NCBI GenBank assembly: GCA_025352405.1
Contig: JANXTM010000236.1
Location: 1-44,289 of the forward strand
DNA length: 44,289 bases
Direction: 5' to 3'
Source: Polaromonas sp.
GTDB taxonomy: Bacteria > Pseudomonadota > Gammaproteobacteria > Burkholderiales > Burkholderiaceae_C
Shown: piece after piece, positions 1-44,289 of the stretch
Layout: each line of letters starts with the position of its first letter
How positions within the stretch are numbered: the first letter of the stretch is position 1
Translations under genes and position numbers: made by a program
Notes under the pieces: model-generated
Databases searched by the model: none
The model's input: only the letters and a program-made list of their open reading frames with translations
Told to the model about the DNA's origin: nothing

Positions 1-232
1 GCTCGATCAACTCTTGGCGCTCGGCTGCGTTTAGCGGCGCTGCCTGCTGGACAGCGGCGGATGCCGACGCATCACGGTCTTTGGTGGCTCGAATCCAGCT
101 CAGGATGCTGGTTTCATGGCAGCCAAACTCTTTGGCTAGCTCGCTGGGCCTGCGCCCAGCGGCCACCAGCTCGATCATTTGCTGGCGAAATTGTGCCGGA
201 CACGGCGGCTTGGGGTTGTACTGTCTTGGCAT
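1..232 (-). CDS. IS3-family transposase OrfA, N-terminal part
   Basis: OrfA is the DNA-binding helix-turn-helix subunit of IS3-type transposases, normally joined to the DDE catalytic OrfB by programmed frameshifting. The minus-strand translation from the ATG at 232 begins [20 protein letters not shown] and continues through a recognisable HTH segment ([20 protein letters not shown]). A good Shine-Dalgarno (AAGGAG) lies 8 bases before the ATG. About 77 codons are visible and the rest is beyond base 1. Its insertion separates the upstream restriction-enzyme remnant from its natural C-terminus. The family is secure; the subgroup and whether the element is still active are not. Confidence 0.8.
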
Positions 233-282
233 CTTCGACTCCTTCTTGACTTAACGATAAGGTGTCCGTCAAATCGGGGCAA
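1..282 (-). mobile_element. IS3-family insertion sequence, left end (cut by window edge)
   Basis: This is the 5' end of an insertion sequence read on the minus strand, with an orfA gene starting about 50 bases inside the end. The probable terminal sequence on the minus strand is TTGCCCCGATTTGACGGACA, ending near 282, where the reading frame of the neighbouring restriction-enzyme remnant changes into IS sequence. The other end, orfB and the target duplication lie outside the window, so the exact boundary and subgroup are inferred. Confidence 0.7.
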
Positions 283-748
283 CTCCAGTTTCCCATACTC
301 ATCCACCACGTCGTACTTGACCTGGTCGGATGTGATTTTGGCGAAGAACTTGCGAGCGCATTCAATCTTGCTTTCCTCGATTTTCCGCAGGTCCATGCTG
401 GACATGGAGCCCTTGGTTTCGGCGACGAAGTAGACGTGCTTGACCTTGCCTTCCTGGAATGCAATGGCCCAGTCCGGGTTGTAGTTACCAACCGGGGTTG
501 GTATGAAAAATCCACGTGGCAGTTTGGCGTACACCACCACTTCGGTACTGGCATCCAACTCGCGCACGAAGTCACGCTCGTTCTTGGAGTCGGTGAACAC
601 GTAGTCGTTGGCCTTCACCGCCTTGCTGAAATCTTCCTTCGGCTTGTCCTGGGTGAAGATTTCCATGGTGTGCGTGTCACCCGTGGGGTCGTAGGCAATA
701 TGCTCCACAATCACGGTCGCCTTCTGCTCGTTTATCAGGCGCGCGGCC
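283..748 (-). pseudogene. Type III restriction endonuclease Res subunit, C-terminal fragment
   Basis: The minus-strand frame encodes about 155 residues resembling the nuclease end of type III Res subunits. It contains the PD-(D/E)xK-like core NPDWAIAF followed by YFVAETKG, then a helix [21 protein letters not shown] complete Res protein is about 900-1000 residues, with a DEAD/helicase region that is absent here. At its 5' side the frame runs directly into a fragment of an unrelated gene, and at its 3' side it is cut by the IS end near 282. No mod methylase is present in the window. It is a non-functional relic of a mobile restriction-modification system or genomic island. The nuclease motif is seen; the deletion and insertion history is inferred. 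Confidence 0.75.
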
Positions 749-856
749 TGCATCGGTGGACTTACCCAATGCCTCTGCCAATTCATCGACGTACAGAACG
801 GCCTTTTTGGCACCAAACTGTTCACGCAGATCAGCCAGAATGAGGGTTGCGTCCAT
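749..856 (-). pseudogene. 5' fragment of a small element-borne (probably DNA-binding) gene
   Basis: The frame starts at an ATG (856) only 15 bases past the 3' end of tRNA-Arg. It encodes [20 protein letters not shown] and then [14 protein letters not shown] before losing its frame where it joins the Res fragment. The sequence suggests the start of a small helix-turn-helix protein of the kind found next to tRNA attachment sites of integrative elements, but I cannot name a family. Position and truncation point to an internal deletion that removed most of an island, including any integrase. Confidence 0.45.
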
Positions 857-870
857 AGGCTCCAATGTAG

Positions 871-947
871 TGGTCAGCCAGGAGGGACTCGAACCCCCTA
901 CCCATGTCTTAGAAGGACATTGCTCTATCCGGATGAGCTACTGGCTG
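871..947 (-). tRNA. tRNA-Arg (anticodon UCU), complete
   Basis: The minus-strand sequence folds as a full cloverleaf: 7-bp acceptor CAGCCAG/CTGGCTG, D-arm GCTC...GAGC, anticodon arm ATGTC-CTTCTAA-GACAT with anticodon TCT, T-arm with TTCGAGT, discriminator A, and encoded CCA at 871-873. Its acceptor and D-arm differ from the tRNA-Arg fragment 206 bases upstream, so it is not a simple duplicate. Its 3' end directly abuts the remnant of a mobile element. It reads AGA codons, and AGG by wobble. Confidence 0.93.
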
Positions 948-1152
948 TTTATCTTGATTCTAAACGGAGGCACCTTCAAGGCGGTTTTTGTTGCTATGAA
1001 AGTAGTATCAACACATTCATCTCACAAAAATCTCACCAGACTATGACGAAATATGATGACTTTTAACCGATTGAGTTTTTAAAGTGCTTTGCAAGTTATT
1101 GATTTTAAATGTATTTTTAAAATCATTCACCCTATGAAAAGGTATTGCAACA
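948..1152. other. AT-rich spacer between intact and broken tRNA-Arg genes
   Basis: About 205 bases, markedly richer in A and T than the rest of the window (runs such as TTGATTTTAAATGTATTTTT), with no convincing ORF. It lies between the two tRNA-Arg sequences and is probably the end segment of the integrated element. Confidence 0.5.
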
Positions 1153-1193
1153 CCTTAGAAGGCTGATGCTCTATCCGACTGAGCTACGGGCAG
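1153..1193 (-). pseudogene. tRNA-Arg(UCU) 5' fragment broken in the anticodon arm
   Basis: Reading the minus strand from 1193: acceptor CTGCCCG, TA, D-arm GCTCAGTCGGATAGAGC, anticodon stem and loop TCAGC-CTTCTAA, then G. After CTTCTAAG the expected pairing strand GCTGA is replaced by GGTGTTGCAA and no T-arm follows. The remnant lies just after tRNA-Pro and its terminator in the same orientation. This looks like a native tRNA gene split by integration of an element at the anticodon loop. It shares CCTTCTAAG with the intact tRNA-Arg at 871-947. Confidence 0.8.
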
Positions 1194-1216
1194 AAATTTG
1201 GCGCTGGGAGCAACCG

Positions 1217-1249
1217 AAAAAAAAGCCCATCGGAAGATGAGCTTTTTTT
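1217..1249 (-). terminator. Rho-independent terminator after tRNA-Pro
   Basis: On the minus strand, AGCTCATC pairs with GATGGGCT (one G-U) around a UUCC loop and is followed by eight T residues. It lies just downstream of tRNA-Pro, so tRNA-Pro is probably transcribed alone. The A-rich 5' flank gives weak terminator character on the other strand too. Confidence 0.8.
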
Positions 1250-1258
1250 CGTTGTTTT

Positions 1259-1335
1259 TGGTCGGAGTACAAGGATTCGAACCTTGGACCCCCTGGTCCC
1301 AAACCAGGTGCGCTACCAGGCTGCGCCACACTCCG
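1259..1335 (-). tRNA. tRNA-Pro (anticodon UGG)
   Basis: Complete minus-strand cloverleaf: acceptor CGGAGTG/TACTCCG, D-arm GCGC...GCGC, anticodon loop TTTGGGA with TGG, T-loop TTCGAAT, discriminator A and encoded CCA (1259-1261). A terminator follows directly. Confidence 0.96.
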
Positions 1336-1346
1336 CCATGTTTCAT

Positions 1347-1352
1347 ATTATA
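1347..1352 (-). promoter_or_regulatory. -10 element of the tRNA-Pro promoter
   Basis: A perfect TATAAT on the minus strand ends 12 bases before the tRNA 5' end. No good -35 hexamer is seen at 16-18 bp, so the assignment rests on position and the exact -10. Confidence 0.5.
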
Positions 1353-1402
1353 GCGCGAACAAGATGTCGCTGGAGCTCAAGCGCTGAAAATTTCGCATTA
1401 GG

Positions 1403-2107
1403 TCAGCGTTTTTGGTATTGGGTTTTGCCAAATAGGATGTCGCGTGTTTTGTCGTCGGTCAATGGCCGACGCAGGTCGGCCAGTACCTTGACGCCACGCT
1501 GCACCGCAGGGCGGGCACCCACTAAATCAAACCAGGCCTTGAGGTGCGGGTAGTCGGCCCAGGCAATGCCGTGGTTTTCCCAGTTGCGCAGCCACGGGAA
1601 GATGGCCACGTCGGCAATGCTGTATTGGTTGCAGGCCATGAATTTGCTGACAGATAACTGTTTGTCCATCACGCCGTACAGGCGTTTGGTTTCGTTGCTG
1701 TAGCGGTTGATGGCGTACTCTATTTTTTCTGGAGCGTATTGGCGAAAGTGGTGGGTTTGCCCAATCATGGGGCCAACGCCGCCCATTTGGAACATCAGCC
1801 ACTGCAGCACTTGAAACTTGAGTCGGTCGGTTTTTGGCAGTAATTTTCCTGTTTTAGCAGCCAGATAGAGCAGTATCGCGCCTGACTCAAAGAGCGCTAT
1901 CGGTTTGCCGTCTGGGCCATTGGGGTCCACCAGGGCCGGAATCTTGTTGTTCGGGCTGATGGCCAGAAATTCTGGTTTGAACTGGTCGCCGGTGCCGATA
2001 TTGATGGGGATAGCTTCCCAGTCTCGACCCAGACGAAAGCCGCATTCCTCAAGCATGATGTGAATTTTGTGGCCATTTGGCGTGGGCCATGAGTAAACTT
2101 TGATCAT
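1403..2107 (-). CDS. yfcG: Glutathione S-transferase-like protein of the YfcG/YghU type
   Basis: The 234-residue cytosolic protein has a thioredoxin-like N-terminal half (MIKVYSWPTPNGHKIHIMLE, then SPNNKIPALVD and the glutathione-binding LFESGAILLYL) and an all-helical C-terminal half (YSIADVAIFPWLRNW). The PTPNGHK turn and the SPNNKIPA segment closely resemble E. coli YfcG, which binds two glutathiones and acts as a disulfide-bond reductase rather than a classical conjugating enzyme. Length is normal and the ATG at 2107 is followed by the expected beta strand. It is oriented like the metallophosphoesterase gene upstream, but 170 bases separate them and a shared operon is not assured. The exact substrate is unknown. 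Confidence 0.88.
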   Translation of the reverse strand: MIKVYSWPTPNGHKIHIMLEECGFRLGRDWEAIPINIGTGDQFKPEFLAISPNNKIPALVDPNGPDGKPIALFESGAILLYLAAKTGKLLPKTDRLKFQVLQWLMFQMGGVGPMIGQTHHFRQYAPEKIEYAINRYSNETKRLYGVMDKQLSVSKFMACNQYSIADVAIFPWLRNWENHGIAWADYPHLKAWFDLVGARPAVQRGVKVLADLRRPLTDDKTRDILFGKTQYQKR

Positions 2108-2241
2108 TTTTTCCTTTTAAAGCTGCAACGCATTTTGCACTTTAAGAAACAAACTGTGAACAGGTTTGGTCCGCAGCGCTAATTGGCTGGGCCTCGGGTT
2201 TGTCTGGCGACACGATTGCACCGACGTTTGCAGCCGCAACA

Positions 2242-2263
2242 CCGCTGCCAGCCGGGGCAGCGG
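2242..2263. repeat. Perfect 8-bp inverted repeat downstream of the metallophosphoesterase gene
   Basis: CCGCTGCC-AGCCGG-GGCAGCGG forms a strong GC hairpin 16 bases past the stop of the minus-strand gene. No T-run follows on either strand, so it may protect mRNA ends or assist termination without being a classical intrinsic terminator. Confidence 0.5.
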
Positions 2264-2278
2264 CGGATCGTCACATCC

Positions 2279-3271
2279 TTACTGCTTAACGATGACCGGG
2301 TGGATCGTGAAAACGTTAGCGCTGTTAGCGTCCACCGTCACGCGAACCCAATGAATCATCGGGCTGCCAAAAGTTTGCAGCCGTGTGAAGTTGGGCAACA
2401 GTTTGCTCGGGCTGTACAGCGGCTTGTCGGTTTTGTAGAAATGCGTGTCGCCGTGCACAAATAAGACCTGACCTGCGAATTGTTCGGTCTCCAGCACGAG
2501 TTTGTCCATGAAGTTGCGGTAGCCACTGAAGCTGGGGTCTTTGCTTTCGTCGATGTCTTCGGTTTCCGGCAAATCAAACCCCGGGTCGGCCTGAATCACC
2601 AGCACCATACCTGGCGCTTTCTGCTCTTTGGCAGCCCGAAAAGCTTGCTGCATCCACTGTACGTTGGCCGCATCACGCTCTAGGTACTCGGCGTTGCTGG
2701 CTTCGCATTGCACCAGCGTGCGGGCGCTTTTTTTAGTGCAATCCTTGTCGTCCAGAATTTTGTTATTGTTACTGCCCGGAATGTTGAGGCCAGCAAACAC
2801 AATGCGGCGGTGGCTGAAGCGAACGTTCTCGTAAAACTTTTCGCCTGCCTGGCCCTGGTGCAGCAGCGGCATTTGCCGTTGGCCCAGGCTGTTTGGTGTG
2901 GGAAACATGACTTTGCGGATGTACGCCAGGCGCTCCAGTCCGTCATAGCCGCCATTGTTGATGCGGTGGCAGTCGGTCCATTCGTTGTCGCCGGGCACAT
3001 AGACCACCGGTTTTTTCAGCTCGCCGAACATGCTGAGCGCCGAGGCATAAATGTCGTCGGTGCATTTGGAACTGCCGTCCTTGATGTCGCCGTCGTAGAT
3101 CGAAAAGGCAATGTCAGACTGATTGATGCTTTTGATCAACGCAGGGATTTTCGGGTCATCGCCAGCTTTTTTGTACGGCATGTCGCCCCACAGACCAAAA
3201 GAAAAAGTTTGTGCCTGGGCCAGCGTAGTACCAAGCGCCAGCAGTGCGCTGACCAAAAGACGGGTTGACAT
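2279..3271 (-). CDS. Secreted metallophosphoesterase-like protein
   Basis: From the ATG at 3271 the product has 330 residues and begins with a Sec signal peptide (MSTRLLVSALLALGTTLAQA, cleavage after AQA). Calcineurin-like phosphoesterase motifs appear in order: GLWGDMPY, SIYDGDIKDGS, VPGDNEWTDC and, near the C-terminus, LFVHGDTHFY. These supply the Asp/Asn/His ligands of a two-metal centre. The enzyme should therefore act in the periplasm, but its substrate cannot be told from the sequence. A second in-frame ATG at 3283 (MDFFMSTR) would lengthen the signal peptide by four residues, and neither start has a strong ribosome site. It is divergent from the small gene at 3355. Confidence 0.75.
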   Translation of the reverse strand: MSTRLLVSALLALGTTLAQAQTFSFGLWGDMPYKKAGDDPKIPALIKSINQSDIAFSIYDGDIKDGSSKCTDDIYASALSMFGELKKPVVYVPGDNEWTDCHRINNGGYDGLERLAYIRKVMFPTPNSLGQRQMPLLHQGQAGEKFYENVRFSHRRIVFAGLNIPGSNNNKILDDKDCTKKSARTLVQCEASNAEYLERDAANVQWMQQAFRAAKEQKAPGMVLVIQADPGFDLPETEDIDESKDPSFSGYRNFMDKLVLETEQFAGQVLFVHGDTHFYKTDKPLYSPSKLLPNFTRLQTFGSPMIHWVRVTVDANSANVFTIHPVIVKQ

Positions 3272-3354
3272 GAAAAAGTCCATCAAAAAATAGCTGAGGT
3301 TAATGGGCGTCTGTGACGGTGTGGTGACAGCAGCCGTGCCATACTGCTTTTGCC

Positions 3355-3636
3355 ATGAAATCCAGCGACCTATCCGCCAGCCTGTCAGACGCAGACATCT
3401 CACGCATTGTCGAGATGGCCTGGGAAGACCGCACACCGTTTGAAGCCATTGAGCTGCAATTTGGCTTGAACGAATCGGCTGTGGTGGCGCTGATGCGTGC
3501 GCACATGAAGAGGTCGTCGTTCAGGATGTGGCGCAAGCGCATGAAGGGCCGTGTAACCAAGCATGCGGCGCTTCGGCCGGAGTCCATGAACGATGGTGGT
3601 CCGCACATTGCGCGCCACCGGATACCGCAGAGATAA
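3355..3636 (+). CDS. TIGR03643 family (DUF2805) small protein
   Basis: The 93-residue protein begins MKSSDLSASLSDADISRIVE and carries the family hallmark AWEDRTPFEAIELQFGL followed by a basic tail RMWRKRMKGRVTKH. Members are small, mostly helical and of unknown function. The AIELQFGLNESAVVALM segment resembles a helix-turn-helix, so DNA binding is possible. It is divergent from the metallophosphoesterase and converges on cobA, so it is transcribed alone. No good Shine-Dalgarno is visible, but the family match fixes the start. Confidence 0.8.
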   Translation: MKSSDLSASLSDADISRIVEMAWEDRTPFEAIELQFGLNESAVVALMRAHMKRSSFRMWRKRMKGRVTKHAALRPESMNDGGPHIARHRIPQR

Positions 3637-3659
3637 ACGGTTCCTCAGACTCCAGGGGC

Positions 3660-4454
3660 TCAGGCCTGCTTTTGCTGGCTCCCGGTGGCCGTTGACAGTG
3701 CCAGCAGGCCCTGCAATACATCTCCCACCACAATTACGCTCGGGCTTTGCAGACCTTCTTGCTCGATGGTGCTGCGCAGGCTGCCGAGGGTGGTGATGGC
3801 GTGGCGCTGAGCGGGCAAGCTGGCGTTTTGAATGATGGCCACTGGCGTGCTGGCACACAGGCCTAGTAATAATTCGTTTTGAATTTGCTGCGACCCTGCA
3901 ACACCCATGTAGATCACCAGTGTCAGTTTGGCGCGTGCAGCAGTCGAAGCCAACAGCGCCCAGTCGGTACCCGCATCGCCGGGCTTGGCATGACCGGTGA
4001 CAAACACAACGCCGTGAGCGTGTTCACGGTGCGTGAGCGGTACGTTCAATGCGGTCATGGCCGCCAGGCCAGAGGTGATGCCGTTGATGACAGTCACTTT
4101 AATGCCAGCTGCGTGCAGCGCTTCAATTTCTTCGCCGCCACGACCAAAAATAAACGGGTCGCCACCCTTCAGGCGCACCACGTTGTCGCCTTCTTTCGCA
4201 GCTGTGACCATGAGCTTTTCAATGAAGGCCTGGGGCGTGGACTTGCAGCCGCCGCGCTTGCCGACGTACACAATGCGTGCGCCAGGCTGCGCAAAAGCCA
4301 CAATGTCCGGGTTGACCAGGTCATCGACAAACAGCGCGGTCGCGGCCTGAATGGCTTTGAGCGCCTTAAGCGTCAGCAATTCCGGATCGCCCGGACCCGC
4401 ACCCACTAAAGTGCAAAGTCCGGTCACTGGCAGTAGAGGTTTATTGTTATTCAT
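3660..4454 (-). CDS. cobA: Uroporphyrinogen-III C-methyltransferase (SUMT)
   Basis: The enzyme transfers two methyl groups from SAM to uroporphyrinogen III to give precorrin-2, the branch point to siroheme and cobalamin. Family motifs are all present: VGAGPGDPELLTLKAL near residue 17, YVGKRGG, VVRLKGGDPFIFGRGGEE, INGITSGLAA and PLTHREHAHGVVFVTGHAK. At 264 residues it is the single-domain form without the CysG oxidase/ferrochelatase part, so siroheme completion must be encoded elsewhere. Its ATG overlaps the stop of ybiB by four bases (ATGA), and it is the last gene of the nirB-nirD-reductase-ybiB-cobA run. Its role here is almost certainly siroheme supply for NirB. Confidence 0.96.
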   Translation of the reverse strand: MNNNKPLLPVTGLCTLVGAGPGDPELLTLKALKAIQAATALFVDDLVNPDIVAFAQPGARIVYVGKRGGCKSTPQAFIEKLMVTAAKEGDNVVRLKGGDPFIFGRGGEEIEALHAAGIKVTVINGITSGLAAMTALNVPLTHREHAHGVVFVTGHAKPGDAGTDWALLASTAARAKLTLVIYMGVAGSQQIQNELLLGLCASTPVAIIQNASLPAQRHAITTLGSLRSTIEQEGLQSPSVIVVGDVLQGLLALSTATGSQQKQA

Positions 4455-5362
4455 AAGTGTTTGACAAGTTGCAAGATGTGTTCCACCTGCATGGCAATCG
4501 AGGCCGGTATGCGCTGGTGCCCGGCCATGACGGATTGAATGTAAGCCGCTGTACTGGCCGCATCGGTGGTTTTGGGCAGGTCGGGCAACGATACCAGTGT
4601 GCCGGCTTGCGCGGCTTGCAGCAACTGGCGCTGGCCGTTGATGAAGGCTTCCATTTGAGGCATGCGGCGCGCATCGGCCACCACTTCGCCCTCAGTGCCG
4701 CGTAGCAGCAGGGCATTGGCCTGTATCAATTCAAAGGTTTGCGCCATTGAAATTGCGTATTCCGGGTGGGTGTAGCTGCTGACCACCAGGCTTTTGCCGA
4801 CACACGGGTTCATGATCTTGACCAAGCTGTGGGCCGGGTTGCGCAGGCCGACCGCGCGGCGTACATCGAGCAGGCGTTTGAGCGCCGGGCACAGCAAGCC
4901 GGTGGGTACAAATGCCACAGCCCCTGGTGCTATTGATTTAATAGCTGTCTGGGCAGGAATATCAAGGGCGAGAAGCACTTCTGATGCAAAAACGCGGCTG
5001 GATTCGGTGGGCGTGCCATGGACCAGCACCGCTACACCGCCCCGTGCCAGCAGCAGGGCCAGCAGCGGCGTCAATACGGGCAGCTTGCGCGCACCGTTGT
5101 AGCTGGGCAGCACCACGGTGGGCGCGCCACTGCCGTGCTTCGGCAAACGGTCCAGGCGCTGGTGCGTAGCGTCCAAAAAGCCGGCCATTTCGTCAGGTGT
5201 TTCGCCCTTGATGCGCATGGCCAGGCAAAACGCACCGACTTCCAGGTCTGTCACGGTGCCGTCCAGCACCTGGCCCAGCAGGTCGGCTGCCTGCACACGC
5301 GACAACGGCCGCGCACCGTCTTTGCCGCGCCCGATTTTCTTGATGTAGTGACTGATGCCCAT
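4451..5362 (-). CDS. ybiB: YbiB/TrpD2-like protein (anthranilate phosphoribosyltransferase fold)
   Basis: This 303-residue protein has the glycosyltransferase family 3 architecture: an N-terminal helical domain (LSRVQAADLLGQVLDG, FCLAMRIKGET) and a larger domain with LVHGTPTESSRV and RNPAHSLVKIMNP. Members of the YbiB group share the TrpD fold but are not tryptophan enzymes; E. coli YbiB binds nucleic acid and belongs to the LexA regulon. Here it sits 43 bases after the nitrate reductase and overlaps cobA by four bases, so it is co-transcribed with nitrate assimilation genes. A short repeat-derived stretch encodes TAIKSIAPGA in the middle. A role in nitrate assimilation is not demonstrated. 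Confidence 0.85.
   Translation of the reverse strand: MGISHYIKKIGRGKDGARPLSRVQAADLLGQVLDGTVTDLEVGAFCLAMRIKGETPDEMAGFLDATHQRLDRLPKHGSGAPTVVLPSYNGARKLPVLTPLLALLLARGGVAVLVHGTPTESSRVFASEVLLALDIPAQTAIKSIAPGAVAFVPTGLLCPALKRLLDVRRAVGLRNPAHSLVKIMNPCVGKSLVVSSYTHPEYAISMAQTFELIQANALLLRGTEGEVVADARRMPQMEAFINGQRQLLQAAQAGTLVSLPDLPKTTDAASTAAYIQSVMAGHQRIPASIAMQVEHILQLVKHL
4929..4945. repeat. Short inverted repeat embedded in ybiB
   Basis: GCTATT-GATTT-AATAGC lies in frame within the ybiB coding sequence and is translated as AIKSIA. It resembles the ends of dispersed intergenic repeats of Comamonadaceae, also suspected here at 13542 and 32072. Derivation from such a repeat is inferred from similarity of the short arms. 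Confidence 0.4.
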
Positions 5363-5405
5363 GGTCCTATTGTCCCCGAAGGCGAACAGCTCTTTTCAGG
5401 CAATC

Positions 5406-8285
5406 TCAGGCGACTTGTTGGATGGGAATCACAACACGTGGTGTTGCAGTGCGGACCGAGCGTACCAGGCGTTTGAGCTCGGGCACGCAGCTGCCGCAGT
5501 GGGTGCCGCATTTCAGGGTTGATTGCAGTGACGCCAGGCGAGCGGCGTCGGTGGTCAGCAGATAATTGGCGCCAGCCTGAGCCATGGCGTGCAAGTGCAC
5601 GTCAATCGCAGCGTCGGTGACATTCAGACAGGTACACACCAGTTTGCCGCGAGTTTGCACGGCTATCGGCGGTTTGGCGCCAGGCGACAACAGCAGGCGA
5701 CCGTAAGTCTGTGCCGGCAGTTCGCCCTCAAGAACGGTTTTGATCCAGGCCTCGGCGCGGGTGTCACCTGCCAATAAAAAGCCCGTCAGCTCTGCCTTGT
5801 CGCCCACACGCGTCAGTCTGGCCGTGCGGCGTTGCCCCCGCTTTTTATCGACGTAATGCAGCGCTTCAAGGCTGGTCAAACCGAGTATTTTTTCAATTTG
5901 AAGCAACAACTCGTCGGGTGGAGCCAGATGCGCAGCCGCCCTGAACAGCACCCCTTCGCGTGTAGCGCCCTGGTCTGCAAGCGGCGTGTTGTTTGAAAAC
6001 GGCACGCAACTGGTGAAGGGAAACGCCACCATCAAGGGTTTCAGTGCGTTGCGTGCCACCAGCGATTCGCCGGTGGGCAGCCAGGCCATGGCGAGCAGGC
6101 TCCAGGGCAATTCCGCCTTCAAAATTTTGACGGCAGCGTGTTTGAGCTCTGGCTGCTTGGAGGTCGGGCAATAGCTGGAGGTGGTGATGGCGTTCACGCC
6201 AGCGAGCGGCTCGCCACTGCTCGACAAACCGCTCAAGTACTCGCTGCCCCAGTGCATCGCCATAAACGCCTGGCTCACGGCCACCTCGGGCGATGCTTGC
6301 AAGGGCACCACTATGGAGCCGCGCTTGGAGGTGACGTGCACGAGGTCGCCGTCTTTCAACAGCCGACGCGCCATGTCGTTGGCATTCATCTGCACCGACG
6401 GTTCGGCCACATGGCCGAACAGGCGGCCCAGCGTGCCGGTACGGCTCATGCCGTGCCACTGGTCGCGCAGGCGACCGGTGGTCAGTGAAAATGGGTAGCG
6501 TGACTCGCGCGCCTCCGCTACGGGTTTGTAAACCGTGTTGACGAATTTGGCCTTGCCGTCCGGTGTCGGGAAAATACTGTCTTCGTAGAGCCGTACCTTG
6601 CCGGTGGCCTCACCTGTTTTAAGCGGCCATTGCTGCGGCGCGATGTCCAGCATGGTGTAGCTCATGCCGGTGATGTCGAGGTCGCGGCCGCGTGTCGACT
6701 CGCGGTGCTCGTTCCAGACAGCTTCCACGCCTGCTGCGGGGTCTGTCAGGCTGTAGGGGAAGATGGTGGTGCCTTTGCCTCCGCGCAGGCTTTCAAGCCG
6801 CTGCGCAAATTCAACCGCAATCGCCCAGTCATGCCGCGCTTCACCGGGCGCCGGTATGGCGGCGCGCACCCTGCTGATGCGGCGCTCGCTGTTGGTCACC
6901 GTACCCATTTTTTCGCCCCAGGTGGTGGCGGGCAGCAGCAAATCAGCGTAGTCGCAGGTAGCGGCGGTTGCAAAGGCTTCCTGCACGATGACGAGTTCGG
7001 CACGTTCCAGCGCGCGGCGCACCGTGGCCTGGTCGGGCATGGACTGGGCCGGGTTGGTGCAGGCTATCCAGAGCGCCTTGATTTCACCGTCGGCTGCAGC
7101 CTGAAACATCTCAACAGCAGTTTTCCCAGGCTTGCTGGGCACGTCGTTGACGCCCCACAACGCAGCCACTTCGGCCCGGTGGTCGGCATTGCCCATGTCC
7201 CGATGCGCGCTGAGGAGATTGGCCAGCCCGCCCACTTCGCGGCCACCCATGGCGTTGGGCTGACCTGTGAGCGAAAACGGGCCCGCACCCGGTTTGCCGA
7301 TTTGCCCAGTGGCCAGGTGCAAGTTGATCAGGGCCGCGTTTTTGGCGGTGCCACTGCTCGATTGGTTCAGGCCCTGGCAATACAGGCTCAGCGTGGCATT
7401 GGATGTTGCAAACAGCTTGGCGGCCACGAACAGGTCGTCTTTTTTAATGCCGCAGGTCTCGGCCACCAGATCGGGGGTGTAGTCGCGTACTGTGGTTTTG
7501 AGTGCCTCAAAGCCCGTGGTGTGGGCCGCAATGTAGGCGGCATCCGTCCAGCCTTCCCACAGCATGATGTGCAGCATGCCGTTGAAAAGCGACACATCGG
7601 TGCCCGGCTGAATCGGCAGGTAGAGGTCAGCAATCTCTGCCGTGTCGGTGCGGCGCGGGTCGCAAAAAATGATTTTGAGCGCCGGGTTGGCAGCTTTGGC
7701 ATCTTCAATACGGCGAAACAAAATCGGGTGTGCGTAAGCCGTGTTGCTGCCGACAATGAACAGGCACTGGGCGTGGTTCACGTCGTCGTAGCAGCTCGGT
7801 GGCGCATCGGCACCCAATGTTTGTTTGTAGCCCGCTACGGCGCTGCTCATGCACAGGCGGGAGTTGGTGTCGATGTTGTTGGTGCCCAGCAGGCCCTTGG
7901 CCAGTTTGTTGAAGACGTAATAGTCTTCTGTCAGCAACTGGCCTGAAATATAAAAACCGACTGCATCTGGCCCATGGTCACGAATGATCTGCGCAAAGCT
8001 TTCAGCGACAAAACCCAGTGCGCTGTCCCATGACACGCGCTTGGGTGCCTCGTGCCGGTGCTCGCGCCGCATCGGATGCAGCAGGCGCGTTTGCCGGGTT
8101 ACCGATGCAGAAGCTGTCAATGCCAGCGTTGAGCCCTTGGTGCACAGCCGTCCGAAGTTGGCCGGGTGATCGGCATCGCCTCGTACCCCCGTGATGACGT
8201 CACCACTGGACTCGATGACCACACCGCAGCCGACACCGCAATAAGGACAGGTAGAGCGCGTTTCGTTCAGTGCGGCGTTTGTCAT
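5406..8285 (-). CDS. nasA: Assimilatory nitrate reductase, catalytic subunit
   Basis: This cytoplasmic molybdenum enzyme reduces nitrate to nitrite. The ATG at 8285 gives 959 residues; the longer open frame upstream runs into nirD and is not used. The N-terminal [4Fe-4S] site is CPYCGVGCG (Cys13, Cys16, Cys20) with Cys48 in GRLCTKGS. The bis-MGD-binding core follows (SRLCMSSAV, FIVGSNTAYAHP, GLNQSSSGTAKN, TGQPNAMGGREVGGL), then a molydopterin dinucleotide C-terminal domain (TTGRLRDQWHGMSRTG). The last 80 residues hold a BFD-like [2Fe-2S] site (CTCLNV and CGTHCGSC), as in NasA-type reductases. It lies 25 bases after nirD. The electron donor (NADH or ferredoxin/flavodoxin) cannot be told; no separate reductase subunit gene is adjacent. 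Confidence 0.95.
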   Translation of the reverse strand: MTNAALNETRSTCPYCGVGCGVVIESSGDVITGVRGDADHPANFGRLCTKGSTLALTASASVTRQTRLLHPMRREHRHEAPKRVSWDSALGFVAESFAQIIRDHGPDAVGFYISGQLLTEDYYVFNKLAKGLLGTNNIDTNSRLCMSSAVAGYKQTLGADAPPSCYDDVNHAQCLFIVGSNTAYAHPILFRRIEDAKAANPALKIIFCDPRRTDTAEIADLYLPIQPGTDVSLFNGMLHIMLWEGWTDAAYIAAHTTGFEALKTTVRDYTPDLVAETCGIKKDDLFVAAKLFATSNATLSLYCQGLNQSSSGTAKNAALINLHLATGQIGKPGAGPFSLTGQPNAMGGREVGGLANLLSAHRDMGNADHRAEVAALWGVNDVPSKPGKTAVEMFQAAADGEIKALWIACTNPAQSMPDQATVRRALERAELVIVQEAFATAATCDYADLLLPATTWGEKMGTVTNSERRISRVRAAIPAPGEARHDWAIAVEFAQRLESLRGGKGTTIFPYSLTDPAAGVEAVWNEHRESTRGRDLDITGMSYTMLDIAPQQWPLKTGEATGKVRLYEDSIFPTPDGKAKFVNTVYKPVAEARESRYPFSLTTGRLRDQWHGMSRTGTLGRLFGHVAEPSVQMNANDMARRLLKDGDLVHVTSKRGSIVVPLQASPEVAVSQAFMAMHWGSEYLSGLSSSGEPLAGVNAITTSSYCPTSKQPELKHAAVKILKAELPWSLLAMAWLPTGESLVARNALKPLMVAFPFTSCVPFSNNTPLADQGATREGVLFRAAAHLAPPDELLLQIEKILGLTSLEALHYVDKKRGQRRTARLTRVGDKAELTGFLLAGDTRAEAWIKTVLEGELPAQTYGRLLLSPGAKPPIAVQTRGKLVCTCLNVTDAAIDVHLHAMAQAGANYLLTTDAARLASLQSTLKCGTHCGSCVPELKRLVRSVRTATPRVVIPIQQVA

Positions 8286-8310
8286 TGCAATAAGATTTTG
8301 AGCTGTTGAT

Positions 8311-8733
8311 TCAGGCGGTGTGGGGTGTCTGCACGCTGAAGCTCTGATCGCCCGTAGCACCGGTGGTGGCACCCGGCCCGGCCCGGGGCGCCCGCAAATC
8401 AAGGGCCAGCGTCGCCATCTCGATGGCGTCGAGGTGTACCGCACCATCAGCAACCCGCACACTGAATTTTTGGGTGCAGCCGGCATCGGGTGCCCGGGCG
8501 CAACCGCCTTCCAGGTCTATGGTCCAGTTGTGCAGCGGGCAGGCTACGCTGGTGCCGAACACAATGCCCTGGCTCAGCGGACCGCCTTTGTGCGGGCAGA
8601 GGTCAAGCAGTGCAAACACCTGATCCTGGTCGTTGCGAAACACCGCCACGTCAAGGCCTATGGCGCGCGCTACGCGGCGCGAGCCCAGTTGCGGAATGTC
8701 ATTGACCAGACAGACTTTTTTCCATTCAGACAT
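8311..8733 (-). CDS. nirD: Nitrite reductase [NAD(P)H] small subunit
   Basis: The 140-residue protein has a Rieske-type fold with Cys46-x-His48 (CPHKGGPLSQG) and Cys65-x2-His68 (CPLHNW). This keeps the metal-ligand pattern that many enteric NirD proteins have lost, so it may carry a [2Fe-2S] cluster. It partners NirB in the six-electron reduction of nitrite to ammonia. A non-conserved, Ala/Gly/Thr-rich tail of about 30 residues follows the Rieske domain. It lies 20 bases after nirB and 25 before the nitrate reductase, in one operon. Confidence 0.95.
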   Translation of the reverse strand: MSEWKKVCLVNDIPQLGSRRVARAIGLDVAVFRNDQDQVFALLDLCPHKGGPLSQGIVFGTSVACPLHNWTIDLEGGCARAPDAGCTQKFSVRVADGAVHLDAIEMATLALDLRAPRAGPGATTGATGDQSFSVQTPHTA

Positions 8734-8753
8734 AGTTTTTTTATTGGTTGGTT

Positions 8754-11201
8754 TCAGGCGGTGGCGATTTTGTCAAACTGGCGTGTGTCCACAGCGGCTT
8801 CCTTGAGATCAAACCAAGGGTCAGGTTCACCGTCAAGTGCGAACTGCAGCCGTTCCCAGAGCGCCTTGCGGCCTTCGTGGTCTTGCAGAATGCGTTTTTT
8901 GACATGTTCCAGACCCACGCGGTTCACGTAATGCACCGTACGCTCCAGATACCAGCCTTCCTGGCGGTAGAGCTCGCAGAAGGCGCCGGTGTACTCCAGC
9001 ACTTCGGCGGCGGTTTTAACTTTCACCAGAAAGTGCGCCACTTCAGTCTTGATGCCGCCGTTGCCGGCGATATACATCTCCCAGCCGGAGTCCACACCAA
9101 TCACGCCCACGTCCTTGATACCGGATTCGGCGCAGTTGCGTGGGCAGCCGCTGACGGCAAACTTCACTTTGTGTGGTGCATACATGCGCCACATCGCGCG
9201 CTCAAGGTCTTTGCCCATCTGAGTCGAATCCTGCGTACCCATGCGGCACCACTCGCTGCCGACACAGGTTTTAACGGTGCGCAGCGCTTTGGCATAGGCG
9301 TGGCCTGACGGCATGCCGATGTCTTTCCAGACGTTCACCAGGTCTTCTTTTTTGACACCCAGCAAGTCAATGCGCTGGCCACCCGTGACCTTGACGGTCG
9401 GTATTTTGTACTTGTCTACCGCATCGGCAATGCGGCGCAGCTCGCTTGATGTGGTCTCGCCACCCCACATGCGCGGAATCACGCTGTAGGTGCCATCTTT
9501 TTGAATGTTGGCGTGGCTGCGTTCGTTGATGTAACGGCTTTGCGGGTCGTCTTTGGCTTCTTTGGGCCAGGTGCTGGTGACGTAATAGTTGATTGCTGGC
9601 CGGCAGCTTGCGCAGCCGTTGGGTGTTGTCCACTCCATGAACTTGTAGACCTCCCCAATGGCGAGCAGCTTGTGGTTGCGAATTGCATCGCGCACCGCCT
9701 GGTGGCCGTGGTCGGTGCAGCTGCACATGGCCTTGAGCTTGGGGGTTGCCGAATAGTCGCCACCGGCGGTGGCCATCAAAATTTGCTCGACCAGACCGGT
9801 GCATGAGCCGCATGAGGCGCTGGCCTTGGTGTGCTTGCGTACCTCGTCGAGCGTGAACAGGCCTTTCTCCTTGATCGCTTTGCAGATAGAGCCCTTGTTA
9901 ACACCGTTGCAGCCGCACACCTCGGCGCTGTCGGGCATTGCTGCGGCTTTGGTGTGGCCTTCATGGCCGGTGTCGCCAATGCTGGACTCGCCAAACATCA
10001 GCTTGTCGCGAATATCCGCCACGCTGCGGCCATCGCGCAGCAACTTGAAGTAGTAACTGCCATCCACAGTGTCGCCGTACATGCAGGCGCCGACGAGCTT
10101 GTCGTTTTTAATCACCAGCTTTTTGTAGACGCCACCAAACGGGTCACTCATGACAATTTCTTCGCAGCCTTCGCCGCCCATGAAGTCACCAGCGCTGAAC
10201 AGGTCAATGCCGGTAACTTTCAGCTTGGTTGAGGTCAGCGAGCCGGTGTAGCGGCCTATGCCAAACTGCGCCAGGTGGTTGGCAGCCACTTTGGCCTGCT
10301 CAAACAGCGGTGCGACCAGGCCGTAGGCGATGCCGCGGTGCGCAGCACATTCGCCAACGCTGTAAATACGTGCATCGGTAGTGGTCTGCATGGTGTCGTT
10401 GACCACAATGCCTTTGTTGCAGTACAGGCGCATGGATTCGGCCAGCGTTGTGTTGGGGCGAATGCCGACTGCCATCACCACCAGGTCGGTGGCCAGCTCG
10501 GTGCCGTCTTTGAACCTGATGCAGGTAACGCGGCCAGCCTTGCCGCCGTCTCTATCGCCCACCAGTTCCTGGGTTTGCGCCCCCATGCGGAACTTCAGGC
10601 CGCGGTCTTCAAGCGATTTTTGCAGCAGCTTCGCCGCCACGCTGTCGAGCTGGCGTTCCATCAGGGTCGGCATGACGTGCACCACGCTGACGTCCATGCC
10701 GCGCAGCATCAGGCCGTTGGCGGCCTCCAGGCCGAGCAGGCCACCGCCAATGACAATGGCTTTTTTGTATTTGATGGATGCGTCAATCATTGCGTTGGTA
10801 TCAGCAATATCGCGGTAGGCAATCACGCCTTCCAGGTCTTTTCCGGGGACGGGCAATATGAAAGGGTTGGAGCCGGTGCACATCAGCAGACGGTCGTATT
10901 CAACCTCGGTGCCATCGTCTGCACGCACGATGCGCTTGACGCGGTCGACTGCCACAACTTTTTTACCGGCATGTAGCGCGATGTGGTTGTCTTTGTACCA
11001 GTCCCAGCTGTTCAGCACGATCTCGTCCAAGGTCTGCTCGCCTGCCAGTACCGGGCTGAGCAAAATGCGGTTGTAATTGGGGTGCGGCTCTGCGCCGAAA
11101 ACGGTGATGTCATACAGCTCTGGCGCGACCTTTAGCAACTCTTCAATGGTCCGAACGCCTGCCATGCCATTGCCGACCATCACTAATTTTGATTTTTTCA
11201 T
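8754..11201 (-). CDS. nirB: Nitrite reductase [NAD(P)H] large subunit
   Basis: The 815-residue siroheme enzyme reduces nitrite to ammonium in the cytoplasm. Domains in order: an FAD/NAD(P)H oxidoreductase module (residues about 1-400, VGNGMAGVRTIEELL and IGGGLLGLEAANGL); a BFD-like [2Fe-2S] segment (CGCNGV ... SCGSCTGLVE); a second Cys-rich segment (MCSCTDHG ... NGCASCRP); and the nitrite/sulfite reductase half-domains, with CVGSEWC near residue 646 and CPRNC near 686 holding the siroheme-[4Fe-4S] centre. Length is normal. It is the first gene of the minus-strand operon nirB-nirD-nasA-ybiB-cobA and has a sigma-54 promoter about 37 bases upstream of its ATG. Confidence 0.97.
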   Translation of the reverse strand: MKKSKLVMVGNGMAGVRTIEELLKVAPELYDITVFGAEPHPNYNRILLSPVLAGEQTLDEIVLNSWDWYKDNHIALHAGKKVVAVDRVKRIVRADDGTEVEYDRLLMCTGSNPFILPVPGKDLEGVIAYRDIADTNAMIDASIKYKKAIVIGGGLLGLEAANGLMLRGMDVSVVHVMPTLMERQLDSVAAKLLQKSLEDRGLKFRMGAQTQELVGDRDGGKAGRVTCIRFKDGTELATDLVVMAVGIRPNTTLAESMRLYCNKGIVVNDTMQTTTDARIYSVGECAAHRGIAYGLVAPLFEQAKVAANHLAQFGIGRYTGSLTSTKLKVTGIDLFSAGDFMGGEGCEEIVMSDPFGGVYKKLVIKNDKLVGACMYGDTVDGSYYFKLLRDGRSVADIRDKLMFGESSIGDTGHEGHTKAAAMPDSAEVCGCNGVNKGSICKAIKEKGLFTLDEVRKHTKASASCGSCTGLVEQILMATAGGDYSATPKLKAMCSCTDHGHQAVRDAIRNHKLLAIGEVYKFMEWTTPNGCASCRPAINYYVTSTWPKEAKDDPQSRYINERSHANIQKDGTYSVIPRMWGGETTSSELRRIADAVDKYKIPTVKVTGGQRIDLLGVKKEDLVNVWKDIGMPSGHAYAKALRTVKTCVGSEWCRMGTQDSTQMGKDLERAMWRMYAPHKVKFAVSGCPRNCAESGIKDVGVIGVDSGWEMYIAGNGGIKTEVAHFLVKVKTAAEVLEYTGAFCELYRQEGWYLERTVHYVNRVGLEHVKKRILQDHEGRKALWERLQFALDGEPDPWFDLKEAAVDTRQFDKIATA

Positions 11202-11237
11202 CGCGTTGCCTTTGAGTGGATATCAAAAGAGGCTGGG

Positions 11238-11253
11238 CGCAAGGAGCGTGCCA
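11238..11253 (-). promoter_or_regulatory. Sigma-54 (-24/-12) promoter of the nirB operon
   Basis: The minus strand reads TGGCAC-GCTCC-TTGCG, matching TGGCACG-N4-TTGC with invariant GG and GC at correct spacing. It ends 36 bases before the nirB ATG, leaving only a short leader with no room for an attenuator. Sigma-54 promoters need an activator, and NtrC is the expected one here; only isolated half-sites (GCACC 11287, GGTGC 11321) are visible upstream. Confidence 0.8.
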
Positions 11254-11261
11254 GCGTGAAG

Positions 11262-11280
11262 CCGCAGGCCATGCCTGCGG
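11262..11280. repeat. Perfect 8-bp inverted repeat upstream of the nirB promoter
   Basis: CCGCAGGC-CAT-GCCTGCGG lies just upstream of the -24 element of the nirB promoter. There is no T-run, so it is more likely an operator or structural site than a terminator. Its binding partner is unknown. Confidence 0.45.
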
Positions 11281-11705
11281 TTGAACGCACCGTTACATCG
11301 ACAAAGTCCTCAGTAAAACTGGTGCCGCGCGATTCACCCGGTGTCATTGACCCCGAGCTTTTTTGATCCCTGACTTCAATGATGGCCGTGCTTTTGTCTG
11401 CGAGCCCTGCACGACGCGCCGTTTTGCGGTTGTTTGGCTACCAGGGCGCGACGCAAATTTTTTTGGGAGCCCTGGACGACCGCCACAAATTGGAGCAACG
11501 CGTGGTGCAGCATGTAGCCGATGTGTTGCTATGCGCGCTGGCGGGCTGATCAAGGGCGGTGACCATCAGTTTTGGCCGTTGCCTGCGACGAACCGCTGGG
11601 CGTGTTGGAACAACGCCGGCAACCTGTCCAAGCCGCCTGGAGGTGCTGACAAGCGAATCTGCTGCGTCCACACTGTCGATCACACGGTGGCACGGTAATT
11701 CGGTA
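11281..11705. other. Long intergenic region between nirB and the kinase/phosphatase gene
   Basis: About 425 bases with no gene I can support. Several overlapping frames are open for 60-110 codons but show no family motif, no ribosome site and no agreement with the flanking genes. One plus-strand frame from 11382 (MAVLLSASPARRAVLRLFGY onward) stops after about 55 codons and could be a decayed gene. The region must hold the divergent control sites for nirB and the kinase gene. Confidence 0.4.
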
Positions 11706-11756
11706 ATGCACCAAAATCGCGCAAATCAGGCGCGAAATTTGCATGCATTGGTGCAT
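11706..11756. promoter_or_regulatory. Nested inverted repeats over the kinase/phosphatase start
   Basis: The outer arms are ATGCACCAA (11706-11714) and TTGGTGCAT (11748-11756), a perfect 9-bp match. The inner arms are TCGCGC (11717-11722) and GCGCGA (11730-11735), a perfect 6-bp match around AAATCAG. The outer right arm overlaps the possible start codons, so this could be an operator or an mRNA structure hiding the start. The GCACC/GGTGC cores resemble NtrC half-sites, but the spacing is not that of a normal NtrC site. Confidence 0.5.
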
Positions 11757-13548
11757 GGCATTTGACATAGACATTGGCTTTGCCTCGTTGGCAGGCCGCA
11801 AAGATATCAACGAAGACTTCTGCGCGGCCATGCTGCCCGAACGTGGGCAAGAAGGCATGGGCTCCATCGTGGCGATTGCCGATGGCGTCAGCACCGGCGG
11901 CATGGGCAAAGAGGCGGCGCAAACCACAGTCACCAGCCTGGTTCGCGACTACTACGCCACGCCCGAGACCTGGGACACCACCGTCGCGCTGGACCGCATC
12001 ATCAGTGCCCAAAACGCATGGTTGTCGGGCCTGAACCGGCGCAGACACCCCATCCTGGGGTTGACGACGCTGACCGCCGTGGTGCTGCGGGGGCAGTCAT
12101 ACGCGCTGGCGCATGTGGGCGACACCCGTGCCTACCTGCTCCGCGCGGGGCACCTGACCCAGCTGACCAGCGACCACGTGGTGGACCATCCAGACCTGCG
12201 GCACCAGTTGTTGCGCTGTGTGGGTGCAGAAAACAAACTGGTGGTGGACTACGCCCAAGGTGACTTGCACGTGGGCGATGTCTTTGTGCTGTTGTCTGAC
12301 GGTGTGCACAACGTCCTGCGCGCCAGGCGCCTGAATGCGCTGGTCGCCACGGCCAACCCCGCCAGCACCGCGCCCGAAGGTGTCGCGGCCAGTGTGGACG
12401 CACAAACCTTGAGCAGGCAACTGGTAGACGCGGCCATCGCTGCCGGTACGCACGACAACGCCACCGCACTGGTGGTGCGCGTGCTGGGTTTGCTGGACGC
12501 CAACCTGCAAGATGAGAACCGCCGGGCCCTTGCGCTGCCGATTCCCGCCCGGCTCAAGGTCGGTGACAGTGTGGATGGTTTTACCGTGACCGCACCGGTA
12601 GCGGACAACGGCATCAATGTGCTCTACCAGATCAGGGACGTACAAACACAAAAACTGTACGCACTGAAAACCCTGCACCCCGCGCGTGCACATGATCCGC
12701 AAGAGCGCGCCATGCTGGCCCACGAGGCCTGGCTGGCCAGGCGCATGCAGTCGTCGCGCGCCGCAGATTACTTTGTCGCTATCCATGACCGCCTGCCCAA
12801 TGGTCAGTCGCCCGCATCGTTTTACCTGCTGTACGACTGGCATGCCGGCGAAACCCTGCAACAACAGCTGGACCACCAGCATAAATTTGGTGTGGCGCAG
12901 GCGCTGTCGGCGGCCACGCAGGTCGCCAGGGCGCTGGGGCGGCTGCACCAGCAAAATGTGGTTCACCGCGACATCAAGCCGGCCAACCTGCACCAGGGCG
13001 AAGACGGCGTGCTGCGCGTACTTGACCTCGGCGTCGCCCTGTCGGGGCGTGAGCCGGCGGCGATGCGCACCCTGCATGCCGGCACACCCAGCTACATCAA
13101 CCCCGAGCAGTGGGGCTTCAGTGTCAAGGTCGGCAGTTCCGGCATGGATGCGGCGGTGGAGCTGCCTGACGCGCAAAGCGACTTGTTCGCACTCGGCGTG
13201 ACGATGTACCAGCTGCTGACGGGCAAACTGCCTTACGGCGAGGTGCTGCCCTACCAGGCGGGCCGCTATTTCCGGGACCCGGTAGCGCCCAGCAGGCACA
13301 ACCCCGAGGTGCCGATCTGGCTGGACCATGTGGTTCTCAAAGCTGTGGCACGCGACAAACGTCAGCGCTTTGAGACCGCCGAAGAGCTGTTGCTGGCCCT
13401 GGAGCGTGGCGCCTCACGGCCCCTGACAGCACCGCCCGCCACACCGCTGATCCAGCGTGACCCCACCGCCTTGTGGAAGGTCGCACTTAGCATCAGCGTG
13501 GTGTTTAACCTGCTGCTGGTTTATTGGCTGATTTTTCTTCCAAAATAG
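11743..13548 (+). CDS. PP2C-type phosphatase fused to a Ser/Thr protein kinase, membrane anchored
   Basis: This is a 601-residue bifunctional protein. Residues about 6-250 form a PP2C phosphatase with metal-binding motifs DINEDF, IADGVSTGG, AHVGDTRAYL, LLSDGVHNVL and HDNATAL. Residues about 270-560 form a Hanks-type kinase with catalytic lysine in YALKTL, the HRD loop VVHRDIKPANL (Asp410), a DLG in place of DFG (Asp428) and GTPSYINPEQW. A single C-terminal membrane helix (LWKVALSISVVFNLLLVYWL) leaves both domains in the cytoplasm. A homologous kinase/phosphatase gene lies beside nirBD and nasA in Pseudomonas aeruginosa, so the link to nitrate assimilation is conserved; its target is unknown. 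The start could be 11743 or 11755 (MAFDIDIG); neither has a clear ribosome site. Confidence 0.92.
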   Translation: MHWCMAFDIDIGFASLAGRKDINEDFCAAMLPERGQEGMGSIVAIADGVSTGGMGKEAAQTTVTSLVRDYYATPETWDTTVALDRIISAQNAWLSGLNRRRHPILGLTTLTAVVLRGQSYALAHVGDTRAYLLRAGHLTQLTSDHVVDHPDLRHQLLRCVGAENKLVVDYAQGDLHVGDVFVLLSDGVHNVLRARRLNALVATANPASTAPEGVAASVDAQTLSRQLVDAAIAAGTHDNATALVVRVLGLLDANLQDENRRALALPIPARLKVGDSVDGFTVTAPVADNGINVLYQIRDVQTQKLYALKTLHPARAHDPQERAMLAHEAWLARRMQSSRAADYFVAIHDRLPNGQSPASFYLLYDWHAGETLQQQLDHQHKFGVAQALSAATQVARALGRLHQQNVVHRDIKPANLHQGEDGVLRVLDLGVALSGREPAAMRTLHAGTPSYINPEQWGFSVKVGSSGMDAAVELPDAQSDLFALGVTMYQLLTGKLPYGEVLPYQAGRYFRDPVAPSRHNPEVPIWLDHVVLKAVARDKRQRFETAEELLLALERGASRPLTAPPATPLIQRDPTALWKVALSISVVFNLLLVYWLIFLPK

Positions 13549-13604
13549 CTATAAAAAAGGCTTGAATGGCAGCAAATACGAGGGCTATGCGCTATCAAAA
13601 ATGG
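13542..13604. repeat. Candidate Comamonadaceae dispersed repeat
   Basis: The sequence begins AAATAGCTATAAAAAAGGCT, overlapping the kinase stop codon, and ends with GGGCTATGCGCTATCAAAAA. AT-rich arms with TAGCTAT/GCTATCAAAA around a G/C-richer centre are typical of short intergenic repeats I recall from this family. It fills the gap between convergent genes. A genome-wide copy number is needed to confirm it. Confidence 0.45.
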
Positions 13605-13643
13605 AGTGAATTGGCAAGGTAAATATTGCGCGCATAAAGCCCG

Positions 13644-14243
13644 TCAGAAGCCGCCGCCCGAGCGGATCGCCAGCGCACCGAGTAACAGGCCGATGGCTGC
13701 CACCCACGAGCCGAGAATCCGTCTGGCGATGGGCAGCACATTTTTAAGCCAGGCCAACCGCGCCAGGTCTTCCAGGGCGGCCAGCGCGCTGATGGTGACA
13801 AACAGCATGACGCCGGCAATGCCGATCACGCCTTGCCAGCTCGGGTTGTCCAGGTCAGACGCCGCACCGGCCGCCAGGCCCGCCAGCAAAGACAGCAGCA
13901 CGGCGACCAGTTTGGAGGGTTTAAGGCTCGCGGCGGCACTCAAGCCCAGCACGACCACGGCCGCAGGCACTGCAAACGCAGGAATCTGCGTGGGCACAGC
14001 TGCAGCCAGCGCCGAGGTGGCTGCAGCACAACCGGCAGCCACCAGTGACAGCCGCTCCTGCACACCAAACAGCGCCAGCACCAGCCCCACCATGGCCGCA
14101 ACTGCCAGCGGTGAAGTCAATAAATGCAGCGCGCCTGTCCAGACCGATTTGCCATTACCGAACGCGTCGTGTGCCCACACCGGACTGCTGCAAAGCAGGC
14201 CGGTGGCCAGCAGCAGCGCGGTTGCCGCTTGCCTACGCAACAC
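13644..14243 (-). CDS. HupE/UreJ family membrane protein (second copy)
   Basis: The protein has about 199 residues from the GTG at 14243, which overlaps the previous gene by 11 bases; the longer frame from 14282 would overlap by 50 and adds no signal. It opens with a hydrophobic leader (LRRQAATALLLATGLLC), then AHDAFGNGKSVWTGALHLLT and five or six further hydrophobic helices. HupE/UreJ proteins are secondary nickel or cobalt permeases. The family HPxxGxDH metal motif is weak here (only GALHLLTSP), so this copy may have a partner or modified role. It is translationally coupled to the complete HupE upstream. Confidence 0.7.
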   Translation of the reverse strand: MLRRQAATALLLATGLLCSSPVWAHDAFGNGKSVWTGALHLLTSPLAVAAMVGLVLALFGVQERLSLVAAGCAAATSALAAAVPTQIPAFAVPAAVVVLGLSAAASLKPSKLVAVLLSLLAGLAAGAASDLDNPSWQGVIGIAGVMLFVTISALAALEDLARLAWLKNVLPIARRILGSWVAAIGLLLGALAIRSGGGF

Positions 14244-14859
14244 CGGGCATGCCCACCAGAATCCACACGCCAGTAGCGGCAATCAGCGCGCCGCTGGCCC
14301 GCAGCAGTTGCGTGCCGCGCGGCAGTGACTTGAGTGCACCCAAAGCAATGCCGACCAGATGGAGCAAACCGGTGCAGATCACAAAGCCGGCGGCGTAGGC
14401 CGCTGGTGCTGCAGATGCGGGCAATTCCTGCCCGTGCGCAAAGCCGTGAAAAACACCAAATATGCCAACAATGGCGACCGCCACCGCGACCGGCGCGCGC
14501 CAGGCAGCCGCAATCGCCAGCCCCAGCACCACCACCGACATCGCGATGCCTGGCTCGACATACGGCAGCGGTACGTTGGCAATGCCCAGCACGCCGCCAA
14601 CCACCATCAACATCGGAAAGACAATCGGCAGGGTCAACAGCAGCGGCCGACCCAGTGTCGCACCCCAGATGCCGACCGCCACCATGGCCAGCAAGTGGTC
14701 AAGACCCGACAAGGGATGCATAAACCCGGCTAAAAAACCACCGACGATGCCGTCACCTGAATGCGCGTGGGACAAGCCGGTGCACAGCAGCAAAAGCAAG
14801 CCGAGTGCAGCGTGTTTGGGGGCGGAGCTTGAGTTACTGGGGCCAGACGGTTGTTTCAT
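14233..14859 (-). CDS. hupE: HupE/UreJ family nickel/cobalt permease
   Basis: The 208-residue protein has an N-terminal signal or helix (AALGLLLLLCTGLSHAHSGD) followed by the family signature FMHPLSGLDHLLAMVAVGIW, whose His and Asp residues bind Ni(II) or Co(II). Further motifs are GFAHGQELP and six predicted membrane spans. HupE-type permeases import nickel for hydrogenase or urease, or cobalt for cobalamin. No hydrogenase or urease gene is in the window; instead it lies in the nitrate cluster, downstream of the MFS nitrate carrier and coupled to a second HupE-like gene. Its substrate and link to nitrate use are open. Confidence 0.85.
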   Translation of the reverse strand: MKQPSGPSNSSSAPKHAALGLLLLLCTGLSHAHSGDGIVGGFLAGFMHPLSGLDHLLAMVAVGIWGATLGRPLLLTLPIVFPMLMVVGGVLGIANVPLPYVEPGIAMSVVVLGLAIAAAWRAPVAVAVAIVGIFGVFHGFAHGQELPASAAPAAYAAGFVICTGLLHLVGIALGALKSLPRGTQLLRASGALIAATGVWILVGMPGVA

Positions 14860-14993
14860 GGGGTGTGTTTCTGCGATGGGTTGATTGTTTAGTGGCGCGG
14901 TGATTTGTTAAATCATACGCATGAAGTGGCGTTGTGGATTGAACAGCGCCAAACCCCGAATGTGCGCGCTTGGGTAAACACCTCGGGCCCTGA

Positions 14994-16211
14994 TCAGGCA
15001 CTACGCGCTCGCCCACCTTTTTCTGCCCAAGTGTGGGTCCAGCGCAGTTGCATGACCCGCAACATCACCAGCATCACCAGCGACAGGGCGGCAAAGAAGA
15101 AAAAGCCCCACATGTAGCTGCCGGCATATTGTTTGGACAGGCCCATGGCGTTCGGCACCAGGCCGCCGCCCAGCGCACCGATCTCGCCAATCATCGAGCC
15201 TGCAACCGCAGTGGCTAGCGGCCAGCGCAGCGGTACCAGCTGAAACACGGCACCGTTGCCCGCGCCCAATGCCGAAAAGCACAGCATCACCAGCAGTGTG
15301 GTGGCCGCCAGCGACTTGTCGGCAAAGCCGCAGGCTACCAGGGTGACGGCAATGATGACCAGCACAGCTGTCAGTGTGTTCACCCCACCCAGCCGGTCAG
15401 AAATCCAGCCGCCAAACACGCGCAGGGCTGCCCCCATAAAAGCTGCCAACATGGTTAGCTGGCCCGCCTGCACCTTGCTGACCGAAAACTGGTCGTAGTA
15501 GTAAGTGGGCAAAAAAGTCGCCAGACCGATAAAGCCGCCGAAGGTCACGGCATAGATCAGGCTGAAAGCCCAACCGTCTTTTTCAAACAGGCAGGCAATG
15601 TGTTCCTTAAAGGTGGCGTGTTTGTCGAGATCGGTCGGCTCTTTGGCAAACACAACCATCACAACCATCGGAATGCTGATGGCTACCGCCGCAAAACCAT
15701 ACACCGCGACCCAGCCAAAAGCCTGTGCCAGCGGCGGGGCAATTAGCACAGACACGGCGGTACCGACATTGCCCGCGCCGACCAAGCCCATCGCCAGCCC
15801 CTTGTGCCGGGGCGGGAAAGAGCCCGAACCCAGCGACAGGGCGACACCAAAGCTGGCCCCTGCGATACCCAGTAAAACGCCCATGGCCAACAGGTCGTTG
15901 AAGCTTTTAACAAAGAAAAACCCGAACAACATGGCCACGGCAATCAGGCCCATTTCGACCAGTGTGGCTTTTTTGCGCCCGATGTACTGCGACAGCAAAC
16001 CTAGCGGAAAGCGCATCAGCGCACCCGCAAAAATGGGAATCGACAGCATCAAACCTTTTTGGGCCGGGCTAAGGTTGAAAGTCTCTGAAATGAAGGGTGC
16101 CATGGCACCGTTCAAAACCCAGATGCAGCATGAAAATGAAAAGTACAGAAACGCGGCGAACAGCGTGGGCGAGTGGCCACTTTTTAAAAAACTGCGAAAA
16201 AAACCTGACAT
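14994..16211 (-). CDS. MFS nitrate/nitrite transporter (NasA/NarK type)
   Basis: The 405-residue inner-membrane carrier of the nitrate/nitrite porter family has twelve hydrophobic segments. Characteristic motifs are LGLLSQYIGRKKATL after helix 2, the glycine-rich LVGAGNVGTAVSVL in helix 5 and GEIGALGGGLVPNAMG in helix 11, which correspond to the two nitrate-signature motifs. It duplicates the job of the ABC system next to it, probably at lower affinity. The same type of gene is called nasA in Pseudomonas. It has its own sigma-54 promoter 34 bases upstream of the ATG and lies 248 bases after the ABC ATPase gene, so it is a separate transcription unit that may run on into hupE. Confidence 0.92.
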   Translation of the reverse strand: MSGFFRSFLKSGHSPTLFAAFLYFSFSCCIWVLNGAMAPFISETFNLSPAQKGLMLSIPIFAGALMRFPLGLLSQYIGRKKATLVEMGLIAVAMLFGFFFVKSFNDLLAMGVLLGIAGASFGVALSLGSGSFPPRHKGLAMGLVGAGNVGTAVSVLIAPPLAQAFGWVAVYGFAAVAISIPMVVMVVFAKEPTDLDKHATFKEHIACLFEKDGWAFSLIYAVTFGGFIGLATFLPTYYYDQFSVSKVQAGQLTMLAAFMGAALRVFGGWISDRLGGVNTLTAVLVIIAVTLVACGFADKSLAATTLLVMLCFSALGAGNGAVFQLVPLRWPLATAVAGSMIGEIGALGGGLVPNAMGLSKQYAGSYMWGFFFFAALSLVMLVMLRVMQLRWTHTWAEKGGRARSA

Positions 16212-16244
16212 GGGTCTACCTTGGTGAGTGATTCACCGATGTAG

Positions 16245-16260
16245 TGCGAAAAGCGTGCCA
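16245..16260 (-). promoter_or_regulatory. Sigma-54 promoter of the MFS nitrate carrier
   Basis: The minus strand reads TGGCAC-GCTTT-TCGCA, with GG and GC at the required 10-base spacing and one mismatch to TTGCA. It ends 33 bases before the start codon, and an NtrC-like site lies upstream. Confidence 0.72.
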
Positions 16261-16300
16261 ATTTTTTGTGTGTTTTTAAGGGCTGGCAACGTGCAAGCAG

Positions 16301-16315
16301 GCGCATTTTTGGTGC
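16301..16315. promoter_or_regulatory. NtrC-like binding site upstream of the MFS carrier
   Basis: GCGCA-TTTTT-GGTGC matches the NtrC consensus GCACC-N5-GGTGC at 8 of 10 positions. It lies about 40 bases upstream of the -24 element, near -65 to -80 from the expected transcription start, a plausible activator position. Confidence 0.5.
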
Positions 16316-16459
16316 GAGCGGGTCACAAGCCCCTCGGCTTCCATAAAAGGCACTGGTCTTGTGCCTGCACGCTGAAGGCCGCGTGGCGCGACAGATCAGC
16401 ATGCGGCATACCTGCAAGACTATGGCGATACCGGGCACCCGCAGGTACTAAAAAGACGC

Positions 16460-17272
16460 TCAGGCTGTCTGCTTTTCCACGTGGGCCTGACGCGTATAGA
16501 GAAAGTCAATCACGGCTTTGCGGTAGTGCAGGTACTGCGTACTTTCAGCCAGGGCCACCCGGTTTCGCGGGCGCGCCAGCGCAATGCTGAGTACTTCGCC
16601 GATGGTGGCTGCAGGGCCATTGGTCATCATGACGATCTTGTCGCTCAGCAGCACGGCCTCGTCGACATCGTGCGTCACCATCACCACGGTGCTGTGGGTA
16701 GTGGCCACAATTTGCAGCAGCTCGTCTTGCAGTTTGGCGCGGGTCAGGGCGTCCAGCGCACCGAAGGGTTCGTCAAGTAGCAACACTTTGGGCTCCATCG
16801 ACAGCGCCCTTGCAATACCTACCCGCTGCTTCATGCCGCCCGATATTTCACCGGGGCGTTTTTGTGCGGCGGCCGTCAGGCCGACCATGGTCAGCACTGC
16901 ATCGGTGCGGGCCTTGAGCCGGGCTTTGTTCTCGGTGTTCGAAAAGACCCGCTCGACAGCCAGGTAGACGTTTTCAAAGCAGGTCAGCCATGGCAGCAGT
17001 GAATGGTTTTGAAACACCACAGCACGCTCGGGACCCGGGCCCGAGATCTCGCGGTTGGCGCACAGCAGGCTGCCTTCTGTGGGTGTGGTGAGGCCGGCAA
17101 TCAGGTTGAGCAGCGTGGACTTGCCACAACCCGAGTGACCAATTAGCGCCACAAACTCGCCTTTGGCCACTGTGAGATTAATGTTTTTCAAAGCGCAAAA
17201 CGGGCCTTTTTGGGTTTTAAAGGTTTGCTCGACGCCCTGAATTTCGATGTATTTGGTGGTCAATGCGGTCAT
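16460..17272 (-). CDS. nrtD: Nitrate ABC transporter, ATP-binding protein
   Basis: The 270-residue ATPase energises nitrate import. Walker A is GHSGCGKST (residues 45-53), the ABC signature is ISGGMKQRVGIARAL, Walker B is VLLLDEPFGALD, and the switch histidine lies in VVMVTHDVDEAVLL. It is the single-domain NrtD/NasD type, without the NrtA-like C-terminal regulatory extension of cyanobacterial NrtC. It is the last gene of nrtA-nrtB-nrtD and begins 24 bases after nrtB. Taurine and cyanate ATPases are close relatives, but the neighbours settle nitrate. Confidence 0.93.
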   Translation of the reverse strand: MTALTTKYIEIQGVEQTFKTQKGPFCALKNINLTVAKGEFVALIGHSGCGKSTLLNLIAGLTTPTEGSLLCANREISGPGPERAVVFQNHSLLPWLTCFENVYLAVERVFSNTENKARLKARTDAVLTMVGLTAAAQKRPGEISGGMKQRVGIARALSMEPKVLLLDEPFGALDALTRAKLQDELLQIVATTHSTVVMVTHDVDEAVLLSDKIVMMTNGPAATIGEVLSIALARPRNRVALAESTQYLHYRKAVIDFLYTRQAHVEKQTA

Positions 17273-17296
17273 GCTGTGTCCTTATTCGTCGTGGGT

Positions 17297-18244
17297 TCAG
17301 TTTTTCACTTCTTCAAACGTGAATGTGGTGGCCAGCTTGATGAGCATGTACTCAAGCACCAGGCCCACAATGCCAATCACAAAAATAGCAATGATGATGT
17401 TTTTGACGTTCAGGTTGTTCCACTCGTCCCATACCCAGAAGCCGATGCCAACACCACCGGTGAGCATTTCAGCCGCCACAATTACCAGCCATGCGGTGCC
17501 CACAGCCAGGCGTACGCCCGTCAGCATGTAGGGCAATACGGCGGGAAAGAGAATTTTGGTGACGATCTTCCATTCGCTCAGGTTCAGCACCCGCGCCACG
17601 TTCATGTAGTCTTGCGGAACTCGCTGCACGCCAACGGCGGTGTTGATGACCATGGGCCAGATCGAGCAGATGAAAATTGTCCAGATGGCGGCCGGGTTGG
17701 CACCTTTGAATACCAGCAGGCCAATCGGCAACCATGCCAGCGGTGACACCGGTCGCAGCAGGTTGATGAGCGGGTTAAACATGCGGCTCAAAAACGTGAA
17801 GCGGCCAATCACGAAACCAAGCGGTATGCCGACAATGGCTGCCAGACCGAATCCCAGCGCTACCCGCTTGAGTGACGACAGCACGTTCCAGCCGACGCCC
17901 TGGTCGTTCGGGCCTTTCACATAAAACGGATCACTGAATATTTTGATGGCTTGAACGAGGGTGTCCTTGGGCGACGGAATGCTCGCGCCCGTCCCCAAAG
18001 ACACCAGCTCCCACAACAGCGCCAGCAAGCCCAGGCCAAGCACCGGCGGCAGGACGGTTTGCCAGATCCACGTTAGATCAAGAGGCTGTTTGAACACTGC
18101 AGGTGTCGCCTTGACAGTGGTTGACGGCTTTTCAATCGCGTTGGTAGCCCCCGTGTCTTGAGCGCGAGCAAGGGCTGGATGCGCAGCGTTCGGTATGTCC
18201 GCTGGGGAAGCGTTGTCAATGGCATGAAAAACAGCAGCGACCAT
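17297..18244 (-). CDS. nrtB: Nitrate ABC transporter, permease
   Basis: With the ATG at 18244, preceded by AGGA at 8 bases, the product has 315 residues; the longer open frame runs back into nrtA. After a variable N-terminal tail of about 65 residues come six membrane helices typical of the NrtB/TauC family, and the coupling loop WKIVTKILFPAVLPYMLTGV near residue 235 that docks on the ATPase. The AWLVIVAAEMLTGGVGIGFW segment is highly characteristic of nitrate/bicarbonate permeases. It lies between nrtA (37 bases away) and nrtD in one operon. Confidence 0.93.
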   Translation of the reverse strand: MVAAVFHAIDNASPADIPNAAHPALARAQDTGATNAIEKPSTTVKATPAVFKQPLDLTWIWQTVLPPVLGLGLLALLWELVSLGTGASIPSPKDTLVQAIKIFSDPFYVKGPNDQGVGWNVLSSLKRVALGFGLAAIVGIPLGFVIGRFTFLSRMFNPLINLLRPVSPLAWLPIGLLVFKGANPAAIWTIFICSIWPMVINTAVGVQRVPQDYMNVARVLNLSEWKIVTKILFPAVLPYMLTGVRLAVGTAWLVIVAAEMLTGGVGIGFWVWDEWNNLNVKNIIIAIFVIGIVGLVLEYMLIKLATTFTFEEVKN

Positions 18245-18281
18245 GGTGTGTTCCTGAACTTTGGTAAATCTGGATGGGGCG

Positions 18282-19526
18282 TCAGGCTTTGACTTTGAAA
18301 CTGTCAGCGTATTTGGCCGGGTTGCTGCCATCCCAGACCACACCGTCCATCAACTTGCTGGCGCGCAGCATGTCTTTGGGTACGCTGACTTTGGCAGCTG
18401 TGGCGGCTTGCTTGTAAATGTCGATCTGGCTGATCTGTTTGGCCACAGCGAGGTAATCGGGATGGTCTTTGAGGATGCCCCAGCGCTTGTGCTGGGTCAA
18501 AAACCACATGCCATCTGACAGGTAAGGAAAATTGACAAAGCCGTCGCCCGAGAACTTCATGAAATTTGGGTCGTCCCAAGTTTTTCCCAGACCGTTTTGG
18601 TAGCGGCCCAGAATTCGCTGGTTGATGGCATCGACGCTGGTATTGACATAACCCTTCTCGGCAATGGTTTCCGCCATCTTGTTTTTATTGTTCAGGCTGG
18701 CGTCAATCCATTTGCCGGCTTCCAGAATCGCCGCCGTCACAGCGCGGCAGGTGTTAGGGTTCTTTTTAACAAAATCGCCCGTGGTGGCCAGCACCTTTTC
18801 GGGGTGATCTTTCCAGATGTCCTGTGTGGTCTGGGCCGTCACGCCGATACCGTCGATGATGGCGCGATGGCCCCAAGGCTCGCCAACGCAAAAACCATCC
18901 ATATTGCCGACCCGCATATTGGCCACCATTTGCGGCGGCGGCACCGTGATGACTTTGGCGTCTTTGAGTGGGTTGATACCGTTGGCCGCCATCCAGTAGT
19001 ACAACCACATGGCATGGGTGCCGGTGGGAAAGGTTTGGGCGAAAGTGTAGTCACGCTTGTCAGTGGCCATCAGTTTGGCCAGCGACGGACCGTCTACCGC
19101 GCCTTTTTCTGCCAGCTTTTTGCTCAGGGTAATGGCCTGGCCATTGTGGTTGAGCGTCATCAATACGGCCATGTCTTTTTTGGTGCCGCCAGCGCCCATA
19201 TGAACGCCATAGGTCTGGCCCAGCAGCATGTGGGTCATGTCGTTTTCGCCCGTCACCAGCTTGTCGCGAATGCTGGCCCAGCTGGCCTCTTTGCTGGGAA
19301 CGATGGTGACGCCGTATTTTTTGTCAAAACCTAACACTGACGCCATCACGATGCTGGCGCAATCTGTCAGTGGAATAAACCCAATTCTGACTTCCTTCTT
19401 TTCGGGCGCGTCAGAGCCCTGAGCGTAGACGGCGGCGCGCAACGCCGGGTTGATGCCCACGGCACTTGCCACAGCTGCCTGCAGCACGGTGCGGCGGGTC
19501 GGTAAAAATTTAAGAAGTTCAGGCAC
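18282..19526 (-). CDS. nrtA: Nitrate ABC transporter, substrate-binding protein (NrtA/NasF family)
   Basis: The 414-residue binding protein starts at a GTG (19526) preceded by GGAG. Its N-terminus LPTRRTVLQAAVASAVG has a twin arginine and a hydrophobic stretch, so export is likely and Tat use possible. The mature protein shows the CmpA/NrtA pattern: VRIGFIPLTDCASIVMA, GENDMTHMLLGQTYGVHMG, LNHNGQAITLS, and WLYYWMAANGINP with FCVGEPWGHRAI. These line the nitrate pocket in NrtA. It is the first gene of the ABC operon and has a long structured leader with terminator, sigma-54 promoter and NasT target. The cytoplasmic nitrate sensor NasS is homologous, but the export signal argues for transport. 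Confidence 0.93.
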   Translation of the reverse strand: MPELLKFLPTRRTVLQAAVASAVGINPALRAAVYAQGSDAPEKKEVRIGFIPLTDCASIVMASVLGFDKKYGVTIVPSKEASWASIRDKLVTGENDMTHMLLGQTYGVHMGAGGTKKDMAVLMTLNHNGQAITLSKKLAEKGAVDGPSLAKLMATDKRDYTFAQTFPTGTHAMWLYYWMAANGINPLKDAKVITVPPPQMVANMRVGNMDGFCVGEPWGHRAIIDGIGVTAQTTQDIWKDHPEKVLATTGDFVKKNPNTCRAVTAAILEAGKWIDASLNNKNKMAETIAEKGYVNTSVDAINQRILGRYQNGLGKTWDDPNFMKFSGDGFVNFPYLSDGMWFLTQHKRWGILKDHPDYLAVAKQISQIDIYKQAATAAKVSVPKDMLRASKLMDGVVWDGSNPAKYADSFKVKA

Positions 19527-19550
19527 GGCGCGCTACTCCGAAAAATAAAA

Positions 19551-19576
19551 TTCAAAATAAAAATAAAATAACAAAT
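19551..19576 (-). repeat. T-rich tract between attenuator and nrtA
   Basis: The minus-strand mRNA side reads ATTTGTTATTTTATTTTTAT and continues T-rich. A very similar tract lies before nasT at 20643-20672. It is low in complexity but unusual for this GC-rich window. Confidence 0.4.
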
Positions 19577-19583
19577 CAAGGCG

Positions 19584-19646
19584 AAAAAAAAGGCGTCCGA
19601 CCTCGGATAAACACGTAAAACATGGGTACGCAGGTGCGAACGCCTT
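19584..19646 (-). terminator. Leader attenuator of the nrtA operon
   Basis: On the minus strand AAGGCGTTCG (19646-19637) pairs with CGGACGCCTT (19599-19590), one G-U. It can extend by ACCT/AGGT after a bulge, and is followed by eight T residues. It lies about 60 bases before the nrtA start and after the promoter, so it would stop transcription inside the leader unless prevented. This is the arrangement used for NasR/NasT antitermination. Confidence 0.85.
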
Positions 19647-19658
19647 TGTTCTTTGGGG

Positions 19659-19707
19659 CCAGACTGCATTGCCGCTGAAGCGGTCTGCCGTTGGTCATCG
19701 GTGACCA
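19659..19707 (-). promoter_or_regulatory. Candidate ANTAR-protein (NasT) binding hairpins in the nrtA leader
   Basis: The first hairpin is TGGTC-ACCGAT-GACCA (19707-19692): a 5-bp stem with a six-base loop having A at position 1 and G at position 4, the known ANTAR-target pattern. Just before the attenuator, CAGAC...GTCTG (19687-19660) encloses GGC-AATGCA-GTC, whose hexamer also has A1 and G4, though its short stem competes with CCGC-TTCA-GCGG. The first hairpin is convincing; the second is tentative. Confidence 0.65.
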
Positions 19708-19730
19708 TCCGCTGCAACATATGCGATTTA

Positions 19731-19746
19731 TGCAACATATGTGCCA
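19731..19746 (-). promoter_or_regulatory. Sigma-54 promoter of the nrtABD operon
   Basis: The minus strand reads CTGGCAC-ATATG-TTGCAT, a full match to TGGCAC-N5-TTGCW. Transcription should start near 19720, giving a leader of about 195 bases that contains the ANTAR hairpin and attenuator. An 11-base direct repeat TGCAACATATG (19713-19723 and 19731-19741 on the plus strand) overlaps it. Confidence 0.85.
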
Positions 19747-19923
19747 GCCAATCTGGCGGGCGGCAGGAAATATCTGCATGCGCCTTAAATAATCATCAAT
19801 AAGGCCGTTTGTCTATATTTTGCGGGGGCTATACGCTATGGTTGTTATAGCAAACAAGAAAATTCAGACGACGTAAAGGTTGCGGCTTTTGGTGTGTATG
19901 TTGTTTGCGGTGTGATTGTGCTG

Positions 19924-19941
19924 TGCACCATGTGGGGTGGG
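19924..19941. promoter_or_regulatory. Possible NtrC half-site upstream of nrtA
   Basis: TGCACC-ATGTGG-GGTGGG has one perfect NtrC half (GCACC) and an imperfect second half at a spacing one base longer than usual. It lies about 180 bases upstream of the nrtA promoter, within enhancer range. Weak support only. Confidence 0.25.
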
Positions 19942-19984
19942 TGCGAAGCGGGCTACACCGCACGCTACCCGCAAACACGCTTAT

Positions 19985-20668
19985 TCAGCCAAGCAGGTAT
20001 GCCGCGTCCACCATGCGCTGGGCAATTTTTGAGAGACGTAAACCCTTGTCCATGGCGGCTTTGCGCAGTTTTTTGTAGGCTAATTTTTCGCTCAGGCCCT
20101 GGCGCTGCATCAGCAAGCCTTTGGCGCGGTCAATTACTTTACGGTCTTGAGGCTCGGCTTTGACTTTGACCAGCTCTTGCCGCAGGCTTTGCTCATGCTC
20201 GAAGCGCGCTATCGCCACTTCCAGGATGGGGCGTATGCGCTCAAGCGTCAGGCCCGCCACGATGTAGGCCGACACCCCCGCCGCCACAGCATCCTTGACG
20301 TGCATGGTGTCGTTGTTGTTTGTAAGCAGCACGATGGGCCGACGCGCACCGCGGGTGGCCATCACCACATGTTCCAGTGCGTCGCGCGCCTCGCTTTCAG
20401 CGTCCACAATGATCATGTCGGGCTGCAACTGGGCCAGACGCTGGCCCAGAAAAATATCTGCGGGCAACACGGCGATGATGTTGTGGCCGTTTTCAAGCAG
20501 GCCAATGCGCAACTGACGCGACCCTTTTGCCAGCGCCCCGGATCGCTCGTCACCCTTGCCGGATTCGTCGAAATCCGGAGCAATGACAACAAAGCGTAGG
20601 GACCAAATAGGCTCATTTAAAACTAGAGCAAAAATTGCGCCTAGAAAATAAAAAATAAAAAATAACAA
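19985..20668 (-). CDS. nasT: NasT-like ANTAR antiterminator
   Basis: The protein has a pseudo-receiver domain (LRIGLLENGHNIIAVLPADI, QPDMIIVDAESEARD, GVSAYIVAGL) followed by a coiled linker and a C-terminal ANTAR RNA-binding domain (DRKVIDRAKGLLMQRQGLSE, AYKKLRKAAMDKGL, IAQRMVDAAYLLG). NasT-type proteins bind the nitrate-operon leader RNA and prevent its termination, normally held in check by the nitrate sensor NasS. No nasS is adjacent. The start is a problem: the frame has no ATG or GTG before the first beta strand (SLRFVVIAPD), only a TTG at 20668 without ribosome site. The ATG at 20616 (ATGAGCC) is out of frame, apparently through a 10-base insertion. Coordinates are for the open frame; activity is uncertain. 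Confidence 0.82.
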   Translation of the reverse strand: MLFFIFYFLGAIFALVLNEPIWSLRFVVIAPDFDESGKGDERSGALAKGSRQLRIGLLENGHNIIAVLPADIFLGQRLAQLQPDMIIVDAESEARDALEHVVMATRGARRPIVLLTNNNDTMHVKDAVAAGVSAYIVAGLTLERIRPILEVAIARFEHEQSLRQELVKVKAEPQDRKVIDRAKGLLMQRQGLSEKLAYKKLRKAAMDKGLRLSKIAQRMVDAAYLLG

Positions 20669-20776
20669 ATAAACGACTTATTTTTTATAAAACAACAAAA
20701 AGTGTTTAAATTTAACTAAATTTACCAATTAATATTTTTTTTGATAAAGTTCGATGGATGAATAAATTTTTGCTTT
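20643..20776. promoter_or_regulatory. AT-rich divergent promoter region of nasT and the HTH-receiver gene
   Basis: About 130 bases almost free of G/C, with runs AAAATAAAAAATAAAAAATA and AATATTTTTTTT. It must contain the promoters of the two divergent genes, but I cannot assign -35/-10 pairs with confidence in such low-complexity sequence. The TTG-initiated nasT open frame starts inside it. Confidence 0.45.
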
Positions 20777-21397
20777 ATGGCTGAAAAAAAAACCTTTTGC
20801 ACCACGCGTGAGGCCGCCACCATGCTGGGCATCTCTATAGGTACAGCGCAACTTTGGGTCGACAAAGGGCTTCTTTCTGCCTGGAAGACTGAAGGGGGAC
20901 ATCGGCGCGTCACGCGCGAGTCAATTGACAAATTATTGAATCTGGACGCCGCCATGCCGCTTGATACAACCGCCGTGATTAATTCTTCCCGCTTGCGAAT
21001 ACTGGTTGTGGAGGACAGCAGCACCTTGCGAAGACTCTACGAAATTGTGATGTCCCAATGGCCGATGGCGCCTCAAGTAACCGTTGTCGATAACGGCATA
21101 AGAGCTGTCATGCAGCTGGAGCGTGAATCCACTGACCTGCTGGTGCTGGATCTTGGTATGCCGGGACTTGACGGATTTGAGCTGGTACGAATTCTCAAGA
21201 GCGATAAAAAGCATGCCAACACCACCATTGCAGTGGTCAGCGGAATGGACCAGGGTGAAATAGTGAAGCGAGGAGGTGTACCGCAAGACGTTTTAGTGTT
21301 TGGCAAGCCTGTTCCTTTTTCGAAATTGTTGGCCGAAGCCGTCAGCATTAACGATAGAAAAAAAGACGTGGGACCATTTCCGCCACTGCACGGATAG
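20777..21397 (+). CDS. Excisionase/MerR-type HTH fused to a receiver domain
   Basis: The 206-residue protein has an N-terminal winged-helix DNA-binding domain (residues 8-54: CTTREAATMLGISIGTAQLW, WKTEGGHRRVTRESIDKLL) of the excisionase/MerR class. A receiver domain follows (residues 72-195), with acidic pocket Asp80 (VVED), phosphorylation site Asp125 (LLVLDLGMPG) and the conserved lysine in FGKPVPF. The order output-then-receiver is the reverse of most response regulators. It is divergent from nasT and lies just before a receiver/kinase operon, so that kinase could be its partner. Its targets are unknown. Confidence 0.85.
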   Translation: MAEKKTFCTTREAATMLGISIGTAQLWVDKGLLSAWKTEGGHRRVTRESIDKLLNLDAAMPLDTTAVINSSRLRILVVEDSSTLRRLYEIVMSQWPMAPQVTVVDNGIRAVMQLERESTDLLVLDLGMPGLDGFELVRILKSDKKHANTTIAVVSGMDQGEIVKRGGVPQDVLVFGKPVPFSKLLAEAVSINDRKKDVGPFPPLHG

Positions 21398-21569
21398 CCG
21401 CCCTGCTTACATGACAAGTTATTAATACCGTGTCACAAAAAGCGACGCACAACGATTTGTGTTGCTTGACAACTTATGGTTGCGCCTGAACCGTGAGTAG
21501 GCTAGGGCACCCTCGGGTTTTGGCTGGCGAAGCGCAACACTTATCTGGTTGAATTCACTTTAAAAATGG

Positions 21570-21971
21570 GTGCACTCCGTGGGTCCCCTGCATCACGCTA
21601 AAGAAAAAAATGAAAAAATACTGGTGGTTGACGACAATCCAGACATTCGACGTTTGCTCGCCATAACGCTGGGCAACACATACGAGGTGTTGCTGGCTGA
21701 AGACGGTAAGAGCGCATTGCAGGCCATGCGCGACCATGCCCCGCACGCCGTATTGTTGGACAGCATGATGCCCGGTGAGCTGGATGGGTTGCAAGTGTTG
21801 CAGGCCATCAGGTCTGATCCGCAACTAAAAGACACCGTGGTTGCCATGGTCACTGCCCGGGGTCAATCTGTCGACCAGCTGGTGGGTATGGCGCTCGGAG
21901 CCAACGCCTACTTTGTCAAACCTTTCAGCCCTTTGAAAATCATGACGTGGGTGCAGGAGAGCCTTAAATGA
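21570..21971 (+). CDS. Single-domain response regulator
   Basis: The 133-residue CheY-like receiver has KILVVDDNPDIRRLLA (acidic pair Asp21-Asp22), phosphorylation site Asp64 in VLLDSMMPG, the conserved Thr in MVTARG and Lys in FVKPFSP. No output domain is present, so it probably acts by protein contact or in a phosphorelay. The in-frame start is a GTG at 21570. An ATG at 21609 would give the textbook MKKILVVDD start if its six-A run had one more A, so the true start is in doubt. Its stop overlaps the ATG of the next gene (ATGA), and the operon ends with the histidine kinase. Confidence 0.85.
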   Translation: MHSVGPLHHAKEKNEKILVVDDNPDIRRLLAITLGNTYEVLLAEDGKSALQAMRDHAPHAVLLDSMMPGELDGLQVLQAIRSDPQLKDTVVAMVTARGQSVDQLVGMALGANAYFVKPFSPLKIMTWVQESLK

Positions 21972-22171
21972 CTGACGTCAATGCGGGCAATATTGCGGCG
22001 CTTCCACCCGCTTCAGGCGCAGCACAGGACAACTTCCTGCGCGCACAATTGGCGCTCTATGCAGAAGACTTTCAGGCGCTCTTTCTGGCCTATACAGCCC
22101 TTGCGTCGAACCATGAACAATTAAAGGCCTCAGTGCGCGATGGCCTGACAACGGTGAGTCCAAAAGCATGA
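21968..22171 (+). CDS. Small conserved-position protein between receiver and kinase
   Basis: This is a 67-residue protein of no family I recognise. It is locked into the operon by four-base ATGA overlaps at both ends, which is strong evidence that it is translated. The N-terminal 20 residues are rich in Ala, Gly and Pro. Residues 21-60 (DNFLRAQLALYAEDFQALFL, AYTALASNHEQLKASVRDGL) should form one or two amphipathic helices, perhaps a coiled coil. It has no signal peptide, membrane segment or cysteines. It may be an adaptor or inhibitor for the kinase or receiver; that is inference from position only. Confidence 0.75.
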   Translation: MTDVNAGNIAALPPASGAAQDNFLRAQLALYAEDFQALFLAYTALASNHEQLKASVRDGLTTVSPKA

Positions 22172-25080
22172 AAACGATGGCTTTTGGCGATACGCCAGTC
22201 GGCAAGAGCATGCCTGAAAACGGGCTGCTGGCGAAAAAATACGGTCTGCTGTCGGGCATTTGGGCGATTACTTTGCTATTGCTTGTGTGCGTTGCCTTTT
22301 TTAGCCATCTGCAACTGAAAAGCATTCAGGCGCAACAGCTATCGGTATTTGAAAACACGATTGCCAACCTGGTGCGGGTAAATGAAGAACACGCTGTGCG
22401 TACGATTCGCGCTGCCGACCAGACACTTTCATACATGCTGGAGGAATATGCGGCCAAACAAGGCAAGCTTGACCTCGCCAAGATGGTTTCCACTGGCGTC
22501 ATTGACGGCAGCCTGTTTACCCAAGTCGGCATCATCGACTCAGAGGGTATTTTTCAGTTCAGCAATATTGCCTTTGCCAGTGGACTGGATCTGTCTGACC
22601 GGCCCCATTTTAAAATTCATCAACTTGCCGATACGGGCACGTTGCATATTTCCAAAGCAGTTTTGGGGCGGGCGTCGAGCAAGTGGTCGATCCAGCTGAC
22701 AAGACGAATTAACAAACCCGACGGGAGCTTCGGTGGGGTTGCGGTGGTGTCAGTGAATGCAAATTATTTCAGCAAGTTTTATGCCGAGCTGGTGCTACCG
22801 GAAAAAAGTGCGGCTGTTTTGGTCGGGCTGGATGGAGAAATTCGCGCGAGGGAAGCAGACAATAATCTGACGTCTGGTCAAAACATTTCTAAAGCGTCTT
22901 TGTTCAAGCGGATTGGGGACGGCCAAAACACTGGCATGTACACCGCTAAATCTATGGTGGACGGTGTGGAGCGCACTTTCGTTTACCGAACAGTCGCGGG
23001 TTATCCGCTTGTGGTGATGATCGGGTTTGCCACGAGCGGGCTGGCATCCATGCACAACCGAAGCCGGAACGCGCTTGTATTGCAGGCGGCTGGTCTTTGC
23101 CTGCTTTTATTGCTGGTAGCAGCGGTCGGGTCGTTTTATATCTTCAAACTGCAAAGAGAATTAAAAAAGCGCCAGCGTCTTGTAAGTCAATTGCATGCCA
23201 GTGAAACGCGCCTTGAACTGGCACTGTTAGGCGGTGAATTGGGCGCATGGGAGTGGGATCTAGCGCAAGAAAAGTTCACCACCAATACCCAGCTTTGCAA
23301 TTTCGTCGGTTACGCCGATGACAAACTGGTGTTCAACCGAGACTTGCTCGTTTCATTGATTTGTCCGAAAAATGTGAATGAGTTTTTCAGCGCTCTTAGC
23401 ATTCACCTCAATGGGAAAAGCGAAAGATTTAGAAATGAGTCCCGGTTCCGCCACAAAAACGGGAGCTGGATCTGGATCACTCTTACCGGCCGGGTGGTTG
23501 CGCGGGATGACCTGGGTCATGCAGCTCGCTTGTCGGGTACTGCGCAGGACGTCACGTCGCGCGTGAATGCTCGCCTGGCGCTGGCTCGCAGTGAGGAGCG
23601 GTGGCACTTGGCGGCGTCTGGTTCCAACGATGGCATCTGGGACTGGGATGTAGGCAGCGGCACGCTTTTCGCTTCGGTCCGGCTCATTACATTGCTGGAT
23701 TACGGCAGCACCATGTCTGGAAATCCCGTTCAACAATGGGCAACGTACACTCATCCCGACGATAGAGCACGGGCGCGTGAGCATCTTTTAAGCCACTTCA
23801 GGGGGCACACTGATTTTTATCGCCTGGAGCTTCGATTGCGGTGCAGGGACGCCAGCTACAAGTGGATGTTGATTCGGGGTCGTGCTCTGCGTGACACCAT
23901 GGGACGTGCGCTCAGAATGACGGGTTCTGCGTCTGACATCACCGACCAGCGCGCGGCACTGGAGCAGGTGCAGGATCAAAATGAACGCCTGAATGCTATT
24001 TTTTCAATGAGTCCGGATGCGCTGGTTTCTTTTGATCGCGCCTTCCGGGTGAAGTACACCAATCCTGCCTTTGACAAGCTGACGGGCCTGGCTTGTGCAG
24101 ATGTCATCGGGCTTTCAGAAAACGAATTTACAGGATTGTTAAATAGCCACTGTGCAGCGACAGGTTTATTTGGCGGTTTTGACCAGTTGCGAAAACTGTC
24201 TGGTCCGTCAGCATCAAAGGGACACGGGCTAATCGAGATGATATTGCCGACACGACGTGTATTGCAGGCGAAGCTAAAAGCCAGCGAATCGGCTTCGGTG
24301 TCGCAAATTCTCTATTTACGTGACGTTACCCACGAGACCATCGTCGAAGAGATGAAGTCAGAGTTTTTGTCAACCGCCGCGCATGAGTTGCGCACCCCGA
24401 TGGCCAGCATATTGGGATTTTCAGAGGTGTTGCTGACGCACAAACTTGATGAAGTTCAAAACAGGGAGTTTTTGAATATCATTCTTACGCAATCGCAACA
24501 AATGGCTTCCATTCTTGACGAGTTGCTGGACCTGGCCCGCATTGAGGCACGGCAGGAGAAAGATTTTGTCTTCGAAACGCTGAACTTGTCATTGACAGTG
24601 AATCAGGTTGTAAAAGGTTTTAGCCTTCCTCCGGGGCGATCGGCACCCATCGTGGCAATCGAAGGTGCGTTTGTCAGTGCCGATAATGGCAAGGCCAGGC
24701 AGGCCATCCTGAACGTGCTCTCCAATGCCTACAAGTACTCCCCACCCGGCGGACAAGTCAGCATTACTTTTGTGGAGTCATTCGATAAAGACAAGGGGAT
24801 GCTTTGCGGCATTTGTATTAAGGATCAGGGTTACGGCATGACCAGCGAGGAGCTCAACCGGGTGTTTGACCGCTTCTACCGAGCGGATGCTTCGGGCAAA
24901 ACGCCAGGTACAGGACTGGGAATGAGCATCGTGAAGGAAATCATGGCGGTCCATGGCGGAAAAGTAATCGTTGAGAGCGTTTCTGGAGAAGGCACTTCGG
25001 TCACTTTGCTTTTTCCCGGAGCCAGCCGCGACGGGCTGCAGGATCCTATTGACGGATCAGATTTTATGAGCCTGATCTAG
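22168..25080 (+). CDS. Membrane PAS-sensor histidine kinase
   Basis: This 970-residue kinase has a first membrane helix at about 33-52 (SGIWAITLLLLVCVAFF), a periplasmic dCache-like sensing domain to about 300 (GSLFTQVGIIDSEGIFQFSN, LSDRPHFKIHQ) and a second helix at about 306-328. Three PAS regions follow (about 345-470, 475-600, 605-720), of which LGGELGAWEWDLAQ and ASGSNDGIWDWDVGSG are typical. The HisKA box is AAHELRTPMASILGFSEVL with His739, and the ATPase domain has NVLSNAYKYSPPGG, DQGYGMTSEELNRVFDRFYR and GTGLGMSIVKEI. There is no receiver in the protein; the single-domain receiver two genes upstream is the natural partner. Cache ligands are usually small organic acids or amino acids; the one here is unknown. 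Confidence 0.92.
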   Translation: MKTMAFGDTPVGKSMPENGLLAKKYGLLSGIWAITLLLLVCVAFFSHLQLKSIQAQQLSVFENTIANLVRVNEEHAVRTIRAADQTLSYMLEEYAAKQGKLDLAKMVSTGVIDGSLFTQVGIIDSEGIFQFSNIAFASGLDLSDRPHFKIHQLADTGTLHISKAVLGRASSKWSIQLTRRINKPDGSFGGVAVVSVNANYFSKFYAELVLPEKSAAVLVGLDGEIRAREADNNLTSGQNISKASLFKRIGDGQNTGMYTAKSMVDGVERTFVYRTVAGYPLVVMIGFATSGLASMHNRSRNALVLQAAGLCLLLLLVAAVGSFYIFKLQRELKKRQRLVSQLHASETRLELALLGGELGAWEWDLAQEKFTTNTQLCNFVGYADDKLVFNRDLLVSLICPKNVNEFFSALSIHLNGKSERFRNESRFRHKNGSWIWITLTGRVVARDDLGHAARLSGTAQDVTSRVNARLALARSEERWHLAASGSNDGIWDWDVGSGTLFASVRLITLLDYGSTMSGNPVQQWATYTHPDDRARAREHLLSHFRGHTDFYRLELRLRCRDASYKWMLIRGRALRDTMGRALRMTGSASDITDQRAALEQVQDQNERLNAIFSMSPDALVSFDRAFRVKYTNPAFDKLTGLACADVIGLSENEFTGLLNSHCAATGLFGGFDQLRKLSGPSASKGHGLIEMILPTRRVLQAKLKASESASVSQILYLRDVTHETIVEEMKSEFLSTAAHELRTPMASILGFSEVLLTHKLDEVQNREFLNIILTQSQQMASILDELLDLARIEARQEKDFVFETLNLSLTVNQVVKGFSLPPGRSAPIVAIEGAFVSADNGKARQAILNVLSNAYKYSPPGGQVSITFVESFDKDKGMLCGICIKDQGYGMTSEELNRVFDRFYRADASGKTPGTGLGMSIVKEIMAVHGGKVIVESVSGEGTSVTLLFPGASRDGLQDPIDGSDFMSLI

Positions 25081-25173
25081 GGCTGTATTTCAGTTGAGTT
25101 GCCGTGAATCAACAATAATCCTGTGTCTATTGTTTTCCCTGAGTGCAGTTTTCTAAACCTTACACTCAGAGAA

Positions 25174-26250
25174 ATGATTGTTCTGGGATTTGAATCAAGC
25201 TGTGACGAAACAGGTGTGGCGCTGGTCGATGCGTCTGGTTCGGGCGTGCCGCGCTTGCTGGCCCACGCCTTGTTCAGTCAGATTGACATGCATCAGGCCT
25301 ACGGCGGCGTGGTGCCCGAGCTGGCCAGCCGTGACCACATTCGCCGCGTCTTGCCTTTGACGCGCGAGGTTCTGGCGCGAGCCGAGCACGCGCTGGCGGA
25401 TGTGGACGTGGTGGCCTACACGCGCGGCCCGGGTCTGGCAGGCGCGCTGCTAGTGGGCGCTGGCGTGGCGTGCGCGCTGGCGGCGGCGCTTGGCAAGCCA
25501 GTGATGGGGGTTCATCACCTGGAAGGGCATTTGCTCTCGCCTTTTCTAAGTGCTGATCCGCCCGAGTTCCCTTTTGTAGCTTTACTGGTCTCGGGCGGCC
25601 ACACCCAGCTCATGCGGGTTGACCGTGTAGGCAGTTACGAGCTGCTGGGCGAGAGCATTGACGATGCGGCCGGCGAAGCCTTCGACAAGTCGGCCAAGCT
25701 CATGGGTTTGCCCTACCCGGGTGGACCGCATCTGTCAAAACTGGCGGAGCAGGGCGACGCTACAGCTTTCAAATTGCCGCGTCCCCTGCTGCACAGTGGC
25801 AATCTTGATTTTTCATTTGCAGGGCTTAAAACTGCTGTACTGACGCAGGCTAAAAAGCTCGGGGACGAGCTGGACACTCGCAAGGCTGACCTGGCAGCGT
25901 CCACGCAGGCGGCAATTGTTGAAGTGCTGATCAAAAAGTCAATGGCTGCGATGGCGCAAACCGGGCTGCATCGGCTCGTGGTGGCCGGTGGTGTAGGCGC
26001 TAACGCGCTGTTGCGGCGCGAGCTCAACGACGTATCTCTCAGGCGTGGCATCCGAGTGCATTACCCCGAGCTGCACCTGTGTACCGACAACGGCGCCATG
26101 ATTGCACTGGCAGCGGGCATGCGGCTGCAGGCGGGGTTGGAGACCTCGCATCGCGGCTACACGTTTGATGTCAAGCCGCGCTGGAGTCTGCATGAGCCGC
26201 AGGCCGAACCGGTCGTTGCCAGCCAGGTAATTGGCGGCGTTACCGGATGA
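25174..26250 (+). CDS. tsaD: tRNA N6-threonylcarbamoyladenosine synthase subunit TsaD
   Basis: TsaD transfers the threonylcarbamoyl group to A37 of tRNAs reading ANN codons, together with TsaB, TsaC and TsaE. The start at 25174 gives 358 residues beginning [19 protein letters not shown], the universal Kae1/TsaD N-terminus. The metal histidines are His115 and His119 (HHLEGH), and other ASKHA motifs are [40 protein letters not shown] and [15 protein letters not shown] longer frame from 25123 is not needed. A 7-bp inverted repeat CTGAGTG...CACTCAG (about 25140-25170) lies directly before the start. Its end overlaps the convergent hsp20 gene by 11 bases. Confidence 0.97.
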
Positions 26251-26641
26251 CGAGCTGGCTCACATTGCTGACCGGAATTTTCTTGCCCAGCGTCAATGTC
26301 AGTACCCCGTTTTCAAGCGTCGCGCTGCTCGCTGCAACATCAACTTCTAACGGGAAGCGCCAGGCGGCCTTGACCCGACGGGGCGCGTCTGCCTTGCTGG
26401 TCACACGCACCACATCGCCTTCGATGCCGATGTCTAGTTGCTCTTTCGACAAACCGGGAACATCCAGCTGCAGCGTGTAGCCTGCTTCCAGGTCTTCTAC
26501 AGACGATGCCTGGGCCGGGCCACTGTTTGACAGCGAGGATAGGGTGTCGCTCAAAAATTTGTCCAGTGGACCATTGTTGGAAACTCGTGCCGAGCCCTTG
26601 TGTGGCGTTGCGGTAGGGCGGGTAGCGACTGTATAAAACAT
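26240..26641 (-). CDS. Small heat-shock protein (Hsp20/alpha-crystallin family)
   Basis: The 133-residue chaperone has a short flexible N-terminal arm, then an alpha-crystallin domain from about residue 45: [38 protein letters not shown] and the closing [13 protein letters not shown]. The C-terminal IPVSN resembles the I-x-I/V anchor used in oligomer assembly. It holds unfolding proteins without ATP. The ATG at 26641 is preceded by a strong AAGGAG and a heat-shock-like promoter further up. It converges on tsaD with an 11-base overlap of coding ends. Confidence 0.9.
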
Positions 26642-26729
26642 GTTGACTCCTTGATGGTTAAAACCAGGGGGAAAAAAGCATTTCCCTTACACTGCCCGGC
26701 TCTCACTGTGATTGCCGCGTACTACCCAA

Positions 26730-26756
26730 CTAGGGCAGGCTGGCAATTTATTCAAG
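26730..26756 (-). promoter_or_regulatory. Sigma-32-like promoter of hsp20
   Basis: The minus strand has CTTGAA, 15 bases, then CCCTAG, close to the heat-shock consensus CTTGAA-N14/15-CCCCAT. It lies about 90 bases upstream of the hsp20 start, implying an untranslated leader of about 80 bases. Confidence 0.5.
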
Positions 26757-26789
26757 CCGTAATTTACAAAAAAAGCACTGTATTTATTT

Positions 26790-28055
26790 ATGCCAAAACT
26801 CTTGAAACACTGGCTCGCAGCCATATTTCTCGGGGCCTCGCTGTCAGTTGCCGCACAGCCCACAACTCAACCCCTGGTGCGCATCGCGCTCATCGAAAGT
26901 CTGTCGGGCCCGTTTGCCAACACCGGCGAAGCTGTTTTTCGAAACTTGCTGTGGGCCAGTGAGCGCGTCAATGCACGCGGGGGTGTCAAACTGGTGGGTG
27001 GTGCGCGCAATCTCGTGATTGAGCGCTATGACAACAAGGGCCAGAACGAAGAGGCGCTGGCGGCCTTGCGCTCTGCGATTGACGATGGCATTACCGTGAT
27101 TGCCCAGGGTAACTCGTCGGCAATTGCGGCGGTGTTGATCGACGCGATCAACAAGCACAATGAACGTGAGCCCGGCAAACGCGTGCTGTTTTTGAACTAC
27201 TCGGCGGTTGACCCAGCACTGACAAATGACAAATGCAGTTATTGGCACTTTCGTTTTGACGCTCACGCTGACATGCGTATGGCAGCGCTCATCGATGTTC
27301 TCAAAGACGACAAGGCACTTAAAAATATTTACCTGATTGGTCAGGACTACAGTTTTGGCCAGTCCGTTTTGAAGGAGGCACGCAAGCAGATCACCGTGCA
27401 ACGCCCTGACGTGCAAATTGTGGGTGACGAGCTGCATGCGCTTGGCAGGGTGAAAGACTTTATTCCCTATGCCATCAAGATCAAATCAAGTGGTGCGCAG
27501 GCGGTGCTCACAGGCAACTGGGGCAATGATCTGACCTTGCTCATCAAGGCGGCCAAAGACGTGGGTTATGAAGGCAAGTTTTACACTTTCTACGGCAACG
27601 CTCTGGGTGTGCCAGCTGCGCTGGGCGAGGCCGGTGTGGGGAGGGTGATTGCGGTAGCCGAATGGTTCCCCAATCTGCTTGGTGCACCTTCTGAGACTTT
27701 TTACCAGTCCTTTCGCCAGCGCTTTCCCAAGCCACAAGATGATTACGTGCACATGCGCATGCAATTGGTGATCGAGGCGCTGGTCCAGAGCATTGAAAAA
27801 GCAGGCACTCTTGACGCTGGTGCGATCGCCGCGCAGATGGAGCGGTCCGTGGTGACGCTGGCCGGGCACGCTGGCGCAATGCGCGCTGCTGACCATCAGT
27901 TCCAGCAGCCCTTACAGGTCGCCCTGATGGGCAAGCAGGGTGATACAGGCGTGAAGTTTGACGTGGAAGGTTCTGGATATGGCTTTCGCGTGATTAAAAC
28001 GATATCGGCGGAGCGGGCTGCGCTGCCGACCAGTTGCAAGATGGTCCGGCCTTGA
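26790..28055 (+). CDS. Branched-chain amino acid-type ABC transporter, periplasmic binding protein
   Basis: The 421-residue protein has a Sec signal peptide (LKHWLAAIFLGASLSVAA, cleaved before QPTTQP) and a Leu/Ile/Val-binding fold: IALIESLSGPFANTGEAVFR, NLVIERYDNKGQNEEALAAL, ITVIAQGNSSAIAAVLIDAI and LIGQDYSFGQSVLKEARKQI. Such proteins deliver amino acids, amides or aromatic acids to an ABC importer. No permease or ATPase gene is nearby, so it is an orphan whose ligand cannot be named. It is divergent from hsp20 and 70 bases before an aminotransferase gene in the same direction, so a shared role in amino-acid use is possible. Confidence 0.88.
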   Translation: MPKLLKHWLAAIFLGASLSVAAQPTTQPLVRIALIESLSGPFANTGEAVFRNLLWASERVNARGGVKLVGGARNLVIERYDNKGQNEEALAALRSAIDDGITVIAQGNSSAIAAVLIDAINKHNEREPGKRVLFLNYSAVDPALTNDKCSYWHFRFDAHADMRMAALIDVLKDDKALKNIYLIGQDYSFGQSVLKEARKQITVQRPDVQIVGDELHALGRVKDFIPYAIKIKSSGAQAVLTGNWGNDLTLLIKAAKDVGYEGKFYTFYGNALGVPAALGEAGVGRVIAVAEWFPNLLGAPSETFYQSFRQRFPKPQDDYVHMRMQLVIEALVQSIEKAGTLDAGAIAAQMERSVVTLAGHAGAMRAADHQFQQPLQVALMGKQGDTGVKFDVEGSGYGFRVIKTISAERAALPTSCKMVRP

Positions 28056-28125
28056 TGCGGACTTCGGGCAGAAACAAAGCGAAACCCTGATATTGAGAAT
28101 TCCAGTCTGAAATTGAAAGTTTTTA

Positions 28126-29313
28126 ATGAGACAAGCCGTTTTAAATCTTGAAGAATCCATGATTCGCCAGGTCGCCAATGCGGGTATGGGGCGCAGCGAC
28201 GTACTGAAGTTCTGGTTTGGCGAAAGCGATGAAGTCACGCCTGCTTTCATTCGGGATGCAGCAATTGCGTCGTTGCAGCACGGTGAGACCTTCTATGCGC
28301 ACAACCTGGGTTTGCCTGAACTGCGCGAAGCCATTGCAGGTTACGCATCCGGCTTGCGGACGGTGGGCGCAGCGCCGATTGGTGCGGAGCGCATTGCAGT
28401 CACATCGGGCGGTGTCAATGCGCTGATGCTGGCCGTGCAGGCGCTGGTCGACATTGGCGATGAAGTGGTGGCAGTGACGCCGGTCTGGCCGAATCTGACC
28501 GCGCAACCCGCCATCATGGGTGCAGTTGTCAAATGTGTCAGCCTCAAACCTGTGGACGGGGAATGGCAACTCGACCTGCCAGAGTTGCTTGCCGCCATCA
28601 CGCCAAAAACGAAGTTGTTGATTGTCAATGCGCCCAACAATCCGACCGGCTGGACGCTCATGCGGTCTGAGCAGGAAGCGATTCTGGCGCATTGCCGGAA
28701 CACTGGCACCTGGATATTGGCCGACGAGGTCTATGAGCGCTTGTACTTTGAGCCGACCTTGAACGGCGCGGCACCCAGTTTTCTGGACATTGCCACGCCA
28801 GAAGACCGCCTTGTTGTTGCGCACAGCTTTTCAAAAAGCTTTTTAATGACCGGTTGGCGACTTGGCTGGCTGGTGATGCCGCCCGGCATGACGCTACACA
28901 TGGGCAAGCTGGTGGAGTTCAACACGTCTTGCGCGCCGGTGTTCATACAGCGCGCTGCGTTGGTGGCGATTGAACGCACGGCAGACATCACGCCCCGCGT
29001 GGTGGGTCACCTTAAGGCCTGTCGGGACACCCTGATTCCGCTTTTGCAGGCTGTGCCCGGCGTGCAGGTGGCGTCTGCCAAAGGTGGCATGTATGCGTTT
29101 TTTAGGCTGCAGGATCAGGTTCGCTTTAGCGATTCACTCAGTACGGCCAAGCGCCTGGTAGCGGAGGCCGGGCTAGGGCTGGCGCCGGGAAATGCATTCA
29201 TGGTAAACCCGGGTCCAGAAGCCCAGGGCTGGCTACGCTGGTGTTTTGCTAGTCAGGATATGGGCAGACTGACACAAGGCGTTGGTCGGCTGGAGCGCTG
29301 GCTTGGGCTATAA
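28126..29313 (+). CDS. PLP-dependent aminotransferase, class I/II
   Basis: The 395-residue fold-type I aminotransferase shows substrate-arm and PLP motifs: HGETFYAHNLGLPELREAIA, SGGVNALMLAVQ (phosphate site), NAPNNPTGW (Asn pairing with the cofactor), ILADEVYERLYF (Asp to pyridine N), and HSFSKSFLMTGWRLGW with the Schiff-base lysine near residue 237. The C-terminal arginine region is NPGPEAQGWLRWCFA. It belongs to the aspartate/aromatic-type subgroup. Its natural amino donor cannot be decided from sequence. A TATAAT overlapping its stop codon probably serves the next gene, rpsO. Confidence 0.9.
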   Translation: MRQAVLNLEESMIRQVANAGMGRSDVLKFWFGESDEVTPAFIRDAAIASLQHGETFYAHNLGLPELREAIAGYASGLRTVGAAPIGAERIAVTSGGVNALMLAVQALVDIGDEVVAVTPVWPNLTAQPAIMGAVVKCVSLKPVDGEWQLDLPELLAAITPKTKLLIVNAPNNPTGWTLMRSEQEAILAHCRNTGTWILADEVYERLYFEPTLNGAAPSFLDIATPEDRLVVAHSFSKSFLMTGWRLGWLVMPPGMTLHMGKLVEFNTSCAPVFIQRAALVAIERTADITPRVVGHLKACRDTLIPLLQAVPGVQVASAKGGMYAFFRLQDQVRFSDSLSTAKRLVAEAGLGLAPGNAFMVNPGPEAQGWLRWCFASQDMGRLTQGVGRLERWLGL

Positions 29314-29314
29314 T
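29309..29314 (+). promoter_or_regulatory. -10 element of the rpsO promoter
   Basis: A perfect TATAAT overlaps the TAA stop of the aminotransferase and lies about 140 bases before rpsO. No good -35 sequence at 16-18 bp is present. The long leader fits autoregulation of rpsO in other bacteria. Confidence 0.45.
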
Positions 29315-29430
29315 CCGAGGTTGTACGTAGCAAGGTGACTCTGTCGCCCCGGTCTTAATAGTACAGATAACTCGGCGATAGCGGTTAACTGGTTAGTGCC
29401 CATGTTGGGACAGCTGCATCGTTCGTAAGC

Positions 29431-29442
29431 GCACCTAGGTGC
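29431..29442 (+). promoter_or_regulatory. Perfect palindrome in front of the rpsO ribosome site
   Basis: GCACCTAGGTGC is a perfect 12-bp palindrome directly before AAGAAAG, the rpsO ribosome-binding region. An upstream hairpin GGTGAC-TCT-GTCGCC (about 29334) is in the same leader. Together they could form the S15 autoregulatory structure, known in other bacteria but variable in sequence. Confidence 0.35.
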
Positions 29443-29455
29443 AAGAAAGAAACTC

Positions 29456-29722
29456 ATGATTGCAAAATCAATCAAGGCTGAAATCGTTCAGTCCAACGCA
29501 CGTGCTGTTGGTGATACCGGCAGCCCTGAAGTTCAAGTGGCGCTGCTAACTGGCCGTATCAATGAACTCACTCCCCATTTCAAGGCCAACGCCAAAGACC
29601 ACCATGGTCGTCGCGGCCTGCTGCGCATGGTTAGCCGCCGCCGCAAGCTTCTGGACTACCTGAAGTCCAAAGACGCTGGGCGTTACACTGCATTGATCGC
29701 CAAACTTGGCCTGCGCAAGTAA
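29456..29722 (+). CDS. rpsO: 30S ribosomal protein S15
   Basis: The 88-residue protein binds the central domain of 16S rRNA and forms bridge B4 with the large subunit. The sequence is canonical for the family: [50 protein letters not shown] and [12 protein letters not shown]. It is followed by a strong terminator and then pnp, the same rpsO-pnp order as in E. coli. The leader carries candidate autoregulatory structure. Confidence 0.98.
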
Positions 29723-29740
29723 GCGATAAAACCTATGAAA

Positions 29741-29775
29741 ACGCCTGAGTTAGTTCACTAGCTCAGGCGTTTTTT
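29741..29775 (+). terminator. Rho-independent terminator after rpsO
   Basis: ACGCCTGAGTTAG-TTCA-CTAGCTCAGGCGT is a 13-bp stem with one G-U pair, followed by a run of T. It is strong, so pnp is transcribed from read-through or its own promoter in the 160-base gap. Confidence 0.93.
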
Positions 29776-29820
29776 ACTTCAAATCATTCGGAATTTCGGC
29801 AAAACGGGTTCGCGCTGTGT

Positions 29821-29865
29821 CATTCCATAAAATTCGCTGCGTAAATGCAGGTATTTTCTGGAATG
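29821..29865 (+). promoter_or_regulatory. Long stem-loop in the pnp leader (possible RNase III site)
   Basis: CATTCCA-T-AAAAT pairs with ATTTT-C-TGGAATG (one mismatch), and CTGC-GTAAAT-GCAG forms a further inner stem. In E. coli a comparable hairpin in the pnp leader is cut by RNase III and lets PNPase repress its own synthesis. The structure is seen here; the mechanism is by analogy. Confidence 0.55.
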
Positions 29866-29938
29866 GCATCGTTCTCACTAGCCACAACTCCGGGCTTTTC
29901 GTGCTGCCTCAAGCGCGTGACATTAGCTGAGATAAAAC

Positions 29939-32068
29939 ATGAGCATTTTCAATAAAGTTACCAAAACCTTCCAGTGGGGCCAGCACAAGGTCACGATGGA
30001 AACCGGCGAAGTCGCGCGTCAATCTGGCGGCGCTGTGTTGCTGGACATGGACGGCACCGTGGTGCTGGCTACCGTAGTTGCAAAAACTGAAGCCAAACCA
30101 GGTCAGGACTTCTTCCCGTTGACCGTTGATTACCTCGAAAAAACCTACGCAGCCGGCCGTATTCCGGGCAGCTTCTTTAAACGTGAAGGCCGCCCCAGCG
30201 AGTTTGAGACGTTGACGTCACGTCTGATCGACCGCCCAATCCGTCCGCTCTTTCCTGAAGGCTTCTTCAATGAAGTGCAGGTGGTGATCCACGTGCTGTC
30301 ATTGAACCCTGAAGTGGAAGGTGATATTCCTGCGCTGATCGCATCAAGCGCGGCGCTGGCAATCTCTGGTATTCCATTCAATGGCCCCATTGGCGCTGCC
30401 CGCGTGGCTTACATCGGCGGCCAATATGTGTTGAATCCTGGCAAGACCCAGCTCAAAGATTCCACAATGGACCTGGTGGTAGCCGGTACCGAAGCCGCTG
30501 TGCTGATGGTTGAGTCAGAAGCAAAACAATTGTCCGAAGAGATCATGTTGGCCGCCATCGTGTTTGGTCACGAGCAGGGTAATATCGCTATCAACGCAAT
30601 TCATGAACTTGTTCGCGATGCCGGCAAGCCGATGTGGGCATGGCAAGCGCCTGCCAAAAACGAGCCGCTGATTGCGCGTGTTAATGAACTGGCCGGCACC
30701 AAGTTGCAAGCCGCTTACCAGATCCGCGCCAAACAGGCCCGCACACAAGCTTGCCGCATTGTGACGTCAGAAGTCATGGCTGCGCTCAAGGCTGACGGCG
30801 CCGCGTTTGACAGCGTTGCTGTTGAAGGCATGCTGTTTGACATCGAAGCCAAAATTGTTCGCAGCCAGATTCTGGCGGGCGAGCCACGCATTGACGGTCG
30901 CGACACGCGCACGGTGCGTGCAATTGAAATCCGCAACAGTGTGTTGCCGCGCACCCACGGCTCCGCGCTGTTCACCCGCGGCGAAACCCAGGCGCTGGTT
31001 GTCACCACGCTGGGCACCGAACGCGATGCACAACGTATTGACGCCTTGAGTGGCGACTACGAAGACCGCTTCATGTTGCACTACAACATGCCTCCGTTCG
31101 CCACCGGCGAAACCGGCCGTGTAGGTTCACCAAAACGCCGCGAAATCGGCCATGGTCGTCTTGCCAAGCGCGCGTTGATCGCTGTGCTGCCTTCAAAAGA
31201 AGAGTTCCCGTACACCATGCGCGTGGTCAGCGAAATCACCGAGTCCAATGGTTCATCGTCCATGGCTTCGGTCTGCGGCGGCTGCCTGTCGCTGATGGAC
31301 GCTGGTGTGCCGATGAAAGCCCACGTGGCCGGCATTGCCATGGGCCTTATCAAGGACGACAACCGCTTTGCGGTGTTGACCGACATCCTGGGTGATGAGG
31401 ATCATCTGGGCGACATGGACTTCAAGGTGGCCGGCACCACGTTTGGTATTACCGCGCTGCAGATGGACATCAAAATCCAGGGCATAACTAAAGAAATCAT
31501 GCAGGTCGCATTGGCCCAGGCCAAGGAAGCCCGCATGCACATCCTCGGCAAAATGCAGGAAGCCATGGGCGCTGCCAAAACTGAAGTGTCTGACTTCGCG
31601 CCTCGCCTGTACGTCATGAAAATCAACCCGGAAAAAATCCGTGACGTGATCGGCAAGGGCGGCGCCGTGATTCGCGCGCTGACAGAAGAAACCGGCACGC
31701 AGATCAATATCGAGGAAGATGGCACCATCACCATTGCATCGAATGACAGCGCCAAGGCTGACGAGGCCAAGCGCCGTATAGCCGAAATCACCGCTGAAGT
31801 CGAAATCGGCAAGGTCTACGAAGGCCCGGTCACCAAGATTCTGGACTTTGGTGCACTGATCAACCTGCTGCCAGGCAAGGACGGTCTGCTGCACATCAGC
31901 CAGATCGCCCATGAGCGTGTCGAGCGGGTGTCGGACTACCTCAAGGAAGGCCAGATTGTCAAAGTCAAGGTTATGGAAACCGACGAAAAAGGTCGCGTCA
32001 AGCTGTCCATGAAAGCGCTGATGGATCGTCCGGTCCAAAACCAGGGTCATGATCAGGACCGTACCTGA
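29939..32068 (+). CDS. pnp: Polyribonucleotide nucleotidyltransferase (PNPase)
   Basis: The 709-residue trimeric 3'-5' phosphorolytic exonuclease degrades mRNA and joins the RNA degradosome. It has two RNase PH domains (residues about 1-230 and 310-550, with [12 protein letters not shown] and [20 protein letters not shown] plus [18 protein letters not shown]), a KH domain ([20 protein letters not shown]) and a C-terminal S1 domain ([28 protein letters not shown]). Length and all motifs are normal. It follows rpsO, and its leader contains a long stem-loop. A dispersed-repeat-like sequence follows its stop. Confidence 0.98.
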
Positions 32069-32071
32069 TCG

Positions 32072-32138
32072 CAAACTACTATTAATTTCGTAGCTGCTGG
32101 CGCTGGTTGTTCCTGCACAAGCGGCAAAAATCATATAA
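32072..32138. repeat. Candidate Comamonadaceae dispersed repeat after pnp
   Basis: The sequence runs from AAACTACTATTAATTTCGTA through GCTGCTGGCGCTGGTTG to CACAAGCGGCAAAAATC. The layout, AT-rich arm, TAGCTGCTGGCGCT and a complementary AAGCGGC arm, is the form of a short intergenic repeat I associate with this family. It separates pnp from the oxidoreductase gene. Confidence 0.5.
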
Positions 32139-32145
32139 AAATTGC

Positions 32146-33132
32146 ATGAACGCTGTTGAAATTACCTCCTTTGGTGCTCCGGATGTGCTGCGACTGGGCT
32201 CCCGCCCTGTGCCTGTTCCAGGTAAGGGCGAACTGCTTATCCGTGTGAGCGCCAGCGGCATCAACCGGCCTGACGTACTCCAGCGTTCCGGCCATTACCC
32301 GGTGCCGCCGGGCGCATCGGATATTCCAGGATTGGAAGTTGCTGGCGTGATTGTTGAAGGCGATGTGTCAGCCATGGCTGCAGCTGGCTTCAATATTGGT
32401 GACCGCGTTTGCGCGCTGGTTTCTGGTGGCGGTTATGCCGAATTGTGCGTTGCACCTGTGGGTCAATGTTTGCCGATACCTTCGGGCCTAAGCGACATCG
32501 AAGCGGCTTCGTTGCCTGAAACCTTTTTCACAGTCTGGAGCAACGTTTTCGAGCGCGCGCGTTTGCTGTCTGGTGAAACCCTGTTGATCCAGGGTGGCTC
32601 CAGTGGCATTGGTGTGACGGCTATACAAATAGCCAAGGCTCTGGGCGCGACTGTACTGGTCACTGCAGGTAGCGATGAAAAATGCGCCGCCTGCCTGACT
32701 TTGGGCGCAGACCATGCGATCAACTACAAGACTACCGACTTTGCTGAAGAAGTAAAAAAACGCACGAATGGGCAGGGTGTCAATGTCATTCTGGACATGG
32801 TTGCCGGCAGTTATGTAGTGCGCGAAGTTGAGTGTCTGGCTGAGGATGGCCGTCTGGTCATCATTGCGGTGCAGGGCGGCATCAAGGCTGAAATTAATGC
32901 CGGTCTGGTGTTGCGCAAGCGCCTGACCATTACCGGTTCGACCTTGCGACCACGTTCGCTTGAATTCAAATCAGCAGTTGCGAAGGCTCTGAAAGAGAAA
33001 GTGTGGCCATTGATCTCCAGCGGCGCTATCAGGCCGGTGATTCACAGTACTTTTGCTGCTGGTGATGCGGCCAAAGCGCATGTGCTGATGGAGTCCAACC
33101 AACACATTGGAAAAATCGTTTTGACCTGGTAA
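32146..33132 (+). CDS. NAD(P)H quinone oxidoreductase, PIG3/zeta-crystallin type
   Basis: The ATG at 32146 gives 328 residues of a medium-chain dehydrogenase/reductase without zinc ligands. Motifs are SASGINRPDVLQRSGHYPVP near the N-terminus (NRPD is typical of the PIG3 group), PGLEVAGVIVEGD, the Rossmann motif LIQGGSSGIGVTAIQIAKAL, and the C-terminal ITGSTLRPRSLEFK. The family reduces quinones with NADPH. A longer reading frame from 32107 has no ribosome site. It lies 12 bases before tpiA, with no obvious biochemical link. Confidence 0.92.
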   Translation: MNAVEITSFGAPDVLRLGSRPVPVPGKGELLIRVSASGINRPDVLQRSGHYPVPPGASDIPGLEVAGVIVEGDVSAMAAAGFNIGDRVCALVSGGGYAELCVAPVGQCLPIPSGLSDIEAASLPETFFTVWSNVFERARLLSGETLLIQGGSSGIGVTAIQIAKALGATVLVTAGSDEKCAACLTLGADHAINYKTTDFAEEVKKRTNGQGVNVILDMVAGSYVVREVECLAEDGRLVIIAVQGGIKAEINAGLVLRKRLTITGSTLRPRSLEFKSAVAKALKEKVWPLISSGAIRPVIHSTFAAGDAAKAHVLMESNQHIGKIVLTW

Positions 33133-33144
33133 AGGCTGGCAAAG

Positions 33145-33924
33145 ATGAAAAAACTGATTGCGGGAAACTGGAAAATGAATGGTACTCTGGCTGCCAACGA
33201 AGCATTGCTGTCGGCGTTGGCACAAGGTTTGGCTGTCAAGCCGGCCTGCGAGATAGCGGTTTGTGTGCCTGCGCCTTATCTTGCGCAGGTGCTCAACATG
33301 AAAACTGAGCACGCAAACCTTGACATGGTTGAAGTCGGTGCCCAGGACGTTTCTAAGCAGACTTCAGGTGCTTTCACCGGTGAGGTGAGCGCTGTCATGC
33401 TTAAAGACCTGGGGTGCCGGTATGCGATAGTGGGGCATTCAGAGCGTCGTCAGTACCACGGTGAAACGGATGTGCTGGTGGCAGACAAAGCCCGGGCTGC
33501 GTTGGTATCAGGCATTACGCCAATCGTTTGTGTGGGTGAAACGCTGGCTGAACGTGAGGCGGGTCTTACGGAAGAAGTTGTCAAGCGGCAGCTGGCTGCC
33601 GTTATTCACGTCAACGGGCATTGCATCAGCGAAATTGTGCTTGCTTATGAACCTGTGTGGGCTATTGGAACCGGTAAAACTGCATCGCCTCAAGAGGCGC
33701 AAACAGTACATGCCGTGTTGCGTGCCCAACTCAAGGCAGCGACTGAACATTTCGCAGGCGTAAAGATTTTGTACGGCGGCAGTATGAACGCAGCCAATGC
33801 GGTAACGCTATTAATGCAAGCCGATATTGACGGTGGCCTGGTAGGCGGTGCATCGCTCAAAGCCACAGATTTTTTAGCAATCATTGCTGCAGCTCATGAA
33901 AACGGGCAAATACAAAAAAATTAG
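33145..33924 (+). CDS. tpiA: Triose-phosphate isomerase
   Basis: The 259-residue TIM-barrel enzyme interconverts dihydroxyacetone phosphate and glyceraldehyde 3-phosphate in glycolysis and gluconeogenesis. Catalytic residues are in place: Asn8 and Lys10 (AGNWKMNG), His98 (IVGHSERR), Glu169 (LAYEPVWAIGTG), and the phosphate-binding YGGSMNAANA and GGLVGGASLKA. It starts 12 bases after the oxidoreductase stop and is followed by secG 28 bases on, the usual order in this group. Confidence 0.98.
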   Translation: MKKLIAGNWKMNGTLAANEALLSALAQGLAVKPACEIAVCVPAPYLAQVLNMKTEHANLDMVEVGAQDVSKQTSGAFTGEVSAVMLKDLGCRYAIVGHSERRQYHGETDVLVADKARAALVSGITPIVCVGETLAEREAGLTEEVVKRQLAAVIHVNGHCISEIVLAYEPVWAIGTGKTASPQEAQTVHAVLRAQLKAATEHFAGVKILYGGSMNAANAVTLLMQADIDGGLVGGASLKATDFLAIIAAAHENGQIQKN

Positions 33925-33952
33925 CTGTTTAATCAGGAAATCAGGAACAAAT

Positions 33953-34366
33953 ATGAATGTAGTTTTAACCATTGTCCTCGCCGTGCAAATGCTGACTGCG
34001 CTGGGCATGATTGGTCTTATTTTGGTGCAGCACGGCAAAGGTGCAGACATGGGTGCGGCTTTTGGCAGTGGTGGTTCTGGCAGTCTGTTTGGGGCAAGCG
34101 GTAGCGCCAATTTCTTATCGCGCACCACTGGAGTTCTGGCAGCTGTTTTTTTTGTGTGTACTTTGCTCTTGGCGTACTTTGGCAATGCACAACCGCGCAC
34201 GGGCACCAGCGTTCTTGAGGGTGCTGGGGCGATTACGGCACCACTGAAGGCGGCTTCAGGTGCCGCACAAATACCGGCGACCACTGTGCCAGTCACTGGC
34301 AGTGCTGCCATGGCGGTGCCACCTGCAATACCGGCGTCCGGCGCGGCACAAATTCCGACGAAATAA
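33953..34366 (+). CDS. secG: Protein translocase subunit SecG
   Basis: The 137-residue protein has two membrane helices, VVLTIVLAVQMLTALGMIGL at the N-terminus and GVLAAVFFVCTLLLAYF. Between them is the conserved cytoplasmic segment LVQHGKGADMGAAFGSGGSG. It assists SecYE during SecA-driven export. The tail beyond residue 80 is Ala/Pro/Thr-rich and twice repeats GAAQIP, a variable extension. A longer frame from 33884 overlaps tpiA and is rejected in favour of the ATG at 33953. Confidence 0.95.
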   Translation: MNVVLTIVLAVQMLTALGMIGLILVQHGKGADMGAAFGSGGSGSLFGASGSANFLSRTTGVLAAVFFVCTLLLAYFGNAQPRTGTSVLEGAGAITAPLKAASGAAQIPATTVPVTGSAAMAVPPAIPASGAAQIPTK

Positions 34367-34389
34367 GCTGAATAAGCCACTGCTCCAGT

Positions 34390-34418
34390 TTGGGAGAGGT
34401 ACGATTTCAGGTTAAACT
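34390..34418 (+). promoter_or_regulatory. Candidate promoter before tRNA-Leu and nuo
   Basis: TTGGGA, 17 bases, then TAAACT (each 4 of 6 to sigma-70 consensus). It lies about 65 bases before tRNA-Leu and is the only reasonable pair in the gap after secG. Confidence 0.35.
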
Positions 34419-34484
34419 GTGAGTCTGTTTGGAAAGCCAAAAAATCGAAAGATTTCCTCATGCAACCCAGACATTTTAAAAGCC

Positions 34485-34569
34485 GCGGACGTGGTGAAAT
34501 TGGTAGACACGCTATCTTGAGGGGGTAGTGCCGAAAGGTGTGCGAGTTCGAGTCTCGCCGTCCGCACCA
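34485..34569 (+). tRNA. tRNA-Leu (anticodon GAG)
   Basis: This 85-base class II tRNA has acceptor GCGGACG/CGTCCGC, D-loop TTGGTAGACACGC, anticodon arm CTATC-TTGAGGG-GGTAG with GAG, a long variable arm, T-loop TTCGAGT and encoded CCA. It stands between secG and nuoA, as in many Burkholderiales. Confidence 0.96.
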
Positions 34570-34675
34570 GATGAAATCTTCAGCAGCAACGCTTAGTCGA
34601 CGCTGCTGCATCAAACGGCAAACCGGCTGACTTGCCCACTCCGTTGGGCGGCACGTCGGAATCTGAATTCCCAAG

Positions 34676-35035
34676 ATGAACCTCGATCAATATCTTCCCG
34701 TTCTTTTGTTCATTTTGGTCGGTATAGGTGTCGGTGTGGTGCCTCAGGTCCTGGGCAGATTACTGGGTCCCGTGCGTCCTGACAGTGAAAAGAATTCTCC
34801 TTACGAGTGTGGTTTCGAGGCGTTTGAAGACGCGCGCATGAAATTCGACGTACGCTACTACTTGGTAGCTATTCTTTTTATTCTCTTTGATCTGGAAATC
34901 GCTTTTCTATTTCCGTGGGCTGTGGCGCTCAAGGATGTGGGCGCCGTTGGTTTTTGGTCAGTCATGGTTTTCCTGGGTATCCTGGTTGTAGGTTTTGTCT
35001 ACGAGTGGAAAAAAGGTGCCCTGGACTGGGAATAA
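34676..35035 (+). CDS. nuoA: NADH-quinone oxidoreductase subunit A
   Basis: The 119-residue membrane subunit of complex I has three helices: [37 protein letters not shown] and [19 protein letters not shown]. The loop [20 protein letters not shown] between helices 1 and 2 contains the conserved Cys and acidic residues near the quinone site. It is the first gene of the nuo operon, 107 bases after tRNA-Leu. Confidence 0.97.
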
Positions 35036-35070
35036 GAGGCGCTGCGCCCTGTTTTCTGCGATATGTTTCG

Positions 35071-35106
35071 CCAAAAAGCTTACCAAAAAGCTTACCAAAA
35101 AGCTCA
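35071..35106 (+). repeat. 12-bp tandem repeat, three copies, between nuoA and nuoB
   Basis: CCAAAAAGCTTA is repeated three times in a row, the third copy with one change (CTCA), and a partial CCAATTAG follows. It fills most of the 88-base gap in front of nuoB. A polymerase-slippage origin is likely, and copy number could vary between strains. Confidence 0.9.
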
Positions 35107-35123
35107 CCAATTAGGGTCTGGGT

Positions 35124-35603
35124 ATGTCACTTGAAGGTGTTTTTAACGAAGGGTTCATGACCACGAGCTACGACTCTGTGGTTAATTGGGCCAAAACTGG
35201 TTCGCTCTGGCCGATGACCTTTGGCTTGGCTTGCTGCGCTGTAGAAATGATGCATGCGGGTGCCGCGCGGTACGATCTTGACCGGTTCGGTATGTTGTTC
35301 CGTCCTAGCCCGCGCCAGTCTGACCTCATGATCGTGGCTGGTACCCTGTGCAACAAGATGGGCCCGGCCCTGCGCAAGGTTTATGACCAGATGTCAGAGC
35401 CGCGGTGGGTGTTGTCCATGGGGTCGTGTGCCAACGGAGGCGGTTATTACCACTACAGTTATTCTGTCGTTCGCGGCTGCGATCGTATTGTCCCGGTGGA
35501 TGTATATGTGCCAGGCTGCCCGCCAACGGCTGAAGCCTTGATGTACGGCATCATCCAATTGCAGCAAAAAATTCGACGCACCAATACGATTGCGAGGGCT
35601 TGA
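35124..35603 (+). CDS. nuoB: NADH-quinone oxidoreductase subunit B
   Basis: The 159-residue subunit carries the terminal N2 [4Fe-4S] cluster that passes electrons to quinone. Ligands are the tandem Cys37-Cys38 ([17 protein letters not shown]), Cys102 ([13 protein letters not shown]) and Cys132 ([11 protein letters not shown]). The N-terminus [20 protein letters not shown] is typical of betaproteobacterial NuoB and supports the ATG at 35124. Its stop overlaps the nuoC start (TGATG). Confidence 0.98.
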
Positions 35604-36214
35604 TGTCGGCGCTTTCTCCTGTGTCCATTCAACAACTAGGCGATACCGTCATATCAGTGCTGGGTGAGAAAGTCAAAAACCTGAAGATTGCTTTTGGAGA
35701 ACTCACGGTTACGGTGGCCGCTGCTGACTATCTTTCGGCGGCATTACTACTGCGGGATTCTGCTGGGTGCAACTTTGAGCAATTAGTTGATTTATGCGGT
35801 CTGGATTATTCGGAATATAAAGATGGTCAATACGATGGCCTGCGTTACTGCGTTGCATCTCATTTGCTTTCGGTAAGTCTGAATCAGCGCGTGCGCCTCA
35901 AAGTGTTTTGTGCAGACGATGACTTCCCGGTGGTTGGCTCGCTCAACGACATATGGAATTCAGCGAACTGGTTTGAGCGTGAAGCCTTCGACCTGTTCGG
36001 CATTGTTTTTGAAGGTCACAACGATCTGCGGCGCATCCTGACCGATTACGGCTTCATTGGCCATCCTTTCCGCAAAGATTTTCCGACCACTGGTCACGTT
36101 GAAATGCGCTATGACCCGGAACAAAAGCGTGTGATTTACCAGCCTGTCACGATCGAGCCGCGCGAGATCACACCACGCGTTATCCGTGAAGACAATTACG
36201 GCGGCCGTAACTAA
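35603..36214 (+). CDS. nuoC: NADH-quinone oxidoreductase subunit C
   Basis: This 203-residue hydrophilic subunit of the connecting module is a separate gene, not fused to NuoD as in E. coli. The family signature is [20 protein letters not shown] followed by [19 protein letters not shown] and the C-terminal [14 protein letters not shown]-like tail. The ATG at 35603 overlaps the nuoB stop by one base. Confidence 0.97.
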
Positions 36215-36237
36215 GGCGTCAAGGTAAAAGGCAACAC

Positions 36238-37491
36238 ATGGCTGAAATCAAAAACTATACGCTTAATTTTGGACCGCAGCACCCGGCAGCACACGGCGTT
36301 TTGCGCTTGGTGCTGGAGCTGGACGGAGAGGTCATTCAGCGAGCAGACCCGCACATCGGGTTGCTGCACCGTGCCACCGAAAAACTCGCTGAAAGTAAAA
36401 CCTACATTCAGTCCTTGCCTTACATGGACCGCCTCGACTATGTGTCGATGATGTCGAATGAGCAAGCCTATTGCTTGGCGATTGAAAAACTGCTGGGTGT
36501 CGACGTGCCCGTTCGCGCGCAATACATCCGCGTGATGTACGCAGAAATCACCCGCCTGCTTAACCACTTGTTATGGCTGGGCGCGCATGGTTTTGACTGC
36601 GGCGCAATGAATATTCTGATTTATTGCTTTCGCGAACGAGAGGCGCTGTTTGATATGTACGAAGCCGTCTCTGGGGCGCGTATGCATGCGGCTTATTTCC
36701 GCCCTGGTGGTGTATATCGGGACCTGCCCGAAACCATGCCCCAGTACAAAGTTAGCAAGGTAAAGAACGCTAAAGCGATTGAAGCCCTGAACGAAAATCG
36801 CCAAGGCTCGCTGCTGGATTTTATTGACGACTTCTGCACCAAATTCCCTGGATATGTGGATGAGTACGAGACACTGCTGACGGATAACCGCATCTGGAAG
36901 CAGCGCACCGTGGGTGTGGGTGTGGTGTCGCCGGAACGGGCTTTGGCTCTGGGCTTTACAGGGCCCATGCTGCGCGGATCAGGTTTTGCCTGGGACCTGC
37001 GTAAGCAGCAGCCGTACGACGTGTACGACAAAATGGATTTTGATATTCCTGTGGGTAAAACCGGGGATTGCTATGACCGCTATCTGGTTCGCATCGAAGA
37101 AATGCGTCAATCCAACCGCATCATCAAGCAGTGCATCGACTGGTTGCGCGTCAACCCTGGCCCGGTGATTACAAGTAACCACAAGGTCGCAGCGCCAGAC
37201 CGTGAATCCATGAAATCCAACATGGAAGAGCTGATTCATCACTTCAAGTTGTTCACCGAAGGCTTCCATGTGCCCGAGGGTGAAGCCTACGCGGCTGTCG
37301 AACATCCTAAAGGTGAGTTTGGTATATATATCGTCAGTGATGGTGCCAACAAGCCTTATCGCTTGAAGATTCGTCCACCCGGTTTCTCCCACTTGGCAGC
37401 CATGGATGAAATGTCACGGGGTCACATGATCGCAGACGCAGTCGCCGTGATTGGCACCATGGACATTGTGTTCGGTGAGATTGACCGTTAA
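36238..37491 (+). CDS. nuoD: NADH-quinone oxidoreductase subunit D
   Basis: The 417-residue 49-kDa-type subunit lines the quinone-binding cavity together with NuoB. Motifs are [20 protein letters not shown] at the N-terminus (with the key quinone His), [34 protein letters not shown] and GAKxPYR-like [18 protein letters not shown] near the end. It has lost the Ni-Fe ligands of the ancestral hydrogenase, as expected. It lies 23 bases after nuoC. Confidence 0.98.
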
Positions 37492-37506
37492 GACACCCAA
37501 TAAAAA

Positions 37507-38013
37507 ATGCCTCTGCAAATGATTTCCGAACAAGCCCGTACGCGATTTGACCGCGAAATTGCCAAATATCCAGTGGACCAAAAGCAATCGGCTGTCATGG
37601 CTTGCCTGACAATCGTCCAGGAAGAGCTGGGTTTTGTGAGCGCTGAAAGTGAAAAGATTGTGGCTGACTATCTCGACATGGCACCGATAGCCGTGCACGA
37701 AGTCACCACCTTCTACAACATGTACAACCAGCGCCCGGTGGGTAAGTACAAGCTCAATGTCTGTACCAATCTGCCTTGCCAGCTGCGCGATGGCGCTGTG
37801 GCGCTAAAGCACTTAGAGCACAAGCTGGGCATTTCGATGGGTGAAACCACTTCCGATGGCTTGTTTACATTGCAGCAGTCTGAGTGTCTCGGTGCCTGCG
37901 CTGATTCCCCTGTGATGCTGGTGAACGACCTCACCATGTGCAGTTTTATGAGCAACGAGAAATTGGACCAGCTGATTGCTGGTCTGCAATCTGCTGAGGC
38001 AAAGTTATCATGA
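37507..38013 (+). CDS. nuoE: NADH-quinone oxidoreductase subunit E
   Basis: The 168-residue thioredoxin-fold subunit carries the N1a [2Fe-2S] cluster. Cluster ligands are in [13 protein letters not shown] and [13 protein letters not shown]. The helical N-terminus includes [20 protein letters not shown]. Its stop overlaps the nuoF start (ATGA), consistent with coupled translation of the NADH-oxidising module. Confidence 0.97.
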
Positions 38014-39404
38014 GCGTTTCTGTGAATTCTGCTGTTAATGCTGAAGCTAAAAATGTGCTTTCGCAATTCGCCGCGACAGGCGTGCAAAGCTCTTTTCACG
38101 GCCGCCATATTAGCCCGCAAATCCTGGCTGACCTGAATGGCGGAAACTGGCGCTTGAAAGACTACGAAGCGCGTGGAGGTTACCAGGCGCTGCGCAAGAT
38201 TCTGGCGCAGGGTGAAGGTGTCGGGATGACCCCAGACCAAGTGATTGCCGACGTCAAGTTGAGTGGTTTGCGTGGTCGTGGCGGCGCAGGTTTTCCAACT
38301 GGGCTGAAGTGGAGCTTCATGCCACGTCAGTTCCCTGGGCAAAAGTATCTGGTTTGCAATTCAGATGAAGGTGAGCCTGGTACATGTAAAGACCGTGACA
38401 TCATGCAGTTCAATCCGCACAGCGTGATTGAAGGCATGGCAATCGCAGCGTATGCCATGGGCATCACGGTAGGCTATAACTACATTCACGGCGAAATTTT
38501 TGCAACTTATCAACGGTTTGAGGAGGCGATCGAAGAGGCCCGTGCAGCGGGCTTGCTGGGAGAGAAAATTCTCGGTAGCAACTTTGATTTTCAATTGCAC
38601 GCTTCGCACGGTTTCGGCGCATACATTTGCGGTGAGGAAACTGCCTTGCTTGAATCGCTTGAAGGAAAAAAAGGCCAGCCGCGTTTCAAGCCGCCATTTC
38701 CTGCCAGCTTCGGTTTGTATGGCAAACCCACCACAATCAATAACACCGAAACATTTGCAGCCGTGCCCTGGCTTATCCGCAATGGTGGGCAAGCCTATCT
38801 TGAATGCGGCAAGCCGAACAATGGTGGAACCAAGATTTACTCGGTGTCGGGAGATGTTGAATTTCCAGGAAACTACGAAGTTCCCATGGGGACACCATTT
38901 GCCACGCTCCTCGAACTGGCTGGCGGCGTGCGTAAAGGTCGTACGCTCAAGGCTGTGATTCCCGGCGGGTCTTCATCACCAGTCTTGCCGGCAGCCGTGA
39001 TGATGGAATGCACCATGGACTACGACTCGATTGCCAAGGCGGGCTCGATGTTGGGATCAGGTGCTGTGATCGTTATGGATGACAGTCGTTGCATGGTCGA
39101 ATCGCTCAAGCGCTTGTCTTATTTTTATATGCATGAATCTTGCGGACAGTGCACGCCTTGTCGGGAAGGCACGGGCTGGCTGTGGCGCGTTGTTGAACGT
39201 ATTCACAACGGATTGGGTCGCAGCAGCGATATGGACCTGCTCAATTCGGTGGCTGACAATATTCAAGGCCGAACGATTTGTGCCCTTGGCGATGCTGCAG
39301 CCATGCCAGTGCGCGCGATGATCAAGCATTTCCGTCATGAGTTCGAAGCCATGATTGGTCAAAAGACGCCTCAGGCCAATGCATCTGCGGCCGTGCAAGC
39401 CTGA
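38010..39404 (+). CDS. nuoF: NADH-quinone oxidoreductase subunit F
   Basis: The 464-residue subunit binds NADH and FMN and carries the N3 [4Fe-4S] cluster. Nucleotide and flavin motifs are [16 protein letters not shown] and [17 protein letters not shown], and [16 protein letters not shown] follows. Cluster ligands are in [15 protein letters not shown] with a later Cys in [14 protein letters not shown]. The N-terminus has an extra stretch of about 25 residues before [10 protein letters not shown] that is not part of the core. Confidence 0.98.
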
Positions 39405-39420
39405 ACGCGGAGATAAATAT

Positions 39421-41577
39421 ATGGTTGAAATAGAACTCGACGGACAAAAAGTGGGCGTGCCGGAAGGCAGCACAATCATGCATGCGGCTGACAAAGCAGG
39501 GACTTACATCCCACACTTTTGCTACCACAAGAAGTTGTCGATCGCTGCAAATTGCCGCATGTGTCTTGTCGATGTTGAGAAAGCGCCCAAGCCCATGCCG
39601 GCTTGCGCCACGCCTGTGTCGCAGGGAATGATCGTTCACACAAAAAACGACAAAGCCATCAAAGCCCAAAAGGGCGTGATGGAATTCCTGTTGATCAATC
39701 ATCCGCTGGATTGCCCGATTTGCGACCAGGGGGGCGAGTGCCAGTTGCAGGATTTGGCTGTTGGTTACGGCGCCAGTGCTTCCCGTTATGACGAAGAAAA
39801 ACGGGTTGTATTTCACAAAGACGTCGGGCCGCTGGTTTCCATGCAGGAAATGAGCCGCTGTATCCACTGCACGCGTTGTGTGCGCTTTGGACAGGAAGTA
39901 GCTGGTGTGATGGAGCTGGGTATGTCCCATCGCGGCGAGTACGCCGAAATAGAGACCTTTGTCGGTATGTCGGTCGACTCCGAGCTGTCTGGAAACATGA
40001 TTGACATCTGCCCGGTCGGCGCGCTGACAAGCAAGCCGTTCCGTTACAGCGCCCGTACATGGGAGCTATCACGCCGCAAGTCTGTGAGTCCGCATGACTC
40101 AACTGGTGCCAACCTGATTGTTCAGGTCAAAGGTAACAAGGTCATGCGCGTGGTGCCTCTGGAAAATGAAGACGTCAATGAATGCTGGATTGCTGATCGC
40201 GACCGCTTCTCATATGAAGCCTTGAACAGTGACGAGCGCCTGACCAGCCCCATGCTCAAGCAGGGCGGTGAGTGGAAGACTGTTGATTGGCAGACTGCAC
40301 TTGAATATGTCGCCAACGGTCTCAAGCAGATTAAGGCAGACCATGGCGCTGACAGCGTCGGTACGCTGGTCAGCCCGCACAGTACGCTGGAAGAGTTGTA
40401 TCTTGCGGCATCACTGATGCGCGGGTTGGGCAGTGACAACGTGGATTACCGGTTGCGTCATGCAGAGTTTTCAGACTTTACTTCGGTCCGCTGGCTGGGG
40501 ACAAGCATTGCCTCTCTGTCGCATCTGCAACGCGTGTTGGTGGTTGGTTCCAACCTGCGGAAGGACCATCCACTGTTCGCGCAGCGTATCCGCCAGTCGG
40601 TTCGCAAAGGTTGCAAACTGAGTGTTGTCAACTCTCACAGGGAGCTTTCCGCTGCTGATGCCTGGGCCATGCCGATTTCTAATCTGCTTGTTGCAGCACA
40701 TGACACCTGGGCTCAGTCATTGGCTGATGTTGCTACAGCCATTGCTCTCGACAAGGGCATATCGGCACCCGCTGCAGGGCAGGCCACTGATGCAGCAAAA
40801 GCTATCGCGAAGTCCTTGCTTGGAGGGGATCGTAAAGCTGTTTTGTTGGGCAATGCTGCAGCGCACCATGCCAATGCTTCCAGCCTTTTGGCACTTGCAA
40901 ATTGGATCGGTGAGCAAACTGGTGCAACGGTCGGTTACCTGACGGAAGCTGCCAACACAGTGGGTGCCCAACTGGTGGGAGCCATGCCCGGAGGTCGCGG
41001 GTTGAATGCCAGCCAGATGCTGAGCGGCAAGCTCAAGGCCGTCGTTTTGCTCAATAACGAGCCAGAATTTGACTCGGCGTTCGGTGCTGACGTACACACC
41101 TCGATGAGTGCTGTGCAAATGGTCGTGACACTCAGCCCCTTCAAAGCCAATATGCGCTTTAGCGACGTACTGTTGCCTATTGCGCCGTTCACCGAGACAC
41201 CTGGTACGTTTGTAAATGCCGAGGGCCGGGTTCAAGCTTTCCACGCAGTTGTAAAACCCTTGGGTGATGCCCGCCCTGCCTGGAAAGTCCTGCGCGTGCT
41301 GGCAAACTTGTTGGGTCTGCCAGGTTTCGATTTTGAATCGGCACAGGATGTGGTCAAGCAAATCCCCGGAATCAAGTTGTCACACGTATCTGCTGACAAA
41401 CTCGACAACTTTTGCAGCACCGTCATTTCGACTGCAACAGGTGACATTGGCTTACCAGCTGTTGCCAGTATTTACCAGCTTGACGGTTTGGTCAGACGCG
41501 CTACGTCTTTACAGCTGACGGCAGATGCTCGTCAAACTGCGAGCTTCGAAGGCGTGCAGCAGGAAGTCGCAGCATGA
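39421..41577 (+). CDS. nuoG: NADH-quinone oxidoreductase subunit G
   Basis: The 718-residue subunit carries several Fe-S clusters of the electron wire. In order: a [2Fe-2S] ferredoxin-like region ([27 protein letters not shown]), the [18 protein letters not shown] segment, and [17 protein letters not shown], then the molybdopterin-type domain that has lost its cofactor ([17 protein letters not shown] onward). The ATG at 39421 gives the canonical [18 protein letters not shown]; a longer frame overlapping nuoF is rejected. The stop overlaps nuoH (ATGA). Confidence 0.98.
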
Positions 41578-42647
41578 TCGATGCAATCCACTCCTTTGGA
41601 CAAGGTTTGGCGGGCGGCATGTGGCCAGCTACGGTTTGGCCAGTACTGTGGACGCTCATCAAGATCGTTTGTGTGCTGCTGCCGCTGATGGCATGTGTAG
41701 CCTACCTCACGCTGTGGGAGCGCAAGGCAATCGGTTTTACGCAAATCCGGCTTGGTCCGAACCGCGTCGGTCCATTCGGTTTGCTGCAACCGATTGCTGA
41801 TGCGCTCAAGTTGCTGACCAAGGAGATCATTATCCCGACGGCAGCGAGCAAGGGTTTGTTTGTGCTCGGCCCTATCATGACAATTATGCCGGCTCTGGCG
41901 GCCTGGGCCGTCATACCGTTTGGGCCTGATATTGCATTGGCCAACATCAACGCGGGCTTGCTTTTTTTGATGGCCATCACTTCGCTGGAAGTCTACGGGG
42001 TAATCATTGCTGGCTGGGCATCTAATTCAAAGTACGCCTTTTTAGGTGCCATGCGTGCTTCAGCACAAATGGTGAGCTACGAAATTGCGATGGGCTTCTG
42101 TCTCGTCGTGGTGTTGATGGTGTCTGGCAGCTTGAACATGACCGATATTGTCATGAGCCAGGGCAAGGGAATGGCCGCCAATCAGGGCCTGGGGATCCTG
42201 TCATGGAACTGGCTGCCACTGCTGCCTATCTTTGTGGTGTACTTTATCTCTGGTCTGGCTGAAACTAACCGACATCCGTTCGATGTCGTTGAAGGCGAGT
42301 CCGAAATCGTTGCTGGTCACATGGTCGAGTATTCGGGCATGGCCTTCGCTATGTTCTTCCTCGCTGAATACGCCAACATGTGGCTTGTGGCCATATTGGC
42401 TGTTCTGCTATTTCTCGGCGGCTGGTTACCACCCTTCGAGTTTCTGAGTTTCATTCCAGGCTGGATCTGGCTCGGCGCAAAAACTTTTGTGGTTGTCACC
42501 ATGTTCCTCTGGGTACGTGCCACGTTTCCACGCTTTCGTTATGACCAGATCATGCGTCTTGGCTGGAAAATATTCATACCCGTGACGCTGGTCTGGCTGG
42601 TGGTTGTGGGTACCTGGATGCAAACCTCTTACAACATCTGGAAATAG
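41574..42647 (+). CDS. nuoH: NADH-quinone oxidoreductase subunit H
   Basis: The 357-residue membrane subunit with about eight helices joins the peripheral and membrane arms and forms the quinone channel entry. Conserved loops are [20 protein letters not shown] and the acidic [20 protein letters not shown] followed by [19 protein letters not shown]. These glutamates are implicated in proton coupling. It overlaps nuoG by four bases. A 143-base gap with a dispersed repeat separates it from nuoI. Confidence 0.98.
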
Positions 42648-42650
42648 CAT

Positions 42651-42745
42651 GAGCCCCCACGTTCGCTCACTTCGTGTAGCTCTCTGCCCCCCGAGGGGGC
42701 TGCTGCAACTGCGGTCTGGCAAAGCCAGTCCCGCGGCCCCTGCTT
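42651..42745. repeat. Dispersed repeat between nuoH and nuoI
   Basis: GAGCCCCCACGTTCGCTCAC continues with TTCGTGTAGCTCTCTGCCCC and the palindrome GCCCCCCGAGGGGGC, then GGTCTGGCAAAGCCAG. This order (CCCACG-TCGCTCACTTCGTG-GCTC-TGCCCCCCGAGGGGGC) is a widespread intergenic repeat in Comamonadaceae as I remember it. Its insertion inside the nuo operon must be tolerated by transcription. Copy number needs a genome search. Confidence 0.7.
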
Positions 42746-42790
42746 GCATCAACGCATCGCCGGCAAGCGCCATCCCCGCAGGAAATTGAT

Positions 42791-43288
42791 ATGTCCACCG
42801 TAGCTTCCATCAAAGATTTTGCGTCTAGCTTCATGTTGACCGAGTTGTTCAAGGGCATGGCCTTGACAGGAAAGTACATGTTCCGCCGCAAAATCACGAT
42901 TCAGTTCCCCGAAGAAAAAACGCCGCAAAGCCCGCGTTTCCGCGGCTTGCATGCCTTGCGTCGGTATGAAAACGGGGAGGAGCGCTGCATCGCCTGCAAG
43001 CTCTGTGAGGCGGTTTGTCCCGCGATGGCCATCACCATTGAATCCGATGTTCGCGAAGATGGTAGCCGCCGCACTTCACGATACGACATTGATTTGACTA
43101 AATGCATATTTTGCGGCTTTTGCGAAGAAAGTTGTCCGGTCGACTCCATAGTAGAAACACATATTTTTGAATATCACGGCGAAAAGCGCGGTGATTTGTA
43201 TTTCACGAAAGAAATGTTGCTTGCGGTAGGTGACCGTTATGAAACTGAAATTGCGGCCAACCGCGCGGCCGATGCAAAGTTCCGCTGA
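42791..43288 (+). CDS. nuoI: NADH-quinone oxidoreductase subunit I
   Basis: The 165-residue ferredoxin-like subunit carries two [4Fe-4S] clusters (N6a, N6b). The two motifs are [16 protein letters not shown] and [16 protein letters not shown], each CxxCxxCxxxCP. It begins with an amphipathic helix ([20 protein letters not shown]) that lies on the membrane. It stands 143 bases after nuoH, the largest gap in the operon, because of an inserted repeat. Confidence 0.98.
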
Positions 43289-43329
43289 ACATTCCCACGC
43301 AGTAGCCACAAGAAGGAATCCAGAACAAC

Positions 43330-43971
43330 ATGGACGCTAAAACAGGTCTTTTTTATGTCTTTGCCGCCCTGCTGCTTTTTGCAGCATTCCGGGTGATCAC
43401 TGCGCGGAACCCGGTACATGCTGCGCTGTACCTCGTACTCGCATTCTTTCAGGCTGCCGCCATCTGGATTTTGCTCAAGGCCGAATTTTTGGCCATCGCA
43501 CTGGTGCTTGTGTATGTGGGCGCCGTAATGGTCCTGTTTCTGTTTGTGGTGATGATGCTGGATATCAACCTTGACGGCGTTCGCCAGGGTTTCTGGAAGC
43601 ACTTTCCTCTGGCCGGCACAGTAGGTGCCGTCATCGCGCTGGAAATGTCCTATGTGTTGATAGGCGGCTTTCGGGAACCACCCAAAGCAGCATCTGCTGT
43701 GGGCCAGATTGGTGCGCAAGTCTCCAATACAAAGGAGTTGGGCAAGGTTCTTTATTCAGAATACCTTTACCCGCTGGAAATCGCTGCCGTTATTTTGCTG
43801 GTAGCCATCATCGCCGCCATTGCATTGACCCTGCGTGAGCGTAAAGACTCAAAATCACAAAACCCGTCAGAGCAGGTGCGGGTCAAACGCGCAGACCGCG
43901 TGACGCTGGTCAAAATGAAGTCTGTCATGCCAGAAGTCATCGCTCCGGCTATTGAGGAGAAAAAGGCATGA
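43330..43971 (+). CDS. nuoJ: NADH-quinone oxidoreductase subunit J
   Basis: The 213-residue membrane subunit has five helices, beginning [20 protein letters not shown] and including the conserved third helix [20 protein letters not shown] with a pi-bulge tyrosine/glycine. The C-terminal 50 residues form a charged cytoplasmic tail ([20 protein letters not shown]). The stop overlaps nuoK by four bases. Confidence 0.97.
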
Positions 43972-44276
43972 CACTAACACTGGGACACTTTCTTTCGTTG
44001 GGTGCGATGCTGTTTGCCTTGTCAGTCATCGGTATTTTTCTGAACCGAAAAAACCTCATTATTTTGTTGATGGCCATTGAACTCATGCTTCTGGCTGTCA
44101 ATATGAATTTTGTCGCCTTCTCGTACTACCTGAATGACATGGCTGGCCAGATTTTTGTGTTCTTCATTCTGACGGTTGCGGCTGCTGAATCAGCCATTGG
44201 TTTGGCGATTCTCGTTTTGCTGTTCCGCAACAAGTCCAGCATCAACGTTGATGAACTCAACACCCTCAAGGGTTAA
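43968..44276 (+). CDS. nuoK: NADH-quinone oxidoreductase subunit K
   Basis: The 102-residue MrpC-like subunit has three helices. The conserved glutamates of the proton path lie in [20 protein letters not shown] and [19 protein letters not shown]. The start overlaps nuoJ (ATGA), and nuoL begins seven bases after the stop. Confidence 0.98.
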
Positions 44277-44283
44277 TTAGAAA

Positions 44284-44289
44284 ATGAGT
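44284..44289 (+). CDS. nuoL: NADH-quinone oxidoreductase subunit L, first two codons
   Basis: ATGAGT at the window edge lies seven bases after nuoK, where nuoL is expected in this conserved operon. The assignment rests on gene order alone. Confidence 0.55.

Follow-up and report, generated by a model that had tools for sequence, protein, structure and literature searches.

A tRNA-Arg(UCU) gene of a Polaromonas sp. genome is cut in two at its anticodon loop, and a complete tRNA-Arg(UCU) of a different type stands 206 bp further on; the draft genome yielded no other UCU tRNA. This arrangement very probably reflects tRNA-dependent integration in a host group new to that strategy, a reading that is demonstrated by the anatomy of a complete prophage in a related genome, G460, and that we extend to the Polaromonas locus, for which we infer the integrase, the far end of the element and the dependence of the cell on the replacement tRNA. 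The kind of event is already published; what is new here is the host group, a family of Burkholderiales, and the target, tRNA-Arg(UCU).

Anatomy of the split tRNA locus

The DNA analysed (the window, 44,289 nucleotides) is the whole of one contig, C175, of a draft genome of 3.78 Mb in 346 contigs that is 96.8% complete. The order along the minus strand is tRNA-Pro(UGG), the 5' half of a tRNA-Arg(UCU), a 206-bp spacer and a complete, different tRNA-Arg(UCU). The features are as follows.

1259–1335, minus strand: tRNA-Pro(UGG), host chromosome (ARAGORN); in most relatives read, the upstream neighbour of the native tRNA-Arg(UCU)
1154–1193, minus strand: 5' half of the native tRNA-Arg(UCU), 40 nt, from acceptor CTGCCCG to CTTCTAAG, a broken gene; 40/40 match to intact genes of eight relatives
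1154–1161, minus strand: CTTCTAAG, proposed crossover core in the anticodon loop; same break point in G179 and in G028 (there CTTCCAAG), and inside the 14-bp core of the G460 prophage
948–1153, minus strand: AT-rich element end, 206 bp, proposed attP arm region; GC 0.325
1093–1105, minus strand: AAATCAATAACTT, a proposed arm site for the integrase, 48 bases past the core (49 in G179); four distinct motif matches in about 1.08 Mb of fetched loci
871–947, minus strand: replacement tRNA-Arg(UCU), CAGCCAG acceptor, ATGTC anticodon stem (ARAGORN; RF00005; cloverleaf fold)
758–856, minus strand: start of a small gene (33 residues), truncated, presumed element gene; similar start in G179, similar remnant beside the tRNA-Arg of L111 (G168)
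298–606, minus strand: type III restriction enzyme, C-terminal endonuclease domain (Pfam PF19778, 3.5e-33), probably cargo of the element; its frame is the one after the truncated gene
1–232, minus strand: IS3-like transposase, N-terminal part, lying at the contig end (HTH_Tnp_1; the IS3 assignment is our reading)

The original prediction, made from the letters of this DNA, was that a native tRNA-Arg is split at the anticodon loop, and the break after CTTCTAAG, together with the intact native gene in relatives, bears this out. The half it placed at 1153–1193 is a true tRNA-Arg 5' half, but its extent is 1154–1193, base 1153 belonging to the spacer. It is not a chance resemblance, because its 40-mer recurs letter for letter in the intact tRNA-Arg genes of eight other genomes of the genus (G001, G003, G011, G012, G014, G029, G071 and G085). 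The predicted complete and distinct tRNA-Arg(UCU) at 206 bp is likewise there (ARAGORN 871–947, gap 948–1153); it folds as a cloverleaf and scores 59.7 bits against RF00005. The spacer is AT-rich as described, with a GC content of 0.325 against 0.558 in window 1200–44289. No sigma-70-type promoter and no terminator was called in 860–1360.

With few exceptions, the native gene is intact in the relatives read at this locus, so that the comparison with relatives also favoured the original prediction. In most genus loci read, tRNA-Pro adjoins a CTGCCCG-type tRNA-Arg(UCU) or a close variant of it, and the 5'-half pattern has matches in 76 of 87 genus genomes. The native 3' half continues the 5' half in 29/29 loci read, one of which (L059) is cut by the contig end a few bases on. 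Among 46 further genus loci, 42 are intact by pattern, two more (G050 and G002) by ARAGORN, and two (G046 and G025) are split; G050 and G002 had been flagged as split by the pattern and were dropped as such once ARAGORN found both intact.

In the draft genome of the window, the native 3' half was not found, either as an exact pattern or with up to three mismatches. An intact CTGCCCG-type tRNA-Arg elsewhere, which would have spoken against the original prediction, was not found in the draft either, and the count of tRNA-Arg(UCU) genes came to one, the replacement copy at 871–947 (one match to the UCU-anticodon pattern). The draft yielded 36 tRNA matches, of which 30 were fetched and named, one is the tRNA-Leu of the window and five are unnamed; a native tRNA-Arg(UCU) copy could be missing from the assembly. 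Within the limits of drafts and of the pattern, the disrupted tRNA is non-redundant, with one UCU match each in the window's genome, G179 and G028. The one UCU pattern match in G460 is the native 3' half at attR, as the pattern does not fit the phage's own tRNA.

The contig stops 870 bases beyond the replacement tRNA, and the window holds neither an integrase nor a far junction. We infer the element in the window from the truncated small gene, the restriction-enzyme fragment and the IS-like fragment, which are all that precedes the contig end. The likeness of the small gene to its relatives stops after about 33 residues, and a different frame follows. The passage from the small gene into the C-terminal part of the type III restriction enzyme, in another frame, lies at window 740–760 (minus strand) and points to a deletion within the element or to a mis-assembly. 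The 33 residues had no match in plasmids, phages or PHROGs, and in 149 genomes they matched the window itself and, weakly, two others (E ~0.34). Partial query matches came from 48 plasmid and 83 phage records, of which none, among the 20 listed of each, covered 80% of the region. Viral contigs gave 0 matches to the tRNA pattern and 0 for three attP-like spacings.

The same break in other genomes and a complete prophage

The family was scanned for a tRNA-Arg(UCU) 5' half without the invariant T-arm G following, a pattern that misses about a quarter of split halves by chance, plus tRNAs with another D arm. Six of 399 genomes matched, the window's included. In a class-wide scan of 369 genomes, counted whether or not a genome's tRNA fits the pattern, the window's genome alone matched. 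One candidate split, G318, was set aside as an intact tRNA with a shorter variable loop.

G179, a genome of another genus, offers a parallel: its tRNA-Pro is followed by a native half ending in CTTCTAAG, by 194 bp of AT-rich spacer (GC 0.37) and, before the contig ends, by a complete tRNA-Arg(UCU) that differs in type from the window's. A small gene starts 14 bases after the tRNA in the window and 20 bases after it in G179, and the two are alike (LADLREQFG in the window, LADLRKTFG in G179; 0 of 5000 shuffles as good). In both spacers the motif AAATCAA[CT][AG]ACTT has the same orientation and nearly the same distance past the core (48 bases in the window, 49 in G179). Because the whole spacers do not align significantly (78 of 1000 shuffles did as well), the case linking the window and G179 rests on the motif and its offset; the window spacer against the reverse complement of the G028 spacer was equalled by 3 of 1000 shuffles. 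The arm-like motif, drawn by eye from the window and G028 with G179 seen before the final pattern was fixed, occurs at four distinct places in about 1.08 Mb of fetched loci (overlaps included): in the spacers of the window, G179 and G028, where it is inverted, and near a tRNA-Ser(CGA). No integrase was found on the window or on the G179 contig, both of which stop a short way past the tRNA.

In the window's own genome, AAATCAATGACTT lies at L017:1931-1943 (G000:C140), 18 bases from the 3' end of tRNA-Ser(CGA), and is perhaps the left-over att arm of another element.

The complete case is G460, where 57 bp of spacer separate a half from a complete tRNA-Arg(UCU) that belongs to a further type. 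The distance from the junction to a complete tRNA-Arg of the same isotype is thus 206 bp in the window, 194 bp in G179 and 57 bp in G460. Here the element is a prophage of 46.4 kb whose 14-bp core, TGCCTTCTAAGCAG, falls within the anticodon stem-loop. The 80 kb read contain two copies of this core at a distance of 46,367 bp, and the stretch that they enclose has genes for portal (phrog_146), terminase, tape measure and tail. A tyrosine integrase (PF00589, phrog_1; a C-terminally cut sequence) lies about 100 bp before the right core, and the tRNA-Arg(UCU) lies 57 bp inside the opposite end. The native 3' half follows the right core. The flanks, when joined into the empty site, give one tRNA-Arg(UCU) by ARAGORN, and ARAGORN finds no tRNA in attL alone, attR alone or the phage junction. 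The best listed relatives of the portal protein among phage records are about 40% identical. The prediction that the host copy was destroyed and a distinct tRNA supplied is therefore supported by the same layout in G179 and G460, and in G460 the complete prophage explains it.

Four family genomes, G046, G025, G397 and G187, combine a split half with a complete tRNA-Arg(UCU) elsewhere, and none has a second tRNA-Arg in the stretch read after the half. In G046 the half lies at tRNA-Pro and a complete native-type tRNA-Arg on the same contig (C5:53929 and 4472460); in G025 the half is again at tRNA-Pro, with the complete native-type gene on another contig (C31:688895 and C7:10698). Both genomes have an integrase-like frame, which in G046 adjoins the half and in G025 the complete tRNA. 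The complete tRNA-Arg(UCU) is about 44 kb from the half in G397 (C2:165532 and 210035) and G187 (C1:206795 and 250551). From the translations and one or two ends, we read G046 and G025 as probable instances of the ordinary outcome, with the element supplying a 5' half. These 5'-half splits with a complete tRNA elsewhere are perhaps the mirror image of the usual restoration of the 3' half.

Replacement type and decayed halves across the family

The CAGCCAG-type pattern found 23 loci in the genome collection, with titles covering Comamonadaceae, Burkholderiaceae, Burkholderiales, Rhodoferax, Polaromonas, Simplicispira, Ottowia and uncultured beta proteobacteria. Exactly one tRNA-Arg(UCU) 5'-pattern match was present in 20 of the 22 such genomes that could be searched; the other two are G160, with two complete tRNAs, and G169, with the replacement and a decayed half (judged by coordinates, the same assembly as G028). 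In Simplicispira hankyongi (L105), Ottowia thiooxydans (L107) and AER2_3 (L099), the replacement-type gene stands among chromosomal genes, according to our reading of the translations; in Ottowia an integrase-like frame lies 2.2–3.4 kb upstream of it. The original prediction had taken the complete tRNA to be apparently element-borne. A foreign tRNA does stand beside the half, but a purely element-borne origin had to be dropped, because other Comamonadaceae have a chromosomal gene of this type as well. The element therefore seems to have picked up a family tRNA, and since the window's replacement tRNA differs from the genes of L105, L107 and L099 at only 2 of 77 positions, we take it for a family tRNA that has changed place. 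It could also have arrived by a route other than the element.

In six genomes (L093, L098, L100, L101, L102 and L106), the CAGCCAG-type tRNA-Arg(UCU) directly follows tRNA-Leu(UAA) instead of tRNA-Pro, so the gene has changed place. The draft of G160 (L138, L103/L141) holds two tRNA-Arg(UCU) genes: the first, of CAGCCCG type and with the anticodon arm of the window, is at the tRNA-Pro locus, and the second, of CAGCCAG type, is at a contig end after an apparent tRNA-Leu 3' end.

Several loci with the replacement type form a graded series in the state of the native half: 40/40 bases in the window, 35/40 in G028, 14 nt plus a gene remnant in G168, and no half in G005 and G027. In G028 the half ends in CTTCCAAG at the same break and is followed by a 201-bp spacer and the replacement type; a long opposite-strand frame, read as a phosphoesterase, comes after the tRNA, with no element gene in the 1.5 kb read there. 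No second UCU match was found in this genome, which is listed as 100% complete. At L111 (G168), 14 bases of the half remain (0 of 1000 shuffles, one query variant having been added after the sequence was seen), and a remnant resembling the small gene follows the replacement tRNA (2 of 5000 shuffles, with the frame chosen by eye). In G005 and G027, the replacement follows tRNA-Pro, and the longest word shared with the half is 6 bases. Nine-base words shared with the half in L095 and L108 (18 of 1000 shuffles each) were treated as unproven, a 10-base word in L113 (5 of 1000) is weak, and L092 shares no word with the half.

A tree of the neighbouring GST gene in 22 genomes, a single gene, with G028 and G027 left out for want of a GST match, nests G005 in a supported clade (100/99) in which every other member is of the native type and to which the window does not belong. 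This topology forces two changes to the replacement type; a single change was compatible with 0% of bootstrap trees. We read this as two probable acquisitions of the replacement type in the genus. The decayed halves beside the same replacement type in G028 and G168 suggest that the swap can outlive the element; G046, G025, G397 and G187, each with a half but also an intact tRNA-Arg(UCU) at another place, weigh against this view. On balance we favour, with some reserve, the broader view that tRNA-dependent integration is a recurrent route of permanent single-copy tRNA gene exchange, in which the element's tRNA remains after the element itself is gone and the native half degenerates. If true, such exchange would explain the differences in type and place of tRNA-Arg(UCU) across Comamonadaceae.

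Competing explanations and known systems

In the mechanism that we propose, a temperate phage or similar integrative element would use a short core at the anticodon loop to recombine with the only tRNA-Arg(UCU) gene of the host. Because the attP would lack the rest of the tRNA, the host gene would be cut in two and not rebuilt; the cell would survive thanks to a complete tRNA-Arg(UCU), of another Comamonadaceae type, that the element carries immediately within that end. The element in the window would later have decayed, as its truncated genes and IS-like fragment may indicate, or it remains unassembled, so that the swap may be permanent in this genome.

An element that carries its own copy of the 5' half could instead rebuild the native tRNA at its far end, the second tRNA-Arg being a passenger. 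The four genomes in which a complete tRNA-Arg(UCU) exists apart from the split half lend this some substance, yet none of them has a second tRNA-Arg in the stretch read past the half, no rebuilt native gene was found in the window's genome, and G028 has a decaying half in a genome listed as complete with a single UCU match; we consider rebuilding improbable. Nor does an origin through no integration at all, in which transfer or homologous recombination placed the replacement beside the native gene, whose 3' half a random deletion later removed, fare better. Its appeal is that the replacement type is chromosomal in Simplicispira, Ottowia and others and stands alone or after tRNA-Leu(UAA) in several genomes, but random deletion sits poorly with a break that falls at the identical base in three genomes (the window's, G179 and G028) and within the prophage core in G460, and with the shared adjacent motif and small gene, and we hold it to be quite improbable.

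The feature lies less than 1.2 kb from a contig end, beside an IS-like fragment, in a draft of 346 contigs, and a contig end joined to sequence of another organism or strain could produce such a picture. A mis-join would not be expected to fall at the anticodon loop with an arm-like motif at the offset seen in another genus (G179), however, and the GC content is 0.559 in 1–870 against 0.558 in 1200–44289, so that an assembly artefact is extremely unlikely. tRNA-dependent integration remains our preferred reading. Counting against it are the integrase and far junction not seen for the window, the draft state of the assembly, the whole spacers that fail to align significantly, the chromosomal standing of the replacement type elsewhere, the four genomes that have a complete tRNA-Arg(UCU) besides a half, and the searches of plasmids, phages and viral contigs that gave no covering match.

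The nearest known system is tRNA-dependent lysogeny in actinobacteriophages (Guerrero-Bustamante and Hatfull 2024, PMC10865867), where, according to the available text, a core of about 10 bp is used, the host tRNA is lost and the phage supplies a tRNA of the same isotype; that text also says that the strategy may extend beyond actinobacteriophages and names a Lactobacillus prophage. The present cases resemble those described there in the short shared core, the host tRNA gene that is cut and left unrestored, and the complete same-isotype tRNA on the element. They differ in the host, a Burkholderiales family, in the Arg UCU isotype, in the decayed or unassembled state of the window's element, and in being known here from sequence. 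A junction that disrupts the tRNA is seen in G460 (14-bp core, no tRNA at attL or attR), and at the left junction of the window, the readable one, the half stands with no native 3' half following.

The accessible portion of PMC11476347 reports two prophages of Sinorhizobium meliloti, similar to vB_MloP_Lo5R7ANS, that inactivate tRNA-Leu(UAG) and put a replacement in its place, and the paper already speaks of tRNA gene substitution and diversification. The likeness lies in mid-gene integration that inactivates the tRNA and in a prophage tRNA resembling that of other bacteria; unlike those resident prophages of Alphaproteobacteria with a tRNA-Leu target, the relatives studied here have decayed halves suggesting that the swap outlives the element. 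Ordinary integrative elements of tRNA genes (Islander, PMC4383910, in its available part) share the site-specific recombination at a tRNA gene and the split target. They restore that target, whereas no restored native gene was found at the window's one readable junction or in the draft genome. Prophages that do not inactivate and replace a tRNA are described in the available part of PMC12429752.

Among the open-licence papers listed, we saw no report of tRNA-dependent lysogeny in a Burkholderiales host. With these findings, a strategy recently reported for phages reaches a family of Burkholderiales and the tRNA-Arg(UCU) gene, and one complete prophage offers a test case; the decayed halves suggest that such elements can permanently alter the tRNA set of a host. 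This bears on foreign-looking tRNA genes and on phages carrying single tRNAs, and it suggests that detection methods based on a restored tRNA would miss element ends of this kind. A survey of Variovorax (PMC9658991), in its available part, lists a prophage in tRNA-Arg(TCT) whose att sequence was not identified, and this may be another case.
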